Source of the DNA: Halobacteriovoraceae bacterium
GTDB taxonomy: Bacteria; Bdellovibrionota; Bacteriovoracia; Bacteriovoracales; Bacteriovoracaceae
Assembly: GCA_002711995.1 (NCBI GenBank)
Contig: PASN01000013.1
Location: 124,001-188,000 of the forward strand
Direction: 5' to 3'
DNA: 64,000 nucleotides
Position numbers and translations under genes: made by a program. The notes beneath the pieces are model-generated. The model had not been told where the DNA came from. It did no database searches and was given only the letters and a program-made list of their open reading frames with translations. Shown piece by piece: positions 1-64,000 of this stretch (position 1 is its first letter; each line of letters opens with the position of its first letter).

Positions 1-1
1 T

Positions 2-286
2 GGTGGTAACCTAACTTTACCGGATGCAAAGATGGTCACCATTAAGGTTGAAGGGAACAAAATTTTTACCAAGGAGTGTAAAGCACCTTCAAATTGCTTT
101 GATTTTCCTAAAGAGTTAAAGTTTTACTCATACCAAAGTCCATTGTTTTCATTGTGTTATCAAAGTGGTGGAACTCCTAAGTTTGTTAAGATTGATGGTA
201 AAAAACACAAAATAGAATTCTGCTTTAAAAATAACAAGGGAGTAGACCTGGAAACTCTGATGAAGGCATATAAGGCTTACAAGTAA
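2..286 (+). CDS. Partial hypothetical protein, DUF333-like C-terminal part
   Basis: The reading frame is open to the left edge, so this is the 3' part of a longer gene. The first ATG, at 32, is probably internal because the frame is already open from base 2 and no ribosome site precedes it. The visible 95 residues contain four Cys and a stretch around LCYQSGG followed by a basic turn and EFCFKNNKG. This resembles the C-Y-x-x-x-G-G ... C-x-F pattern of small secreted DUF333 proteins. No function can be given. The gene ends 86 bases before the next start and has no obvious terminator. Confidence 0.5.
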   Translation, partial: GGNLTLPDAKMVTIKVEGNKIFTKECKAPSNCFDFPKELKFYSYQSPLFSLCYQSGGTPKFVKIDGKKHKIEFCFKNNKGVDLETLMKAYKAYK

Positions 287-335
287 TCTTCTTAAGTGAA
301 CTTTAAGAGAAAAATCTTCCCGAAGCATAAAAGAA

Positions 336-365
336 AGTTCCCACTTATAAAGTTCCCACTTATAA
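336..365 (+). repeat. 15-bp perfect tandem duplication carrying the promoter -10
   Basis: AGTTCCCACTTATAA occurs twice back to back (336-350 and 351-365). The second copy runs into TG, giving TATAAT only a few bases before the FecR-domain gene. The duplication therefore doubles a likely -10 element (TATAAA then TATAAT). This is seen directly; the promoter reading is inference. Confidence 0.6.
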
Positions 366-372
366 TGTTGTA

Positions 373-1374
373 ATGAATAAATTTATAGTTACTTACCTTT
401 TTTTATTACTATCAGCTTCAACCTTTTCTTCAGAAATTAGCGTTCTATTTGTGAAAGGCACTGCTTATGTTACTGATGAGTCTACTCAAAAGCGGCTCAA
501 TAAAGGTGATGTCATCAACGAGGGTGAGAGCATTGAGACAAAAAAGAATTCATTTTTAATTCTTAAGATCAGTGAGCATTCAAAACATAAGATTGATCCT
601 GAAACAATTGTTCAAATTGAGTCACTTCCATATAAGTTTGAGGGGGGAGAAGAGATTGAACAGCCAGCTCAGATTTACTTAAAAGTAGGCACCATAATGT
701 CTGAGATATTTGAAAAGTCCGACAATGAGAGTGCCATCGTACGAACCAACTCAACATCTATGGGAGTTCGGGGAACTAAATTCCTAGTTAATCAAAATGA
801 TAGTGATGTTCTTTTGAGTGTTGAAGAAGGTGTAGTCGAAATTAAAAATAATAATCAAGCAGACATTGTTGAGGCCAATCAGTCAGTTGTTGTTGAAAAT
901 GACAAGGTATTCACCGCCGTTCGTCCATACAAATTTCAAAAACAAATTAATTGGAGTTTTAGAGAGGATACTCTGCGCTCATTCAATGAGGTGAGGGCAG
1001 CTTATAAAAGTGAGTTCTTAAAAAAGAGGCGTCCTTGGAAAAGAGATCAATTGCGTTGGCAAAACTTTAAAAAAGAAAGAAAAACTCGCTTAGAGCACTA
1101 TCAAAATGAAGTCAAAGATCTAACCAAAAATAAAAAACTGAAAGTAAAAATGAAACAAATCCAGAAACGTCTCATGGAAAGAGCTGTCTTAAAGGACAAA
1201 AAAGATTTAATTGATCATAACCGACCCAAAGAGACGATAAAAAGACAACTTTTGGAAAGGCCAGCTTTAAATAAGGATCTAAAGCGAGAGGCATGGAAAA
1301 GAAGAAGGCAGATTAGGCGTGAGAATCACGATAAACCTTCAGGGAAAAACACCGCTACCGACCATCAGCAATAA
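373..1374 (+). CDS. Secreted FecR-domain protein with basic C-terminal tail
   Basis: The protein has 333 residues with an N-terminal signal peptide (hydrophobic stretch YLFLLLSASTFSS). Residues about 20-180 match the FecR fold: a low-complexity beta stretch, then VRTNSTSMGVRGTKFLV, typical of FecR/LysM-linked periplasmic sensor domains. Family members bind or sense at the periplasmic face. From about residue 190 to the end the protein becomes strongly Lys/Arg-rich with predicted helix (KKRRPWKRDQ, KRRRQIRRE). This tail is not part of FecR and could bind nucleic acid, LPS or peptidoglycan. No FecI sigma or TonB receptor gene lies next to it, so a classical iron-signalling role is unlikely. Function unknown beyond the domain. 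Confidence 0.75.
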   Translation: MNKFIVTYLFLLLSASTFSSEISVLFVKGTAYVTDESTQKRLNKGDVINEGESIETKKNSFLILKISEHSKHKIDPETIVQIESLPYKFEGGEEIEQPAQIYLKVGTIMSEIFEKSDNESAIVRTNSTSMGVRGTKFLVNQNDSDVLLSVEEGVVEIKNNNQADIVEANQSVVVENDKVFTAVRPYKFQKQINWSFREDTLRSFNEVRAAYKSEFLKKRRPWKRDQLRWQNFKKERKTRLEHYQNEVKDLTKNKKLKVKMKQIQKRLMERAVLKDKKDLIDHNRPKETIKRQLLERPALNKDLKREAWKRRRQIRRENHDKPSGKNTATDHQQ

Positions 1375-1409
1375 GTGAGAAAATTTAATTTGGATTTAAT
1401 CTAAGAGAA

Positions 1410-1484
1410 TGGTGGTCGTAGCTGGGATTGAACCAGCGACCCCTTCGATGTCAACGAAGTGCTCTCCCACTGAGCTATACGACC
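1410..1484 (-). tRNA. tRNA-Val (GAC anticodon)
   Basis: On the reverse strand the acceptor arms GGTCGTA and TACGACC pair. The D arm reads AGCTCAGTGGGAGAGC. The anticodon stem CTTCG/CGAAG closes loop TTGACAT with anticodon GAC, and the T arm contains GGTTCAATCC. CCA is encoded at the 3' end (1410-1412). The RNA is 75 nt including CCA. It converges with the FecR-domain gene and diverges from the phosphoesterase. A TTGACT about 45 bases upstream on the reverse strand could be its -35, but I could not pair it with a convincing -10. Confidence 0.95.
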
Positions 1485-1576
1485 TTAATCAATCAAGTAT
1501 CGGTAAGTTACTTTATTAATCCTTGCATAGTCAATTTTTTTTCTGCTAGCATTGCGGCAAGTCAAAAAGGAGTCGC

Positions 1577-2425
1577 ATGCGTATATTTCTCATCTTTTCT
1601 TTCTTCCTTCTGAGCTCTTGCTACCAAAATCAAACAATAAATTTGAATAAACAAAGCAACGCAACTTTCTGCCTTTTTGGAGATGCTGGTACAGGAACTA
1701 AAGATCAAGAGAAAGTAGCAAGGCTTTTGAAAGAAGAGAATTGTCACGCTTATTTTTATTTAGGAGATATTATCTATCCTAAAGGTCTCACTTCTGCTGA
1801 GGACAAGGCCGCACAAGAACTATTCTTTAAATACTATGGTGACATTCTAGAAAGAAAAGACATGTTTCTTATGATGGGCAATCATGACTATCATGGAAAT
1901 GTAGAGGCCTGGCTAGAAATCGCAAAAAAACACCCAAAACTTCATTACCCATCTCACTATTACTTAGCAAAAATAAATGATGTTTGTTTTCCCATAATGA
2001 ATACAACTGATTATAAACTTCAACAGATGGTATGGTTAAACTCATTAAATCTTAATGGATGTAAACACAAAATCCTTTTAGGACATCACCCCGCCAAAAG
2101 TTCAGGAAAGCATAAAAGTCCTTATTTTCCACTCAACCTCTTTCTTAATTACGCTATGAGCTTTGCCAATACTTATGTCGCAGGCCATGACCACCATCTT
2201 TCTTACGAGGGTGAGGTAAATGGTGCACACCAATTTGTTTCCGGTGCCGGCGGCCAGTTGCGCAGTGTTAATGAAGAACTCGCGGTTTTTGCCAAGAGTC
2301 GACTAGGCTTTATAAAGATTACTCAAGAAGGCGATGATCTGGTGTTTGGTCTTATTGGACTTGAAGAAAATAAACGCAAGGTGTTGTTCACTAAAAAAAT
2401 CACAAGCGCTTTGGCTAATCCCTAA
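1577..2425 (+). CDS. Metallophosphoesterase lipoprotein, purple-acid-phosphatase type
   Basis: The 282-residue protein starts with a lipoprotein signal ending in lipobox LSSC (Cys about 15). Calcineurin-type metallophosphoesterase motifs appear in order: FGDAGTG, YLGDIIY, MGNHDYHGN, LLGHHPAKSSG and VAGHDHH. Together these supply the Asp, Asn and His ligands of a binuclear metal site. The spacing resembles small tartrate-resistant (type 5) purple acid phosphatases, which hydrolyse phosphomonoesters outside the cytoplasm. The start is fixed by an AAGGAG site nine bases upstream. It lies 20 bases before the ABC transporter genes. Substrate unknown; phosphate scavenging is the simplest reading. 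Confidence 0.85.
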   Translation: MRIFLIFSFFLLSSCYQNQTINLNKQSNATFCLFGDAGTGTKDQEKVARLLKEENCHAYFYLGDIIYPKGLTSAEDKAAQELFFKYYGDILERKDMFLMMGNHDYHGNVEAWLEIAKKHPKLHYPSHYYLAKINDVCFPIMNTTDYKLQQMVWLNSLNLNGCKHKILLGHHPAKSSGKHKSPYFPLNLFLNYAMSFANTYVAGHDHHLSYEGEVNGAHQFVSGAGGQLRSVNEELAVFAKSRLGFIKITQEGDDLVFGLIGLEENKRKVLFTKKITSALANP

Positions 2426-2445
2426 AGATTTGCTAAATTCCATGG

Positions 2446-4083
2446 ATGATTTCAAGGCTTCATCGTAAATTTATACCGTGGGTAGTCGCTCATTCTTTTG
2501 AGTATTGGTACTACTATATTGGGGCCTTGGTTTGCCTCTATTATCTTCATCACTTTCAAAGTATTCTGCCAGGGCTTGCAAAAGACCTGGGCGACAAGGT
2601 AATGTCCGATCAATTGAAAGATATTGAGCTTTCAAAGTTCTTCTATCTCGCTTTTGCCATTCTGTTTTTTAGAACATTCTCAAGACTGCTTTTCTTTTAT
2701 CCAGCTCGAGTTCAGCAAAAGAACTTGCGTCTTGAAATTATGCAAAGACTTGAAAATGCTCTTCCAAAAACATACTCAAGCTTTAGTGACGGAGATCTTT
2801 TTCAGACAATCGTAAATGACTTTAACCGTTTGCGGGGTTTTATTGGGTTTGCTCTTTTGCAGGTTGGAAACATAATTATTGCGGCCATCATCTTTATTCC
2901 AAAAATACAGGAGTTCAATGAAGCCTTTCTCATAGCATTTACCCCATTAGTGGCATGCGTAGTTTTATTCAGCGTTCTTGTTGTAGTCTTCCAACCTTTT
3001 GCTAGAAAGAACATGGATGCGTATGCCGATGTTCAAAACTTTGTGATTGAAAGTTATTCAGCAAAGAAGACGATTAAAAACTTTCACTCTGAGAACTCAT
3101 TTTACCAATTGTTCAGACAGTACTCAGGTGTAGAGCTTCGATACTTCTTCATTTCAAGTCTTGGGCGAGTGTTCTCATTTCCTCTTGTAAAGCTCGGAGT
3201 GGGAGCATCCTTAATTTGGGCCGCTTTAATTGTGAAGGAACAAGGGCTAAGTGGTACGGATTTAATATTTTTCTCAGGGTTTCTTTATTTGATCCTTGAA
3301 CCTCTTTTATTTCTATCTTGGATAGGAATTGTAACAAGCCAAGGCTATGCGGCCTGGGGCAGGATAAAAAAGTTGATTCGAAGTCTTGAGCAGAACACTG
3401 TTGAAAGTTGGTATAAAAAATATGAAGACTTTCAAAAAATTGAGCTCCCATTTTGGGGAAAAACTGTTGACCTGGAAATAAGGCCTAAGTCTTGGAATGT
3501 TGTTATTGGTGATACTGGTTCTGGAAAGTCTTACCTTATAGACAAAGTTGCCGAAATCCTACGCCACAACAAAGCGTCCTATTCATATATCAAACAAGAG
3601 CCTTATTTATACAATGACACAATTGCAGAAAACATCTTTCTTGGTGAGCCGGCCAAGGGGGAGAAGCTTGATCTTGCAAAAAAATGTTTGGTCGAGTTTG
3701 GTCTGAACCTCTTAGCTCCTACTGTTGATGAAGTTTTGGCACTTGAAGTTGGTGAAAATGGAAAAAAGGTTTCTGGTGGACAGGCAAAGAGAATAGCACT
3801 CATACGAAGTTTAGTTGCTGATGTTGATTATATCATTTGGGATGATCCATTCTCATCTGTGGATCTAATACTAGAGCAGCAGATTATAAAGGTGCTCAAG
3901 AAGGATGAAAGACTCAAAAATAAAACCTTCATTTTAACGTCTCATAGGTTTAGCACTGTGAAGGCCAGTGACTGGATTGTTTTCATAGAACAAAATCTAG
4001 GAATTAAGGAAGTGGGGTCTAAGGCCGAATTGTTGGAAAAGGAAAGTTTGACCAGTGAATATTTTAAAAAACAAATGGTTTGA
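2446..4083 (+). CDS. ABC exporter half-transporter, subunit 1 (degenerate Walker B)
   Basis: The 545-residue protein has an N-terminal six-helix membrane domain (about residues 15-310) and a C-terminal ATPase domain. Seen motifs are Walker A GDTGSGKSY, signature VSGGQAKR, Walker B YIIWDDPFSS and H-loop LTSHR. The usual catalytic Glu after Walker B is Asp. That substitution is known in the degenerate site of heterodimeric exporters such as TM287/TM288. The next gene, which overlaps this one by 29 bases, encodes the partner with the intact Glu but a weakened signature. The substrate cannot be deduced; lipid, peptide or drug export are all possible. The ATG at 2446 was taken; an ATG four bases earlier is in another frame. 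Confidence 0.85.
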   Translation: MISRLHRKFIPWVVAHSFEYWYYYIGALVCLYYLHHFQSILPGLAKDLGDKVMSDQLKDIELSKFFYLAFAILFFRTFSRLLFFYPARVQQKNLRLEIMQRLENALPKTYSSFSDGDLFQTIVNDFNRLRGFIGFALLQVGNIIIAAIIFIPKIQEFNEAFLIAFTPLVACVVLFSVLVVVFQPFARKNMDAYADVQNFVIESYSAKKTIKNFHSENSFYQLFRQYSGVELRYFFISSLGRVFSFPLVKLGVGASLIWAALIVKEQGLSGTDLIFFSGFLYLILEPLLFLSWIGIVTSQGYAAWGRIKKLIRSLEQNTVESWYKKYEDFQKIELPFWGKTVDLEIRPKSWNVVIGDTGSGKSYLIDKVAEILRHNKASYSYIKQEPYLYNDTIAENIFLGEPAKGEKLDLAKKCLVEFGLNLLAPTVDEVLALEVGENGKKVSGGQAKRIALIRSLVADVDYIIWDDPFSSVDLILEQQIIKVLKKDERLKNKTFILTSHRFSTVKASDWIVFIEQNLGIKEVGSKAELLEKESLTSEYFKKQMV

Positions 4084-5821
4084 TTACATCTACATTCCAA
4101 ACAGCAAGCTGTTGATCTTCTTCATCTTGCTTGCCTTGGTTGCTGCCAGTGTGCTTGGCTATTACACTCCAATCATTGTCTCCGAACTTTATGACGGTTT
4201 TGATGAAGGCGACATTATTATGCCGATTATTTACGCCCTCGGGGGACTCTATGTCGGTGAATACTTGGCCTCAGTTGTCTATCAATTAGGGATATCCCGC
4301 TACGTTCAGAAACTTTTGCAGCATATTCGTTCTAAAAGTTACAAAAAGTGGATACTTACATATGACTCTATAGGTAAGGGAAAGTTTGGTTCACACAATT
4401 ACCCTATGGGAGAGGTAATTGCTAGAATCCTTAATGATACCGAGGCCGTAATTGAGATGGTAAGCTCTGGATCATTTAAGATCTTCATCGATTTTGCCTT
4501 CATCATTTCAAGCCTCATTAGTTTTGTGCGTTTGAATACCGTCTCTGGTGTTGCCTTAATTATCGCAGAAGTTTTGGTATGTGCTGCCTTAATTATTGGA
4601 AGTAAGCAGATGGGCAAAGTTTATATGGCAGTTAGAAAATCAACAGGGCACCTTAATCGCTCGGTTGCCAATCTGTCTGCAGGATTAAGACATACCTTTC
4701 ACACTCCCAATGATAGCTTCGCCTCCAAAAAGTCTAAGACCGCGTTTGAAGACTTTTTAAAAAAACAACTTACGGCCAATATCTGGGACGCAAGCTACTT
4801 TGCTATCGCTGAGAGTTTATTCCCAATTCTTCTAGCGTTGCTGGTTATTGTATTTCCATATTCAAACATTGTTGAAATGGCAATCATTGCGGCGATCATT
4901 GATTTGATTCAAAGATCAATCACCCCGATTAAAGAAATTGCCTCCAAGATTTCAGGAATTCAAAGGGCCAAAACTGGAATGGATAGAATTCTTGAGTTTA
5001 ATGAAGACCTTGAAACACTGCCTCACTCGGAGGAAGGTGAGGACCTTAAAACAATTGAAGACTTTAAGAGCCTCTCAATTGATGTGGAGAGCTTCACTTA
5101 CCCTGTTAAGGGAGAAGAAAGTTCAAGCTTCGAGTTAAAGAATGTTGGACTGCACGCCAAAAGTGGAGAGCTAGTGGGAATTGTTGGCATGTCCGGCTCT
5201 GGCAAATCCACCTTCCTTAAGATTCTGTCCACAGACATCCTGGCCTCCAATTCGTTAATCAAGATAGAAAGAACTGATCATCCAAATATTGAATTTCGTG
5301 GAGACAATGTTGAAGGCATGTCCATGTACAAGCGACAAGTAAGCATCGTTAGTCAAGATTCACATGTCTTTAGTGAGAGTTTAAAGTTCAATATCACTTT
5401 TGATATCGGTACCGAGGAAGAATTCCAAAAGTTTTGGGGAGATGTTAAGGAACGTATACCTTATCTTGAAAAGTGGGGGATCGACCCTGATGAGGTTGTG
5501 AAACCAAATGATTTATCGATGGGGCAAAAGCAACTCATCTCGGCGCTGCGGTCGTGTTATTTGAAAAAGCCAATTGTTCTTTTTGATGAGATTTCTTCTG
5601 GACTTGATTCTGAACTGGAAGAGGCCTTAAGAAAACTTGTACTCCTAATTCAAAGAAACTCCCTAACTGTGATTGTTGCTCACCGAGTGGAGACAATCGT
5701 AAAAGCTGGTCAGATTCTTGTTTTAAAAGACGGAAAACTTGATGGAGTTGGAACTCATAGGGAGCTGCTAGAAAAGAATGCGACGTATCAAGAGTTTATC
5801 TCTCAGGTAAGAATGTCTTAG
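4055..5821 (+). CDS. ABC exporter half-transporter, subunit 2 (degenerate signature)
   Basis: This 588-residue type IV ABC exporter half starts at a GTG inside the end of the preceding gene (29-base overlap), with GGAAAG about eight bases upstream. The membrane domain covers about residues 15-305. The ATPase domain has Walker A GMSGSGKST, signature LSMGQKQ instead of LSGGQ, Walker B IVLFDEISSG with the catalytic Glu, and H-loop VAHR. Its altered signature matches the Asp-for-Glu change in subunit 1. The two should form a heterodimer with one active and one degenerate ATP site. Overlapping translation would give equal amounts of both halves. Substrate unknown. Confidence 0.85.
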   Translation: MNILKNKWFDYIYIPNSKLLIFFILLALVAASVLGYYTPIIVSELYDGFDEGDIIMPIIYALGGLYVGEYLASVVYQLGISRYVQKLLQHIRSKSYKKWILTYDSIGKGKFGSHNYPMGEVIARILNDTEAVIEMVSSGSFKIFIDFAFIISSLISFVRLNTVSGVALIIAEVLVCAALIIGSKQMGKVYMAVRKSTGHLNRSVANLSAGLRHTFHTPNDSFASKKSKTAFEDFLKKQLTANIWDASYFAIAESLFPILLALLVIVFPYSNIVEMAIIAAIIDLIQRSITPIKEIASKISGIQRAKTGMDRILEFNEDLETLPHSEEGEDLKTIEDFKSLSIDVESFTYPVKGEESSSFELKNVGLHAKSGELVGIVGMSGSGKSTFLKILSTDILASNSLIKIERTDHPNIEFRGDNVEGMSMYKRQVSIVSQDSHVFSESLKFNITFDIGTEEEFQKFWGDVKERIPYLEKWGIDPDEVVKPNDLSMGQKQLISALRSCYLKKPIVLFDEISSGLDSELEEALRKLVLLIQRNSLTVIVAHRVETIVKAGQILVLKDGKLDGVGTHRELLEKNATYQEFISQVRMS

Positions 5822-5893
5822 TCTGATTTAATTTTGCTCTGAATCTTCTCTTAATGTATCCTTTTCAAGTACTTAATTTAAAAGGAGAGAGCG

Positions 5894-6931
5894 ATGTTAA
5901 AACCAATGTTGGCCGCCATTCTAGGTGTGGCCTTTCTGTTTTCTTGTGACAATGGAACTTCAAAGCCAAACTACAAGTTTTTGAAAGCACCTAAAGAGGG
6001 TGTTGCCGCTAAAGTAGGTGAGCTAAAGATTACAAATGAAGAGCTTACTAAAGGCATTGAATCAGAACTATACGAGCTTGAGAATAAGATCTTTGATACT
6101 AAGATGAACAAGCTTAAGTCTCTTATCATTGAGAAGCTAATGGCGCAGGATCCCGCTAAGAAAGGTCTTACAAATGAAGAGTACATGGACAAGCACATCG
6201 CTAAAGGTGTGAAGGTCTCAGAATCCGACATTAACAGCTTTGTAAAAGAAAAAAACATTCCTAAAGAACAAGTTAACGCTCAGATTAAAGAAAGAATTCG
6301 CGGTTACTTGATTGCGGAAAAGAAAAAAGATGCCGTTGAAACTTGGCTCGCTAAGAAAACCAAAAGCACTGGCATAGAAGTTTACCTTGATAAGCCAAGA
6401 AGACCTTCTTTTGATGTAGAGGTGGGAAAAGCTCCTGTAGCAGGACCAGAAAGCGCCCCAATCACAATTGTGGAATTTAGTGACTTTCAATGTCCATACT
6501 GCTCAAAAGCAGCTGAGACAATTAATAAGGTTAAAAAAGACTATGGAAGCAAAGTAAGAGTTGTATTTAAGCAATATCCACTTCCGTTCCATTCCCAGGC
6601 AAAAATGGCGGCTAACGCGGCACTGTGCGCTTGGGAACAAAAGCCAGAGAACTTCTGGAAAATGCACGACAAGTTGTTTGCTGACCAAAGCAAGCTTGGC
6701 AAAGAGGGACTTCAGGCCACAGCTAAGTCTGTAGGCGTGGACATGGAGAAGTTCAACACTTGTCTTGATGGCGGAAAGTACATGAGCATGATTGAGAAAG
6801 ACATCCAACAAGGAAAAGATCTTGGAGTTAAATCAACTCCAACATTCTTTGTGAATGGAAAACTTCTTCAAGGCGCTCAACCTTATGAGACCTTCAAAGA
6901 GCTTATCGACGAAGAGCTTGCCAATAAATAA
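5894..6931 (+). CDS. DsbA-family thioredoxin lipoprotein with SurA-like N-terminal region
   Basis: The 345-residue protein starts with a lipoprotein signal (lipobox LFSC). Residues about 35-165 are helical and charged, with KVGELKITNEEL, recalling the N-terminal helical chaperone region of SurA/PpiD-type proteins. From about 175 on there is a DsbA/BdbD-like thioredoxin fold: VEFSDFQCPYCSKA carries the CPYC active site, KQYPLPFH and AALCAWEQ follow, and the cis-Pro loop is GVKSTPTFFVNG. The likely role is thiol oxidation or disulfide exchange on proteins leaving the inner membrane, with the N-terminal part holding unfolded clients. The start is supported by AAAAGGAGAG. It is probably monocistronic, with a hairpin just downstream. 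Confidence 0.85.
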   Translation: MLKPMLAAILGVAFLFSCDNGTSKPNYKFLKAPKEGVAAKVGELKITNEELTKGIESELYELENKIFDTKMNKLKSLIIEKLMAQDPAKKGLTNEEYMDKHIAKGVKVSESDINSFVKEKNIPKEQVNAQIKERIRGYLIAEKKKDAVETWLAKKTKSTGIEVYLDKPRRPSFDVEVGKAPVAGPESAPITIVEFSDFQCPYCSKAAETINKVKKDYGSKVRVVFKQYPLPFHSQAKMAANAALCAWEQKPENFWKMHDKLFADQSKLGKEGLQATAKSVGVDMEKFNTCLDGGKYMSMIEKDIQQGKDLGVKSTPTFFVNGKLLQGAQPYETFKELIDEELANK

Positions 6932-6943
6932 TTCTTAATCCAA

Positions 6944-6988
6944 GGGTAAGTTTTTCCGGTTCACGTTGTGGATCAGAAAAATTTACCC
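6944..6988. repeat. 13-bp inverted repeat (hairpin) after the DsbA-like gene
   Basis: GGGTAAGTTTTTC (6944-6956) pairs with GAAAAATTTACCC (6976-6988). The single non-Watson-Crick position is a G-U wobble in RNA, and the loop is 19 bases. There is no U-run after it, so it is not a standard intrinsic terminator. It may protect the mRNA end or act as a binding site. Confidence 0.5.
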
Positions 6989-7052
6989 GAACTCACTACT
7001 ACTACAAAAATGATACAATCTTACTGGGCAGGATGCCCATGTGAGGTTTAGA

Positions 7053-9001
7053 ATGAACGGCGTAGATTACACCCAGAGACTTAGCAGACAAAGAGAGCTC
7101 TTTCAAAGAGATTTGGAGAGCGCCAATCGTTCCCATGAGACAGCTCTGGAAGACATTCAAGCAGCTAAAGAAAGCCAACTCAAAGAGAACTCTAAAAACT
7201 TTTCTGAAAGAAAATTAGAGCTGGAAAAGGCGTATGAAGACCGCTATGAGAATCTACAAACCTCCCAGAAAGAGGCCTTAAAAGAAAAAAACAAGGCCTA
7301 TGAACAATCATTACATCAAGAAAAAATCAAAAATGCTGCACAATCTCGTGAAAACATTAAAAACTGGCGACAAGAGATTGATGAGGCCAAAAGAACCTTT
7401 AGTCACAACCTCGAAGACACAAAAAGAATGGATAAAAACATTCGTGAGCAAGTTAAGGAAAATGCTGACAAAAGAGTGAAGTCAGTGCTTAGTGAGTCTG
7501 AGAAGAAGGTTGAAGAGTATAAAAAGAGCGCTTTGGGAAGCGCTAAGGATGTTCAAGAAAAACTCGACGCCGAGAAGAGACAGTTAATTAGGACCCAAGA
7601 GCGAGAACTTAATAAAGTCACTCGAGATGAGATTGCAAAAAGAAACGAGTTAAAAGATCGGGTGACCAGGGATGTTGCCAAAATACGACAATCCAGAGAA
7701 GAGGAGAGTGAGCGTCTTCACGAAAAAACTCGTCAAGATATGGATAAAGTTAACCAAGATGCCGCTTTAAAACTTAAGAAAGTGGGCGAGCAAACCAATA
7801 CATTGATGGAGCGGGTTAACAAAGCTCAGAAAGCTGAAATAAAGAACCAAAATGAAAGTCTCAGAAATGAGATGATGAAGATGGAGAAGCAACACAACCG
7901 CGACCTTGAGAAGCTTGAAACTAGACACAAGGCCGCTGGTATTGGAGCTGGATCACTTCAAGGAAAGCTTCGTGAAGATCAAAGAGCGGAGCTTGAAAAT
8001 CAAAAAAGACTGAAATCCAAAGAGGACATTGATCAAAGAAATAGACTTACTAGAAACTTTGAAAAAGAGATGAGTAGGGCTCGCGAAGGCTTCCAAGACA
8101 CGTACCGCGAAATGAGTATTGAGGCCGCTGATAAAAGAGTACAGGATAAAAGAAATCTAACGGCCATCAATATCAAAGAGCGCTTGGCGGACAAAAGAAA
8201 GCTTCAGAATGCCAATAAAGAGCATGAAATTGCTTTAAAGTTTCAAAGTGAAGCCGAAAGTCAGACCCTTAAGTCTGAGCGTAAAGATTCTAGAAGAAAA
8301 ATTGATGCGATGAAGGAAAACTTCAATAAAAGCCTTAATGACGCTGTGGAAAGAGGAGAGCTTTCCATTAAGTCTGTCCGTGAAGAAATGAATAAAGAGA
8401 AAAGAGAACTTGCTGAAAGACTTCACGAGCAAAACGCTTTTCAAGAGAAGTTCCTAAGGGCGTCTCAGAACGATAAAATAGAAAAGCTCACCGACAAGTA
8501 CGAAGAAAAAATGAGAATCTTAGGGCAAAAAACGAAGAGCTTAGGCTTAATATGCACAATAAAATCAAGCAGGTTAAGGCAAATAGCGCTCATGAGATTG
8601 AAAGACAAAGAAAAGAGTTGATGAAAGAGGCCAATTTAGAAAAGCAAAACATTAGAAGTGTAGCTGAGGCCAATGAAAACAAGCTAAACAATCGTCTGGA
8701 AAAACTTAGAAATGAGTTTGACAGAAAGCTAGGTCAAACAAGACTTAATAATGACGCTAAAGTCAAAGAACTGACCTTTAAGTACGAGAATGAATTAAAA
8801 GCAGAAAGAACCAAGTATCAAGATATTATTGACCACAACAACAAGTTCTTTGAAAGAGAGTTAGCTCGACTAAAAATGTCCAACGAAACAGAAAAAGACA
8901 GGTTAGTCACTCAGTACGAAACTAGAATTAATCAATTGCAAAACGCTTTTAAAAACAAGCAACGCGAGCTTGAGCAGTTCAATCAATTGCAAAGGGCATA
9001 A
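7053..9001 (+). CDS. Long coiled-coil protein interrupted by a one-base frameshift
   Basis: Almost the whole product is highly charged, Pro-poor and heptad-like: a long coiled coil of about 650 residues rich in Glu, Lys, Arg and Gln, with no signal or membrane segment. The first frame stays coiled-coil until about 8525, then runs into a short unrelated tail and stops at 8621. The matching continuation (…NEELRLNMHNKIKQ…) resumes in the -1 frame and ends at 9001. The switch falls on six A residues at 8527-8532. One extra A there would restore a single frame. This is a sequencing error, a real mutation or A-run slippage. The start at 7053 is preferred over the GTG at 7041 because GAGG lies six bases upstream. 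A filament-like structural role is possible but unproven. Confidence 0.75.
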
Positions 9002-9063
9002 CTCTTAACTTGTTGTTCAATCATGTGGTAGATTATGACTGAACCAACAATTAAGGAAAGAGT

Positions 9064-10761
9064 ATGACTCGTAGAGCAAAAATAATCGCAACCATAGGGC
9101 CTAGCTCCAACCCCGTTGAGATGCTTGAAAAACTCATTAAGGCGGGAATGAACGTTGCCCGCATCAACATGAGCCACGGAACCCATGAAGGCCATGCCCA
9201 AACAATAGCAAATATTAGAAAAGCAAGTGAGAACGTAGGCTGGGAGGTCGGTGTTCTCTGTGACCTTCAAGGGCCAAAGATACGCGTCGATAAACTTCCC
9301 GTACCTCTTGAGTTAAAAGAAGGCGAAGAGTGGGTGATTGGTCAAAGTGACATTAAAGACAAATATCCGGAATATAAAGATAGATTCATCCCCACTGTAT
9401 ATAAAGACCTTGTTAATGATGCTCATGAAGGCGCACACATCCTTTTTGATGACGGGCTTATGGAGGCCCACGCAATTGAGAAAGATAGAGATGTTTTAAA
9501 AATTAAAATTGTCATAGGTGGAACACTTAAGTCGAACAAGGGCATTAATCTTCCAAACGTTAATGTTTCAGCTCCCGCTTTCACTGAAAAAGATCGGCAA
9601 GATCTTATGTTTGGCCTAAAGCAAGATGTTGATTTCTTCGCTCTTAGTTTTGTTAGAAGGGCTGAAGAGGTTCAAGAAGTGAAATATCTTCTTCATAAAT
9701 TAAAAAAGCACACTCCGATCATCTCCAAAATTGAGAAACCTGAAGCGGTTGAAAACATTAGAGAGATCATGAAGGCCACCGACATGGTCATGATCGCAAG
9801 AGGAGATATGGGAGTTGAGGTTGGAAACCACCATGTTCCAACCATTCAAAAAAGACTCATTGGTCTATGCAATGAGGCCGGAGTGCCCGTGATTACCGCA
9901 ACCCAGATGCTTGAGAGTATGACTACCAACTCACGACCTACTAGGGCAGAAGCTAATGATGTTGCCAATGCAATATGGGATGGCACTGATGCTGTCATGC
10001 TCAGTGGAGAGTCCGCAGCCGGACAATACCCTGTTGAAGCTGTAACGATGATGGATAATATTGTTGAAGAGGCGGAAAAGCTTCCTAAAGAGCGTCCACT
10101 TCTACGACATATGGACCTTCATTCAGTCTCTGCTTCAATTCAGGTCGCAGCATCAATTATCGCCGAAAAAACAAATGCTAAATGGGTTGTAAGTGTAACT
10201 CAAAGTGGGAACTCATGCCTAAAGATGAGTAGATTCCGTCCAAAGGTTAGAGTTTTAGGCTGCACCAATTCAAAACAAGTCATGAGAAAGATGGCTTTAT
10301 ATTGGGGAATAAGCCCATTCTATTTCGAAGAAAAAGAAGAAGACCTAGCAACTCTTCAAGAGCAAATGATTGATACGCTTAAAGAAAGGAATCTCGTAAA
10401 TACTGGTGACAAGGTCGTTATAACACATGGTGATGGTAAATTCTTTAAACAAGGCAGCTCCAACAGCGTAAGGCTAGAAATCATCAAAGACGTTCCAAAA
10501 GTCTCCAACAAAGAGAGCATTCAGGGAAAGTCTGAAACCCTTCAGCAAGAAATACCTGGAGGGAGAATTTTGTTGGATACATCTCTATGTGCTTCATGTC
10601 AGAACTGTGTACAAGTTTGTCCTCACCATATCTGGAAGATTGAAGGCGAGCATAATGAAACAACCATCAATGTCGAGACCGCACATAAGTGCACTAAAGA
10701 TATGGAGTGCGTTTCCAAGTGTCCAACTGGCGCTATCGAGATTATAGACACGGATCTATGA
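9064..10761 (+). CDS. pyk: Pyruvate kinase with fused C-terminal ferredoxin domain
   Basis: Residues 1 to about 480 are a full pyruvate kinase: IIATIGPSS at the N-terminus, ARINMSHGTH, LCDLQGPKIR, the catalytic lysine in ISKIEKPEA, metal ligands in MIARGDMGVEV and the TATQMLESM loop. The enzyme converts PEP and ADP to pyruvate and ATP. A linker leads to about 65 extra residues with CASCQNCVQVCP, then C-x5-C-x3-CP near the end. This is a bacterial ferredoxin-like domain with seven Cys in cluster spacing, one short of two [4Fe-4S] sites. The fusion is continuous, with no frameshift, and is unusual for this enzyme. AAGGAAAG precedes the ATG. The stop overlaps the start of queG, so the two are co-translated. 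Confidence 0.9.
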   Translation: MTRRAKIIATIGPSSNPVEMLEKLIKAGMNVARINMSHGTHEGHAQTIANIRKASENVGWEVGVLCDLQGPKIRVDKLPVPLELKEGEEWVIGQSDIKDKYPEYKDRFIPTVYKDLVNDAHEGAHILFDDGLMEAHAIEKDRDVLKIKIVIGGTLKSNKGINLPNVNVSAPAFTEKDRQDLMFGLKQDVDFFALSFVRRAEEVQEVKYLLHKLKKHTPIISKIEKPEAVENIREIMKATDMVMIARGDMGVEVGNHHVPTIQKRLIGLCNEAGVPVITATQMLESMTTNSRPTRAEANDVANAIWDGTDAVMLSGESAAGQYPVEAVTMMDNIVEEAEKLPKERPLLRHMDLHSVSASIQVAASIIAEKTNAKWVVSVTQSGNSCLKMSRFRPKVRVLGCTNSKQVMRKMALYWGISPFYFEEKEEDLATLQEQMIDTLKERNLVNTGDKVVITHGDGKFFKQGSSNSVRLEIIKDVPKVSNKESIQGKSETLQQEIPGGRILLDTSLCASCQNCVQVCPHHIWKIEGEHNETTINVETAHKCTKDMECVSKCPTGAIEIIDTDL

Positions 10762-11714
10762 GTCTATTAAATCTTTCTGATGAATTCCTAAAAGGAATAC
10801 AAATCGTGGATTGGGGCTATACTGAGGCCTCAACTCCCGTGACCTTTAACCATTTTGATAAGTGGGCGCAGTCCGGACTTGATGGGGGGCTGAAGTATCT
10901 TACCGATCATAGAAAGGATCTAAGAAAAGACCTTAAAGAGGTTTTTCCCGAGTTTAAGTCCGCTCTTGTCTTCTTATTTGAGTACGCATCAGAAAAGAAG
11001 CGACTACAAGAAAGTGATTCACCTTTAAAGATTGCTTCCTATGTTACAGGCTTTGATGGAATGGATTATCATCATTGGATAAGGGAAAAGCTAGACTCTA
11101 TTACAGCAAAGCTTTCTGAAGAATTATCTGATCTGGAAACTTTTTACTCCATAGATGCTCAACCTGTGCTTGAAAGAGATCTGGCCTACAGGGCGGGGCT
11201 GGGGTGGTTTGGCAAAAACAGCATGCTTATTAGTAAAAAGCATGGAAGCTATTTTATTATTGGAACACTTCTTTTAAATCAAAAACTTTCGCTACCGACA
11301 AAGCTCTCAGTCGAACCTGACCATTGTGGCAATTGCACCGCTTGTATTGATCATTGTCCTACAGATGCTATTGTTGCAAACAAAGTTGTTGATGCATCAA
11401 AATGTATAAGCACTTACACTATAGAAATGTTTAAAGAAGCTCAGGCACCAAAGGGATACCCTTCGCAATCAAATGAAGTCTTCGGGTGTGATATTTGCCA
11501 AGAAGTCTGCCCATGGAACAATAAACCTCTCAAGCGAGTGGAGGCCAGCGAGGAAGTTGACTGGGTTAAGTTCTTTGAAAGAAATCCTAAATTGATACTA
11601 AGTGAACTTGAGGACATGTCCAACAGACAATACCGCAAAAAATTCAAAGGCACTCCTCTTGAAAGAACAGGAATAGTGGGCATGATCAAGAACCTCAACA
11701 AATTAAAGAGCTAA
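10758..11714 (+). CDS. queG: Epoxyqueuosine reductase QueG
   Basis: QueG performs the last step of queuosine synthesis in tRNA, reducing epoxyqueuosine with cobalamin and two [4Fe-4S] clusters. The sequence shows AGLGWFGKNSML, typical of the family, followed by CGNCTACIDHCPTDAI and CDICQEVCPWN, the two cluster motifs. The start at 10758 gives 318 residues and an ATGA overlap with the pyruvate kinase stop; the frame also extends upstream inside pyk but without a site. The 3' end overlaps the convergent hydrolase gene by 12 bases. Sharing a transcript with a ferredoxin-tagged pyruvate kinase is notable, because QueG needs an electron donor. Confidence 0.93.
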   Translation: MSLLNLSDEFLKGIQIVDWGYTEASTPVTFNHFDKWAQSGLDGGLKYLTDHRKDLRKDLKEVFPEFKSALVFLFEYASEKKRLQESDSPLKIASYVTGFDGMDYHHWIREKLDSITAKLSEELSDLETFYSIDAQPVLERDLAYRAGLGWFGKNSMLISKKHGSYFIIGTLLLNQKLSLPTKLSVEPDHCGNCTACIDHCPTDAIVANKVVDASKCISTYTIEMFKEAQAPKGYPSQSNEVFGCDICQEVCPWNNKPLKRVEASEEVDWVKFFERNPKLILSELEDMSNRQYRKKFKGTPLERTGIVGMIKNLNKLKS

Positions 11715-12479
11715 TTCCCTCTTCAAGAAATGATAAATATGCGTTGAGGCCATGCTTGGCTCATGGTGCGCAAGCTTTTTTGGTTCATGTGTTGTTACAT
11801 GGTTGTCATTATCCAACAACTTTTTAGCAAATGCTTCCATTCCGCCAGCACCAACGACTACGTCATCAGCACCAGTAATTAGGTGAACTCTGGAATTAGA
11901 AGTCTCTATGTTTTCCTTCTCTTCTTTAATCCATGGAAATACATTGTCACTGTCAAGCTCAGGGCAAACTAGCTGACGTCTAATATTTAAAGTCTTTTGG
12001 TAAAATGAAGACTCAAAGATATGAGTATTTTTATGTTGTCCAATTCCAAGTCCCACACCAATGGCCATAGAGTTATTGGACTTAAAGGTTTCAAGCTCCA
12101 AGGCTTTTACACTCATTAGAGCACCAAGACTATGTCCTCCAAGTATAAATGTTTCTGGAATGTAGCCCTCACTTAATTCAGATTGTAAGTAGCTCCATGC
12201 ATAGGAAAAACAATGGTGGGCCTTAGACTTGAATACTTCAAAAGAGCTAACTTCATTTATGCTACCTAGATAGTGGCCAGGCAGATCAAATATCACTGAA
12301 GGAATTCCGGATTCGCTCAACCTTTGGGCCCAGGAAATTGTATCGCTTTTGCTAGCAGTGTAGCCATGGGTGAATATTGCACAGTGTCCGATTCTATCTT
12401 TAACATCTGGAAGAAATACGGCACTGTTGAATTCAAAGTCAGGACTATTTATCGTTTTAAATTTTATTTTTACACTCAT
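11703..12479 (-). CDS. Alpha/beta hydrolase, serine esterase type
   Basis: The 258-residue cytoplasmic protein has the fold's landmarks: AIFTHGYTASK (oxyanion region), VIFDLPGHYLGS, the nucleophile elbow LGGHSLGALMS with Ser in G-H-S-L-G, an Asp in ITGADDVVVG and a C-terminal His in LAHHEPS. It resembles BAAT/dienelactone-type hydrolases acting on small esters or acyl thioesters. Its 3' end overlaps convergent queG by 12 bases. The 126 bases between its start and tRNA-Phe hold promoters for both. Substrate unknown. Confidence 0.75.
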   Translation of the reverse strand: MSVKIKFKTINSPDFEFNSAVFLPDVKDRIGHCAIFTHGYTASKSDTISWAQRLSESGIPSVIFDLPGHYLGSINEVSSFEVFKSKAHHCFSYAWSYLQSELSEGYIPETFILGGHSLGALMSVKALELETFKSNNSMAIGVGLGIGQHKNTHIFESSFYQKTLNIRRQLVCPELDSDNVFPWIKEEKENIETSNSRVHLITGADDVVVGAGGMEAFAKKLLDNDNHVTTHEPKKLAHHEPSMASTHIYHFLKRELAL

Positions 12480-12557
12480 GGGCTAAAGCTAGCGCTAAGT
12501 TTTCGCTTTTTCTAGTATTTAGCATCGCAACAATATATCAAAATTAAGAAATTATGA

Positions 12558-12586
12558 TTGACACCTTCTCATCAAATAACTAAAGT
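12558..12586 (+). promoter_or_regulatory. Sigma-70-type promoter of tRNA-Phe
   Basis: TTGACA (12558-12563) is a perfect -35. After a 17-base spacer comes TAAAGT (12581-12586), a 4/6 match to the -10. The predicted transcript start is a few bases before the tRNA at 12606. Confidence 0.65.
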
Positions 12587-12605
12587 AATGACTCTAAATC
12601 ACAAC

Positions 12606-12681
12606 GCCCTGATAGCTCAGTTGGTAGAGCAAAGGACTGAAAATCCTTGTGTCCGTGGTTCGAGTCCGCGTCGGGGCACCA
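12606..12681 (+). tRNA. tRNA-Phe (GAA anticodon)
   Basis: Acceptor arms GCCCTGA and TCGGGGC pair with one wobble. The D arm is GCTCAGTTGGTAGAGC. Anticodon stem AAGGA/TCCTT closes loop CTGAAAA (anticodon GAA). The T arm is CGTGG-TTCGAGT-CCGCG, and CCA is encoded at 12679-12681. The 76-nt gene is intact. Its 3' end and the following terminator recur in decayed form at about 13525 and 15340, so it looks like an integration site used more than once. Confidence 0.97.
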
Positions 12682-12726
12682 GATTTAGAAACTTAAAAGC
12701 CCAGTTTAACCCACTGGGCTTTTTTT
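12653..12726 (+). repeat. Master copy of the tRNA 3'-end/terminator repeat
   Basis: This stretch covers the T arm, acceptor 3' strand, CCA and terminator of tRNA-Phe. The core GGGGCACCAGATTTAGAAAC reappears as copy 2 (13525-13600, nearly identical) and copy 3 (15340-15390, diverged). Such duplications are what site-specific insertion at a tRNA 3' end leaves behind. Confidence 0.7.
12698..12726 (+). terminator. Intrinsic terminator of tRNA-Phe
   Basis: AGCCCAGT (12698-12705) and ACTGGGCT (12713-12720) form a perfect 8-bp stem with a 7-base loop. The stem is followed by a T run. Confidence 0.85.
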
Positions 12727-12756
12727 ATTCCCTTAAATTAAGCTATTAACTCAAAA

Positions 12757-12876
12757 TCACTTCCACTGAAGTCGAACTTTTTTCTTCTGACTTTCTGGGG
12801 AACTTGAAAGTTCCTGATAATTTAAAAGCCCTTTTTCAGCTTCTAATTCTTCCTGAGTATCGTCTAAAAATATCAT
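12757..12876 (-). pseudogene. Possible gene remnant or 39-residue small ORF
   Basis: The reverse strand reads a coding-like stretch from an ATG at 12876 to a TGA at 12757. The composition is acidic and helical (LDDTQEELEAEKG near the start) with a basic end. The frame stays open for about ten more residues upstream before a stop, and no ribosome site is visible. It may be the C-terminal scrap of a gene lost when the islet next to tRNA-Phe formed. I do not recognise the family. The remaining bases up to 13007 show no gene. Confidence 0.25.
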
Positions 12877-13007
12877 CTTCCATGCTTTAAAGTGAAAACT
12901 TTGTTTCTTGTATTAAGTAAGCCTTAATGATTTTGAGCAACTATAAAGTATGAACTTGTCACGCTTTTGCAATTAGCTATGGGAACATTAGGTATGTAGA
13001 GGCAAGC

Positions 13008-13517
13008 ATGGAACTTGAAATAGAGAGCATTAAAGAAATGATTTATGTGGTTCGGGGGCAAAAGGTAATGTTGGATAGCGACCTGGCAAAACTTTATGAG
13101 GTTGAAACAAGTGCGTTAAATAGACAGGTAAAGAGAAATATTATCAGATTTCCCGAAGACTTTATGTTTAAGCTCACCAAAGAAGAACATGGTAACTTGA
13201 AATGCCATTTTGGCATACCAAATTCGAATTATGGTGGACGAAGGTCTCAACCCTATGTTTTTACTGAACCTGGAGTAGCAATGCTTTCTAGTGTGTTGCG
13301 TTCAGAAAGAGAAGCCTTAGTGAATATATCTATAATGAGAACTTTCATCAAATTGAGAAATTTCTTGGTCATGGAGCAAGATAATTCAAATAAAATTAGC
13401 TCATTGGAAATAGGAACCAACAAGCTATTCAAGGTTGTCTTCGAACGACTCGACGATTTAGAAGTAAAATTACCTTCCCACGATAGGAATAAACTCAAAA
13501 TAGGAATCAAAAAATAA
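13008..13517 (+). CDS. ORF6N-domain DNA-binding protein
   Basis: The first 90 or so of 169 residues match the ORF6N domain found in phage and mobile-element proteins: IYVVRGQKVMLDSDLAKLYE, then NRQVKRNIIRFPEDFMF and the FTEPGVAMLSSVL segment. The C-terminal part is helical and may dimerise. ORF6N proteins often follow KilA-N or Bro-type phage genes and are thought to bind DNA. The gene stands alone between tRNA-Phe and a decayed copy of the tRNA 3' end, so it is probably cargo of an inserted element that has no integrase left. It has only a weak ribosome site (GAGGCAAGC). Confidence 0.85.
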   Translation: MELEIESIKEMIYVVRGQKVMLDSDLAKLYEVETSALNRQVKRNIIRFPEDFMFKLTKEEHGNLKCHFGIPNSNYGGRRSQPYVFTEPGVAMLSSVLRSEREALVNISIMRTFIKLRNFLVMEQDNSNKISSLEIGTNKLFKVVFERLDDLEVKLPSHDRNKLKIGIKK

Positions 13518-13524
13518 AATTAAG

Positions 13525-13600
13525 GCCGTGGTTCAATGTCCTTGGTTTGGGGGCACCAGATTTAGAAACTTTAAAAAGCCCAGTTTAATCCACTGGTTTT
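13525..13600 (+). repeat. Copy 2 of the tRNA-Phe 3'-end repeat (attR-like)
   Basis: GCCGTGGTTC, then GGGGGCACCAGATTTAGAAAC and AAAAAGCCCAGTTTAATCCACTGG, copy the T arm, CCA end and terminator of tRNA-Phe with a few changes. No 5' half of a tRNA is present. The terminator stem is damaged on one side. The segment between 12682 and 13524 is therefore flanked by direct repeats of a tRNA 3' end. Confidence 0.7.
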
Positions 13601-13608
13601 TTTTATAT

Positions 13609-14472
13609 CTAAAACTCACTTACCAAATCATTAATATATCCTGGCATCTCCAATCTCGGCATCCATACGATAGCCCATTCAATCTCATAGAACTTGCTGG
13701 GATATAGATCGAAAATCTTGTAGCGGGCCTTAGCTTGCATAAAGTGTTCTTCGTCTAGGACTGCCACGCCTAAGTTGGCTTCAATAAGCTTGGGAATCAT
13801 TAGAGTGTTGTTAACATAATGTCTGTTCTTTAATTGATTGTGATTTATTTTGAGCTTCTTGAAAAACATGTCAGTAAATGGATCATTTTTAGCGTAATCA
13901 ATGATTACTGGATCCTCTTTTGATTTCTTAAAGTGAGAGCCACCAACCAAAACGTACTTTCTCTTTTTTAAAAGCTTTGAGTCAAATTCAAGTGGAACAG
14001 CTTCTCTTGGAATGATTATAAAGTCTGTTTTTCCTTCCTTAAGTTTTTCAATCTTGTTGTCATTGTCATCCACATCAAAATCAAAATAAAGATGTTCGTA
14101 TTTTGTTTTTAATTTTTCGGCAATTGGTAATAATTTTGAGTAGGTGTAGTAGGTTGAGGCGCTAAAGCGAAGAGTGATAGGGCTTACATATGCTTCGCTA
14201 GAGATTTTTGAAAGAATATCAGACTCCATTACCTCTTTAGCCTGGGCAAACTGAAGAAGTTTCTTGCCAGCATCGGTTAAAAGCATTCCCTTCTTTGTCC
14301 TCAGAAAAAGTGTCGTGTTTAAATCCTTTTCAAGAGAGCGCACTCTTTGGGTTATTGCCGTTGGTGTAAGGCCTAAGGATTTAGCCGCTCCTTGTACGGT
14401 TCCTTCTCTATAAATCTGTAAGAAAGCATCTAACCCTAAATTTGATAAACTCATAATTATTGATGCTAACAT
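13609..14472 (-). CDS. LysR-family transcriptional regulator
   Basis: The 287-residue protein has an N-terminal winged helix (GLDAFLQIYREGTVQGAAKS, then LGLTPTAITQRVRSLEKDL) and a periplasmic-binding-like effector domain. It is transcribed away from the hydrolase at 14536 across a 63-base gap, the classic layout in which a LysR protein controls its divergent neighbour. The pair sits between copies 2 and 3 of the tRNA repeat. The ligand is unknown. The ATG at 14472 lies inside a TGATGC half-site that could be its own operator. Confidence 0.88.
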   Translation of the reverse strand: MLASIIMSLSNLGLDAFLQIYREGTVQGAAKSLGLTPTAITQRVRSLEKDLNTTLFLRTKKGMLLTDAGKKLLQFAQAKEVMESDILSKISSEAYVSPITLRFSASTYYTYSKLLPIAEKLKTKYEHLYFDFDVDDNDNKIEKLKEGKTDFIIIPREAVPLEFDSKLLKKRKYVLVGGSHFKKSKEDPVIIDYAKNDPFTDMFFKKLKINHNQLKNRHYVNNTLMIPKLIEANLGVAVLDEEHFMQAKARYKIFDLYPSKFYEIEWAIVWMPRLEMPGYINDLVSEF

Positions 14473-14521
14473 GAAAATAATGAATTTAATTTTTTGATGA
14501 AATAATTATAGTTTGCATCAA
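14460..14521. promoter_or_regulatory. Candidate LysR operator between divergent genes
   Basis: TTGATG (14494-14499) and CATCAA (14516-14521) form an inverted pair spaced by 16 bases. A further TTGATGC at 14460-14466 pairs with GCATCAA at 14515-14521. LysR proteins usually bind such dyads in the divergent intergenic region. This is a reading of the sequence, not a proven site. Confidence 0.35.
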
Positions 14522-14535
14522 CATGAGGGGGACAT

Positions 14536-15312
14536 ATGAAAACAATATTGATTTTAATCTCAGTTATTTCGATGAGTTATGCTTGTGCTAGTGTGGGAAC
14601 AAGACCTTCAGGGAGAGTTATTTTTGTCCATGGAGCAAACCTTAAAGCTTGGTCATGGCACCTTCTAAGAACTAAATTGCATGTTTCAAGCACTGCTATC
14701 GACCTACCAGGGAGAAATGATGAAATTCCTCATAAAGAAGTTACACTAAAATCTAGTTCTGAGTCGCTCTGTGAAAAATTGACCTATAATGACACTCTGA
14801 TTGCACATAGCCAGGCGGGAGCTATCGTTAATCATGCTATTGGACTTTGTCCTGAGAAGAAAATTAAAAAGATTATTTATATAAGTGCGGTTGTTCCAAT
14901 GCCAGGTGAAACTGCGTTTCAAAAACTATCTAAAGAAGATGAAAGCTTTTACTTAAAAGGGATAACTTACTCTAAAAATGACGCGAGCATGGTGATCACC
15001 TCGGCTGACAAGTACTTAGATGCTTTTGCTCAAGATGCTGGCCCTGAAGAGAAGAGATTCATTTGGATGAATTCGACTGATGAGCCGTCCAAGATCGGAG
15101 ATGATGAAGTTAACTTCGATTATTCTGAGTATGAACGCATTCAAAAAGTTTATATAAGAACTTTAAAGGATAAAATCATTGGGAGTGCGACCCAAGACAA
15201 AATCTTGGCCAATTCTAAAATTGAGACAGTCTATGACGTTGACTCGGGGCATCTGCCTATGGTTACTGAGGTTGATGAGCTTCTAAAAATACTTAAGCCT
15301 CTAATCAAGTAA
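14536..15312 (+). CDS. Exported alpha/beta hydrolase, plant-methylesterase-like
   Basis: The 258-residue protein begins with a signal peptide (ILILISVISMSYACA) that could be cleaved as a lipoprotein, although the lipobox is poor. The core shows VIFVHGANLKAWSW (oxyanion region), AIDLPGRND, nucleophile elbow LIAHSQAGAIV and a late His in VDSGHLPMVTEV. This order fits small MES/hydroxynitrile-lyase-like hydrolases that split methyl esters or similar compounds. It is probably induced by the divergent LysR regulator. A GAGGGGGAC site precedes the ATG. The copy-3 tRNA repeat and a strong terminator follow. Confidence 0.75.
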   Translation: MKTILILISVISMSYACASVGTRPSGRVIFVHGANLKAWSWHLLRTKLHVSSTAIDLPGRNDEIPHKEVTLKSSSESLCEKLTYNDTLIAHSQAGAIVNHAIGLCPEKKIKKIIYISAVVPMPGETAFQKLSKEDESFYLKGITYSKNDASMVITSADKYLDAFAQDAGPEEKRFIWMNSTDEPSKIGDDEVNFDYSEYERIQKVYIRTLKDKIIGSATQDKILANSKIETVYDVDSGHLPMVTEVDELLKILKPLIK

Positions 15313-15339
15313 TGACAAAGCCTTGGAAATGCTCTGAAC

Positions 15340-15390
15340 CCCCGCAGGTCGATATTCATCCGCTTGGGGGCACTAGATTTGGAAACACCT
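15340..15390 (+). repeat. Copy 3 of the tRNA-Phe 3'-end repeat, diverged
   Basis: GGGGGCACTAGATTTGGAAAC matches the core of copies 1 and 2 with two changes. The preceding CCGCAGGTCGATATTC aligns, with one gap, to the T-arm part of copy 2. It closes the segment carrying the LysR/hydrolase pair and looks older than copy 2. Confidence 0.55.
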
Positions 15391-15420
15391 AAAAAGCCTT
15401 GTTTTTACAAGGCTTTTTTT
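15391..15420 (+). terminator. Intrinsic terminator after the hydrolase gene
   Basis: AGCCTTGT (15395-15402) and ACAAGGCT (15407-15414) form a perfect stem with a TTTT loop. A long T run follows. It lies directly against copy 3 of the tRNA repeat. Confidence 0.85.
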
Positions 15421-15454
15421 TTACCCTTTTCTCAACTCTCAAAATAAGGGATCA

Positions 15455-15889
15455 ATGATGAAAATTTTTAGTGACTGGGAACAGGTTCAATTTGAGGAAA
15501 TTGTGGATTTATATAATGCAGTTGGCTGGGAAGCCTATACTCAAAATACGGAGTCGCTTAAGAGAGCCTTCGAAAAATCAACCTATGTACTTGTTGCTTT
15601 AATCGATGAACAGGTTGTTGGAGTTGCAAGATCTATTTCTGACGAAGTATCTATCCACTATCTTCAAGATATTCTTATCCACCCTGATTTTCAGAAAAAG
15701 GGCATTGGTAGAGAGCTTCTCAATTTGATACTAGAGCGATTTAAGGATGTTCGAACTCATATGATTTTGACCGATGACGAGGAGAAACAATTGAAGTTTT
15801 ATGAATCGCTCGGCTATAAAAATACTAAAAGCTTAAAGAATACTCCTCTAAACACTTTTGTAATGATGAAGCATTTGGACCTTAATTAG
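15455..15889 (+). CDS. GNAT-family N-acetyltransferase
   Basis: The 144-residue protein has the acetyl-CoA-binding signature of the GNAT fold: LQDILIHPDFQKKGIGREL is motif A with Q-x-x-G-I-G. It is preceded by a beta strand with VGVARSISD and followed by MILTDDEEKQLKFYESLGY, the usual C-terminal segment. Such enzymes transfer acetyl groups to small amines or protein amino groups. The substrate is unknown. The ATG at 15455 follows AAGGGATCA; a second ATG at 15458 is equally possible. The 176 bases after it contain no gene that I can see. Confidence 0.85.
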   Translation: MMKIFSDWEQVQFEEIVDLYNAVGWEAYTQNTESLKRAFEKSTYVLVALIDEQVVGVARSISDEVSIHYLQDILIHPDFQKKGIGRELLNLILERFKDVRTHMILTDDEEKQLKFYESLGYKNTKSLKNTPLNTFVMMKHLDLN

Positions 15890-16065
15890 TCTGGGCATGG
15901 AAATTGCTTTATTTCTGAAAATGCGGTCTTTTAAGGGGGAAACCGAGCTGTTAAGAATTCTTTAGGCTCCTTTTATCTCTATTTGGCTTCATTTTTATTC
16001 TTGAATTAAGTAATATGTCTAAATGCCCAATAAGGCAACCTACTCAAAACCAATAAATTTATAGT

Positions 16066-16767
16066 ATGAAACTTCTAACAATTCTACTGATACTGAATTC
16101 ACTTAACTCTCTCTTTGCTAGTGACTTAGCAGTTATTGAACTTGGATACATCAAAGCATCTGACAGGATCAATAATTATACCAAAAAGTTTGTGGGAAAC
16201 CTGAATCATATTTTAAAGCAGAAGGGGTACTTTGCTAAGGCCGTACCTCTTCCTTCTGTTCGTGACTTACACAATTCCAATGAGGGAATTATTCATGGTG
16301 CACTTTCACGCTCTAACCTCATTGATAATAGTGTATATCCAAATCTAAAGCTAATTGAAACCCCGGTAGCCTTGTTGAAGTATCAACTTAACAAGAAGAA
16401 AAATAAAAAATTAACAAAAGACCAAAGCTCAATTCGACTTGCGTGTATTAGAGATGATCGTTTGTGCAAAGGCATGCTTGGTAAGGGCTTTAAGGTTGTT
16501 GAGGTAAACACCCATAAAGCACAAGGTTTAATGCTTAAGTCAGACAGAGTAGAGCTTGTAATGCGAGTGAATATAAAGGCGACAGGAGTCAAAGAGGATT
16601 TGCTCGTCCCAAAGTTGAATGGCCTTAAGCTTGAGGGCTATACTAAGCCCTTCGTTGTAAATACCTATACATATATAAATATTCAAAAGTTTCCTAGGAT
16701 CTACAAAGCTCTATCTGATGCTTACAAAGTTTTAAAAGCTAAAGAGTGGGAGCTTAAAAAGCTTTAA
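16066..16767 (+). CDS. Secreted solute-binding-protein-like (SBP family 3-like)
   Basis: The 233-residue protein has a signal peptide (LLTILLILNSLNSLFAS). It follows the pattern of short family-3 periplasmic binding domains often seen without a transporter in this group: IELGYIKASDRINNY at the N-terminus, a central hinge and a final helix rich in Lys. No ABC permease or kinase is adjacent, so it may be a stand-alone periplasmic binder or a decoy. Assignment is by overall pattern only. It sits between a GNAT gene and an HEFEH protein with no shared transcript visible. Confidence 0.5.
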   Translation: MKLLTILLILNSLNSLFASDLAVIELGYIKASDRINNYTKKFVGNLNHILKQKGYFAKAVPLPSVRDLHNSNEGIIHGALSRSNLIDNSVYPNLKLIETPVALLKYQLNKKKNKKLTKDQSSIRLACIRDDRLCKGMLGKGFKVVEVNTHKAQGLMLKSDRVELVMRVNIKATGVKEDLLVPKLNGLKLEGYTKPFVVNTYTYINIQKFPRIYKALSDAYKVLKAKEWELKKL

Positions 16768-16914
16768 AGAGCTGCCGGCCATAAGTGGCACCCTAAGTGC
16801 ATTAAAAACAGATAGCAATCTCTTTTTAGCGTGTTTTTAGCTATATAGCTGCTCTATTTATACTAGAAACTGTATAGATTTAAGACACTTGTAAATTGGA
16901 GGCGGGAGATCTAA

Positions 16915-17664
16915 ATGAGATATTTATTCATACTATTGTTAATATCAAGGTCCTGGTCCATGGCGATCGTTAATGACCAAGATATGATAAATAAACTCAA
17001 CAAGACCGTCGATGAAGAACTTGAAATTGCTCTTAATACACTTGGAGATAAGCAACTCAACCAGATTAATGAATTAGTTCAAATGAAAAATTCTGTCAAT
17101 CTAAAGTTTAAATACTTCTCCAATATCAATAGCCGTGGAATGCAGAACAGTGATGATGCTTGTGATTGTTCAACCATATTTATAAATAAAGACTTCATTG
17201 ACACTGGAGTTGTAAGTACTTTGATTCATGAATTTGAACATCTAAAACATGAGCTACTGCTTGGAGAAGAATTCTTCAAAGACAATCCCGAAATAGACAA
17301 GCTTACTAGTATCTTTGGAGACTTTTATTTCGGAGGAAATAATAATCAAAAAAAGAATCCCAAATTTTATGAAGCATTATATGTTGGCTCGGCATTCTTG
17401 TTTTATACAGAGTTTAGAGCATTTAAAGAACAGGTCGATGCGATAAATGCCGGTATTAAGGACACTGTCAGACCGGAAAGAAGTGTCGCAGATATAATTG
17501 AAACAATTGCAAATGATTACTTTATTAAGCGTGGAATACAAGTGAACTCTGAATATGCCATATATCTAGCAGAGCTTTCTTACTCCCTGACACCTAAGGA
17601 GTTTATGCTTTTTATATATGAAAATAAGAAGCTAAGTAACTACTTTATGGTCTTGCAAGAGTAG
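16915..17664 (+). CDS. Secreted HExxH protein, putative metallopeptidase
   Basis: The 249-residue protein has an N-terminal signal (YLFILLLISRSWSMA) and a zinc-peptidase-like helix VVSTLIHEFEHLKHELL carrying H-E-F-E-H. A possible third ligand is a Glu in FYTEFRAFKEQVDA downstream. The rest does not match a family I recognise. CDCSTIF just before the motif offers two Cys for a disulfide. GGAGGCGGGAG precedes the ATG and is a strong ribosome site. It is one of several unrelated HExxH secreted proteins in this window. Activity is unproven. Confidence 0.6.
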   Translation: MRYLFILLLISRSWSMAIVNDQDMINKLNKTVDEELEIALNTLGDKQLNQINELVQMKNSVNLKFKYFSNINSRGMQNSDDACDCSTIFINKDFIDTGVVSTLIHEFEHLKHELLLGEEFFKDNPEIDKLTSIFGDFYFGGNNNQKKNPKFYEALYVGSAFLFYTEFRAFKEQVDAINAGIKDTVRPERSVADIIETIANDYFIKRGIQVNSEYAIYLAELSYSLTPKEFMLFIYENKKLSNYFMVLQE

Positions 17665-17719
17665 CGTCCTGAAGGCTTAGATTGTGAAGTATATAACAAT
17701 AAAAAATTAGAGGTATCTT

Positions 17720-18481
17720 ATGTCGATAGAAAATGAGAATCAATTCAAGAAGATGTTAGAAATAGGTTCAATTGTGGCCAATTGTCTTGAATACCTCAAA
17801 GCAGAAGCCAAAGAAGGGATAACAACTTTGGAGTTAGACCATCTTGCTGAAAAATTTCTTGCTAAATATGGCGCAGTCTCAGCTCCTAGATCTGTATACA
17901 ATTTTCCAGGTTTTGTATGTTTTAGTCATGAACGTGAAGTAGCTCATGGACTGCCATCAGCTAAAGTATTACGTAAAGGAGATCTATTAAATATCGATGT
18001 CTCCGCATCCAAAGATGGTTACTTCGCTGATAATGGGGAATCATTTGTTGTGGGAAATGTGAAAAATAAGAAAAGAGTGCTTTGTCAGCACGTTAAAACA
18101 GCTCTAGAGCTTGCACTTAACGTCGCTCGAACTGGAACAAAGATCAATAGAGTAGGGCTTGCCGTAGAACAATATGCAAAAAAGCACAATTTAACTTTGA
18201 TAAGGGACCTGGGAGGGCATGGGGTTGGTCAAGCCCTTCATGAGGAGCCCGAGTTTATTGGAAGCTTTTGTGACCCGAGAGACAATAGAACTTTTACTGA
18301 GAATACTGTTGTGGCCATCGAGCCTTTTTTATCCAACGGAGCACATTATATTAATGAGTCTGACGATGGATGGACACTTTTTCACGATCGCTTTTACTCT
18401 GTTCAGAAGGAGCACACTGTGATGGTTAGAAGTGACAAGCCTTTTATATTTACTAGGCCCACAATGAGTTTTGTGTCGTAG
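17720..18481 (+). CDS. map: Type I methionine aminopeptidase
   Basis: The 253-residue enzyme removes the initiator Met from new proteins. The five metal ligands are visible: Asp in LLNIDVSASKDGYFADN (two Asp), His in LGGHGVGQALHEEPE, Glu in VVAIEPFL and Glu in VQKEHTVMV. The sequence HEREVAHGLPS is typical of bacterial type I enzymes. It is not next to secY or infA as the housekeeping map often is, so this may be a second copy. It has a GAGGTATCT site and converges with the LysR gene at 18502. Confidence 0.93.
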   Translation: MSIENENQFKKMLEIGSIVANCLEYLKAEAKEGITTLELDHLAEKFLAKYGAVSAPRSVYNFPGFVCFSHEREVAHGLPSAKVLRKGDLLNIDVSASKDGYFADNGESFVVGNVKNKKRVLCQHVKTALELALNVARTGTKINRVGLAVEQYAKKHNLTLIRDLGGHGVGQALHEEPEFIGSFCDPRDNRTFTENTVVAIEPFLSNGAHYINESDDGWTLFHDRFYSVQKEHTVMVRSDKPFIFTRPTMSFVS

Positions 18482-18501
18482 TTCATTTCAGAAACGAGGA
18501 C

Positions 18502-19380
18502 TTAAGAGAAGATAAGATCTTTTTTACTTCCTATGAAATCAATAAAGGCCCTGGTTTTCTTGGGGAGATTTTTGCTTGCCGAGAAAACTACTTGCAGTGG
18601 TGCTTTCTCATGCCCCCAACCGGGTAGTACTCTAACCAATGCACCTGTTTTAATTTCTTTCAAACACATAGTGTTTGGCAATAGAGCGATACCCTTAGAT
18701 TCAATAGCAAGTTTCTTCAGCATGGGGAAGGAGTTTGCTCGAACTGATGGAGAGAAACCATATTGTTGATACATCTGATCCAAGGGGTCTAGTTTAATTT
18801 CATTCCAGTATGAAAGAACTTTATGGCGTTTTATATCACACCAACTATTAGGAGTGCCCATTAAGTCTAAGTAATTAGCGCTGGCAACAAGAATAAATTG
18901 GGTATCTGTAATTTTCTTTTGTTTTAGTGATGAGTCTTTTAGTTTCCCCGCTCTGAGAGCTACATCAATATTGTTAGCTGTTAAATCGACAAATGAGTCA
19001 CTTAAAAGAACTCTAAAATCAACCTGGGGGTTATTTTGTGTAAACTCGCCTATCAGGTTTGGCAGCACATCCTCTCCAAAGTCTATTGGCGCTGAGATTG
19101 ACAGTGTCCCTGAAACTTCTTGGCCTTCATCTGCAATGGACTCCACTGCTCGCTCTAGCTCATGAATGAGTGATTGAGTTTCTTGATAAAGTGTCTTTCC
19201 TTTGTCTGTTAGGCTTATAGATCTAGTGTTTCTCTTGATAAGTTCGGCCTTCAACTCTTCTTCAAGACGTGAAATAGAGCGGCTCACCCTTGATTTTGGC
19301 TGCTTTAATTGGTGGGCTGCCTTAGTAAAACTACCAAATTCAGCTACTTTGATGAATGTTTTTAGTAGGTTAAAGTTCAT
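18502..19380 (-). CDS. LysR-family regulator of the pirin/reductase unit
   Basis: The 292-residue protein has the N-terminal LysR helix-turn-helix (FGSFTKAAHQLKQPKSRVSR, then SISRLEEEL) and an effector domain with RAGKLKDSSLKQKK, as in the CrgA/AaeR-like subgroup. It faces away from the pirin gene across about 105 bases that contain the palindrome TGTTC-TTG-GAACA. Divergent control of pirin and a flavin reductase by a LysR protein is a common layout in bacteria and fits a response to quinones or other electrophiles. Ligand unknown. Confidence 0.88.
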   Translation of the reverse strand: MNFNLLKTFIKVAEFGSFTKAAHQLKQPKSRVSRSISRLEEELKAELIKRNTRSISLTDKGKTLYQETQSLIHELERAVESIADEGQEVSGTLSISAPIDFGEDVLPNLIGEFTQNNPQVDFRVLLSDSFVDLTANNIDVALRAGKLKDSSLKQKKITDTQFILVASANYLDLMGTPNSWCDIKRHKVLSYWNEIKLDPLDQMYQQYGFSPSVRANSFPMLKKLAIESKGIALLPNTMCLKEIKTGALVRVLPGWGHEKAPLQVVFSASKNLPKKTRAFIDFIGSKKDLIFS

Positions 19381-19389
19381 TTATTGTTC

Positions 19390-19402
19390 TGTTCTTGGAA
19401 CA
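19390..19402. promoter_or_regulatory. Candidate LysR operator upstream of pirin
   Basis: TGTTCTTGGAACA is a perfect 5-3-5 palindrome ten bases from the LysR start and about 85 bases before the pirin gene. Its place between divergent genes suggests an operator. Confidence 0.4.
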
Positions 19403-19485
19403 TTGTAACTCGAATATGTCCCCTTTTGCAACTGGCTGGTTTTATCGATAATGATCAAACAAGCTGAACATCCTTGGAGGATTCT

Positions 19486-20301
19486 GTGAAAAGAAGAAGC
19501 TTTTTAAGAAAATTAACTTTTACCTCATTTGCCACATTTATTCCAAATTTAGGCTGGGGTCTAGAAAAACTAACTAAGGGGGAAAATATGAATAAGGTGT
19601 TACATAAAAATAAAAGTAGAGGGATTGCAGATCATGGCTGGCTTAAAAGTCATCATACTTTTAGTTTTGCCGGCTATTACAATCCGGATCGGATGGGGTT
19701 TGGCGCATTGAGGGTTATAAATGACGATGTGGTGGCTCCTTCAATGGGTTTCGGAACTCATCCTCATAACAACATGGAAATAATTTCAATCCCCCTGAAA
19801 GGTTCTCTTAAGCATAAAGATACCATGGGCAATGAACATGTTATTGCTAAGGGTGAGGTACAAGCCATGTCCGCAGGAACAGGGCTTCAGCATAGTGAAT
19901 TTAATAATTCTTCCAAAGAAGATGTTAACTTTTTGCAAATTTGGGTAATGCCAAAAAAACAAAATATAAAGCCAAATTATTCTCAGAAAAAGTTTAATGA
20001 AAGGGATCGTCTCAATAAATTTCAACTTGTTGTTTCCCCTGATGGTCAAAAAGAATCTGTTGAAATCAATCAAGACGCTTTCTTCTCGCTAGTAAATATC
20101 AACTCCAGAAAAGAACTGGTATATTCCAAGTATTCTAGGGACAATGGGTTGTACTTTTTTGTCTTGGATGGGGAGTTAGATATAGGGAGCGAGTCACTTT
20201 CTACGAGGGATGGACTAGGAGTTGTAAGTGAGGATGAAATTAAAATCCTAGCAAAATCAAATAGTGAATTATTAATTATGGAAGTTCCATTAAGAGCCTA
20301 A
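19486..20301 (+). CDS. Pirin-family protein with Tat-like leader and internal start
   Basis: The cupin core is typical of YhaK/YhhW pirins: DHGWLKSHHTFSFAGYYNP, then GFGTHPHNNMEIISIPLKG with the metal His residues, and MSAGTGLQHSEFN. Pirins bind metal and can act as quercetinase-like dioxygenases or redox sensors. From the GTG at 19486 (site TGGAGG) the product starts KRRSFLRKLTFTSFATF, a twin-arginine-type leader. A second start, ATG at 19588 with AAGGGGGAA before it, would give 237 residues, the usual length of a cytosolic pirin. Both starts are well supplied. It runs 12 bases ahead of the interrupted reductase and is divergent from a LysR gene. Confidence 0.85.
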   Translation: MKRRSFLRKLTFTSFATFIPNLGWGLEKLTKGENMNKVLHKNKSRGIADHGWLKSHHTFSFAGYYNPDRMGFGALRVINDDVVAPSMGFGTHPHNNMEIISIPLKGSLKHKDTMGNEHVIAKGEVQAMSAGTGLQHSEFNNSSKEDVNFLQIWVMPKKQNIKPNYSQKKFNERDRLNKFQLVVSPDGQKESVEINQDAFFSLVNINSRKELVYSKYSRDNGLYFFVLDGELDIGSESLSTRDGLGVVSEDEIKILAKSNSELLIMEVPLRA

Positions 20302-20312
20302 AGGAGTCTAAA

Positions 20313-20822
20313 GTGTCAAAAATTATAATTATAGCTGGTAGCAATAATAAGAACCTCGAAGTTGCAAATGAGTTTAAAAAAAACTTGGCGAGCAAAGATG
20401 TGGAATCAGAGGTCTTGGATCTCGTCTCTCTTAACTTGCCTTTGTACACACCTGCGGCAGAGCTGGAAGGGATTCCTCTTGATATCGCAAAATATAAGAA
20501 GATTATTGATAATGCTCAGGGATTTATTTTCTCTATCCCAGAATACAATGGAGGAGTGCCACCTGTTGTAACAAACTTTATAGCATGGATCAGTAGAAGC
20601 GGTGATCTGAACTGGAGGGAGTCTTTTAATGGAAAGCCTGCTGCACTATCAAGCTTTAGTGGCAGCGGGGGAATTTAGGCCTTGGTCGCATTGAGAACTC
20701 AGCTCTCCTATATTGGGCTAAACACGATTGGTCGCCAGGTGCGTGCCACATATAAAGAAAATCTCAACCTTGAAGACGTTAATGCTGTTTCAGACCTATT
20801 AATTCAAGGAATGAAGTCCTAA
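20313..20822 (+). pseudogene. NADPH-dependent FMN reductase broken by an in-frame amber stop
   Basis: The frame starts MSKIIIIAGSNNKN and has the flavodoxin-like motifs IFSIPEYNGGVPPVV and PAALSSFSGSGGI of the NAD(P)H:FMN/quinone reductase family (ChrR/YieF type). A TAG at 20676-20678 ends it at 121 residues. After the stop the same frame continues with ALVALRTQLSYIG, the expected next family segment, and ends at 20822. Without the stop the enzyme would have 169 residues, near the family's usual length. This is a point mutation, a sequencing error or readthrough. It is co-oriented with pirin, and AGGAGTCTAA lies before the ATG. Confidence 0.8.
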
Positions 20823-20828
20823 ATTCCA

Positions 20829-20866
20829 AGGGAGGAATTTTTGCCTTATTATAAACTTTCCTCCCT
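20829..20866. terminator. Bidirectional hairpin between convergent genes
   Basis: AGGGAGGAA (20829-20837) and TTCCTCCCT (20858-20866) pair perfectly around a 20-base loop. T-rich sequence lies on both outer sides of the converging genes. Confidence 0.5.
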
Positions 20867-20874
20867 GTGAGTTT

Positions 20875-21384
20875 TTATTCAAAGTGGCTTTTTAAATTTA
20901 AAAGGTATTTTTTCATGATCTGGTCGTAAGCGAACCAAACAATTTTTTTAGGAATAGGAAAATATGCTGTGTGTCTGGTCATTTCATAATCAAATTCAAC
21001 TGTATAGGTTGCACGCGTTTTTCCATCGCTTAACTGCTCAACTTTTCTTTTGCTAGAAAGAAAGAATGGTGCATCTTCTGGAGTTTTATAAAGGGCCAAC
21101 TCCTGGTCAATAAGTTCGACTAACTGGACTTTGGTTATAAAGTTTTTCTTTAATGCTATGTGGGCGTCCTCAGTATAATTTGTCCCAACTTCGAAAGGGC
21201 CATCTGCCACAATACTATTCACTTCATCTCTCCATAGATGATCATTCAAAGTATTGGCGAATACTTCGTAAACAGTGCTCGATTTCTCGTCAATGACAAT
21301 GCTTCTTGAGACCTTAACAAGGTTAAGTTTGGCAAGAGCAGATGTTGAGATTAGAAGGGCAAGGGATAACAATATAGTTTTCAT
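20875..21384 (-). CDS. Exported SRPBCC-fold (polyketide-cyclase-like) protein
   Basis: The 169-residue protein has a clear signal peptide (TILLSLALLISTSALA) followed by a START/SRPBCC pattern: SRSIVIDEKSSTVYEVFAN at the start, W at the first loop, TRATYTVEFDYEM in the sheet and a long C-terminal helix. Such folds hold hydrophobic ligands in a cavity. An exported version could bind lipids in the periplasm. It converges with the interrupted FMN reductase and is divergent from the ECF operon across about 190 bases. Ligand unknown. Confidence 0.7.
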   Translation of the reverse strand: MKTILLSLALLISTSALAKLNLVKVSRSIVIDEKSSTVYEVFANTLNDHLWRDEVNSIVADGPFEVGTNYTEDAHIALKKNFITKVQLVELIDQELALYKTPEDAPFFLSSKRKVEQLSDGKTRATYTVEFDYEMTRHTAYFPIPKKIVWFAYDQIMKKYLLNLKSHFE

Positions 21385-21502
21385 ACCAAAACTATACGGT
21401 TTAATTTTCCAAAATTCTAATGAAAAATATCTTGGCGATAATGCTCTAGCTTTCTTTAACCTGTTGAAATTACAGGTAGTTTGTTTTTTTTGAAAAAATA
21501 AG

Positions 21503-21531
21503 TGAACTATTATTTCTCTTTTAAAGTCTAA
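21503..21531 (+). promoter_or_regulatory. Candidate ECF sigma-dependent promoter
   Basis: TGAACT (21503-21508) and GTCTAA (21526-21531) are spaced by 17 bases. This is close to the GGAAC/GTCTAA pattern of many ECF sigma factors. It sits about 45 bases before the first gene of the operon that encodes an ECF sigma, as expected for autoregulation. A match by eye only. Confidence 0.4.
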
Positions 21532-21576
21532 GTATTAGGTCTGAAATAATACAGGCCATAAATGGGGAGTAACTAA

Positions 21577-21819
21577 ATGAAGAACTTAATGTTAGCTACA
21601 ATTGTATTAGGTTTTGTAAGCGGGCCGGCCATGGCATCCAAGTCTGAGCGCAGACAGGCCAAGATTTCAGCATGCGAAGGAAAAGAACAAGGAAGCACTT
21701 GCAGTTTTGAGGGAAGAAGGGGAAGTGTTGAAGGAGTTTGTAAGGAAGGTAGACGAAATCCCGATGTGCTAAAATGTGTAAATCCAAATCGAAAGAAAAG
21801 AAACAAGAAATCCAACTAA
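21577..21819 (+). CDS. Small secreted four-cysteine protein
   Basis: The 80-residue protein has a signal peptide (LMLATIVLGFVSGPAMA) and a short mature part with four Cys spaced C-x8-C-x12-C-x11-C. It ends in a very basic tail (NRKKRNKKSN). The identical cysteine spacing occurs in the next gene, where it is fused to a Spy-like domain, so this is a free-standing version of the same module. Two disulfides or one metal site are possible. It begins an operon with GGGGAG before the ATG and is nine bases from the next gene. I know of no assigned function. Confidence 0.75.
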   Translation: MKNLMLATIVLGFVSGPAMASKSERRQAKISACEGKEQGSTCSFEGRRGSVEGVCKEGRRNPDVLKCVNPNRKKRNKKSN

Positions 21820-21828
21820 GGAGCTCAT

Positions 21829-22386
21829 ATGAAAACAACAACCTTTATTTTGTTATTTTTATCACTCAGTCTGCAGGCCAATGCAAAACAAAATGGAAAC
21901 AGATGGAACATTATTAAAGCTGCTTGCGAAAGCAAATCAGAAGGTCAGAAATGCTCCTTTGAAATGAAAGGAAAAAAACTTGAGGGAGAGTGTAAGAAAG
22001 GCAAGCGGGATGACTCATTGCTTGTTTGTAAACGCTCCGGAGGAGGAAAAATGGCCATTCTTAGGGAGTTAGACCTTACAGATGACCAGTTAAAAAGTTT
22101 GAAAGAATTCATGTCGAGTCACTCAAAAAAGAGAAAAGACTTAAAGGGTGAAGGAAAAGCAAAGAGAGAAAAAATGAAGCAGCTATTTATTGCTGGAAAG
22201 TCTGATGGTGAACTAAAGAAATTGCATGAAGAAATCTCATTAGAACATCAAAAAAGAGGTAACTTAAGACTGGAAAAAATGATCTTTCTAAAAAATCTTC
22301 TGACTAAGGAACAACGTGAGGCATATATCGAAAAAGGTGGTGATCGACCTAAACGTCGTGGAAGAAGGGGACACGGACCGAAGTAA
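21829..22386 (+). CDS. Secreted chimera of four-Cys module and Spy/CpxP-like domain
   Basis: The 185-residue protein has a signal (LLFLSLSLQANA), then ACESKSEGQKCSF with the same C-x8-C-x12-C-x11-C module as its neighbour. From about residue 80 it is helical with two LTxxQ elements (LTDDQLKSL and LTKEQREAY), the mark of the Spy/CpxP/ZraP family of periplasmic chaperones and metal sensors. The tail is RPKRRGRRGHG. In CnrYXH-type systems the CnrX sensor has a related fold and controls an anti-sigma. Here the gene overlaps the sigma gene by one base (TAATG), so it is probably the sensor or the main output of the same circuit. Confidence 0.7.
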   Translation: MKTTTFILLFLSLSLQANAKQNGNRWNIIKAACESKSEGQKCSFEMKGKKLEGECKKGKRDDSLLVCKRSGGGKMAILRELDLTDDQLKSLKEFMSSHSKKRKDLKGEGKAKREKMKQLFIAGKSDGELKKLHEEISLEHQKRGNLRLEKMIFLKNLLTKEQREAYIEKGGDRPKRRGRRGHGPK

Positions 22387-22919
22387 TGCAAAAAGTTAAA
22401 AGATTTATTTTCAGCTCCAATAGGACGAAAAATGATGAGCTCATTAAACGCTTCAAGAAAGAGTATCTGGACAATGAGGCGTTTGTGCGCTCATCAATAT
22501 ATTGGATGGTAAATTCAAACTCAGTCGATGACCTCGTACAGGAGACATTCTTAAAGGCCTGGAGGGGATTTGATGGCTTCCAGGATAACTCCTCTTTTAA
22601 AACTTGGATTTATAGAATTGCTATGAATGTGGTCTACACCCATTTTCAAAAGAATTCTAGAGTTTACGAAACACTTGAAGGGGTGGAGCAAAGTGACTCA
22701 GGTAGTGATCCAGAGATTTCAGACTTGATCTCTCTAGGCCTCATGAAGTTAACACCAGATCAGAGACAGGTTTTCTCTTTGCATTATCAACTGGGCTTTA
22801 CCTACAGGGAAGTTGGAGAGCTACTTGAAATTTCGGAAGGTACTGCAAAATCTAGGGCCAATAGTGCTAAGACTAAGTTTGTAAGTTTTTTGAATGAAAA
22901 TGGATTTAAGTATGAATGA
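22386..22919 (+). CDS. ECF-family RNA polymerase sigma factor
   Basis: The 177-residue protein has the two ECF domains. Region 2 holds VDDLVQETFLKAWRGFDGFQ and SSFKTWIYRIAMNVVYTHF. Region 4 holds LTPDQRQVFSLHYQLGFTYR and a helix-turn-helix EISEGTAKSRANSAK. It overlaps the Spy-like gene by one base (TAATG) and the next gene by eight bases, so all are translated together. It probably transcribes its own operon from the promoter at 21503. Signal and regulon unknown. Confidence 0.92.
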   Translation: MQKVKRFIFSSNRTKNDELIKRFKKEYLDNEAFVRSSIYWMVNSNSVDDLVQETFLKAWRGFDGFQDNSSFKTWIYRIAMNVVYTHFQKNSRVYETLEGVEQSDSGSDPEISDLISLGLMKLTPDQRQVFSLHYQLGFTYREVGELLEISEGTAKSRANSAKTKFVSFLNENGFKYE

Positions 22920-23214
22920 CGATGAATTAAAAAAGTTTTTAAGATTGAATGGGAAAGTTGCTGAAAGGCCTTCAACCGAATGGGTTGAGATTCTTGGCAA
23001 AATAGAGCGTGATCACTCCAGGCCGTCTTTTTTTGACAAGATAAAGTCTTTAAATTTCGGAGTTGGACTGGCCGGAGTTGCAGTTGTTTTAATTGTTGGA
23101 ATCAGTACAATTAAAGAAGAAAAGGAACTAGAAAAACTCAGTCGAGTGGAGGAGTTTTTGACAGAAGACACTTACTTCACTGAGGTTGAAGAGACTTACT
23201 CTTGGATTAGATAG
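22912..23214 (+). CDS. Short membrane anti-sigma factor (CnrY-like position)
   Basis: About 100 residues: a cytoplasmic part with NDDELKKFLRLNGKVAERPS, one membrane helix (FGVGLAGVAVVLIVGISTI) and about 40 residues outside. It lacks the HxxxCxxC zinc motif of ZAS anti-sigmas. Its position directly after an ECF sigma, its size and topology match small anti-sigmas such as CnrY. The start at 22912 gives the tightest overlap with the sigma stop. An in-frame ATG at 22894 would add six residues. It should hold the sigma at the membrane until the Spy-like protein or the four-Cys protein signals. Confidence 0.75.
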   Translation: MNDDELKKFLRLNGKVAERPSTEWVEILGKIERDHSRPSFFDKIKSLNFGVGLAGVAVVLIVGISTIKEEKELEKLSRVEEFLTEDTYFTEVEETYSWIR

Positions 23215-23252
23215 GTTGAATCCATTTGTAGTGATTAACTAAAAGGGCAACA

Positions 23253-23624
23253 ATGCATCTAAACATCGATCCATCCTCACCAGCGGGGGATGAAATTTCT
23301 TTTAACCAATTCTTAGCAGTTGATATAAGAGTGGGTGAAGTTCTTGAAGTCGAGAACTTTCCTGAAGCTAGGAAACCAAGCTATAAATTGAAAATTGATT
23401 TTGGGAAGGGGGTTGGAGTTAAAAAATCCAGCGCTCAAATTACTTCTCATTACTCGAGAGAGTCCTTGGTCGGAAAGAAGGTTCTTGCAGTGGTAAACTT
23501 TCCACCAAGACAGATTGGCAAGTTTATGTCTGAGGTTCTAGTAATGGGATTGGCCGATGAAAACAATGATATTGTGCTCATGAGTCCAGACAGAGAGGTT
23601 CCAAATGGAGCGAGGCTTCTTTAA
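23253..23624 (+). CDS. csaA: CsaA-like tRNA-binding-domain chaperone
   Basis: The 123-residue protein is an OB-fold of the tRNA-binding type: FLAVDIRVGEVLEVENFPEA, RKPSYKLKIDFG, KKSSAQIT, VVNFPPRQIGKFMSEVLVMG and SPDREVPNGARLL. This is nearly the whole CsaA consensus. CsaA dimers are associated with protein export in Bacillus. It is separate from the ECF operon by 38 bases and overlaps the following lipoprotein gene by 20 bases, so the two are probably co-translated. Confidence 0.92.
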   Translation: MHLNIDPSSPAGDEISFNQFLAVDIRVGEVLEVENFPEARKPSYKLKIDFGKGVGVKKSSAQITSHYSRESLVGKKVLAVVNFPPRQIGKFMSEVLVMGLADENNDIVLMSPDREVPNGARLL

Positions 23625-24243
23625 AAAATGTATGTTTCCAGCTCTTCTTTTGTTGAGTTTTTACGGATGTAGTAAAAAATCAATTTCGGAGGCAATAAGA
23701 GCGGTGGAAAAGATGAGTTTAGTTAAAGAGTATAAGAACTCTTCAAGCTTTATGGGTGAAGGGTACTGCTACTATGTCTTTCAAGGAGTGCTTGATCCTG
23801 TTCAGATTCCACCAAAAACTTTCTCTAAGTTCATAAAAGGTGGAACTCTTAGTTTGAAACATCTAGAGAGTTATAATGAATGGCTAAAAGGCGAGAAGGG
23901 GCAACTATGTCAATCCGTTGTGGGTGATAAGTTTAATCCGATTAGTCCTGAAGGTGATAAACAGTACGTAATCTTTATGAACTTGGAAGCAATTGAAAAT
24001 GAGGGCAAAGATCCAAAAGTTACACTTAATCACGAAAAACTTCATGTAGCATTTTCTCTTTTTAATGAGAGAAGAGATCGAATTAAGGAAGCATGGCATG
24101 CGCTAACCAAGGAACAGAAAGAGAGGTTTAAAGAGTCTCACCCAGGTTATAACTTCTCAAATGATAACGTAGTTCTTAGAGAGTTTTTTGCATATAAATT
24201 TCAAGATAGTTTAAAGGAAGGAATGAAGTTTCTTGTCGAATAG
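23605..24243 (+). CDS. Lipoprotein with HExxH motif
   Basis: The 212-residue protein has a lipoprotein signal (ALLLLSFYGC, Cys about 22). Residues about 131-143 hold TLNHEKLHVAFSL with H-E-K-L-H, and a later REFFAYKF could give the third metal ligand (Glu). The shape is that of a small zinc-peptidase-like protein, but no family is recognised. Its start lies inside csaA with a 20-base overlap, so its synthesis depends on csaA translation. The following 203 bases contain no gene that I can see. Confidence 0.65.
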   Translation: MERGFFKKCMFPALLLLSFYGCSKKSISEAIRAVEKMSLVKEYKNSSSFMGEGYCYYVFQGVLDPVQIPPKTFSKFIKGGTLSLKHLESYNEWLKGEKGQLCQSVVGDKFNPISPEGDKQYVIFMNLEAIENEGKDPKVTLNHEKLHVAFSLFNERRDRIKEAWHALTKEQKERFKESHPGYNFSNDNVVLREFFAYKFQDSLKEGMKFLVE

Positions 24244-24446
24244 TCTTTAATAAACTGTCTCATTGGCATTGCAGATCTGGGCATCCCACTCCACTTCATA
24301 TTGCATTTTTGGCTAGATAAACCTTGATTAAGGCATGAGTTTTTCACAAAGTTTGAGAAATTATTATACAAAAACCTTTGCCTAAGAATCTCTATTTTCA
24401 AACCTAAGATTTAATTTTACCACCTTAATTCGTACTAGCGATTGAG

Positions 24447-25364
24447 GTGGCCTTGAGACTGAAGCAATATCCAACTCTGGAGATTCTATTCATATTTTTG
24501 TGGAACTCTGGATTCATTGGGGCCGAATATGGACTTAGTAGATCAGGTCCATTCACTCTTTTATTTTGGCGATATGGCCTTCTAAGCGTTCTTCTTGGTT
24601 TGTGGCTTATGAAAATCGGAAGGATGAACTGGCCTGGTGGCAAGTACGTTTGGCGGATGGGAGTTGTTGGGGGTCTTGCACATGGCGTGTGGCTAAGCTG
24701 TGCTCTCATCGCCTTGCAATTGAAAGTTCCCGCAGGCATTGTTGCTTTGATTACGGCATTGCAACCACTACTAACAGGTGCTGTCTCAGGTATTGCCCTT
24801 AGAGAAAGAGCAAGTGCCAGACAATGGATTGGTCTAGTTTTGGGATTCATTGGAGTTGCCGTTGCAGTGGAAGCAAGACTTGTGCATGATGGAGAAGCTC
24901 CAACTTGGGCATACATTCTACCTTTTATATCAGCAGCGAGCATGACCATCGCCAGCGTTCTTCAACGATTATGGGGAAGAGGGACACTCCTCGTCTCGCT
25001 TGATGTTTCATTGTTCTTTCAATCTGTTTTTACGGTTGTTGCTTTATTTGTTCCTGCGTTCTGGATTGAAGGGCTAAATACTTCATGGGACTTTCCCTAC
25101 ATAAGCACATTAATCTGGTTGGAGCTTGGTGTTTCCTTGGGTGCGTATTGGACAATGTGGAAACTCCTGTCAAAAAAGGAGGCCGCTGTTGTTTCAAGTC
25201 TCTTCTACCTAAGTCCTCCTGTGACGATGTTTATGGCGTGGCTTACCTTTGGAGATGTTCTTTTGGTCTCAGACTTTTTAGGTTTGGCCATTACTGGTGT
25301 GGGGCTCATTTTTGTGTATGGCGTTGAACCAAGGCTGAGCTTATCAAAAGTGACCCAGAAATAA
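24447..25364 (+). CDS. EamA/DMT-family inner-membrane transporter
   Basis: The 305-residue protein has about ten hydrophobic segments and two tandem EamA repeats: NSGFIGAEYGLSRSGPFT near the start, ALQPLLTGAVSG with the loop after the first repeat, and SPPVTMFMAWLTFGD in the second. Members of the drug/metabolite superfamily move small metabolites such as amino acids or toxic compounds out of the cell. The start is GTG 24447, preceded by a weak site (GATTGAG). The substrate is unknown. It stands alone upstream of the XRE operator. Confidence 0.85.
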   Translation: MALRLKQYPTLEILFIFLWNSGFIGAEYGLSRSGPFTLLFWRYGLLSVLLGLWLMKIGRMNWPGGKYVWRMGVVGGLAHGVWLSCALIALQLKVPAGIVALITALQPLLTGAVSGIALRERASARQWIGLVLGFIGVAVAVEARLVHDGEAPTWAYILPFISAASMTIASVLQRLWGRGTLLVSLDVSLFFQSVFTVVALFVPAFWIEGLNTSWDFPYISTLIWLELGVSLGAYWTMWKLLSKKEAAVVSSLFYLSPPVTMFMAWLTFGDVLLVSDFLGLAITGVGLIFVYGVEPRLSLSKVTQK

Positions 25365-25405
25365 GTATCACTATCTATTTGATTTTATACGAAAAAAAAT
25401 GTTTT

Positions 25406-25449
25406 TGTAAAATAAACTGTACATTGAGGTTTGTGTAGTTTATTTTACA
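25406..25449. promoter_or_regulatory. Perfect 13-bp inverted repeat, probable XRE operator
   Basis: TGTAAAATAAACT (25406-25418) and AGTTTATTTTACA (25437-25449) are exact reverse complements separated by 18 bases, about 30 bases before the XRE gene. The AT-rich arms overlap the likely promoter region. Binding by the regulator encoded just downstream would give autoregulation. Confidence 0.6.
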
Positions 25450-25480
25450 TTTTGTCAGGTTTATTTCTTTAGGAGAAAGA

Positions 25481-25711
25481 ATGGGAAAGACAAAAATGAA
25501 GCTCAAAATTAGGAATAATGTTCATGTTTTAAGAGCTGAGAAAAGAATGAGTCAAGAGCAATTGGCCAGCGAAATAGAAGTTACACGAGCGACCATTAAC
25601 TCTATCGAGAAGGGAAATTACAATCCCTCACTCGAGTTGGCATTTAGAATTGCTGAGTTTTTTGAAAAGAACATAAATGAAATATTTAGTGTGGAGGGAC
25701 GCTATGAATAA
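25481..25711 (+). CDS. XRE-family helix-turn-helix regulator
   Basis: The 76-residue protein is essentially one HTH_3 domain: NVHVLRAEKRMSQEQLASEI, then EVTRATINSIEKGNYNPSLE and a short C-terminal helix. It lies behind a perfect inverted repeat, its probable operator. AGGAGAAAG precedes the ATG. The next gene, an unknown four-helix membrane protein, overlaps its 3' end. Small XRE regulators paired with a membrane protein are common in bacteria, and the regulator controls the pair. Confidence 0.92.
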   Translation: MGKTKMKLKIRNNVHVLRAEKRMSQEQLASEIEVTRATINSIEKGNYNPSLELAFRIAEFFEKNINEIFSVEGRYE

Positions 25712-26306
25712 ATTAGATAAGCTGTTATTAAAGTACATTGTTTTTGGATTTCCTTTTGTCGTTGGACTTATGATTTGGGGAGGTCTTGGAGATGCATCTG
25801 AGCTAAGTAGGTCATCTGGTGTTGTTCGCATCGTTTGGGATTGTTTAGGTTGGAACCTTATGGCCTGGATTTTAGTTTCACTTTATTTCACATCAAAGGT
25901 GGTCATTTCTAAAGGGTTTCGATCTACGACACTAAAGGCCGCAACTAAAATGCGGGAAAGGGATGAAAGAGAGGTATTGATAAATGGGAATGCCGCAAAG
26001 TTTAGCTTTCTATCCACACTGGCAATTTTATTTCTATTCTTGTTTATGTCGCTTTTTACGGTAACTGTGGGGAAGAATTCTGATGTAAATGAAGTTGTGG
26101 GGGAGAAGCGAAACTTTATTTCAATCGGCCTTAACCTCTACCCATTTGATGACAAGAGCAATAGTGTTAAGAGTGCTGATGGTGTGGAGTTGGTAAACTA
26201 CTCTGGGCTGCCTCTATCAAACTCCATGATGTTTATGTTTTTGATTTTGTGGCAAGTCGCAAGCTTTAAAATTGCCGTTAAAAGAGAAGAGTCGGTATTG
26301 GATTAG
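25704..26306 (+). CDS. Unknown membrane protein paired with XRE regulator
   Basis: About 200 residues with two helices at the N-terminus (IVFGFPFVVGLMIWGGLGD and LMAWILVSLYFTSKVVI), a charged stretch ATKMRERDEREVLINGNAA, a third helix (LAILFLFLFMSLFTVTVG) and a fourth near the end. The motif ERDEREV with a following helix is seen in small DUF2178-like membrane partners of XRE regulators. The start at 25704 has GGAGGGAC five bases upstream and overlaps the XRE stop by eight bases. The 3' end overlaps the convergent protease gene by four bases. Function unknown. Confidence 0.7.
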   Translation: MNKLDKLLLKYIVFGFPFVVGLMIWGGLGDASELSRSSGVVRIVWDCLGWNLMAWILVSLYFTSKVVISKGFRSTTLKAATKMRERDEREVLINGNAAKFSFLSTLAILFLFLFMSLFTVTVGKNSDVNEVVGEKRNFISIGLNLYPFDDKSNSVKSADGVELVNYSGLPLSNSMMFMFLILWQVASFKIAVKREESVLD

Positions 26307-27376
26307 TTTGAAGATGTTCTTGATCGAGAAGGAGGTCGGCCAGTTTGTAGGTTTGTTACCTCCTTCCCTGAATCGCGCTCTTCAACTGGCATTCCGCTTT
26401 CTGGGGCGGAATTATGTCTAAGGGCTATTAAAAGCGATTTGAGTTCTTCGACATATTTGCGATTAACTAAAATCTCGTGTTCTTCATTAAGTGAACCTTT
26501 TGGATAGTCTTCGAGGATCTTTTGATACTGCTTAATAATTTCATCTGTAACTAACTTCAACAAAGTCTCCAGAGCTTCTTTCTTTTGTCCAGAGTTAATG
26601 CCAGGTAAAAGAATGTCTTTTAAAATTTTAGAGCGAAGGGATGAGAAGGCACAGTGGTCTGTCAATGGATGGTTTTGGTCAATCTCGCTAAAGCTCCTAC
26701 AGTCTGCATGTGGAGACTCTCTTTTTGGCTTTGCACCTTTTAAAGTGTGTTGCATTACTTCAGGGTCTTCAAAGTGCAATACAGCAACTGCGTCAGCAAT
26801 AAGTTCATTGTAAGGGCGGACAAATTCCAACATAAAGTCTCTAGTGCCCTTGGTGTCCTTTTCCAATTTATCCCTTCTGTTCTCCAAGGTTAAAAGTTTA
26901 GCTAACACCCCCTTGCACTGTTTGCTCTTACATTCACCATCTTCCTGTAGTGGAGCGATTTTTCCAACACTCTTCCTTATTTTATTTTCAAGCTCTATAA
27001 ATTCCTCTGTTTCAGGAAATGCCTTGTAAAAATAATTGTGAAAAATTGTGTGGCCTAGTTCATGAACTAGAATTGCCTGCTGAGTCTTTGAATCTTTGAA
27101 TTTTGAGTCTAGCCCTATATGCACACCGGCTCCTGTATTCTCAGCTTTGACCAATTTTTCTCCATTTAAAACAAGTGATGGATTATCAATTTCAATAGGG
27201 GATAGTTTAAATACCTCGTGGGATACGCCGTCAATACTTTTAACCTGATCACAACTTAGAGGTGAGGCGTCTTTAATGAGTAAAACTTCGAAAGCTTTCG
27301 AATCTTTACAGAAATGTTCGGTCTTTGCATTAGTGGAGAATGCAAAGACCAGGATTGTTAGATGAATTAGTTTCAT
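26303..27376 (-). CDS. Secreted HELGH metallopeptidase-like protein
   Basis: The 357-residue protein has a signal (IHLTILVFAFSTNA). Residues about 100-115 hold AILVHELGHTIFHNYFYK with H-E-L-G-H. A later ELIADAVAVLHFED gives a likely glutamate ligand, as in gluzincin-type enzymes. The C-terminal 60 residues are Pro/Ser/Arg-rich and low-complexity. Its start overlaps the stop of the upstream Cys-rich gene by one base (TAATG), so the pair is translationally coupled. Target unknown; an exported protease is the simplest idea. Confidence 0.7.
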   Translation of the reverse strand: MKLIHLTILVFAFSTNAKTEHFCKDSKAFEVLLIKDASPLSCDQVKSIDGVSHEVFKLSPIEIDNPSLVLNGEKLVKAENTGAGVHIGLDSKFKDSKTQQAILVHELGHTIFHNYFYKAFPETEEFIELENKIRKSVGKIAPLQEDGECKSKQCKGVLAKLLTLENRRDKLEKDTKGTRDFMLEFVRPYNELIADAVAVLHFEDPEVMQHTLKGAKPKRESPHADCRSFSEIDQNHPLTDHCAFSSLRSKILKDILLPGINSGQKKEALETLLKLVTDEIIKQYQKILEDYPKGSLNEEHEILVNRKYVEELKSLLIALRHNSAPESGMPVEERDSGKEVTNLQTGRPPSRSRTSSN

Positions 27377-27903
27377 TAATGATTCTGAGCGCTCTTACCC
27401 TCTGACTTTTTTTGAAATCTTTTAGCGTAGGTCTCACCTGAAATTAAATCATCGTTTACTTCAGGGCTGCCACTCATTGCAATACATTCGTTTTTATTTT
27501 GATTTCCAACTTCCATGCCCTTGGCAAAGAAATGAAGTGATCTTGAAGCAGAGATACAGATGAGAGTGCAACCATTGAAAAGCTTCTGTTTGTAATCATC
27601 CTCTCCAAAAATCATATCAGTTTCGAATCTTTCCTTTTCATCAGCACACGCGTCAATGCATTTGTCTTTTGCGTGATTCACTGCTTGAACAGAGCTCGCC
27701 CCAGCATCACACTGTTCTTTTAATGCACTTTCAAAAGCACTGTTTACCTCTTTGAAGTAGGAAACGGGCGCCTCTTCTAACGCATGGCTTGAAGAGAGAA
27801 AGAACCCATAAAGATGATCCTTGCTTAGGCTTGGAGTATCACAAATAGGATTTGCTAGAACTTGAGATATAGAAAATATTGATAGTAGGACTGTAAATCT
27901 CAT
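27376..27903 (-). CDS. Secreted twin-CX3C protein coupled to the HELGH protease
   Basis: About 175 residues with signal peptide FTVLLSIFSISQVLA; the start at 27903 is fixed by AGGAGC, while a longer frame from 27933 has no site. The mature part contains CIDAC and CTLIC, spaced by 25 residues, plus three other Cys. Twin CX3C helical hairpins stabilised by disulfides are seen in small chaperones and inhibitors. One-base overlap with the protease gene suggests it is a propeptide-like partner, chaperone or inhibitor. No family recognised. Confidence 0.6.
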   Translation of the reverse strand: MRFTVLLSIFSISQVLANPICDTPSLSKDHLYGFFLSSSHALEEAPVSYFKEVNSAFESALKEQCDAGASSVQAVNHAKDKCIDACADEKERFETDMIFGEDDYKQKLFNGCTLICISASRSLHFFAKGMEVGNQNKNECIAMSGSPEVNDDLISGETYAKRFQKKSEGKSAQNH

Positions 27904-28068
27904 TAATGCTCCTGAAATTGTCGTTTCATCCATTATCGAATGAATTGACCTTAAGCTTGAGTGAAAAAGTCTACTTTTAGGCTTTTTGATTCCAAGTTAC
28001 TGAATTTACGAATAGATTCAACCCCTAATATCTTGTAAACTCGAGGCCTATGGAATAACATCCCCGCT

Positions 28069-28779
28069 ATGAGAGAAAATTGCTATACATGTATGAGGCC
28101 TAAAAGCTCATGTATGTGCCCATATGTCAGCCCTATATCAACCAAGACTAAATTTATAATTCTTATCCATCCTATGGAATTTAAGAAGATTAAGAATGGA
28201 ACAGGAGTGCTCACCAAGTTGCAACTTATAAATTCAGAGATCGTGGTTGGTTTGGATTTTACAAAATCAAAGCGTGTAAATGAAATTATCGAGGACGATG
28301 GAAAAGAATGCTACATACTGTATCCCGGTGAGGACTCAATAAATATTTCAAGGTGTGAAACCGCGGAGACATTTAGTAGTCAGAAGCAGAGGGTTGTTTT
28401 TATCCTTGATGCAACTTGGCCCTGTGCTAAAAAAATGATAAAACTTAGCAGAAACCTCCAGGCCCTTCCATTTATTAGTTTCAATAATAGTAAAAAATCA
28501 GAATTTTCAATTAAGCAACAGCCTCATGAGTTGTGCCTTAGTACTATAGAGTCAGTAAAACTTGTCCTGGATGAATTTAATAGAATAGGGCTTGAAGATG
28601 CAGTTACGGATTCCTTTTTGAGACCATTCAAAAAAATGGTCGAGTATCAAGTTGCATGCGTTCTGGATCCAAACAACAATAATCACCATAGAGTTGAAAG
28701 AAGAAAAATAAGAAAGAAAGAATTTTATAAGACGAATCCTCAAAGAGCGCTGTTCTATAGCAAAGATAATTTTGGGTGA
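28069..28779 (+). CDS. DTW-domain tRNA aminocarboxypropyltransferase
   Basis: The 236-residue protein starts NCYTCMRPKSSCMCP, the four-Cys knot of the DTW family, and has VVFILDATWPCAKKMIKLSR (the D-x-T-W motif) and RPFKKMVEYQ. DTW proteins such as TapT/YfiP transfer the aminocarboxypropyl group from SAM to tRNA uridine (acp3U47). It is a single gene with weak translation signals. The catalytic segments are intact, so activity is likely. Confidence 0.85.
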   Translation: MRENCYTCMRPKSSCMCPYVSPISTKTKFIILIHPMEFKKIKNGTGVLTKLQLINSEIVVGLDFTKSKRVNEIIEDDGKECYILYPGEDSINISRCETAETFSSQKQRVVFILDATWPCAKKMIKLSRNLQALPFISFNNSKKSEFSIKQQPHELCLSTIESVKLVLDEFNRIGLEDAVTDSFLRPFKKMVEYQVACVLDPNNNNHHRVERRKIRKKEFYKTNPQRALFYSKDNFG

Positions 28780-28884
28780 GGACCTTTTGTGCGTGTAGTT
28801 ATATTTTGGTTTTTACGGATTGAGTCATCGAAAAAATCAATATTTTTATTTGCGCATTACTTATACAAAGCTTAAGATTTTCTT

Positions 28885-29703
28885 ATGTTTAAATCTTTAA
28901 TTTTGATTCTTCTAAGTGTTTCCGTTTATTCCTCAACCAATTCGCCAAGTGGTGCAAAGGGTTTTTATAAAATAGATAAAGGATTAAGCGGTTTCGAGTT
29001 AAAATCCAAATTGAAGAGTATTTTAAAAAGAGGCCATAGAGACCGTGGCTACAATGCGTTAATTAAAGTCTATATTAAAAGCGACGCCGACTTAACCTAT
29101 GACGGCGATGGTTCCATCGTTGATATGTACAGCGAGAGGCCAAACTACTCTGACTCGTACAATTATGACAGCACACATGAAAGCTGTGGCAGTTATAGAA
29201 GAGAGTCTGACTGCTTCAACAGAGAACATATTTTTCCTCAATCGATTTTTCATAAAAGAAGTCCCATGAGATCTGACTTTTTCCATGTATACCCAAGTGA
29301 TGGTTATGTTAATGGAAAAAGAAGCAACCACCCGTTTGGGGAAGTGGACAGGCCAAGGTGGACATCTTCAAATGGTTCCAAAGTTGGTAAAAACACTTTT
29401 GGTGGTTACAGAGGAACTGTCTTTGAGCCAATCGACGAGTTTAAAGGTGATATTGCCAGATCTCTGTTTTACTTTGCAACACGCTACGAAGATCAGATTT
29501 ATAAGTGGCACCATGAAATGCTCAATGGGACAAGAGACCAAGTCTATAAAAAGTGGTTCGTAAGGCTACTGCTAAAATGGCATAGAATGGATCCTGTCAG
29601 CGAGCACGAAATAAGAAGAAATAATGCTGGCCATGAATATCAAGGAAATAGAAATCCTTTTATTGACCATCCTGAGTGGGTTGAGGCCATCTGGGGCAAC
29701 TAG
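28885..29703 (+). CDS. Secreted endonuclease I (EndA/NucM family)
   Basis: The 272-residue protein has a signal (LILILLSVSVYSS) and the endonuclease I core: DMYSERPNYSDSYN, CFNREHIFPQSIF with the metal His and Glu, DFFHVYPSDGYVNGKRSN and a late REIRRNN-like region (HEIRRNNAGHEYQ). These enzymes cut double-stranded DNA outside the cytoplasm. In a predator-like organism this would help to use prey DNA. Its stop overlaps that of the convergent histidine kinase. Confidence 0.9.
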   Translation: MFKSLILILLSVSVYSSTNSPSGAKGFYKIDKGLSGFELKSKLKSILKRGHRDRGYNALIKVYIKSDADLTYDGDGSIVDMYSERPNYSDSYNYDSTHESCGSYRRESDCFNREHIFPQSIFHKRSPMRSDFFHVYPSDGYVNGKRSNHPFGEVDRPRWTSSNGSKVGKNTFGGYRGTVFEPIDEFKGDIARSLFYFATRYEDQIYKWHHEMLNGTRDQVYKKWFVRLLLKWHRMDPVSEHEIRRNNAGHEYQGNRNPFIDHPEWVEAIWGN

Positions 29704-32363
29704 TGCAAGGCCCTTTCGACCGTATCAATTAGCTTCTCTTTATTAACTGGCTTCGCTAGGTATTTATCGTAACCACATTGTAGTGCTCTGGCCTTATCCT
29801 CCTCTTGGGCAAAGGCCGTTAAAGCTATGGCCGGTATATGTGTTCCCTGACCTTTCTCTTTGATCCTAACTTCTTTAATTAGATCATAACCATCCATTTC
29901 AGGCATCGCTATGTCACTAATAAGCACATCCGGTCTTTCTGACTTCATTTTTTTTAATGCATCTTGGGCATTGTCGGCAGTGTAGACCTTTGCCTTATGG
30001 GATCTCAATATTCTAGTGATTAGGTTTAGAGAATCCGGCTCGTCGTCCACAGCAAGAATGCTAATGTCATGGAGATCGTGCTCTTTTACCTCTTTTGGCT
30101 TCCCTGTGTCTTTCTTGGTCGCCACGGTAGCGCTTAGACTTGCGAGTGGAAAGGATAGCTTGAAAGTCGTGCCTTGGTTTTGTCCTTCACTTGTCACATC
30201 TACAGTTCCGCCGTGCAAGTCGGTAAGGTGAGAGACAATTGAAAGACCAAGTCCCAAACCACCCATGGACCTTGTGGAGGACATCTCTTCTTGTCTGAAC
30301 TTTTCAAAAACATGAGGCAGAAACTCTGCATCGATGCCTTTTCCTGTATCAATGACTTGTATGATACAGTGCTGATCTTTAATAGAGCTTTTGATGGCTA
30401 TCTTTCCGTTTTCTGGAGTAAATTTAATTGCATTGCTAAGCAAGTTCCAAAATATTTGAACAAGCCTTGTTTTAACACCCATAATTATGCACTGATGAGG
30501 ATCATTTTGAATGATTTCAATATTCTTCTTTTTCGCCTCAAGCTCAACACTTTTTATGGCCGTCTCCACCGCGTCCATGACTTTTACTGGCCTAGGCTGA
30601 AACTTTAATTTTCCGGAAATTATCGACGAGATATCAAGAAGGTCTTCAATAATGGCGCTTTGGGCCTTGGCGCTTCGAAATATTGCTTGAATTTGTTCTC
30701 TATGATCTGGGGTGAGCTTCTCCTCAAGCATTAATTGGGAATGTCCATAGATTACGTTTAATGGTGTTCTTAGTTCATGTGAGACCGTGGCCAGGAATTC
30801 GTCCTTTAAACGGTTTGCAAGTTGCGCCTCTCGATAGAGAAGAGTGTTTTCTAGCGAGAGTGTTGCAACAGATGTCAGTTGCTTTAAAAGCTTTACAGTG
30901 TCCTGGCCAAAAACTTCGCCTTTAGAACCCTTTACCATTGTTACAATTCCGTAAAGTTTTCCTCTCATAGTTAGAGGTAAGGCGATGACTTCACCGATAG
31001 GACTATCTTCATCAGACTCGGAAATCACATAAGACTCTTTTTCCAAGACTTTTTTCTTTATACCCATCTTTTCCACTGTCTCGAGCTGACTATGTTTAGT
31101 TTCATCTGAGTAGGAATTTGGAAAGGATGCTTGAGATATCTTTTGCTCTCCCTCCTCTGAAAAGTACACAATACATCCGCAGTCAAAGTTTTCTGAATAG
31201 AAGTTTGCCAGACTTTTGAGGTTTGTCTGTGTGTCCAGTGAGCTACTTAGTATTTGGCTCTCTTTGGCAAGAAGCGCATTTGCCTGAGAGCTTTTTATTA
31301 AGTCCTTCTCGTTTTCTTCAAGTTCAATTTTTCCCTTAAGGACTCTTTTTGCCATTAAAAATATAATAGCGGAGAAAATGAGGCCAAAGCCTAGAATAAT
31401 CCAGTGCAAGTTATTTCCTATTTGTGCCTCTAATAATGGAGTGCTCTCATAGGTGAATATCAAATCCTTATTGGCAACCCTTAGTGTCTTTGTCTCGTTG
31501 TAAACTCCGATATGATCTCCATTGGAATTGTAGACATCAACCGGGGAGCCTGTGGTCTTAAGCGCTATTTTTACTGATACGAACTTAATAGTGTTGGTCT
31601 GCTCTCCAAGAATTGTGTCGAATAATTTTTGGCTGTTGAAAACCCCAAACACATAGCCATTTTTCAATAATGACCTTTGTTCATTTCTTCCAGGAACTAA
31701 AGGCGAGGAGTAGGTTGGATGAAATATGTAAAATCCCTCAGTGTCACTCCCTTCTTTAGTCATGAGATCGAATTCTCTAGTAATCGTTGAGGTTCCATCA
31801 ATAGATGCTTCCAGCATGGGAACGGCCCTTGCCTCTTCGCTAAATAGATCAAAGCCATGTAAAGGTTTTAGTATTGTGTAAAAAGGTGCTATTGACTTAA
31901 CCGGAGCGTAGACGCTTCTGTTGGCGCCTTCTGGCCAAATCTCGTAATCAGAAACTCCACTATCTCTCACTTCTGATATGAAAGATTCCAAATTTTCAGA
32001 TGAGACTATTTTTGCAATCCCCATGGCAGTCATGCCTGGGAAGTTTTCTTTGATACCAATGTTGCTTGTGTATTGATTGAATTCAGAAGGAGATATTGCC
32101 CTATTGTTCATGAACATCGCGGCAGTGCTGTTGAGAACATTTTTATAATAGTCCATTCTGTTTGCGAAAGCGCGGTGAATGGTTGCCGCGTATTCTTCAA
32201 ATGTGCTTTTGCTTCGTTCCTGCTCAACAAAGTATATATATGTGGCCACAACAATGGAGCCACCAAACAATATGCAGAATATTACGAAGGCCTTGAGAAA
32301 GGCGTTCTTTGTTTCCTTTAATGGTCCTATAAACTTTTCCAAGCTCTCTCCTGTTCTAATCAA
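29700..32363 (-). CDS. CHASE-GAF hybrid sensor histidine kinase
   Basis: The 887-residue protein has a first helix (VIFCILFGGSIVVATYIYF), a CHASE extracytoplasmic domain (EGFYIFHPTYSSPLVPG in it) to about residue 310, a second helix (LGFGLIFSAIIFLMA), and a GAF-like region to about 515. Then come HisKA with HELRTPLNVIYG, HATPase (NLLSNAIKFTPENGK, then DTGKGIDAEF and GLGLGLSI) and a C-terminal receiver with LISDIAMPEMDGYDL. It should sense an outside ligand and relay phosphate to its own receiver. No output regulator is next to it. It converges on endonuclease I with shared stop bases. Confidence 0.93.
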   Translation of the reverse strand: MIRTGESLEKFIGPLKETKNAFLKAFVIFCILFGGSIVVATYIYFVEQERSKSTFEEYAATIHRAFANRMDYYKNVLNSTAAMFMNNRAISPSEFNQYTSNIGIKENFPGMTAMGIAKIVSSENLESFISEVRDSGVSDYEIWPEGANRSVYAPVKSIAPFYTILKPLHGFDLFSEEARAVPMLEASIDGTSTITREFDLMTKEGSDTEGFYIFHPTYSSPLVPGRNEQRSLLKNGYVFGVFNSQKLFDTILGEQTNTIKFVSVKIALKTTGSPVDVYNSNGDHIGVYNETKTLRVANKDLIFTYESTPLLEAQIGNNLHWIILGFGLIFSAIIFLMAKRVLKGKIELEENEKDLIKSSQANALLAKESQILSSSLDTQTNLKSLANFYSENFDCGCIVYFSEEGEQKISQASFPNSYSDETKHSQLETVEKMGIKKKVLEKESYVISESDEDSPIGEVIALPLTMRGKLYGIVTMVKGSKGEVFGQDTVKLLKQLTSVATLSLENTLLYREAQLANRLKDEFLATVSHELRTPLNVIYGHSQLMLEEKLTPDHREQIQAIFRSAKAQSAIIEDLLDISSIISGKLKFQPRPVKVMDAVETAIKSVELEAKKKNIEIIQNDPHQCIIMGVKTRLVQIFWNLLSNAIKFTPENGKIAIKSSIKDQHCIIQVIDTGKGIDAEFLPHVFEKFRQEEMSSTRSMGGLGLGLSIVSHLTDLHGGTVDVTSEGQNQGTTFKLSFPLASLSATVATKKDTGKPKEVKEHDLHDISILAVDDEPDSLNLITRILRSHKAKVYTADNAQDALKKMKSERPDVLISDIAMPEMDGYDLIKEVRIKEKGQGTHIPAIALTAFAQEEDKARALQCGYDKYLAKPVNKEKLIDTVERALH

Positions 32364-32487
32364 ATGGTAGCAACTATTGAGCGGTTAGGAGATTGAACAA
32401 AGCATTGATTCAGTTCTGCCCAAGTAGTGTCAAGGCCAAATGTGGGGAATTCGAAAGCTAAGGCGCTAAAATGGCAAAGAGGTAGAT

Positions 32488-33717
32488 ATGAAAGTTATAG
32501 TTGTGGGGGCCGGTTTTGGCGGAATAAATGCCGCCAAAACTTTGTCTAAAGATAAAAACATTCAAGTCGTTGTGATTGATAAAAGAAACTATCATCTATT
32601 TCAGCCTTTTTTATACCAAGTTGCCACAGCAGGTCTTTCTCCTGCGGATATAAGTGTACCAATTAGAGCATTCTTCAGAGGTCAAAAAAATGTTGAAGTG
32701 ATCATGGCCGAGGTGCAAGGAATAGATCAAGATAAGAAGCTTCTAAAGCTTTCCAACAACAGAACTTTAGACTATGACAAGGTAGTAATTGCCGCAGGCG
32801 CAAAGAACCATATTTTTAATCAAGATTGGGCTCCCTATGTCCATGGATTAAAGTCCATTCAAGATGCTCTCTCTTTAAGAAAAAAGATCTTAATGTCTTT
32901 TGAGCTCGCTGAGGTGGAAGAAGATCCTGTTAAAAGAAAGGCCTACACTACCTTTGCGATTATTGGAGGAGGACCTACGGGGGTTGAGCTAGCAGGGGCA
33001 ATTGCGGAGCTTGCGAGGTTTACCCTTAGCGAGGACTTTAGAAATATTGACCCAAGCGACACCAGGGTTATTTTGATTGAGGCGACCAATAGGGTCTTGT
33101 CCACCTTTGATCCTGGCCTTTCAAAAAAAGCTAAACGGGCACTGGAGAAGTTAGGCGTATCTGTGTGGCTTGAGAACAAGGTGAGCAACATATGCGAGGG
33201 CAAGGTGGAACTTGGGAGCGATGTAATCAATGCCAACACAATAATATGGGCTGCGGGAGTAGTCTCAACTGACTTGGCCAAAGAAATGGAAGGGGATGTG
33301 GGGGCCAAGTTAAAAAGAGGAAATCGGCTTCTTGTGAATGAACATCTCCAAGTTGTGGGATGCGATGATATTTACGCCCTAGGCGACATCTCTTACTTTG
33401 AGAATGAAGAACTTCCAGGTATTGCCCCTGTCGCCATTCAGCAAGGAAAGTACATAGGAAAATCAATAAGAAGGCTGGAGAAGGGCAAGGATATAAAGCC
33501 TTTCTCTTATAAAGACAAAGGCCATATGGCCACTATTGGTAGAAGTAAGGCGATTGCTCAAATTGGAAAACTTCGTTTCGGTGGAACAATCGCCTGGTAC
33601 ATGTGGGTTTTTATTCACATCTACTTTCTTATTGGGTTCAGAAACAGGGTTTCTGTCTTTCTCCAATGGCTTTGGTCTTATCTTACCTACAAGCGGGGAG
33701 CAAGGATCATCAATTAA
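32488..33717 (+). CDS. ndh: Type II NADH:quinone dehydrogenase
   Basis: The 409-residue enzyme oxidises NADH and reduces quinone without pumping. It shows FAD-binding VVGAGFGGINAA, NAD-binding IIGGGPTGVELAG, and VGCDDIYALGDI, the second FAD motif. The C-terminal part with AWYMWVFIHIYFLIG is the membrane anchor of Ndh enzymes. It has a GAGGTAGAT site and converges with the M1-like peptidase, sharing four bases. Length is normal. Confidence 0.93.
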   Translation: MKVIVVGAGFGGINAAKTLSKDKNIQVVVIDKRNYHLFQPFLYQVATAGLSPADISVPIRAFFRGQKNVEVIMAEVQGIDQDKKLLKLSNNRTLDYDKVVIAAGAKNHIFNQDWAPYVHGLKSIQDALSLRKKILMSFELAEVEEDPVKRKAYTTFAIIGGGPTGVELAGAIAELARFTLSEDFRNIDPSDTRVILIEATNRVLSTFDPGLSKKAKRALEKLGVSVWLENKVSNICEGKVELGSDVINANTIIWAAGVVSTDLAKEMEGDVGAKLKRGNRLLVNEHLQVVGCDDIYALGDISYFENEELPGIAPVAIQQGKYIGKSIRRLEKGKDIKPFSYKDKGHMATIGRSKAIAQIGKLRFGGTIAWYMWVFIHIYFLIGFRNRVSVFLQWLWSYLTYKRGARIIN

Positions 33718-35051
33718 AGAAGATCCCTAAGCTGCTGTTTTGTAAGCTTTGGGTGCATAGGTGAGTGCTCTCTAGCGCCATGTTTGTCATGACTCTTCTC
33801 ATTGGACCCATAAACGTACTTTTTAAAACTCTTTGTAAAGTCTTGTCCGCTAAAGCCATTTAGCTCTTTCAAAAATATTTCAGTTGTCCACTGTCCATGA
33901 AGATAGTCTTCATACATCTTCTTTAGAAAGCCTTCGAGATTCCCATTAAGTTTTAAGTTTAAGAAGGCCATAAAGCTTGCGCCTTCAGAGTAGGCCTTTC
34001 TAGTAGTGGTTCTTTTATAATCTGAGAAAGCTGCAAGATTTGTTGAAGAGTAGCTAGGGGAGCTAATCGCTCTATAGCCTTTGTCTCTCCAGCTTGCGAT
34101 GGCCTCGTCCAACCATCCGGAGTTTCCGTTTGTAGGCAACACTCCTCTTGCAAAATAACTATGTGTAATCTCATGTCCAAGGGCGCTTCTAGAAGTAATA
34201 GTGGCACCACTGTGCTCCATGCCACCCATTCCGGCAATATAAGCTGTGAAACTTGGGTGTCCCCATGGACCAAACTTTGACTCGAGCTCCTTGAAGATCT
34301 TTAAAGTTTTCTCTTTAATTTCATATAGAGACCAGCTGGACTTGGAATAGGTAACGATAGGGATTTCTCGGCCGTCAATGGACTTATGAGTGAATGTTTT
34401 TACTTTGAATCTGCCTTTCTCACTTAGATGGAAATAAAGAGAAGATGTGCTGAAGTACTCTGGAAACTTTATATGAAAGTGATTAGTGGACTTTTCAGTT
34501 AGCTTTCCATTAGAGAAAATTCTATGGGGCGTTTCAGTGCCTGTAACCTGCACATCCATTTCTATTTCGAATTGATCGAATTCTAAATTTGTTGGCAGGT
34601 ACTGCTCAAGATATCTTCTGTCTGTGAGATCGCTCATCCAGAAGCCAGAACGCGCGCTGTCGCTTGTGAAGTCTGTATTTGTTTCAATTTCCCCTGTAAT
34701 TTCGAAGGTATGAAGTCCTGGAGCTAAAAACGTATTTATAGATACGTACTTGGTTTCATCCCCTGGAGAATTAACCTTTTTAAGTAGGACTTCTTTTCCA
34801 TTGACCTTAATTGAACTTGGAGAGTCCACAACATCAAATATTGGGCTTCCTTCTGTTGGTTGGCTGAAAGTTATTTTGGCGGTGTAAAGCGCCTTTCTTT
34901 TGGCCACATCATAGTTCAGTGAATAATTTGCTTTAACGAAGTCAACAAACACGAATTTGTTTTCATTAAAACTGAAGTTTTGAGGAGCATGGGCCAAGTT
35001 AGCAAAAACATGCGTGACGGATAGCAGCATTAGTAAAGTAAATTTAATCAT
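33714..35051 (-). CDS. Secreted M1-like aminopeptidase
   Basis: From the ATG at 35051 (site AAGGAGAAAT) there are 445 residues with a signal (TLLMLLSVTHVFA). A longer frame from 35120 lacks a site. The catalytic domain has GGMEHSGATITS (the GAMEN-like loop), ALGHEITHSYF with H-E-x-x-H and WLDEAIASWRDKGY with the third ligand Glu. The N-terminal half is a beta saddle, as in M1 peptidases. It probably trims peptides in the periplasm or outside. The missing C-terminal helical domain makes it short for the family. Confidence 0.82.
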   Translation of the reverse strand: MIKFTLLMLLSVTHVFANLAHAPQNFSFNENKFVFVDFVKANYSLNYDVAKRKALYTAKITFSQPTEGSPIFDVVDSPSSIKVNGKEVLLKKVNSPGDETKYVSINTFLAPGLHTFEITGEIETNTDFTSDSARSGFWMSDLTDRRYLEQYLPTNLEFDQFEIEMDVQVTGTETPHRIFSNGKLTEKSTNHFHIKFPEYFSTSSLYFHLSEKGRFKVKTFTHKSIDGREIPIVTYSKSSWSLYEIKEKTLKIFKELESKFGPWGHPSFTAYIAGMGGMEHSGATITSRSALGHEITHSYFARGVLPTNGNSGWLDEAIASWRDKGYRAISSPSYSSTNLAAFSDYKRTTTRKAYSEGASFMAFLNLKLNGNLEGFLKKMYEDYLHGQWTTEIFLKELNGFSGQDFTKSFKKYVYGSNEKSHDKHGAREHSPMHPKLTKQQLRDLL

Positions 35052-35238
35052 ATATTTCTCCTTCCTTAGGAACTTTAACAATCCATTCAGTGAATAAAAA
35101 TCATAGCGAAATAAAAACACTTAGGCAGGTTTAAAATTTATAAAAAATTAAGTCTTTCAAGATGCTAAATATTACAGGGTCTAAGGCCAAAATGCTCAAA
35201 AGGTTTTAAGTTCTGGCCAAAATTTGGTGGAGGGAAAA

Positions 35239-36777
35239 ATGTTTTTTGCGTCTTTTGGTTTTTTATTCTTATTTTCAACATATGCTTTGGCCATAGATTG
35301 CCCATTAGTAGAGATTAAAGAGTTTAAAAGCAATCCGAAGTCTTTTATGGAAGCGCCGCTTCGCAAGTATGATGAAAACTGCGAACCTACCAGCTTCTCT
35401 CTTTTTGACAATAAGTCCATTTCTGACAAAAGCTTTATCGCTAAAAAAGATCAGGCGAGAAAGTCTGTGTGTCACACAAATACAGATGGAAACCAGGTAT
35501 GTTTGGCAAGTATCAGCCCTGGGGACGATGTGTTAAAGGGAAGAGCTCCTATTGAGACGTTAGATAGAGCTGAAAACCTAGTGGACCCTCAGTATCTCGT
35601 TAAAAACATTAATGCTATGGAAAGCCTAGGCCTTATGCAGGGGAGAGTTAACACTCAACCATGGTCTGATTGGTACTGGCCAATTGCTGTGGGGCAGCTA
35701 AGCTTTAGATATAATGACAATAACATGATGTCCGCCTACAGCATGAAATCTCCAGATGAGAATAGTGTGTGGACATGGGTGAATGAATGGCATAAGCAAT
35801 CAATGCCTGAAGACGTAAATCTTCTTTCACCTTCCGAAAAATACGACCTTCTAGTTGGGGACACCAATTATACTTTAACTAAAAAAATGCTTCAGGCGGG
35901 TAGCTACTACCAGCAAAACTTTGGAAAAGTTGAAAGCTGGATGGGGCTTTGCCATGGCTGGGCACCTGCAAGCTATATGCTTCCAAGACCTGTAAAGACA
36001 TTGCCTGTAACTTTGGACAATGGAAGTGTGCTTGAGTTTTTGCCAAGCGATCTTAAGGCACTTGGGACTCTTCTATGGGCAAATGGCCTTCAAAGCACAA
36101 GAATGGTTGGAGGGAGATGCAACTCTAGTGAACCTGAAAAGGATGAGGAAACAGGCAGAGTGATAGATCAAAACTGCTTTGACACCAATCCTGGCACTTG
36201 GCACATGGCGACCGTTTCTGAAATAGGCAAGAAGGGCTCTCCATTTGTTATGGACGCAACTTTTGATTACGAAGTGTGGAATCACCCTGTTCTTAGTTAC
36301 AGCTACAAATACTTTAATCCAAAAACATATAACTACGCCAATACCTTTGAAGAGGGCAATGTGAACTTGGCAGACTTTGATGAAGACAAGTTTAAAAACT
36401 ATAGGTCAAAAGATGCCAACAGTGTTGTTGGAATTGTTATGGAAGTGGTTTATCTAATTGAAACAGAGCCACAAAGAAAGTCCTATGACAGCGCAACTAT
36501 GGATGCCAAAAGCAGAGTTCAATATGTCTACGACCTTGAACTGGATGAAAAAGGAAATATTATTGGCGGAGAGTGGTACACTGACAAGCACCCTGATTTC
36601 ATTTGGACTCCTTATACAGGAAGCAAGGCAAACTCTGTTGTTGATGAATACATCGCCGCTGACCAAATATCTTTGCAAAACATCAGCAGAGTTCGCCAAC
36701 TTGCGCCTTACGCCTCAGCTGAAGGTCAACCTATAGCTCGAGTTGTAGAGGCATTGATGAAGGCTGCAAGCGAATAG
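35239..36777 (+). CDS. Secreted transglutaminase-elicitor-like protein 1
   Basis: From the ATG at 35239 (site GGAGGGAAA) the product has 512 residues with signal LFLFSTYALA. The core shows WSDWYWPIAVGQLSFRYND, LSPSEKYDLLVGD, GLCHGWAPASYM with a Cys at 238, NPGTWHMATVSEIG with a His at 322 and FDYEVWNHPV with the Asp. This Cys-His-Asp order and the surrounding words match the transglutaminase-elicitor family known from Phytophthora and some bacteria. These enzymes cross-link Gln and Lys of proteins. It ends two bases before a C11 protease gene. A paralogue follows that gene. Family call is by motif only. Confidence 0.75.
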   Translation: MFFASFGFLFLFSTYALAIDCPLVEIKEFKSNPKSFMEAPLRKYDENCEPTSFSLFDNKSISDKSFIAKKDQARKSVCHTNTDGNQVCLASISPGDDVLKGRAPIETLDRAENLVDPQYLVKNINAMESLGLMQGRVNTQPWSDWYWPIAVGQLSFRYNDNNMMSAYSMKSPDENSVWTWVNEWHKQSMPEDVNLLSPSEKYDLLVGDTNYTLTKKMLQAGSYYQQNFGKVESWMGLCHGWAPASYMLPRPVKTLPVTLDNGSVLEFLPSDLKALGTLLWANGLQSTRMVGGRCNSSEPEKDEETGRVIDQNCFDTNPGTWHMATVSEIGKKGSPFVMDATFDYEVWNHPVLSYSYKYFNPKTYNYANTFEEGNVNLADFDEDKFKNYRSKDANSVVGIVMEVVYLIETEPQRKSYDSATMDAKSRVQYVYDLELDEKGNIIGGEWYTDKHPDFIWTPYTGSKANSVVDEYIAADQISLQNISRVRQLAPYASAEGQPIARVVEALMKAASE

Positions 36778-36779
36778 CG

Positions 36780-38060
36780 ATGAAACTCTTTTCCACACTA
36801 ATTCTTTTAATGTGCGCCATTCCGGCGCACTCTGAATTGGCATGGAAAACACTAATCTACATGCAGGCCGACAACGACCTTGCTCCCTACGCATTCTGGG
36901 ATCTAAGAGAGATTGCTGCATCCACTAAGGCCCATGGCCGCTCAAAAACAATCGTTCACTTAGACCTTCCTGGCAAAGACAAGCTCTATGAGTTTGAAGT
37001 GCTTCCTGATAACAAGAAAGTTTCACAAACTTTAGAGGACTATCAGCTCGCAACTTTGAAAGATTACAATCTAAAAATGCTTCGAGAAAAGAACGAGGCC
37101 TCTTCAAAGGGGCAGGAAAAGCAGCTGCTTGATTTCATTGCCAAAGCAAATGAGGACTACCCCTCTAAGAACACTATGCTTGTAATATGGGGCCATGGAG
37201 AAGGCTATGGGGATGGCACTCAGTTTGGTGGCGTGGCCATAGACCAAAACCCTGAAGATCGGTTGGGAATTCCACAATTAGAGAAGCTTCTAGAAGAATA
37301 CTACGAACAGGGGCATAAAAAACTCTCAATAATTGCAATGGACGCGTGTCTGATGCAAACAATTGAGGTGGCCGCATCTTTAAAAAACAAGTCAAACTAT
37401 CTTATAGGAAGTACTCAGATACAGAACTTTAAAGGACTTCCATATCATCTAATAAATGATTATGTGGAATTAGAGCTTGAAGAAGAGGCCACATCCAGCG
37501 ACTCATCGGAATCTTACTACCTTTCCAAAAAAATACCATTTCTCCTTCAAGAATATTACAAAGATGAGTTTGAATCTGAGACAGTTAGCAGTCTATCTGT
37601 TTCAGAGCTCGAGCAGAGCTTTCTGCCAGCATTTGATCGCCTTTTTAAAAAGCTAAACCAAAGACTTGAAACCTATCCCTTTGAAGTTCTTGGACTCAGG
37701 AAGGCCATAAGTCAGGTGCCATTCTTCCTAGGCCAGACCAAAGATCTTTCTCTTTTACTCTCAAGATTAGAAGAGTATTTCTTGGAAGAAGGAGCTGAGG
37801 ACTTGGCAAGACTCTCGTCAAGAGCTCAAAGTGCTTTGAATTATTCGATTCTTTCCTATGCTTATGGCAGCGATTATCGAACAGGTGAGGATGAGTTCTA
37901 TTTAGGGAGATTTAAGGCCTTTGGAATATGGCTTCCGAACTCTAAAAAACAATATAGGCAGAGGATTGATAAGTTTGAGAAGTCCAAACTGTACGCATCT
38001 GCCACATTCAAATCATACAGAGAATTCTTGCGTATATTGTTTGAAAAAGGCCTGCTTTAG
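36780..38060 (+). CDS. Secreted clostripain-like cysteine protease (C11)
   Basis: The 426-residue protein has a signal (LFSTLILLMCAIPAHS). It then starts WKTLIYMQADNDLAPYA, typical of C11, with the catalytic His (139) in VIWGHGEGYGD and the Cys (190) in IIAMDACLMQT. C11 enzymes cut after Arg or Lys and often mature themselves. It is translated directly behind the transglutaminase-like gene (two-base gap), with a second paralogue about 100 bases after. The gene order suggests that the protease activates or limits the transglutaminases. No calcium site or activation loop is recognisable. Confidence 0.85.
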   Translation: MKLFSTLILLMCAIPAHSELAWKTLIYMQADNDLAPYAFWDLREIAASTKAHGRSKTIVHLDLPGKDKLYEFEVLPDNKKVSQTLEDYQLATLKDYNLKMLREKNEASSKGQEKQLLDFIAKANEDYPSKNTMLVIWGHGEGYGDGTQFGGVAIDQNPEDRLGIPQLEKLLEEYYEQGHKKLSIIAMDACLMQTIEVAASLKNKSNYLIGSTQIQNFKGLPYHLINDYVELELEEEATSSDSSESYYLSKKIPFLLQEYYKDEFESETVSSLSVSELEQSFLPAFDRLFKKLNQRLETYPFEVLGLRKAISQVPFFLGQTKDLSLLLSRLEEYFLEEGAEDLARLSSRAQSALNYSILSYAYGSDYRTGEDEFYLGRFKAFGIWLPNSKKQYRQRIDKFEKSKLYASATFKSYREFLRILFEKGLL

Positions 38061-38163
38061 CAATCTTTAGCCTATAGAAAATCCACGCATAACATAAATC
38101 TAGTATCAAAAATCCTGATCCATGGTATGTCCAATGAGTTAATTGCTTAACAAGGGGATACAA

Positions 38164-39567
38164 ATGGGAATTACTGCCAAACTAATTACATGTGTTTTAT
38201 TTATGGCGAATGCCTGGGGGTACTCGGGAAATCAACAACCCAAGTGGATGGTTGATAATGCAAAGTATGAATTTTACTCCTTGCCGCTGGAGGGAAGCTT
38301 AAGCAGTGAGAAGACGCCTTGGTCAAGTTCATTTTGGCCGCATATTTATGGCGGAATTACTTTTAGATGGAATGACTTTTATGAAACACCAAGCTTTGCG
38401 CCACTTCATGTGCAAATTAGCGAGATAGATGAAGAGATTGAAGAATTGCAAAAGTCTCTTTTTACTCAAGATAATGGCGTTGAGGCAAATTTCCAAATCC
38501 TTGGAAAAGTTCAAAGTTTAAAAAATGAAAAGGCATCATTGATTGCTGTGAAATCTTTGGAGCACAAGAAATACTTTTTTGATCTTGAGAGACCAAGGCG
38601 TTTAAAAAATCTGAAAAACTATTCTCAAGAGGAGTTGGATAAACGTTCTCCTGCAGAAAAGTATGATGCCTATATGTATCTTGCCACTGGTAAAAACAAT
38701 GGGTTCAAGCTTACAAGAGATGTGCTCAATATGACCTCTCCGCATTCCGCTTATTGGGAAGGTATCTGCAATGGCTGGTCAAGCGCGGCATTGGAGTTTA
38801 AAGAGCCTAAACCTCAATCAATTTCAGCGAATGGAGTGACCATTAATTTCGGAAGCTCTGATCTAAAAGCTTTGCTAAGTCACTACCATGCTGCAATCAC
38901 CAATAACTGGGCCACTGCAAAGAAATCAAACACAGGCAGAGTTGGAAACCGGTGTGACACTGAATTTCCAAAAGAAGCATGGTTTATAAAGGACGGTGTC
39001 GAATATTACAAAAAAATTGAAAATGGAAAGATCGTTATAAACAAAGCTCCACCAGAATGTGTGGACACAAACCCTGGCGCCTTCCACATTGTAATGGCCA
39101 ACTTGATAGGGCTGCAAAATCAAGGTTTTGTGGCGGAAGTTGTGCGCGATAGTGAAGTTTGGAATCAGCCTGTTTACAAATATGAAACTAAGATCATATC
39201 TGAGACTGACCAAGTTCAATACGGCACCCGAGGAGCTGTAAAGCAGGTGGAAGTTGAGACGGCCATGCATTACGCTAACGATGGCGGTCGCATGTTTTGG
39301 ATCGCTGATGGAAGCGATGATGAGTTTTACGCTTGGTGGGAGCAAACCACTGGAACTGCCAACTATAGATCTGACAAAAAGAATCTTCGTTATATTTTAG
39401 ACCTTGATAGAAACAACAATATCATAGGCGGAAGATGGCTAAGTTATGAAAGGCCAGACTTCTTATGGTTAAAAAAGCAAAGAGGATTCTTGGGCTCAGG
39501 GATGTTTCACGGGATCGTGGACTACATGAGTGGGCTTAAGAACCTTGTTGAACTTCAAAATTATTAA
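38164..39567 (+). CDS. Secreted transglutaminase-elicitor-like protein 2
   Basis: From the ATG at 38164 (AAGGGGATA before it) there are 467 residues and a signal (LITCVLFMANAWG). The core repeats that of protein 1: WPHIYGGITFRWND, RSPAEKYDAYM, GICNGWSSAAL with a Cys at 202, NPGAFHIVMANLIG with a His at 308, and DSEVWNQPV with the Asp. About 60 extra residues near 80-140 form a charged helix not found in protein 1. It is clearly a diverged paralogue. It converges with the TPM gene cluster. Whether it is a real cross-linker or a substrate-binding relative is unknown. Confidence 0.72.
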   Translation: MGITAKLITCVLFMANAWGYSGNQQPKWMVDNAKYEFYSLPLEGSLSSEKTPWSSSFWPHIYGGITFRWNDFYETPSFAPLHVQISEIDEEIEELQKSLFTQDNGVEANFQILGKVQSLKNEKASLIAVKSLEHKKYFFDLERPRRLKNLKNYSQEELDKRSPAEKYDAYMYLATGKNNGFKLTRDVLNMTSPHSAYWEGICNGWSSAALEFKEPKPQSISANGVTINFGSSDLKALLSHYHAAITNNWATAKKSNTGRVGNRCDTEFPKEAWFIKDGVEYYKKIENGKIVINKAPPECVDTNPGAFHIVMANLIGLQNQGFVAEVVRDSEVWNQPVYKYETKIISETDQVQYGTRGAVKQVEVETAMHYANDGGRMFWIADGSDDEFYAWWEQTTGTANYRSDKKNLRYILDLDRNNNIIGGRWLSYERPDFLWLKKQRGFLGSGMFHGIVDYMSGLKNLVELQNY

Positions 39568-39571
39568 AATA

Positions 39572-40207
39572 CTACAGCCAGAGCACATTGTTGCTTAGCT
39601 CATCAGCTCCGCTCTGGCTAACTTTCTCTGGAAAAGCTGCAAGAAGCTTTTCTTCAAGGGCCGCCAGGCCATCTTCATAAGCTTTAAGATAGCTCTTTTG
39701 GGTAAAGCCCTCTTTAACTTTTAAAACAATCTCTTCAAGATCCGCTTGAGTTATTTTTTCTTTAATGTTTTTTCCAACTAAAACTTCAATTCTTTTCTCA
39801 TAAAGACTTGTATAAATTAGGGTTTCATTGGAGTGGCTTGCTTTCTCAGAGCAGTGTGTGAAAAAGACCTCTAAGGCCTTCTCTTGAACCTCTCTTTCAA
39901 CTTCTGAGTCTACCAATGCCCAGGATTTAAAAAGTCTGAGTCTGGAAAGAGGTAAGAACAGAAAAGTTAAAATCAACTGACAAAGAATATATAAGTAGGA
40001 GTAGCCAAACTCTATGAAGTAGCTCAGTAGGAGTGTTGTAAAAAAAGCTAAGAAAATTGAGCTTCTCAGAACTGCCCCCGGGTAGGGATCAGATTCTTTG
40101 GCCACGACCAAAACAAGTTCAGCTCCGGTGTTGTTCTCAAATTGGACAACTCTTTCTTTGAGTTTTGCTTCTTCTTCTTTATTTAAAATTTTCTTGTTTA
40201 ATATCAT
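39572..40207 (-). CDS. TPM-domain membrane protein, short form
   Basis: About 210 residues starting MILNKKILNKEEEAKL. A TPM domain (FENNTGAELVLVVAKESDPYP at the start, and YTSLYEKRIEVLVGKNIKEK) is split by two membrane helices (residues about 48-82). It starts on the last base of the upstream TPM gene stop (TAATG), so the pair is coupled. A TTG six bases earlier is possible. TPM proteins of this order, TPM-TPM-LemA, are widespread; they are thought to act in membrane or photosystem repair, but the role is not settled. Confidence 0.8.
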   Translation of the reverse strand: MILNKKILNKEEEAKLKERVVQFENNTGAELVLVVAKESDPYPGAVLRSSIFLAFFTTLLLSYFIEFGYSYLYILCQLILTFLFLPLSRLRLFKSWALVDSEVEREVQEKALEVFFTHCSEKASHSNETLIYTSLYEKRIEVLVGKNIKEKITQADLEEIVLKVKEGFTQKSYLKAYEDGLAALEEKLLAAFPEKVSQSGADELSNNVLWL

Positions 40208-41175
40208 TACCAACTCCCTGAAGCTCCACCACCGGAGAAGCCACCGCCTCCTCCTGACCAGCCACCACCAGATGACATACCTCCACCGTAATGACCCCTG
40301 CGCCCTCCAGAGGAAAGAACGGCCATAAGAAAGTTAAGTGGACCAATCATACCTATGATAAAGCCAAAAATAGCGGCCAAAATTATGAAGAATATTTGTC
40401 CCACAAATAAAAAAATCAGGCCTGCCAAGAAGGTTGAACCTGCGACGGATCTAATTAGGGGATTCTTTCCTATAAATCTAGTTATTATTGGGAAGAATAC
40501 GAAAAAGATAATTAAAGGCAGAACAAGAGACTGCATTTTCTCTTTTTGATGGCGAAGGGCCACTAGCTTTCTGGCCCTAGAATTTTGAGGGACCACATCT
40601 TTAACATCAAATTCTAAAGCTATCGCATCCAATGCCTGGTTAAATCCAGTAAAAAAGTTTCCTTGCCTGAAGTTTGGTACGAAGATGTTTTGAATAATCT
40701 GGTGGGAGTCCACATCTGTAAGTTCTCCCTCAATGCCTTCTCCAACTTCAATTCGAATCTCTCTGTCATTTTTAGACATTAAGACAATGACACCATTACC
40801 TTTTTCCTTTTCGCCAATTTGCCACTTTTCAGCGACCCTTATGGAGAACTCTTCAATTGACTGCCCCAAAAGGTCCTGAATAATAAGAATTTGAATCTGA
40901 GGCCCGTTAGATGCCATAATCGATTTAATTTTCTTAGCGAGGACAGCTTGGTCCTTAGGCGACAATATGTTGGCCTGGTCGATCACTGGCGAGGTCAAAG
41001 TGGGAATCGAAAGTTCTTTGTCCAGCTCATGCTCCACAGAAGAGCTTTCTACAGGAACGCTAATGTCTTCTTGAGGAGCCGATTTCTCTTCATCATCGAG
41101 AGAGAAAGGTTTACTAAGGTCTTGGGCCTGTAAACTGAAACTTAGAATGAATGTTGAAATTATCTTTAACAACAT
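40207..41175 (-). CDS. TPM-domain membrane protein, YgcG-like
   Basis: The 322-residue protein has a signal-type N-terminus (KIISTFILSFSLQA), then a TPM domain (PVIDQANILSPKDQAVLAKK, then GNGVIVLMSKNDREIRIEVG), two helices near 215-270, and a Gly/Ser-rich end with GGWSGGGGGFSGGGASGSW. This is the usual YgcG/TPM architecture. It sits three bases behind lemA and overlaps the second TPM gene by one base. The three genes form one operon on the reverse strand. Confidence 0.88.
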   Translation of the reverse strand: MLLKIISTFILSFSLQAQDLSKPFSLDDEEKSAPQEDISVPVESSSVEHELDKELSIPTLTSPVIDQANILSPKDQAVLAKKIKSIMASNGPQIQILIIQDLLGQSIEEFSIRVAEKWQIGEKEKGNGVIVLMSKNDREIRIEVGEGIEGELTDVDSHQIIQNIFVPNFRQGNFFTGFNQALDAIALEFDVKDVVPQNSRARKLVALRHQKEKMQSLVLPLIIFFVFFPIITRFIGKNPLIRSVAGSTFLAGLIFLFVGQIFFIILAAIFGFIIGMIGPLNFLMAVLSSGGRRGHYGGGMSSGGGWSGGGGGFSGGGASGSW

Positions 41176-41178
41176 ACT

Positions 41179-41751
41179 CTAGAAGCTCACCTTTGGAGTT
41201 TTGGTCTCCTCCGGCGTTACCTGAAATTGAGGCTTTTTATCATAATTAAAAAATATGTTGTTTGTTAGGTTTGTGGGAAAGACTGTCACAAGGTTATTAA
41301 ACTGCTGAACAGATTCGATGTATCGTCTTCTGGCAATTGTAATTCTGTTCTCTGTGCCTTCGAGCTGTGACTGAAGCGCCAAGAAGTTTTGATTGGACTT
41401 AATATTTGGGTATCTTTCTGCGACAACCATTAATCTGCCTAAGGCCTGACCAAGTTGTCCTTGGGCCTGTTGGAATTTTTGTAAAGCAGCAGGATCCAAG
41501 TTTTTAGGATCCACAGTTACTTGAGTGGCCTTTGCACGTGCTTCAATCACTTCAGTAAGAGTTTCTTTCTCTTGGGTGGCGTAGCCTTTAACTGTCTCGA
41601 CTAAGTTTGGAACGAGGTCAGCTCTTCTTTTGTATTGGTTTTGAACTTCTGCCCATTTGGCCTCAACATCGTTGTTGGCTTGAGGAATGGATTGAACACC
41701 ACATCCTGTAATGATTAGAGCAGTGAATAGAACGAGGATCAACTTCTTCAT
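41179..41751 (-). CDS. lemA: LemA-family lipoprotein
   Basis: The 190-residue protein has lipobox ITGC, then the LemA core: NQYKRRADLVPNLVETVKGY and EKETLTEVIEARAKATQ, with a helical bundle and YPNIKSNQNFLALQSQLEGT. LemA proteins are membrane-linked and of unknown biochemical role. They are often encoded with TPM proteins, as here. The gene begins the three-gene operon. GGAGAAAAT precedes the ATG. Confidence 0.92.
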   Translation of the reverse strand: MKKLILVLFTALIITGCGVQSIPQANNDVEAKWAEVQNQYKRRADLVPNLVETVKGYATQEKETLTEVIEARAKATQVTVDPKNLDPAALQKFQQAQGQLGQALGRLMVVAERYPNIKSNQNFLALQSQLEGTENRITIARRRYIESVQQFNNLVTVFPTNLTNNIFFNYDKKPQFQVTPEETKTPKVSF

Positions 41752-41771
41752 AACATTTTCTCCTAATAAAC

Positions 41772-41800
41772 AAAAAAAGCCCGATTATGTATCGAGCTTT
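41772..41800 (-). terminator. Intrinsic terminator of rpsT
   Basis: On the reverse strand AGCTCGAT and ATCGGGCT pair (one wobble) around ACATA, followed by TTTTTTT. It is 35 bases after the rpsT stop. Confidence 0.75.
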
Positions 41801-41835
41801 CTTTGTAATATATAGATAAAATGTTGTCTAATTAA

Positions 41836-42096
41836 TTAAAGCTTTGCAACCTTAGAAGCAAGTCTAGATGTTTTTCTAGCAGCAGTAGCTTTCTTAAGAG
41901 CACTTGTCTTAGCAAGCTTTGCAATTAGAGATTGAACAACGTTCATTTGCTTTTCAGCATTGGCTTTGTCAGAAGCGTCAATGTGAGACATAAGTTTTTT
42001 GATTTCAGTTCTTACTCTAGAAGTTTTCCACTTATTAGAAACTCTTCTTGTCTCGTTTTGTCTTATTCTTTTCTTAGCTGACTTATGGTTTGCCAC
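41836..42096 (-). CDS. rpsT: 30S ribosomal protein S20
   Basis: The 86-residue protein is typical S20: MANHKSAKKRIRQNETRR, then the three-helix body and ALKKATAARKTSRLASKVAK at the end. It binds 16S rRNA in the small subunit. It is a single gene with its own terminator and a 210-base upstream region that also serves the divergent hbd gene. AGGAGAAAAT precedes the ATG. Confidence 0.97.
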   Translation of the reverse strand: MANHKSAKKRIRQNETRRVSNKWKTSRVRTEIKKLMSHIDASDKANAEKQMNVVQSLIAKLAKTSALKKATAARKTSRLASKVAKL

Positions 42097-42306
42097 AATT
42101 TTCTCCTAAAAATTATCTTAAAAAATAAAAAAGCAATCAAATGCGTAGCGTGATTTATAGTGAATTCTTGTCTAAATGGCAAGCCCTTTCTTTTTAAATA
42201 ACAACAAATTTCCTTGGAAAAACTTGATTGTAATGCTGCGCGATTGACCTTACGACCTAATATTAGCATATTAACCTGAAATTTTTTCAACAAAAGGTGT
42301 GAGAGT

Positions 42307-43158
42307 ATGAATATTCAGACAGTAGGTGTCGTTGGAAGCGGGCAAATGGGCAGAGGTATCGCCCAAGTTGCGGCCTTCTCCGGATTTGACGTTGTTATGT
42401 ATGACCTTAGCCAAGAGTCTTTAGACTTTGGTATGGAATTCATTAAAAATCAATTGGTTAGAGGTGTTAAAAAAGAAAAGTGGGACCAAAAAACAGCTGA
42501 TGACACTTTTGGAAGAATCCAGCCTAGCTCTCAAATTGAATCTTTGGCCAAATGCGACCTTATAATAGAGGCCGCTACTGAAAATAAGAATATTAAGTTT
42601 AAGATCTTTGAAGATTTGGATGCGGTAGCGAAACCGGAGGCAATCCTGGCAACCAATACCTCCTCTATATCTATCACTGAAATAGCCTCTAAAACTAAAA
42701 GACCTGACAAGGTTGCTGGTATGCACTTTATGAACCCAGTACCTGTAATGAAACTAGTTGAGGGAATTCAAGGGCTTGAGACTAGTGAAGAGACTTTCGC
42801 TGCAGTTGAGAAGGCGTCAGAGAAAATGGGAAAAACTTTTGTAAGAGCAAAAGACATGCCTGGCTTTGCTGTAAATAGAATCCTAATGCCAATGATCAAT
42901 GAAGCGGTATACGCATTACATGAGGGTATCGCCAGCGTTGAGGATATCGATACTGCAATGAAGCTTGGAACCAATCAACCGATGGGACCTTTAACTCTTG
43001 CAGACTTTATCGGTCTTGATACTTGTTTGGCGATTATGGAAGTGCTTCACGAAGGACTTGCCGACACGAAATACCGTCCATGTCCGCTGCTTAAGCAATA
43101 TGTTCAGGCAGGAAGATTGGGTAAGAAAGTTGGAAGAGGTTTCTACAAATATGAATAA
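42307..43158 (+). CDS. hbd: 3-hydroxybutyryl-CoA dehydrogenase
   Basis: The 283-residue enzyme oxidises or reduces 3-hydroxyacyl-CoA with NAD(P). Motifs are VGVVGSGQMGRGIAQVAAF (dinucleotide binding), NTSSISITEIA, GMHFMNPVPVMKLVE with the catalytic His region, and the C-terminal PMGPLTLADFIGLD. It heads a three-gene operon with enoyl-CoA hydratase and acyl-CoA dehydrogenase. This is the short-chain beta-oxidation or butyryl-CoA set. GTGTGAGAGT precedes the ATG. Confidence 0.93.
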   Translation: MNIQTVGVVGSGQMGRGIAQVAAFSGFDVVMYDLSQESLDFGMEFIKNQLVRGVKKEKWDQKTADDTFGRIQPSSQIESLAKCDLIIEAATENKNIKFKIFEDLDAVAKPEAILATNTSSISITEIASKTKRPDKVAGMHFMNPVPVMKLVEGIQGLETSEETFAAVEKASEKMGKTFVRAKDMPGFAVNRILMPMINEAVYALHEGIASVEDIDTAMKLGTNQPMGPLTLADFIGLDTCLAIMEVLHEGLADTKYRPCPLLKQYVQAGRLGKKVGRGFYKYE

Positions 43159-43939
43159 AGAATTCAAAACTCTAGACTATAAAAATGAAGAAGGCATAGG
43201 CTTTCTGACATTCAATAGACCAGACAAGCTGAATGCTCTAAATGCCGATGTAATAGATGAACTAGGTGAATTTTGCGAGTCTGTTAAAAATGAAAAGCTC
43301 ATAGGACTTATTGTAACTGGTGCTGGTGAGAAGGCCTTTGTTGCTGGTGCTGACATTCAAGCAATGAGTGGTATGAATTCTAGCGAGGCTTCAAGTTTTG
43401 CAGGAAGAGGACAAAAGGCTACTTTAGCTTTGGAAAACCTTCCTTTCCCAGTCATTGCAGCTGTGAACGGCTTTGCTTTGGGTGGAGGGCTTGAGATGGC
43501 ACTTTCATGCGACTTCATTCTTGCATCTGAGAATGCTGTTTTCGGTTTGCCTGAGGGAAGTTTGGGCCTAATCCCTGGCTTTGGGGGAACTCAAAGACTT
43601 GCAAAAGTGGTTGGAATGAACCGCGCAAAAGAATTGATCTATACTGGAAGAATGGTAAAAGCTGAAGAGGCCGAGGATATAGGACTATCCTTATCAACAC
43701 ATGCAAGTAAAGAAGAGCTAATTCAAGCTTGTGTTTCTATTGTGAAAAAGAGTTCTAAAAACTCTATAAACGCCATAGCAATGGCCAAGGATGCCCTCAA
43801 CAGAGGCCAGTCTTTGAGCGTTGAAGATGGTCTAAAAATTGAACAAAAGCTTTTTGGGGAAATCTTCTCTTCATATGATATGAAAGAGGGGACAACCGCA
43901 TTCTTGGAAAAAAGAAAACCTAATTTTAAAGGAGAATAA
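43151..43939 (+). CDS. Enoyl-CoA hydratase
   Basis: From the ATG at 43151 there are 262 residues, eight bases overlapping hbd. The longer frame from 42998 is an artefact inside hbd. The crotonase core has FVAGADIQAM, AVNGFALGGGLEMALSCDF and FGLPEGSLGLIPGFGGTQRL. The two catalytic Glu are in LEM and PEG. It hydrates enoyl-CoA to 3-hydroxyacyl-CoA, the step before Hbd in oxidation. It is three bases from the dehydrogenase. Confidence 0.93.
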   Translation: MNKEFKTLDYKNEEGIGFLTFNRPDKLNALNADVIDELGEFCESVKNEKLIGLIVTGAGEKAFVAGADIQAMSGMNSSEASSFAGRGQKATLALENLPFPVIAAVNGFALGGGLEMALSCDFILASENAVFGLPEGSLGLIPGFGGTQRLAKVVGMNRAKELIYTGRMVKAEEAEDIGLSLSTHASKEELIQACVSIVKKSSKNSINAIAMAKDALNRGQSLSVEDGLKIEQKLFGEIFSSYDMKEGTTAFLEKRKPNFKGE

Positions 43940-43942
43940 ATA

Positions 43943-45085
43943 ATGTTGCTCGACGATTCATACAAAGAGATTAAAGATATGATTGCCAAATTTTCGGACA
44001 ATGATGTGGCCCCTTTGGCCGCTGAAATTGACAGAAATGGAGCAATTCCAAAAGAACTTATCCAAAAGCTTGGCGAGAACGGATTTTTGGGAAGCTATGT
44101 GCCTGAAGAGTACGGCGGAGCAGGGATGGACTACCTTTCCTATGCAATGATCGTCGAAGAGATTTCTAGAAGTTGTGGCTCCACTGGAGTTCTTGTTTCT
44201 GCACATACCTCTCTTTGTGTTTGGCCAATATTGGAATTTGGAAATGAAGAACAAAAGAAAAAGTTTCTTCCAAAGCTTGCCAGCGGCGAACATATAGGCT
44301 GTTTCTGCCTTTCAGAACCAAACGCTGGAACGGACGCTGGGTCACTTACAACGTTTGCTGAAGACAAGGGTGATCACTACGAACTAAATGGCGTTAAAAA
44401 CTGGATCACAAACGGCAAAGAAGCGGATATTGCGATTGTTTTTGCTAAGACTGAGAAGACAAACGACTACAAGGGCATCAGCGCGTTTATCGTAGAGACA
44501 AAGTCAGAAGGCTACTCAATCATTAAAGAAGAAGAAAAGCTTGGAATCAAAGGCTCTTCGACGTGTCAGCTGGCTTTTGACAAAGTAAAGGTACCAAAAG
44601 AGAACTTGCTAGGGCCTGAGAAAAAGGGCTTTAAGATTGCCATGGCCACTCTGGACGGGGGAAGAATTGGCATTGCTTCTCAAGCTTTAGGTATTGCTGA
44701 AGGAGCATTCAGATATGCTCGTAACTATGCTACTCAAAGGGTTCAATTTGGTAAGCCAATCTCAAGTCTTCAGGCAATTCAATTTAAAATTGCAGATATG
44801 AGCACTAAAATCGCGGCATCAAGACTTTTAATTTACCATGCAAGTGCTTTAAAAGATAAAGGCCTTTCTTTCACTAAGGAAAGTGCTCATGCAAAACTCT
44901 TTGCTGCCGAGGCTGCAATGTGGGTAACCACTAATGCGATTCAGGTCCTGGGTGGAAATGGCTATACCAAAGAGTACCCTGTGGAGAGATACTTTAGAGA
45001 CGCGAAGATCACAGAGATTTACGAAGGAACATCAGAAATTCAAAGAGTGGTAATCGCCGCAAATGAGTTTAAAGAAGTTCAATAA
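43943..45085 (+). CDS. Short-chain acyl-CoA dehydrogenase
   Basis: The 380-residue flavoenzyme introduces the first double bond in acyl-CoA. It shows [47 protein letters not shown], and [13 protein letters not shown], the catalytic Glu being in Y-E-G-T-S-E. It closes the hbd operon. Length and motifs are normal for the butyryl-CoA dehydrogenase-like group. The electron-transfer flavoprotein genes are not in this window. Confidence 0.93.
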
Positions 45086-45099
45086 AAAAAATTGTGTAA

Positions 45100-45150
45100 A
45101 CAGGTATAACTAGGTTGGCATTTAGACTGCTCGATGATAGTTTTACCTGT
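45100..45150. promoter_or_regulatory. 13-bp inverted repeat before the histone-like gene
   Basis: ACAGGTATAACTA (45100-45112) and TAGTTTTACCTGT (45138-45150) pair at 12 of 13 positions around 25 bases. TTGGCA in the spacer could be a -35. It can be an operator or a terminator for the acyl-CoA dehydrogenase operon. Confidence 0.4.
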
Positions 45151-45182
45151 CTTATTACTTTTTATTTAGGGAGTTAACGCTC

Positions 45183-46349
45183 ATGGCAAAGGCCAAGAAG
45201 AAAGCAACAAAGAAAGCAGCGAAGAAAAAAACTGCCAAAAAAACTGTTAAAAAAGCAGCTAAGAAAGTCGCAAAAGCGGCCAAGAAGGTTGCTAAAAAGG
45301 CGACTAAAAAAGTAACCAAAAAGAAGACCGCCAAGAAAAAAATAGCTAAAAAAACAGCTAAAAAAACCGCTAAGAAGTCCACGACTAAGAAAGCGGCAAA
45401 GAAGAAAACTGCCAAGAAAGTAGCTAAAAAGAAGGCTGCCAAGAAAGTCGCGAAGAAAAAAGTGGCAAAAAAGTCCACGGCTAAAAAGACGGCAAAGAAA
45501 AAGGCTACAAAAAAAGTGACTAAGAAAAAAACATCCAAGAAAACGGCTAAGAAAGCTGCTAAAAAAACTGCAAAGAAGACAGCTAAGAAAACAGCTAAGA
45601 AAACAGCGAAAAAGGTAGCTAAGAAGACTGCTAAAAAAGCGGCACCTAAAAAAGCGGCCAAAAAGACTGCAAAAAAAGCTTCTAAAAAAACAGCCAAAAC
45701 AACTACGGCCAAAAAGGCTCAAGAGCCCAAAGCTCCAGAGAGCAAAAAACCAACAAAAGTTGAGGCCAAGAAGTCGACAAAAACAGCGTCCAAAGATACT
45801 GATATGAAACAGGCTAAAAAGGCTAAGGCCAAGAAGGCCGTTGAGACAGTAGAAGAGGCGTCAATGAAGCAACCTGTGAATGAAATCGAAGAAGCTTCCA
45901 CTAAGGTTCAAGACGAGATTTCAGCTCTATCCGAGAACTTCAATTGGGAGGACATTGCTGGTGCAATTTCAAGCTTGGACTTCTTTGTGGATCATAGATC
46001 TGATGAGTGCTTGGAGAAGGGATGTGAAAACCTTCGTACAACTCAGCAGTATTGTAGACTTCATTATATCGCCAATTGGTACGATATTAAGAGAAAGAGA
46101 GACATACTTAAAGAAGGTATGCTTCAAGAGTATATTGAAGAGTTGATCTCTAAATATCCTCCAAAGCTTATTGAGTCTATTCTGACTGATTTACATGATG
46201 ATAAAGACTTCTTTAAGGCCTTAAGTGAGCTCAATATAACTAGTGAATTTGACTTTGAAGAAGAGGATTTTGACTCTGATTCAGATGATGAAGACATTAC
46301 TATTGAGACCAGATCGATAGGATCGAATAGATTTGACGAAGATAATTAA
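45183..46349 (+). CDS. Histone H1-like KA-rich protein with zinc-finger-like tail
   Basis: The 388-residue protein has an N-terminal half (to about residue 180) of Lys/Ala repeats such as AKKTAKKTAKKTAKK, as in bacterial H1/HC1-like nucleoid proteins that coat DNA. The C-terminal 150 residues are different: ECLEKGC and YCRLHYIANWYDIKRKRD give C-x4-C-x9-C-x2-H, a zinc-binding pattern. Then come a helical region and an acidic Asp/Glu tail (EEDFDSDSDDEDI). The tail could shield the basic half. A strong terminator follows. The role in nucleoid packing is inferred from the basic half. Confidence 0.8.
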   Translation: MAKAKKKATKKAAKKKTAKKTVKKAAKKVAKAAKKVAKKATKKVTKKKTAKKKIAKKTAKKTAKKSTTKKAAKKKTAKKVAKKKAAKKVAKKKVAKKSTAKKTAKKKATKKVTKKKTSKKTAKKAAKKTAKKTAKKTAKKTAKKVAKKTAKKAAPKKAAKKTAKKASKKTAKTTTAKKAQEPKAPESKKPTKVEAKKSTKTASKDTDMKQAKKAKAKKAVETVEEASMKQPVNEIEEASTKVQDEISALSENFNWEDIAGAISSLDFFVDHRSDECLEKGCENLRTTQQYCRLHYIANWYDIKRKRDILKEGMLQEYIEELISKYPPKLIESILTDLHDDKDFFKALSELNITSEFDFEEEDFDSDSDDEDITIETRSIGSNRFDEDN

Positions 46350-46352
46350 AAA

Positions 46353-46379
46353 AAGGGCCTTTCGGCCCTTTTTTTTTTA
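46353..46379. terminator. Bidirectional intrinsic terminator
   Basis: AAGGGCC (46353-46359) and GGCCCTT (46364-46370) pair around TTTC, with A and T runs on the two sides. It serves the histone-like gene and the convergent gene at 46381. Confidence 0.9.
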
Positions 46380-46380
46380 T

Positions 46381-46845
46381 CTAAAAATCTTCACCTTTTA
46401 AAATTTCTTCAGCCTGAAGGCTTAGAGATACATTCTCTCTAGTAATCTTGTAGTGGAAAGTGTGTTCTCTAAACTTGTTCTCTGTCCAATTAGGACAAAA
46501 GTCACTCCAGTCCTCATTAGCAAAAATATCATCGAGGATATGGCCACTTAGGTCTACCAACTCTTTTAAGGCCTTGCTTAAGTCCTTACTTTTCATATCT
46601 TGTGATGTGTCATGAGAAATGAAAATTGAAATTGGCGCTGCAAGTTGATCACTGTGGTGAATGTAGGAGATGACTACAACAAATTCTTTATCAAAAATCT
46701 GACCATATACGTCAAAAAACCTATTATCTTTTTCCGACTGATCTAAATATGTTTCTGTAAGAACTTTAACGAACTCTTCAGTCCACTCTGGAGGAAGGCT
46801 TTTGCCCTTAGATGTGTCACTCTCGTCATATCTGCCTAATAGCAT
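46381..46845 (-). CDS. Hypothetical cytoplasmic protein
   Basis: The 154-residue acidic protein has no signal or membrane segment and no motif that I recognise. Seen features are WTEEFVKVLTETYLDQ near the start, a beta-rich middle (FVVVISYIHHSD, then ISIFISHDTS) and WSDFCPNWTENKFREH near the end. The reading frame has normal coding character for this genome. AGGAGC before the ATG (site about 46855) supports translation. It converges on the histone-like gene through a shared terminator. Confidence 0.6.
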   Translation of the reverse strand: MLLGRYDESDTSKGKSLPPEWTEEFVKVLTETYLDQSEKDNRFFDVYGQIFDKEFVVVISYIHHSDQLAAPISIFISHDTSQDMKSKDLSKALKELVDLSGHILDDIFANEDWSDFCPNWTENKFREHTFHYKITRENVSLSLQAEEILKGEDF

Positions 46846-46982
46846 TAGATGCTCCTTTTTTATTAGAAGGTAAGGGAATAGCGCAAAGCGTTCAAATAGC
46901 CAAGAGGATTTGATTTTTGACTATTAGTTATGGAATTATAACCCCGCAAAGTTTAAAATAACCTAAAGAAAAAGGATGAATT

Positions 46983-48143
46983 ATGACTGTTTATATCTTA
47001 GGTGGGGCAAGAACCCCTCAAGGAAGTTTTTTAGGGACTCTTTCAAATGTTCCAGCTCCAAAGCTTGGCGCAACAGCTATTGAGGGAGCTTTAGAGAAGG
47101 CCAATGTTGACAAAAACAACGTTGACGAAGTTTTTATGGGCAACGTGGTTCAGGCCGGCGTTGGTCAAGCTCCAGCAAGACAGGCGACTTTGTTCGCTGG
47201 CCTTGGAGAGAATGTTCCAGCAACAACAATCAATAAGGTCTGTGGTTCAGGCATGCAGTCCCTAATACTAGGAGCAAGAACTGTTCTAACTAATGAAAAT
47301 GATCTTGTAGTATGTGGTGGTATGGAGAATATGTCTATGGCCCCACACATGCTTATGAATTCTAGAAATGGACATAAGTTTGGAAGCACAGAAATGAAAG
47401 ATGCCATGCAATGGGATGGATTGTGGGATGTGTACAGCGACCAGCCTATGGGGAACTGCGCTGAAGAATGCACAACTGAATTTCAAATGACTAGAGAAGA
47501 GCAGGATGCATATGCAACAGAGTCTTTTAAAAGAGCTCAAAAAGCTCAAGCTGATGGCATCTTCAAGTCTGAGATAGCTCCAGTTACCATCAAGACAAGA
47601 AAGGGCGATGTTGTAGTTTCTGAGGACGAAGGACCAGGGAAAGTTAAGTTTGATAAGATGGCCGCTTTGAGACCTGCCTTCAAAAAAGACGGAACGATCA
47701 CAGCAGCAAACGCTTCAACTATAAATGATGGCGCATGCGCTCTAATTCTTGGCTCTGAGAAATACAAAGACCAAGCAAAGTTTAAAATTAGATCTTGGTC
47801 TAATCATGCTCAAAACCCTACATGGTTTACCACTGCTCCTATTGAAGCGATTAAAAAGAATCTTGAGAAAGAGAATCTGCAAGTTTCGGATATTGACCTT
47901 TGGGAAATCAACGAGGCCTTCGCCGCAGTTTCAATGGCGTCAATTAAGAAGCTCGAGCTGGATCACTCAAAAGTAAATATCTATGGTGGAGGCGTAAGTC
48001 TTGGCCATCCAATCGGAACTAGTGGAGCAAGAATTGTTCTTTCTCTTATGAATGCGTTGGAAAGAAATGACAAAAAATTAGGTCTTGCCGCAATTTGTAT
48101 TGGCGGTGGAGAGGCCTTAAGCGTAATTGTCGAAAGACTATAA
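46983..48143 (+). CDS. Acetyl-CoA C-acetyltransferase (thiolase)
   Basis: The 386-residue enzyme joins or splits acetyl groups on CoA thioesters. The active-site Cys is in NKVCGSGMQSL (about residue 88), the His in GGVSLGHPIGTSGARI and the second Cys in AICIGGGEALS. It belongs with the hbd/hydratase/dehydrogenase set 2 kb upstream but is transcribed separately, with AAGGATGAATT before the ATG. It is followed after 15 bases by a cyclic-nucleotide-binding-domain protein, perhaps on the same transcript. Confidence 0.94.
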   Translation: MTVYILGGARTPQGSFLGTLSNVPAPKLGATAIEGALEKANVDKNNVDEVFMGNVVQAGVGQAPARQATLFAGLGENVPATTINKVCGSGMQSLILGARTVLTNENDLVVCGGMENMSMAPHMLMNSRNGHKFGSTEMKDAMQWDGLWDVYSDQPMGNCAEECTTEFQMTREEQDAYATESFKRAQKAQADGIFKSEIAPVTIKTRKGDVVVSEDEGPGKVKFDKMAALRPAFKKDGTITAANASTINDGACALILGSEKYKDQAKFKIRSWSNHAQNPTWFTTAPIEAIKKNLEKENLQVSDIDLWEINEAFAAVSMASIKKLELDHSKVNIYGGGVSLGHPIGTSGARIVLSLMNALERNDKKLGLAAICIGGGEALSVIVERL

Positions 48144-48158
48144 TTTTAAGGTGGCCGT

Positions 48159-49214
48159 GTGAGTGATAAAAAAGCAGGTGCAAAATCTGGTCTTAGAAAA
48201 TTAAAACCAGGTGAAGTACTCTTCAACGATGGAGAGAAGGCAAACTCTCTTTATATTATTCAAAACGGCCAACTTAGACTTTTCAAGCCCAAGGGCAAAG
48301 GCTTCATTGAGATTGCTGTTCTGCGAGCGGGTGAAGTTATAGGGGAGATGGCCTACTTCGACAGTGAAGGTGGAGGCAAAAGAAGCTGTTCTGCATCTGC
48401 TATGGTTTCCTCTGAAGTCATTGAAATCTCCTTTACCGCTTTTGCAAAAACAATGTCAGGTCTCAACCCTTGGTTTAAGACTATCATTAATACCCTGGCA
48501 AACAGACTTAGAAGCACCAATGCTCGAGTTAAAGAGCTTGAGTCCAACTCCACTTCTGTAAACTATAGCACAGGCAAACACACTGGATATGAGTTCTTCA
48601 AAAGCAGCGACATAATCAAAATACTTGGCGCTTTCTTTTTAGTTTTCAAGTCTCATGGAGAGGAGCATTCAAGTGGTGTTGCTCTTCATAGAAAGACACT
48701 TGATCTTTATTGCAAAGAGATATTTGGTGTCATTGAATCCAAAATCGATGAGATGGCGATCGTTCTTCAGGACGTCGGGCTTCTTAACTTTGAAAATGAC
48801 AAAGACGGACATCCTAAGATTTGGGTTATGACTAGTTTGGACAAGCTTAGAGCTTTGTTTATTTTCTATAATACTGAAAAATATCTAACAGATGACAAAA
48901 AGTTAAAGATTAGTAAGAAGTGCCAGACCTTCCTTGAGAGAATCTGGGAAAGAGTTCAGTCTCAACCGAATTCTGAAAGTGTTCTTACTGAAGTCGCTAT
49001 AAGTGACATGCTAGAGGCCTGGAAAGAAAAGCATATCAATGTAAACTTGGATCACCTACAAGATGCTAGAAACTATGGAATTGTGGGAGAGGTGATGGTC
49101 CAGGATGGAGGCAAGCTCTCTCTTGAGGTTAATTTTCATAAGCTCAAAAAACAGCTGCCTAATATTCAGTTTATGAACAGAATCAACGACGCCAACGAAC
49201 AAAAGTCTGGCTAA
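48159..49214 (+). CDS. Cyclic-nucleotide-binding-domain protein without DNA-binding domain
   Basis: The 351-residue protein has a cNMP-binding beta barrel at residues about 10-120 (LKPGEVLFNDGEKANSLYII, then GEVIGEMAYFD). After LANRLRSTNARVKEL, where CRP has a helix-turn-helix, there is instead a long helical region to the end with no recognisable domain. It is thus a CRP relative with a new output. The GTG at 48159 follows AAGGTGGCC. It is 15 bases behind the thiolase. The ligand need not be cAMP. Confidence 0.75.
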   Translation: MSDKKAGAKSGLRKLKPGEVLFNDGEKANSLYIIQNGQLRLFKPKGKGFIEIAVLRAGEVIGEMAYFDSEGGGKRSCSASAMVSSEVIEISFTAFAKTMSGLNPWFKTIINTLANRLRSTNARVKELESNSTSVNYSTGKHTGYEFFKSSDIIKILGAFFLVFKSHGEEHSSGVALHRKTLDLYCKEIFGVIESKIDEMAIVLQDVGLLNFENDKDGHPKIWVMTSLDKLRALFIFYNTEKYLTDDKKLKISKKCQTFLERIWERVQSQPNSESVLTEVAISDMLEAWKEKHINVNLDHLQDARNYGIVGEVMVQDGGKLSLEVNFHKLKKQLPNIQFMNRINDANEQKSG

Positions 49215-50629
49215 ATGGCCATTGGCTTATAATAAATGTTGATGTCATCGCCACTTTTAATAATGCTTGTTCCATTTAATTTAATGAAGTAGCCAGACTT
49301 CAAGACCTCTGGCGTTACAGGAGCGTTCGTAGGTCCTGGAACTTTTATGTTCTTAGAAGGCTGGTAACCAACATAAGTCCAACCATTGGTATTGTCGCTA
49401 TTTATTGTTTCACCGTTTATTTCAATTTTAATTGTACCTACCTGGGGCTCTCTTGGTAGCACTACGTATCCAAAGTACTCAGTTGGAGTTCTAGTCTTTG
49501 CTATTACACAGTCTGGGTAGGATATACGGGCATTTCCATTCAACTTGATAACAAGTCCCGTAACAGGCTCTCCTTCATCCGGAGCATACCTAGTGTTTAT
49601 GTTTGATTTGTAGCCTAAGTACTCAAACCCATTGCTTGAACTCTGTGGAATTTCAATCTTCTCGCCGTTCTCCTTTACCCGTAAAACGGTAATGTCGTCC
49701 TCTTGAATCGATGAGGCACTCGCTGAACTAATTTTCCAATGGTCGTATTTGTGGCCAACAAGTTCATGGTGAATACTGTTGTTCACTGTTTGGAAAAGTG
49801 TTGAGTAATTGCCAGAACAAAGGTCTCTAGCATGGTTGTATTGGGAGTCGTCCGATAGTCCAAAGTTTTGGTATAGATCCCTAGACATCTTGGCGTAGCG
49901 GCTATTGCCACCATGATAGTCCCAGCCGTTACACTTTCTATGAGGAGCTAAGGAGATAAATCTAAAGCTTTTCGCGTTTAGTGAAGATTTTAAATTTATA
50001 AATCTGTTCTTTTTATTGTTAAAGGCCGTGTTGTCATAGTCAATCATGCCGTTGTTTGTTGAGAGTGTGGTAGTGTCGTCATAATTAGAAATCATTACGG
50101 TGACAAGGTTGGCGTTCTTTCTAAAAATTTTGTTGTTTTTGTTGCTATTTATTAGATTGTAAACTCGATCAAAACCTTCTTCTGTGTTGCCGCCATGGGC
50201 CTCTGCGAAGAATACTGAACTATTAATATTTTCAAGCTTTACTAGATTGAAGTTGCTTATAGGACCTGACAGTGTGTCCGGGTCGCTAACTACTAAAGGG
50301 TAGTTGGTGATGTTGTCGCCCTGGTTAGGGTTCAAAGGGGCGATATAGACGTGATAGTCAAACTCGTTTGAAATAGTTGAAACGGTTTTAGCTATTTCTC
50401 CTTTTATGGCCTTAAAACTGTCTTTAAGTGTGCTTCCCGAATTGTCCACCACAAAGAGAATGTCCACAGGCGGCTTTACAAAGCGCATATTGGAGCATGC
50501 ATTCTGTTGAAACGTCTCCAAGTCGGGAGCTCCAAAGGTTTCGCCTACAGTGTTTTGTGTAAGTATTTCCTCGCCGCAAGAGGTGAGGAGAGTGGATAAA
50601 ACTAGAGTGAAAAGCAGCTTTTTAATCAT
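49211..50629 (-). CDS. VWA-domain lipoprotein
   Basis: The 472-residue protein has lipobox LTSC. A von Willebrand A domain covers about residues 55-260, with MIDAS-like VDILFVVDNSGSTLKDS (D-x-S-x-S) and a later Asp in MISNYDDTTT. The C-terminal 190 residues are beta-rich repeats with GYVVLPREPQVGTIKIEI and PGPTNAPVTPEVLKSGYFI, perhaps a surface adhesin module. VWA domains with MIDAS bind proteins through metal. It overlaps the cNMP gene stop by four bases (convergent). A surface role in contact is possible. Confidence 0.75.
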   Translation of the reverse strand: MIKKLLFTLVLSTLLTSCGEEILTQNTVGETFGAPDLETFQQNACSNMRFVKPPVDILFVVDNSGSTLKDSFKAIKGEIAKTVSTISNEFDYHVYIAPLNPNQGDNITNYPLVVSDPDTLSGPISNFNLVKLENINSSVFFAEAHGGNTEEGFDRVYNLINSNKNNKIFRKNANLVTVMISNYDDTTTLSTNNGMIDYDNTAFNNKKNRFINLKSSLNAKSFRFISLAPHRKCNGWDYHGGNSRYAKMSRDLYQNFGLSDDSQYNHARDLCSGNYSTLFQTVNNSIHHELVGHKYDHWKISSASASSIQEDDITVLRVKENGEKIEIPQSSSNGFEYLGYKSNINTRYAPDEGEPVTGLVIKLNGNARISYPDCVIAKTRTPTEYFGYVVLPREPQVGTIKIEINGETINSDNTNGWTYVGYQPSKNIKVPGPTNAPVTPEVLKSGYFIKLNGTSIIKSGDDINIYYKPMAI

Positions 50630-50776
50630 ATTTAATTCCTGTTATTTCATAGTACTAATCGGACAAAACCAGTATTCCTTTAATTTTGACGGCAAAATAT
50701 GCCTTGTTAGCTCATATAAAGAGTGTCTGAGTTAAAATTATAGTTAAGTACTTATAATTATTAGAGCGGAGTTCAG

Positions 50777-51550
50777 ATGAGTCACAAATGGTATTACGTA
50801 TTTGCTGGTGAGAGAAAAGGTCCTGTGGAAGAGGAGGAGATTATTTCTCTTATTCAGGCCGGAAAGCTCAAAGACGAGGATTACGTCTGGAGAAAGGGAT
50901 TTGAAAACTGGATGAAGCTTGCCATGGTTGATGAACTAAATACCCAAGAGCAAGAACCTGAAATGCCAGCTCCAATTCAAGAAGAAAAAGAAGTGAACCT
51001 AGCTGAGTGCGATAAAAAAGAAAAAGTGTTCTTTATCAAGACTGGAGCAGATAGGGGAAAAGCTGAAGTGGAATATGGCCCCTTCTCCCTGGAAATTTTG
51101 AAAAAGCTCTATGATGAAAATAGAATAAACGGCAAAACCTTTGTTTTCTCCAAGGAGATGGCGAACTGGAAACCCCTTGCTGATGTGAATGGGTTTGAAG
51201 AAGTGTTTGAAGAGGCCCCTCCTGAAATTAAAGAGGAAGATAGAAGGGCCTTTAGAAGAAAACCTTTTATCGCTCGCATGTTTATTGAAAATGAAAACAC
51301 TGTTTTTGAGGGAATCTGTAGAGATGTTTCTATTGGCGGTATGCAGGTCTTAGTGGACCATTTTCCTGTTAGTCCTGGGAAGAGAATCTCCATTAACGCT
51401 CACCCTGAAAACAGCGACTATCACTTTACGGCCTCCGGTGAAATTGTAAGGGAGCTCGAAGGAGGACTGGGATTCTCATTTAGATTTATAAATCTGAACG
51501 AGGAGGCGGTTCAAGCAATCAACTCCTACATTGCCCAAGAGCAGAGTTGA
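50777..51550 (+). CDS. Tandem GYF_2 and PilZ-domain protein
   Basis: The 257-residue protein has two GYF_2-like domains (KWYYVFAGERKGPVEEEEI and GPFSLEILKKLYDENRIN, each with a W residue) joined by an acidic linker. A C-terminal PilZ domain follows: EDRRAFRRKPFIARM has the R-x-x-x-R motif, and CRDVSIGGMQVLVD has D/N-x-S-x-x-G. Such PilZ domains bind c-di-GMP. GYF domains bind Pro-rich peptides. The gene overlaps a hydrolase start by four bases, so c-di-GMP may control a membrane or lipid task here. Confidence 0.82.
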   Translation: MSHKWYYVFAGERKGPVEEEEIISLIQAGKLKDEDYVWRKGFENWMKLAMVDELNTQEQEPEMPAPIQEEKEVNLAECDKKEKVFFIKTGADRGKAEVEYGPFSLEILKKLYDENRINGKTFVFSKEMANWKPLADVNGFEEVFEEAPPEIKEEDRRAFRRKPFIARMFIENENTVFEGICRDVSIGGMQVLVDHFPVSPGKRISINAHPENSDYHFTASGEIVRELEGGLGFSFRFINLNEEAVQAINSYIAQEQS

Positions 51551-52455
51551 GTGAGCTAAGCAAACCTCATATTTACAATGATGGCAATTTCCCCTCATGT
51601 GTTCAAGGGGCGCATGTTGCGTTCAAGCAGTACACAAACGGAAAAAAACTAAAAAAGAAAATCAAGCATATCATTTTGCAACATGGCGCAGTTGAGTATC
51701 ATAGACGCCATATAGATCTAATCTCCACTCTTCTTGGAAAGTATAAAAACGGTTTGATCATCTCATGCATGGACCTTGTTGGTCATGGGTACAGCGGCGG
51801 GGCGAGAGCTTACGTTGATGAATTTGATAGTTATCTAAAGGACTTTTTGACGTTTTCAGAAACAATTTCTGAACTGTATCAAGAGCATGAAGTTGAAAGC
51901 ACTCATTTTATTGCCCATAGTTTGGGAGGGGCCATCGCGGTAAAAGCAATGGTTGACTGGAAGGACCAAATCCCTTTCAAAGTGGACTCTATGGTTCTCA
52001 CAAATCCATGTATAAAACCAAGTATAAAGTTGCCAGGATTGTTAAAAGACTTTGTTTCCAGCGCTGGTAAAAACATGGGAAAAAGCAGAATCCCCAGCTT
52101 GTACAGGGGCAAAGACCTTACAAACGATAGAAGCAAGGCCATATCATTTGACGCCGACCACTTAAACTCTAACTTTATAACCTCCTCAATGGCATCTGCA
52201 ATTTTGCAGAATAGCTCAGTGATTATGTCTTACTCTTATTACCTTCAAACTCCTTCTCTTTTTATTTTATCGGGTCAGGATAAGATTGTGGATAATGAGG
52301 CAACTGACTTGTTCATTGGCGCAATGTCCAAGTCGTTAGCGAGCAAATTAGTGTACGACGAGGCCAAGCATGATATTTTAAATGAAACTTGCGCAAAGGA
52401 AGTTTTTCAAGAGATAATCGATTATATTGATAGGACGCAATTGGAGATAAAATGA
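51547..52455 (+). CDS. Monoacylglycerol-lipase-like alpha/beta hydrolase
   Basis: The 302-residue protein has HIILQHGAVEYHRRH, MDLVGHGYSGGARAYVDEFD, nucleophile elbow FIAHSLGGAIA, Asp in ILSGQDKIVD and His in DEAKHDILNE, the whole set of YtpA/MAGL-type hydrolases. It starts at a TTG whose last base overlaps the PilZ gene stop. Its own stop overlaps the next lipoprotein gene (ATGA). Lipid turnover under c-di-GMP control is a possible theme. No signal peptide, so it acts inside. Confidence 0.85.
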   Translation: MSELSKPHIYNDGNFPSCVQGAHVAFKQYTNGKKLKKKIKHIILQHGAVEYHRRHIDLISTLLGKYKNGLIISCMDLVGHGYSGGARAYVDEFDSYLKDFLTFSETISELYQEHEVESTHFIAHSLGGAIAVKAMVDWKDQIPFKVDSMVLTNPCIKPSIKLPGLLKDFVSSAGKNMGKSRIPSLYRGKDLTNDRSKAISFDADHLNSNFITSSMASAILQNSSVIMSYSYYLQTPSLFILSGQDKIVDNEATDLFIGAMSKSLASKLVYDEAKHDILNETCAKEVFQEIIDYIDRTQLEIK

Positions 52456-52988
52456 AAATGTTTTTGGGCCGCTGGGCAAGTCTATTATTAGCATTGACAG
52501 TAGTTAGCTGCGCGGGCACTTATAGAGGCCAAAACCGTATACAAGAAAGCACTATCACTATTCATGGGGGAGTGTACAAAGATTTAGAATGGGATGAGGA
52601 TCTTGAACTTAAACGAACCTCATTCTTTCAGGGCGCAAACATGCATTATGATGTGATGATTAGCGAGCTTAACAAAGATTCTGAATTTAAAAACTGGCTT
52701 GGTAGCGATGAAAAGCTTCTGCAGTCATGCAATCAGTTTTTCGTGGCGCTTCTCTATAGAAATCAGTTGAGAGGTGTTGGTCACTCCACGGTTATAGAAC
52801 AATTAAGAGGTCTAGGAAGGGAAATTGTTGAGATTCCAAGCTTCAAAAGCAATTTTAGGCAGCATTACATGGCAAAAGAGATGAACTTTATCCCATATAG
52901 GGTAAAAGGAATCTGTGTTGAATCTGCCGGAAGTCTTGATAAGTTAGAGATTTTTATTCCAGGTTTTAAACAACAAGATATTCTTTAA
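52452..52988 (+). CDS. Hypothetical lipoprotein
   Basis: The 178-residue protein has lipobox VVSC (Cys about 20) and no domain that I recognise. The mature part includes TITIHGGVYKDLEWDEDLE near the start, HYDVMISELNKDSEFKNWLG and a single later Cys pair. It is translationally coupled to the hydrolase (ATGA overlap) and is the last of three coupled genes (PilZ, hydrolase, lipoprotein). A 94-base AT-rich gap separates it from the kinase. Confidence 0.6.
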   Translation: MKMFLGRWASLLLALTVVSCAGTYRGQNRIQESTITIHGGVYKDLEWDEDLELKRTSFFQGANMHYDVMISELNKDSEFKNWLGSDEKLLQSCNQFFVALLYRNQLRGVGHSTVIEQLRGLGREIVEIPSFKSNFRQHYMAKEMNFIPYRVKGICVESAGSLDKLEIFIPGFKQQDIL

Positions 52989-53082
52989 AAATCCTTAATA
53001 TCAAGTGCTTAGCACTATTTGAGCGATTTATTTTCATTTAAGAAAATAATTAAAAATCCGATACAGTGTAGAGGATTTTTAT

Positions 53083-55002
53083 ATGAACGATAAAAAGTTT
53101 GAACGTTTTGGAAAATATTTGATTTTGGATCACCTGGTCGACGGGGGAATGGCCAAGATATGTAGGGCCAGATTTCTAGGCGAACAGGCCAACAAAGTCG
53201 TTGCTATAAAAATGATTCAAGCACAGTTCTCCAAAGATCCTTCCTTTGTTCAAATGTTTGAAGATGAGCTAAAAGTAACTTTTGGCCTTCTGCACCCTAA
53301 CATTGCACAAGTTTACGACTACGGCATGGTGGATGAACAACTCTACACCGCCATGGAATATGTTGACGGGGCAAACTTAAAACAATACCTGGACAGACTT
53401 AGAGCTAAGAACTTCGTTTTTCCAGTTGAGATATCAACTTATATTATTTCTCAAGTCTGCCAAGGACTTCACTACGCCCACACATTTACTGATAAACTCA
53501 CTGGCAAACCATTCAACATTGTTCATAGAGATATCTCTCCTCACAATATTATGCTCACATATGATGGAGCGGTAAAGGTTATTGACTTCGGGATTGCCAA
53601 GGCCGACTCCAATAGTGAAAACACTCAGGCAGGAACGATTAAAGGAAAGCTCTCTTATTTGGCTCCAGAATACTTGGATGGCCTGGAGCTTGATCATCGT
53701 TACGATCAGTTTGCGGTAGGAATCACCCTTTGGGAACTTCTATGCAGCAGAAAGCTTTTTAAGGCAACCAATGATTTGGCGGTTTTAAAACTTGTTCAAG
53801 CATGTAAGGTTCCGGCACCAAGCTCAATTAATCCGAATGTGCCAAAGGAGCTTGATCAAATTGTCCTTAAAGCTCTCGCAAAAGATAGAAATCAACGCTT
53901 TGAAAATATGGATAAATTTAATAGGGCCTTGGTTAAGTTTCTTTATTCAACTTATCCTGATTTCAATGCCACAGACCTTGGGTATTTCGCAAACCAACTT
54001 TTTAAAGATGAAATAACGAAAGATAAGGAAAAGTTTTTTGAATATGGAAAGATAGACATTAAACCATATATCGAAGATGCTTCCAAAGCTGCAAATAGTG
54101 TTCTTGAGAAGAGCCCAACTGCTCCTAAAAGTGAACCAAACCACCAGTTTAAAAATGAAATTGACCTTGGAATCCAGAAAGACGAAGTTAAGGACCCTAC
54201 AGAGGCCTTAGTTTTGGATGACACCAAAAGCAGATCTAAGCTTACTCAACACACAAATAGAAGCAAAGTCGTAAGACCTAGAAGTGTTGAGGGGGCCACT
54301 ACAGCAACTAGCACAGCTTCGAGAGTTAGAAGAAGAAAAGGCGAAGCATCCGGAAAGTCGAAGGTGAGAGGATCGCAAACGACGAGTAGGAGAAACGATA
54401 AAGGTGGAGGAAAGTCAGTCTTTATGATGGTGGCCGGACTCGCAATCGCTGGGGTTGTCTACACCAAATCTGATATCCTTCTTGAGATGATCGGAGTTTC
54501 CAATAGCGTAAAAAAACAGGCAACAAGAGTTGTTGCTAATAAAAATATCGAAAATGAGATTCTACAAGAAGGCTCCATTCATTTTGGAAACCTTGACTCA
54601 TCAATGAGAATTTTTATTAATGGTAAGCAAGTTGATACTGTGGGCATAAAAGCGCACTTTCCATTAGACACTCCATTTAGTGTGACCATAAGGAAGAAAG
54701 GTCACAAAAAACATGAGTTTCAGAAGACTTTCAAGCTTACGTCCGCACAACCCAGGTTGAATCTAGCGATACCTGAGTTGGAGAAAGAGAGAGTGGGGCT
54801 TTTAAGCACATCTCAGAATTTTACTTCAGGTTCTAAACTCATTATCGACATAGATGGTGAAAGAATTGAAAAAGTTTTACCTTTCAATAACATGAGAGTG
54901 CCTGCTGGCCAATATGAAGGTGTTATCGCAAATCCACTTCTTGGAACAGAAAGAAAGGTTCTTTTTGAAATTAAAGAAAATAAAAGACTCTTTTTGGAGT
55001 AA
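53083..55002 (+). CDS. Membrane Ser/Thr protein kinase
   Basis: The 639-residue protein has an N-terminal Hanks-type kinase domain: glycine loop VDGGMAKICRARF, Lys in VAIKMIQ, VHRDISPHNIML (the HRD loop), VIDFGIAKAD (DFG) and YLAPEYLDG. The linker to about residue 440 is charged and basic, then comes one membrane helix (FMMVAGLAIAGVVYT). The extracytoplasmic part has PEGA-like repeats (MRIFINGKQVDTVG). This is the PknB-like layout of predatory and myxobacterial kinases, which respond to surface cues. It has its own promoter region and converges on ppsR. Confidence 0.93.
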   Translation: MNDKKFERFGKYLILDHLVDGGMAKICRARFLGEQANKVVAIKMIQAQFSKDPSFVQMFEDELKVTFGLLHPNIAQVYDYGMVDEQLYTAMEYVDGANLKQYLDRLRAKNFVFPVEISTYIISQVCQGLHYAHTFTDKLTGKPFNIVHRDISPHNIMLTYDGAVKVIDFGIAKADSNSENTQAGTIKGKLSYLAPEYLDGLELDHRYDQFAVGITLWELLCSRKLFKATNDLAVLKLVQACKVPAPSSINPNVPKELDQIVLKALAKDRNQRFENMDKFNRALVKFLYSTYPDFNATDLGYFANQLFKDEITKDKEKFFEYGKIDIKPYIEDASKAANSVLEKSPTAPKSEPNHQFKNEIDLGIQKDEVKDPTEALVLDDTKSRSKLTQHTNRSKVVRPRSVEGATTATSTASRVRRRKGEASGKSKVRGSQTTSRRNDKGGGKSVFMMVAGLAIAGVVYTKSDILLEMIGVSNSVKKQATRVVANKNIENEILQEGSIHFGNLDSSMRIFINGKQVDTVGIKAHFPLDTPFSVTIRKKGHKKHEFQKTFKLTSAQPRLNLAIPELEKERVGLLSTSQNFTSGSKLIIDIDGERIEKVLPFNNMRVPAGQYEGVIANPLLGTERKVLFEIKENKRLFLE

Positions 55003-55007
55003 CGAGC

Positions 55008-55877
55008 TTACTTCTGCTTTTTTTCGAATCTCTTTTTGACCTTAAATCTATTGGCCTTTCGCATATTAAGCATCTTTATAATTTCAGCCGCGGTCTCTTC
55101 TAGCGCTTTGCCGGTTACATTGAAGACTGGCCATCTTTTGTTTTGCGAAAAGATATTGTTTGCCCATTCTATTTCTTCCGCAACCTTCCTGATGTCTGCA
55201 TAGTCGCCCTGGCGATCAACACCAAGTCTTGTTAGTCTGTTTTGTCTAATTTGATGAAGTGCTTCTGGGTCGATCGTTAGGCCAAAAATCTTTCTTTGAT
55301 CAATTTCAAATAGCTTATCTGGCATTGGCACATCCATTACTATTGGGATGTTTACAACCTTTATGCCTTCCATTGAGAGATATATTGATAGGGGGGTCTT
55401 GCTGGTCCTGGATATGCCAACAAGAACGACGTCCGCCTCTTCCAAGGTTTTTACGTTTCTTCCATCGTCATGATTGAGGGTAAACTCAACTGCAGCAACC
55501 TTCTCAAAGTATTGATCGTTTACGGCGTGAAGAAGACCCGGCTGATAGTCAGGCTCCATCTCAAAAATATTGGCAAAGCAAGTTAGAATCGGTCCCAAAA
55601 GATCGACAGAGCGAACATGTTCAGTGCGACTAAGTTCTTGCACGTGAGATCTAAGCTCCGGAGAGACTATTGTGTAAACGACCATGTCATGGTGAAGAGC
55701 CGCTTCTTGAAAAATAGAGTTAATATGCTCTTTAGTTCGGACATTTTTAAATCGAGTAAAGAATATTTCTTTGTCAGGAAATTGTGTGATGGCGGCCCTT
55801 GTCATCTCGGTGGCCGTCTCTCCTGTTCCATCTGAGATAACAATAACCTTTAAGTTTTTCTTCGGCTCTATAGTCAT
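55008..55877 (-). CDS. ppsR: Pyruvate, water dikinase regulatory protein (DUF299)
   Basis: The 289-residue enzyme phosphorylates and dephosphorylates PEP synthase or pyruvate phosphate dikinase. It shows IVISDGTGETATEMTRAAI, FFTRFKNVRTKEH, GPILTCFA, GISRTSKTPLSIYL (a Walker-type loop) and GLTIDPEALHQIRQNRL, the family hallmarks. It is the last gene of a reverse-strand run, seven bases behind miaA. It links the control of gluconeogenesis to pyruvate kinase at 9 kb only by theme. Its target kinase gene is not in the window. Confidence 0.93.
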   Translation of the reverse strand: MTIEPKKNLKVIVISDGTGETATEMTRAAITQFPDKEIFFTRFKNVRTKEHINSIFQEAALHHDMVVYTIVSPELRSHVQELSRTEHVRSVDLLGPILTCFANIFEMEPDYQPGLLHAVNDQYFEKVAAVEFTLNHDDGRNVKTLEEADVVLVGISRTSKTPLSIYLSMEGIKVVNIPIVMDVPMPDKLFEIDQRKIFGLTIDPEALHQIRQNRLTRLGVDRQGDYADIRKVAEEIEWANNIFSQNKRWPVFNVTGKALEETAAEIIKMLNMRKANRFKVKKRFEKKQK

Positions 55878-55884
55878 AACTGCC

Positions 55885-56829
55885 TTATCTGTTTAAAAAA
55901 ATTTCAAAGTCGCTGATAATTTGCTCTTGATCCACAAGTGGATTATACTCATTTTTTTCCACTTTTTTAAACCAAGTTCTTTGCGCTTTGGCCAATTGTC
56001 TTGTGGATATATTTATTCTCTCTCGAAGCTCATCCTCATTTAACTGTCCCTGTAGGAACATAGAGGTTTCTTTGTAGCCAATTGAGAGCAGTGGCTTTTC
56101 CCTTCCTGTGAAACCATTGTCTAAGAGATCTTTGACCTCGTTCACTAGTCCGCTCTCAAGCATGCTATTTGTTCGCTTTTGGATTATTTCGAAGTGCTCA
56201 TCTTTGGGGGGATTTAAATAAATATGGAAGAGGTTCCATCCTAGTTTGTTAAAGTTTGAGTTGGTTTCCCTTTGCGACATCATTCTATCTCTTTCTAGAG
56301 AAAACTTTGTGCCTACTGTCCACCAGTGTTCAACGGCCCTTCTTATTCGGTAGTGATCATTCTCATGATACTGTTTGAAGGAGTCATGGTCATTTTCTTT
56401 TAAGATTTCAAGAAAAGGCCCAATACCTTGATCAGTATATAGTTTATTGGAGCGTTCCCGGATTTCTGGTTTAACTGTCTCTGATTCAAACATTCCGCAC
56501 AAAAGAGCTTGAAGATAAAAACCACTCCCACCCGTTAAAATAACGGCCTTGTCTCTGGAGTGAATATCTTGAATAATTGGAAGCGCCATCTTTTCGTAAT
56601 CAGCGGCATTTATAGGTTCTTTGGCCGAGCGAATGTCAATCATGTGGTGAGGGCACGCGCCCATTTCTTCAATGGTAGGCTTGGCCGTGCCAATATTAAG
56701 CTCCTTGTAAAATAAAAGAGAGTCAAAGTTTACAATTTCCGCTTCTTTCAAACGATTGCAAAGCTTTATTGAGGTGTCAGTTTTACCCGAGGCAGTCGGA
56801 CCGGAGATGATACAAACAATATTCTTCAT
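55885..56829 (-). CDS. miaA: tRNA dimethylallyltransferase
   Basis: The 314-residue enzyme adds the isopentenyl group to A37 of tRNAs that read U-starting codons. Motifs are IISGPTASGKTDTSIKL, IVNFDSLLFYKELNIGTAKP, CPHHMIDI, ILTGGSGFYLQALL and GYKETSMFLQG. It overlaps the mutL stop by four bases (ATGA), a common mutL-miaA pairing. Length is normal. Confidence 0.96.
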   Translation of the reverse strand: MKNIVCIISGPTASGKTDTSIKLCNRLKEAEIVNFDSLLFYKELNIGTAKPTIEEMGACPHHMIDIRSAKEPINAADYEKMALPIIQDIHSRDKAVILTGGSGFYLQALLCGMFESETVKPEIRERSNKLYTDQGIGPFLEILKENDHDSFKQYHENDHYRIRRAVEHWWTVGTKFSLERDRMMSQRETNSNFNKLGWNLFHIYLNPPKDEHFEIIQKRTNSMLESGLVNEVKDLLDNGFTGREKPLLSIGYKETSMFLQGQLNEDELRERINISTRQLAKAQRTWFKKVEKNEYNPLVDQEQIISDFEIFLNR

Positions 56830-58496
56830 AAGAGCTTCAACAACTTTTCACGGGTCAATTCCACTACTATTTCCTCTTTGATCAATTCAGGAAGAGACAA
56901 GTCTTGCAAAGCCTTCTTATGTTGTCTTGACCAAGAACTTTGTTCTTCTATCAAGAAACTGGCCAACTCACTAATTGATTTAGCTTGATTGAGAAATGCC
57001 TCCAAATACTCTTTGAAAGGAAAGTTTTTTAGACATTGAGGAAATGTTCGTAGAACGTAGTTATTCTCCCCAATGTTATCTATTTCAAAACCAATAGCAA
57101 GTAGCTCCTTGCTTAGGGAAGGGGAGATCTCTTTTGAAGGCCTTAAAGGCTGGCTCACTAGTAGCGGCATAGGAGTTTTATCTCCATTTGTGATGAGGTG
57201 GTCTAGCCATGTCCCCATAAGCTTAGGTGTGTTTAGAAGGTAAACCTTTTCCTTGTGGGAAAATAATGAGCAGTCTTTGAAGGTGTTTATTACATTTATT
57301 TCATCAACCTGCGAAGCCTCTGTAGTGGTTGTGCCTGTGTCCAGTCTTTCAAAGTAGTTTTGAAGAGAGGAATTGGAAGAGTCAAAGTCGTAGGATCTGT
57401 ATTCCACTTCTTTTGATTGCCTATCTTGGCCGATGTTTGGCATCGTGAGGTTTTGCTCAGTTGGACGGTTTGTTGTGACGCTTCGTTGCTTGGCGAGTCC
57501 GTCCTTTATTGCGCTTGAAATCAGTGAGTAAATTTTGGAGGCCTCAAAAAATTTAACTTGGATTTTATTAGGATGAATATTTACATCCACCCGTTCGCTA
57601 GGAATGTTAATGTAGGCGCAGTAATTACCTGTTTCTCCTTGAGGCCAAAGAGAGTAGGCACTATTTAAGATAATCTTATGAATCGCGGTATCTTGCACCA
57701 AACGGCCATTGACGAAAAGAAATTGGGACTTGCCAGCATTTCCACGTGAGGACTCCCTGCTTAGAAAGACTCTAAAGTTTGTTTGGTCATAGCTTGAGTT
57801 CAGCTCCACCAAGTTTAATGGACGATTCTTTTTTATGGTCTCTTCAACTCGTTTTTTTAGGTTCTCGCCACAGGCGCCAAATACCTTTTTGTCTTGGTCA
57901 TCCCATTTAATACTAATTTTGATATCGGGTTGAGTTAATAGGAAGGCCTTGACGATTTTATCAAGTTGGTTCTTCTCTGAGGTTTTTGATTGAATGAACT
58001 TCATTCTCGCGGGAGTGTTGTAAAACAAATCCCTTATGTACATACTGGTTCCAGAGACATCCAGAATGTCTTTATCCTGATCCAAGGTTACAACTTCACC
58101 ACCGTGAATCTTTATGGTGCCCTCTGGAGCTCCTTTTTGATTTGTGACGCAACTAAGCTTGGTTATTGAGGCTATGGACGCCAAGGCCTCTCCACGAAAA
58201 CCGTAAGTGGACAATTTGTATAAATCTTCAAAGTTTTCAATTTTTGAAGTGGCATGCCTGCAAAAGGCGAGGTCTAAATCCTCGAAAGGGATTCCCTTGC
58301 CATTGTCCTTAACGCTCACAAGATCAAGTCCATTGTTGGCGAGCTCAATGTCGATTTGGGTGCTTCCTGCGTCTACGGAGTTCTCCAAGAGCTCTTTTAA
58401 AAGAGTTGATGGTCGCTCAATAACTTCCCCGGCCTTAATTTGATCAATGATATGCTCGGGGAGAAGTTGAATTTTATTTAAGTCGCTATGGGCCAT
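56826..58496 (-). CDS. mutL: DNA mismatch repair protein MutL (no endonuclease motif)
   Basis: The 556-residue protein has the GHKL ATPase motifs: IKAGEVIERPSTLLKELLEN, VDAGSTQIDIE, VKDNGKGIP and YGFRGEALASIASI. The C-terminal domain has KVYLLNTPKLMGTWLDHL, near where many MutL proteins carry DQHA-x-x-E-x-x-x-x-E. That motif is absent, as in E. coli-type MutL that works with MutH. It overlaps the GGDEF gene stop by one base (TAATG) and miaA by four. Length is a little short for the family. Confidence 0.94.
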   Translation of the reverse strand: MAHSDLNKIQLLPEHIIDQIKAGEVIERPSTLLKELLENSVDAGSTQIDIELANNGLDLVSVKDNGKGIPFEDLDLAFCRHATSKIENFEDLYKLSTYGFRGEALASIASITKLSCVTNQKGAPEGTIKIHGGEVVTLDQDKDILDVSGTSMYIRDLFYNTPARMKFIQSKTSEKNQLDKIVKAFLLTQPDIKISIKWDDQDKKVFGACGENLKKRVEETIKKNRPLNLVELNSSYDQTNFRVFLSRESSRGNAGKSQFLFVNGRLVQDTAIHKIILNSAYSLWPQGETGNYCAYINIPSERVDVNIHPNKIQVKFFEASKIYSLISSAIKDGLAKQRSVTTNRPTEQNLTMPNIGQDRQSKEVEYRSYDFDSSNSSLQNYFERLDTGTTTTEASQVDEINVINTFKDCSLFSHKEKVYLLNTPKLMGTWLDHLITNGDKTPMPLLVSQPLRPSKEISPSLSKELLAIGFEIDNIGENNYVLRTFPQCLKNFPFKEYLEAFLNQAKSISELASFLIEEQSSWSRQHKKALQDLSLPELIKEEIVVELTREKLLKLL

Positions 58497-59404
58497 TAAG
58501 ATTTAAAGAAGTTAACTTGGTTCCTTCCACCTTCTTTGGATTTGTAAACGGCCGAATCGGCCCTTTTAAACAGGTCTGTACCTGTGTTTACACCTTGTCT
58601 ATAATCCGCAACTCCAATAGAAGCGGTTACAGGTAGGCGTTGGCCATCATAAATGAATTCATGGGATTCAACAAGCTTTCTTAGTCTCTCTGCAATCTCA
58701 AAAGCTTGCTTTAGATTCGTGTTCGGAAGAAGAACAACAAATTCCTCCCCACCGTATCTGGCAAACACATCTTGTTTTCTTATTCCGTTGTCTCTAAGAA
58801 GCTGTGCCTTTTCTTTTAATACATAGTCGCCGGCATCATGTCCGTAGTTGTCATTTAAGTGCTTAAAGTGGTCTAAATCAAAAATAATTAATGATAGAGG
58901 AGCACCTGTTAGTTTGGACTTTTTTACTTCCAAATCCAACTTATTGTTAAAGTAAGTCTTGTTATAGCAACCTGTCAGGCCATCGGTGCTTGCTTCCCTT
59001 TGAAGCTTGTCGTAGGTGAGTCTCTCTGTATCACCTTGGGGAAGGTATTTTAAAGCAATTGCTCCAAGTTTTACAGTGTCACCTTTGGACAGTTCAACCG
59101 TGCCCTCAATTTTTGAATTATTTAAATAGGTTCCATTGCTTGAGCCAAGATCCTGCAGGGTGCAAACACCTGCGTTTATGACAACTTTAAAATGCTTTCT
59201 TGACACGCCGTTAAATTCAAGTGGGATAGTGCAGTCAGGGTTTCTTCCAACAACTGTCTCTCCATCGTTTAGGTCAAAAATTGTTCCATTGAGTTCCCCA
59301 CCAACAACTAAAAAGCATGCCGGGCGGTTTTCCGCTTCTTTGTCTGAAGCCGCCAACGCTGCATCGATGTCGGTTATTACTAGGGTGGCGTTATCATCAC
59401 TCAT
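58496..59404 (-). CDS. FHA-GGDEF diguanylate cyclase
   Basis: The 302-residue protein has an FHA domain (residues about 30-115) with TVVGRNPDCTIPLEFNGVSR, RKHFKVVI and LGSSNGTYLNN. A GGDEF domain follows with DLDHFKHLNDNYGHDAGD, ARYGGEEFVVLLP and SIGVADYRQG. An RxxD motif (RKQD) sits five residues before GGEEF, the inhibitory site for c-di-GMP. It should make c-di-GMP when its FHA domain meets a phosphothreonine protein, for instance the target of the kinase at 53083. It is coupled to mutL by a one-base overlap. Confidence 0.94.
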   Translation of the reverse strand: MSDDNATLVITDIDAALAASDKEAENRPACFLVVGGELNGTIFDLNDGETVVGRNPDCTIPLEFNGVSRKHFKVVINAGVCTLQDLGSSNGTYLNNSKIEGTVELSKGDTVKLGAIALKYLPQGDTERLTYDKLQREASTDGLTGCYNKTYFNNKLDLEVKKSKLTGAPLSLIIFDLDHFKHLNDNYGHDAGDYVLKEKAQLLRDNGIRKQDVFARYGGEEFVVLLPNTNLKQAFEIAERLRKLVESHEFIYDGQRLPVTASIGVADYRQGVNTGTDLFKRADSAVYKSKEGGRNQVNFFKS

Positions 59405-59455
59405 TTTAAGGTCTCCGAATTTATGACGAATGGATAAATTATAACCAAATATTAG

Positions 59456-60754
59456 TTAATTATGTACCATCTTATCGGCAGGGCAGTTTAAATTTTTAAG
59501 GTATTCGTAAGCATATTTTTTGCCCAGTTCAACCCCTGGTTGATTAAAAGCGTCAATTTCCATGTATTCACCCATCAACGCGGTCAGACTTTCAAAGAAT
59601 AAAATCAAGGCCCCCATATGCTTGGGGTCGTTTCTGTCTATCGACATTTTGATGACATTCTTTTTTTGGTCTTTTAGTGCCTTTAGAGTGCCATTGAATT
59701 GGGCTTCAATAAGTTGATTAAGCTTGAAACTTTCCAGCTTTTTGGCCGAGTCCATCTCAAGCCCACTTCCAAGGTTAAAATCCACTGACTTGTTTTTTAC
59801 TTCCAAAAGAAAGATGACCTTGTCTGATGGCCCTTCCATAAACAATTGCATTTGGGAGTGCTGATCTGTTGCTCCATATGCGGGAATAGGAGTTAGTCCC
59901 ACATTGGTTCCAATGGAGTTCACTTTGCCTAGACTCTCGCCCCATAGCTGCACGAACCAGTGAGAAAGGGTCTTAAGCTTTGATGAGTAAGGCATGAGAA
60001 CTGTTTGATTTACATTTTTGTCTTCCAAAAGGCACATAATATGAGCACCAGCTTGAAGAAGAATATTCTCCTCTAAGTTTGAGTTAAGAAGAGAGGCCTT
60101 AATCTCGTTTGCACCCTCAAAAAGCTCGTCAATTTGGATACCTGCAAACAGAGCAGGAAAAAGCCCTACATGACTAAATACAGAAAAACGTCCACCAATA
60201 TCATAAGGAACTTGCAGACAACTGTATCCATGCTTGTCAGCATACTCTTTTAATTGTCCGTTGCTTGGGTCTGTGCAGAAAACAAAGTGGTTTTTAAGCT
60301 GTTCCTCCTCAATGCCATTGTCGCGAAGAAAGTTTCTGGCAATTGAGAAGTTGGCAATAGTTTCAGCGGTGCCCCCGGACTTGCTTACAACGTAGAACAA
60401 ACTTTTTTTAGGATTCTCAATCTCTGACAATACATCTGAGATGTATTCGGCGTCGGTGTTATCCATGAAGCTGAACTTTACTTTTTTGTTTGTCTTTAAA
60501 GCATCAATCAATGCTTGAGGGCCAAGAGCGCTTCCGCCAATACCAACTTGGATGAAATGAGTCTTTTCTCTGTGCTTTTCATACATGTCCTGGGCCTTAT
60601 CCAAGTGCTCACTGTGGTCAGTGAGTTGAAAAAAGCCTACCTTTTCAGAATCTATAACCGCTTTGAATTTTTCAAAGTGATTATTTAAATCATCATTCGA
60701 AAATCTTTTAGAGTCTAAATTCGCTTGAGTTTGAAAATTTACAGATAGATTCAT
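59456..60754 (-). CDS. pgi: Glucose-6-phosphate isomerase
   Basis: The 432-residue enzyme interconverts glucose-6-phosphate and fructose-6-phosphate. It shows IQVGIGGSALGPQAL, YVVSKSGGTAETIANFSIAR, GGRFSVFSHVGLFPAL and GATDQHSQMQLFMEGP with the catalytic His. The length is that of the shorter bacterial type. It lies 51 bases before the FHA-GGDEF gene and 15 bases after the acyl-CoA dehydrogenase gene, so all may share one reverse-strand transcript. Confidence 0.95.
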   Translation of the reverse strand: MNLSVNFQTQANLDSKRFSNDDLNNHFEKFKAVIDSEKVGFFQLTDHSEHLDKAQDMYEKHREKTHFIQVGIGGSALGPQALIDALKTNKKVKFSFMDNTDAEYISDVLSEIENPKKSLFYVVSKSGGTAETIANFSIARNFLRDNGIEEEQLKNHFVFCTDPSNGQLKEYADKHGYSCLQVPYDIGGRFSVFSHVGLFPALFAGIQIDELFEGANEIKASLLNSNLEENILLQAGAHIMCLLEDKNVNQTVLMPYSSKLKTLSHWFVQLWGESLGKVNSIGTNVGLTPIPAYGATDQHSQMQLFMEGPSDKVIFLLEVKNKSVDFNLGSGLEMDSAKKLESFKLNQLIEAQFNGTLKALKDQKKNVIKMSIDRNDPKHMGALILFFESLTALMGEYMEIDAFNQPGVELGKKYAYEYLKNLNCPADKMVHN

Positions 60755-60769
60755 TTTTATCCTCTTGTT

Positions 60770-61900
60770 CTATAGATATTGCTTCCTAAGTGATCTAGCA
60801 ATCACGACCTTCTGCACTTGGTTGGTGCCCTCAACAATTTGTAATACTTTGGCATCTCTCATATATCGCTCTACTGGATACTCTGTAGTGTAGCCAACGC
60901 CACCGTGAATTTGCACAGAGTCTGTCGTAACTTTCATGGCCGTGTCTGTTGCCTTCATTTTTGCCATTGAGGCAAGAGCAACATCCTCATTTTTGCTATC
61001 CAGCTTTTTGGCGGCAGCTTCAACCATTAAGCGGGAGGCCTGTGTTTCTGTGGCCATATCCGCCATCATCCACTGTAGCCCCTGGAAGTCAAATATAGGT
61101 TGGTTGAACTGCTTTCTTTCTAAGGAATATTTAATCGCCTCATCAAGAGATCTTTGCGACAGGCCAACTGCGATAGCGCCAATTGTTATCCTTCCTGCGG
61201 CGAGGGCGCTTTTGGCGATCTTAAATCCTTGGCCTTCAGCTCCAAGCATGTTTTCTTCAGAAACAAAACAGTTCTCAAAAACCAATTCTCTAGTAGGACT
61301 TGTTCTCCAGCCCATCTTGTTTTCTTTTTTTCCATAGCTAAAACCTTCTTGGCCGTCTTCTAAAATGAAGGCCGAGATTCCACTACCACCTTCGCCGCCA
61401 GTTCTGGCCATAACCACGTAAGTCTTGGCAACGCCTCCGGATGTAATCCACATCTTTGAACCGTTTAGGATGTAGCCACCCTCAGTTTTCTTGGCCGTAG
61501 TTTTAAGGGCACCAGCGTCGGATCCGGCATGAGACTCTGAAAGGCAAAATGCCGCAATCTCTTCACCGCTGGTTAAAGAAGGAAGGTATTTTTGTTTCTG
61601 TTCTTCTGTTCCAAAATTGCTGATCATGCCCTGAACCATAGTTGAAACAGACACAGTAACGGCGTAGGGAACTGAACTTTTGGCAATTTCTTCTAAAACC
61701 GCACAGAAATCCTCATATCCAAGGCCTGCTCCGCCGTATTGTTCTGGCAAAGTCATCCCGGTTAATCCCAATTGGCCCATTTCATTGAAGATTTCTTTTC
61801 GAAATTTGCCCTCGGCGTCATCCTCTTCCATAAAAGGTTCAATTCTATCCTGACGAAACTTTTTTACGCTGTTAATCAATTCTTGTCTAAAATCAGTCAT
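60770..61900 (-). CDS. Acyl-CoA dehydrogenase, second copy
   Basis: The ATG at 61900 has AGGAG seven bases upstream. An in-frame TTG at 61918 is less likely. The 376 residues show AFCLSESHAGSDAGAL, NGSKMWITSGGVAKT, RKQFNQPIFDFQGLQW and VEGTNQVQKVVIA, with the catalytic Glu in E-G-T-N. It differs clearly from the copy at 43943, so the two should prefer different chain lengths. It is divergent from the fadB-like gene across 160 bases. The pair forms a beta-oxidation unit. Confidence 0.93.
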   Translation of the reverse strand: MTDFRQELINSVKKFRQDRIEPFMEEDDAEGKFRKEIFNEMGQLGLTGMTLPEQYGGAGLGYEDFCAVLEEIAKSSVPYAVTVSVSTMVQGMISNFGTEEQKQKYLPSLTSGEEIAAFCLSESHAGSDAGALKTTAKKTEGGYILNGSKMWITSGGVAKTYVVMARTGGEGGSGISAFILEDGQEGFSYGKKENKMGWRTSPTRELVFENCFVSEENMLGAEGQGFKIAKSALAAGRITIGAIAVGLSQRSLDEAIKYSLERKQFNQPIFDFQGLQWMMADMATETQASRLMVEAAAKKLDSKNEDVALASMAKMKATDTAMKVTTDSVQIHGGVGYTTEYPVERYMRDAKVLQIVEGTNQVQKVVIARSLRKQYL

Positions 61901-62060
61901 TTGGCATCTCCTGTACAATTGTGGGTTTTATACCAATTTGAGGTTATAAGTTCCAGATATCTTTGCTGTACGCCGCGGCAATTGAATCCAAAAGCTCAGT
62001 TTCTAGCATTGAGCGAACGATCGTGCTAAAATAGCTCGTAATCAAAATTAAGGAGAGAGT

Positions 62061-64000
62061 ATGCTGTTTGATGGAAAGTCCATTCAGGTGGATCTTAAAG
62101 AGGAAATTGTTCACTTTATTTTTAATATCAAAGATAGTTCCGCCAATGTCATAGGCAATCTTATGATGGAAGAGTTTCCAAAGGCGCTGGAAGCTGTTCA
62201 AAAAGAGAGTTCTGCGAAAGGGATGATCTTAAGAAGTGAAAAGGATCACTTCATATTTGGAGCAGACATCACCGAATTCATGGAGCACTTTAAAAAGCAC
62301 AAAGATGATATTGCCGAGTGGCTTCTAAATATGAATACAGTTCTTAACGGAATTGAGGATCTAGACATACCAACGGTGGCAGCTGTAAACGGATTCGCTC
62401 TCGGGGGTGGATTCGAGGTTTGCTTGGCCGCGGATTATAGGGTTGCCGCTAAAAAGGCTAAAGTAGGACTTCCAGAAACAAAGCTTGGAATTATGCCAGG
62501 ATGGGGTGGAAGTGTAAGGCTTCCAAGACTTACCGGAGCTGACCACGCTATTGAATGGATAACATCTGGAAAGCAATACAAACCGCAAGATGCTCTTAAA
62601 GTTGGAGCGGTAGATGCTGTGGTTGAGAATGATAAAGTCGTGGAGTCGGCCCTTGTCCTTCTTAATAGAGCGATCAATGGCGAGCTTGATTTCATGAAGA
62701 AGCGCCAAGCAAAGAAAGAGGCACTTAGACTTAATCAGATTGAAGGAATGATGACCTTTGAAACTGCCAAAGGCTTTGTTAAAGGAATTGCAGGCTCCAA
62801 CTATCCGGCCCCTGTAAAGGCGGTGGAAGTAATGCAACAGGCTGCAGGCATGACACGAGACGAGGCCATCAAAGTAGAGGCGAAGGCCTTTGCAGAACTT
62901 GCTCAAACTCCTGCAGCTCACAATCTAATTACAGTGTTCTTGGGAGACCAGTATCTTAAAAAGGTTTCTAAGAAATGGACTAAAGATTCAAGTAAAGTTG
63001 AAAAGGCCGCAGTTCTTGGGGCGGGCATCATGGGAGGCTGGATTGCTTACCAGTCAGCTTCAAAGGGCACGCCTATTGTAATGAAAGACATTAATGAGAG
63101 CGCGATTGAGCTAGGACTTGGAGAAGCAAACAAGCTCCTTAAAAAACAAGTTGATAGAAAGAGAATCGATGCTTCTCAAATGGGAGCGACTCTTGGAAAG
63201 ATTAGGCCAGCACTGAGCTATGGAGACTTTGAAGACGTTGACATGGTTGTCGAGGCCGTAGTCGAAAATAAAAATGTAAAGAAGAGTGTTCTTCCCGAGG
63301 TTGAGTCAAATGTTAAAGAAGATACAATCATTGCTTCGAACACTTCGACTATATCAATTACAGATCTAGCAACATCTGTAAAAAGACCAGAAAACTTTTG
63401 TGGTATGCACTTTTTTAATCCTGTTCACAGGATGCCGCTTGTTGAGGTTATCAGAGGCGAAAAAACAAGTGACAAGGCTATCGCAAAAACTGTTCAGTAC
63501 GCTCTTCAAATGGGTAAGACCCCAATTGTTGTTAATGATTGCGCAGGCTTTTTGGTAAACAGAGTTTTATTCCCATACTTTAATGGATTCAATCTCTTGA
63601 TCGCCGATGGCGTTGACTACAAAAGAATCGACAAGGTTATGGAAAAGTTTGGATGGCCTATGGGTCCTGCTTACTTAATGGATGTTGTTGGCATTGACAC
63701 TGGCGATCACGCTGCCGCAATTATGGCAGAAGAGTTCCCTGACAGAATGAAAATGGAAGATCAAACCATTGTGGAAATCATGCATGAGAAAAAGCGTCTT
63801 GGTCAAAAGAACAAAGTGGGCTTTTACAAGTATGAACTCGACAGGAAGGGAAGACTTAAAAAGACTGTTGACCCTGAAGCCGAAGAAATCATTAAGAGCG
63901 CTGTTAAGAGAAATGTGGAAGTTACTGATGAGGAAATCATTGATCGAATGATGCTTCCTATGATCTTTGAGTGCGCAAGATGTCTTGAAGAGAACATTGT
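62061..64000 (+). CDS. fadB: Fatty-acid oxidation complex alpha subunit, truncated by the window edge
   Basis: The frame is open from the ATG at 62061 (AGGAGAGAGT before it) to the right edge, giving 646 residues of a product that normally has about 715. The N-terminal crotonase part shows HFIFGADITEF, AVNGFALGGGFEVCLAADY and GLPETKLGIMPGWGGSVRL. The dehydrogenase part shows AVLGAGIMGGWIAYQSASKG, SNTSTISITDLA and GMHFFNPVHRMPLVEVI. It hydrates and oxidises acyl-CoA intermediates in one protein. The missing C-terminus lies outside the window. A thiolase gene (fadA) would be expected next. Confidence 0.95.
   Translation, partial: MLFDGKSIQVDLKEEIVHFIFNIKDSSANVIGNLMMEEFPKALEAVQKESSAKGMILRSEKDHFIFGADITEFMEHFKKHKDDIAEWLLNMNTVLNGIEDLDIPTVAAVNGFALGGGFEVCLAADYRVAAKKAKVGLPETKLGIMPGWGGSVRLPRLTGADHAIEWITSGKQYKPQDALKVGAVDAVVENDKVVESALVLLNRAINGELDFMKKRQAKKEALRLNQIEGMMTFETAKGFVKGIAGSNYPAPVKAVEVMQQAAGMTRDEAIKVEAKAFAELAQTPAAHNLITVFLGDQYLKKVSKKWTKDSSKVEKAAVLGAGIMGGWIAYQSASKGTPIVMKDINESAIELGLGEANKLLKKQVDRKRIDASQMGATLGKIRPALSYGDFEDVDMVVEAVVENKNVKKSVLPEVESNVKEDTIIASNTSTISITDLATSVKRPENFCGMHFFNPVHRMPLVEVIRGEKTSDKAIAKTVQYALQMGKTPIVVNDCAGFLVNRVLFPYFNGFNLLIADGVDYKRIDKVMEKFGWPMGPAYLMDVVGIDTGDHAAAIMAEEFPDRMKMEDQTIVEIMHEKKRLGQKNKVGFYKYELDRKGRLKKTVDPEAEEIIKSAVKRNVEVTDEEIIDRMMLPMIFECARCLEENI

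Follow-up and report, generated by a model that had tools for sequence, protein, structure and literature searches.

A probable autoregulated envelope-stress sigma factor circuit of Bdellovibrionota with a Spy-type protein and lineage-specific cargo

Within a 64,000-nt stretch of a Halobacteriovoraceae genome (contig PASN01000013.1, positions 124,001 to 188,000; hereafter the window), four closely packed genes encode a small secreted protein with four cysteines, a chimera joining the same four-Cys module to a Spy-like domain, an ECF sigma factor and a small membrane protein, which raises the question of what such a circuit senses and what it controls. The original prediction, made from the DNA letters alone, regarded the four-Cys/Spy chimera as the likely sensor of a system resembling CnrYXH. 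The features are as follows.

21503..21531, + strand: ECF-type promoter TGAACT-N17-GTCTAA, at a position conserved in relatives; the sigma factor at 22386 is its presumed reader.
21577..21819, + strand: stand-alone secreted four-Cys protein of 80 aa (from the ORF list).
21673..21777, + strand: four-Cys module C-x8-C-x12-C-x11-C of the stand-alone protein, seen in the sequence and with four invariant Cys in alignment A6.
21829..22386, + strand: chimera of 185 aa with signal peptide, four-Cys module and Spy/LTXXQ domain (PF07813, E=1.2e-8).
21925..22029, + strand: fused four-Cys module of the chimera, with Cys positions as in the stand-alone protein and three other fused proteins.
22042..22326, + strand: Spy/LTXXQ domain of the chimera (PF07813, residues 72-166).
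22386..22919, + strand: ECF sigma factor of 177 aa (Sigma70_r2, 8.5e-16; Sigma70_r4_2, 1.3e-12).
22894..23214, + strand: putative class-II-like membrane anti-sigma factor of 106 aa with a single TM and no Cys, assigned by its hydrophobic segment, conserved end segments and homologues beside sigma genes.
23152..23211, + strand: periplasmic tail of the anti-sigma, TEDTYF....YSW, a candidate Spy docking site by column identity.
23253..23624, + strand: CsaA-type tRNA-binding/export-related chaperone (TIGR02222, E=3.5e-46, above cut-off).

The four-gene order, the near-overlaps, both modules, the ECF sigma factor and the membrane protein lacking a zinc motif were all confirmed where they had been placed, and so were the promoter upstream of the operon and the shared cysteine spacing of the two secreted proteins (Cys at residues 33, 42, 55 and 67). 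By ORF coordinates, a 9-nt gap separates the stand-alone gene from the chimera, the chimera and sigma genes overlap in TAATG, and the sigma and anti-sigma genes overlap by 25 nt, or by 8 nt if the anti-sigma begins at ATG 22912. The CsaA-type gene begins 39 nt 3′ of the anti-sigma gene and was not seen beside the corresponding genes of the other genomes read, so that it is possibly a read-through cargo of the operon in the window genome only. Before the operon, a flavin reductase-like ORF (20313-20800, +) appears to be broken: near position 20677 an in-frame TAG interrupts it, and the frame stays open beyond.

The sigma factor contains regions 2 and 4 only, as judged by Pfam, and CnrH itself gave a match at 4.9e-9. 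The downstream protein has one hydrophobic stretch (residues 55-73); it has no Cys, no HxxxCxxC zinc motif and no Pfam match, hence no class I anti-sigma domain, and a comparison with PDB sequences yielded no meaningful match, nor did CnrY match in sequence. The family is conserved at both ends, i.e. in the cytosolic N-terminus and in a periplasmic tail whose last residues are Y-(A/S)-W, with a variable linker and membrane segment; the mean column identity of the tail was 0.55 versus 0.33-0.41 for linkers and TM in alignment A3, and 0.47 versus 0.26-0.39 in A9. In the window the tail peptide reads TEDTYFTEVEETYSWIR. Judged from the alignments, such two-ended conservation would fit a relay in which the sigma factor is held inside and the Spy protein is read outside. 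A membrane-held ECF sigma factor and a presumed envelope response are likewise known from RpoE-RseA and the zinc/class I systems, which differ from the present one in that neither their class I domain, nor HxxxCxxC, nor an RseB-like partner was recognised here.

The C-terminal part of the chimera belongs to the LTXXQ/Spy family (PF07813, 35.9 bits versus a gathering score of 24.3), and the profile of this family of proteins matches E. coli Spy at 3.7e-9. The AF2 model of the chimera has a pLDDT of 88.7 and rests on only 23 sequences; its best Foldseek match was CnrX (prob 0.97-1.00, TMt 0.65-0.73, E only 0.12), and the predicted fold of the Spy protein also matched ZraP and CpxP. With the Spy/CpxP/ZraP proteins the window chimera shares the LTXXQ domain, but it is coupled to an ECF sigma factor rather than to a two-component system, and is fused to the four-Cys module.

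How far, then, does the CnrYXH analogy reach? HxxxH and HxxxM are the metal-ligand motifs of CnrX, and a motif check found them absent from the window protein and rare in its relatives, on which ground CnrX-type metal sensing was rejected. CnrX senses Co and Ni through ligands including Met123 (PMC7689651), and CnrY, its partner, belongs to the class II anti-sigma factors and wraps around its sigma factor (PMC8103513, PMC7406223). The architecture of the analogy stood: common to the window and the Cupriavidus metallidurans system are an ECF sigma factor, a small single-TM anti-sigma without zinc motif, a partner whose nearest solved fold is CnrX and, in relatives of the window, an RND target. 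The gene order did not, being Y-X-H in CnrYXH and X-H-Y in the sets read here; furthermore, the window's sensor candidate is secreted rather than anchored and carries the extra module, and the RND pumps linked in relatives are of multidrug type. A true sensing of nickel, cobalt or another transition metal, to which the fold, the zinc-less anti-sigma, the RND targets and a sub-threshold Metal_resist match in Pfam would all be congenial, is thus considered very unlikely, given that the ligand motifs are missing from nearly all relatives as well, that most of the sensor proteins have cleavable-looking signal peptides, and that the gene order and the pump type (below) speak against it.

The arrangement is not particular to the window genome. 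A triad of Spy, sigma and anti-sigma genes was read at 52 loci in several families of the phylum Bdellovibrionota. With a sigma profile that was built from Spy-adjacent sigma factors, and whose counts describe one orthologue group rather than ECF factors generally, 26 loci were detected in 25 of the 129 genomes of the window's family, and a sigma of this type was present in 59 of 369 genomes phylum-wide. All 26 family loci have the Spy gene immediately upstream, and 25 have a small anti-sigma-type gene downstream, the single exception being a locus cut short. Of another 26 loci, 24 come from other families; the Spy gene was directly upstream in 25 of the 26 (the exception lies at a contig end), and the small downstream gene was present in all. 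The regulatory module is phylum-wide, of a known kind but with new wiring and a new accessory; a literature search for Spy or LTXXQ proteins adjoining ECF sigma genes found nothing describing such a circuit. In one genome (G059; L112, 874-1542, minus strand), the Spy gene is separated from the sigma promoter by a gene for a lipoprotein-like DUF2202 protein.

Such constancy bears on whether the Spy protein belongs to the relay at all. Alternatively, the Spy and four-Cys proteins could be outputs only and the anti-sigma itself could sense, e.g. via regulated proteolysis, with Spy outside the relay. A precedent is E. coli Spy, whose expression is driven by the Cpx and Bae systems; the Spy gene also comes first in the operon, and most triad Spy proteins look soluble and secreted, with cleavable-looking signal peptides. 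This alternative is nevertheless judged unlikely, though it deserves serious consideration, in view of the tight conservation of Spy beside sigma and anti-sigma genes across families, the conserved periplasmic tail of the anti-sigma, and the membrane-anchored-looking, CnrX-like Spy proteins of some triads. We infer instead that the Spy-fold protein acts as a periplasmic sensor or co-inhibitor.

The promoter was then considered across these loci. The exact pattern TGAAC-N18-GTCTA occurs at two sites in the window, so the bare pattern is not rare, and the second site, at 39885, lies within a coding gene and antisense to it; what makes the promoter significant is its conservation at the same place in relatives rather than rarity of the pattern. 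Among the family triads, 24 have sufficient sequence 5′ of them, and 23 of these are preceded by the exact motif; the same holds for 17 of 25 triads from the other set (20 of 25 when one mismatch was allowed). From 40 sites a fuller consensus was derived, namely TGAACCTTTT, a variable stretch and then CGTCTA. As a control, the pattern with a spacer one base too long gave five scattered sites in the 129 genomes, versus 21 sites, mostly at triads, with the right spacing, and the chance of such a promoter site is about 2e-5 per 100 nt. Most of the exceptions are variants, with a spacer one base shorter or longer (L174, L162) or, at L152 and L179, with GGGAGC as the −35 element, the usual CGTCTA and an unchanged total length; the promoter is thus near-invariant in the family and takes recognisable variant forms in outlying lineages. 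In the genome of L152 the four-Cys gene lies behind a GGGAAC...CGTCTA site of its own, which suggests, on the basis of one genome, that the triad and four-Cys promoters may have drifted together and co-evolved with the sigma factor. L152 and L179 belong to two other families; like CnrX, the Spy proteins encoded there seem to keep an N-terminal anchor that is not cleaved off. Taken at the level of sequence conservation, the operon is probably autoregulated by its own sigma factor through the TGAACT-N17-GTCTAA promoter.

One of the triads has already been partly studied. Four published bd0881 primers (RTF, RTR, F2 and R2) map exactly on the triad of one genome, which identifies that genome as Bdellovibrio bacteriovorus HD100, the Spy gene as bd0880, the sigma gene as bd0881 and the membrane protein gene as bd0882. 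At this locus (L182) the profiles matched with E-values of 2.9e-28 for Spy, 1.5e-41 for sigma and 1.5e-8 for the anti-sigma, and the exact promoter motif is present; the 162-aa Bd0881 is 34% identical to the window sigma. The window triad is orthologous to bd0880-bd0882, with the same order, homologous genes and the same type of promoter; HD100 differs in having neither a four-Cys gene nor a fusion. The longest bd0880 ORF starts within the promoter region (L182, 1807-1843), and the likely true start is the Met of MKFNLV, 12 codons later. The three genes are co-transcribed, and a bd0881 mutant preys less efficiently and has slightly shorter flagella (Lambert et al. 2012, PMC3464611); bd0881 expression is attack-phase specific (PMC3627812), and Bd0880 was already known as a CpxP homologue (PMC5941755). 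Because heat shock caused the mutant no loss of viability and left groE expression unchanged (PMC3464611), the stress concerned is not general heat. The gene after bd0881 was described as having no homologues, and the sigma as having no usual anti-sigma gene (PMC3464611). By its profile match, bd0882 falls into the family whose genes accompany almost every sigma of this type in the phylum, making its product a candidate anti-sigma of Bd0881.

What the circuit drives was sought in the genes that adjoin triads or carry the promoter. In two genomes of one genus, a TolC gene lies within about 15 nt after the anti-sigma gene and precedes an RND permease gene; the one such permease scanned was of multidrug type. 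Pump genes follow or flank the triads of six genomes, of RND type by profile in G204 and G240 and recognised by eye in G297, G242, G237 and G238. In G094 a divergent promoter pair faces a second triad in one direction and four-Cys, TolC, adaptor and MacB genes in the other. Six Bdellovibrio genomes, including HD100, have an RND gene that lies apart from the triad and follows an exact copy of the promoter at a distance of 19-43 nt, and multidrug typing covered these genes in two of the six. The HD100 (G154) site, at 1086941-1086968 on the minus strand (L194), precedes a multidrug-type permease gene, the permease being a predicted Bd0881 target. For the linked RND pumps, multidrug-type scores clearly exceed those for CusA/CzcA, and the conserved targets of the circuit appear to be multidrug-type RND pumps, encoded in the operon or linked by the promoter. 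Since the relatives' targets are pumps of this kind, the likelier signal would be damage to the envelope, or else amphiphilic compounds that the chaperone surface of Spy would recognise.

No counterpart of the promoter-linked HD100 pump was found in the window genome, where none of the RND genes carries the sigma promoter and the exact motif matches outside the operon are all antisense to or inside genes. A wide regulon was rejected for this genome on these grounds, and the output of its circuit seems to be the operon itself. One RND permease gene of the same genome (G000:C7:232646-235707) is seemingly split by a stop codon.

There remains the four-Cys module, the feature that had been proposed as a sensor of thiol-reactive metals or oxidants. 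The stand-alone protein matched no Pfam, NCBIfam or PDB family. AF2 predicted a helix and three strands for it, with a core pLDDT of about 90, and the same fold with good local confidence in the chimera; the model had no significant match among solved folds. The mature protein is strongly basic (net +10 in 60 residues). Apparently, the module is an undescribed general secreted domain. Eighteen copies were found in 15 of the 369 phylum genomes, with an enrichment in genomes that have this type of sigma factor: the sigma type is present in 9 of the 15 module genomes versus 59 of 369 overall (Fisher p=9e-5), an association that is more than chance. Against the expectation that four-Cys proteins might mostly lie away from sigma genes, the copies are about evenly divided, with eight of the 18 at a triad and one more with the sigma's promoter, and those nearest in sequence to the window's modules are the linked ones. 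At triads the module is stand-alone upstream (window, G100), fused (window, G004, G094, G095), divergent (G094 C5) or downstream (G240). The ninth copy belongs to G001, a genome of the same genus as the window, where it and the triad are on different contigs; it has the exact promoter at −73, and the Spy protein of G001 has no module; the stand-alone relatives in G001 and G100 have the promoter at −70 to −73. The remaining nine copies showed no exact promoter where examined, and G186 has a site with one mismatch. Diverged modules were also observed beside SCO1 and YHYH protein genes or a di-haem peroxidase gene, or fused to the C-terminus of a YHYH-domain protein (L055, L056, L057, L060). A contig search with an alignment of close-relative modules returned two loci only, both in genomes already sampled, and tblastn against plasmids gave one weak Paracoccus match with no sigma nearby.

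A sensing role would mean that Cys oxidation or the binding of thiol-reactive metals alters the chimera and frees the sigma factor. The fusion to Spy in four genomes with identical Cys positions, probably from two events, and the tie of the module to the circuit in a second family could be read in this way; however, well over half of the 52 triads have a Spy protein with no four-Cys module, the stand-alone copies are under promoter control as outputs are, the linked outputs are efflux pumps rather than redox genes, and periplasmic cysteines more probably form structural disulfides. The module as core sensor was hence rejected as the main reading, and we consider it improbable. Instead, because most triads have no module and the sigma promoter precedes stand-alone copies even when the triad is far away, the stand-alone protein is presumably an accessory output of the circuit and most probably acts as a response effector in the periplasm or outside the cell.

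Fusion to Spy has probably occurred twice. In the tree, the window sigma and two sigma factors with unfused Spy partners form a group (support 100/97) that excludes the other fused cases, and at least two changes are required to account for the fused state; a single origin followed by several losses would be less economical. The fused and stand-alone modules of the window are 36% identical, versus 56-63% between the window's stand-alone module and the copies of G100 and G001, indicating that the fused module is no recent copy of its neighbour. That the fusion added a thiol/disulfide gate, making the predators' envelope-stress switch in these lineages responsive to redox state or to thiol drugs, is a rather doubtful proposition.

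Altogether, these data make it likely that Bdellovibrionota possess an autoregulated cell-envelope stress circuit of a sigma factor, a small anti-sigma, a Spy-fold relay and promoter-driven, lineage-specific cargo. In the proposed mechanism, the cytosolic N-terminal segment of the anti-sigma would hold the sigma factor at the inner membrane, and the periplasmic Spy-fold protein would bind the short conserved C-terminal tail of the anti-sigma. Envelope stress, such as unfolded protein or an amphiphilic toxic compound, would engage the Spy protein, change the relay and free the sigma factor, which would then transcribe TGAAC-N18-GTCTA promoters, including that of its own operon, and so provide more Spy chaperone and the feedback inhibitor. 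It would also drive lineage-specific cargo, often an RND or MacAB-TolC efflux pump and, in the window, the secreted four-Cys protein.

For the predatory bacteria, this means that Bd0881, a predation-linked sigma factor published without an anti-sigma, gains a likely anti-sigma, a periplasmic partner, a promoter and a pump target, and that a loose end of predator regulation becomes a directly testable circuit. The logic leading from CnrX/Spy through an ECF sigma factor to RND pumps is extended from metal resistance to apparent envelope or drug stress, and the circuit appears to swap its cargo: one lineage has a pump where another has a four-Cys protein, and cargo has even become fused into the putative sensor.
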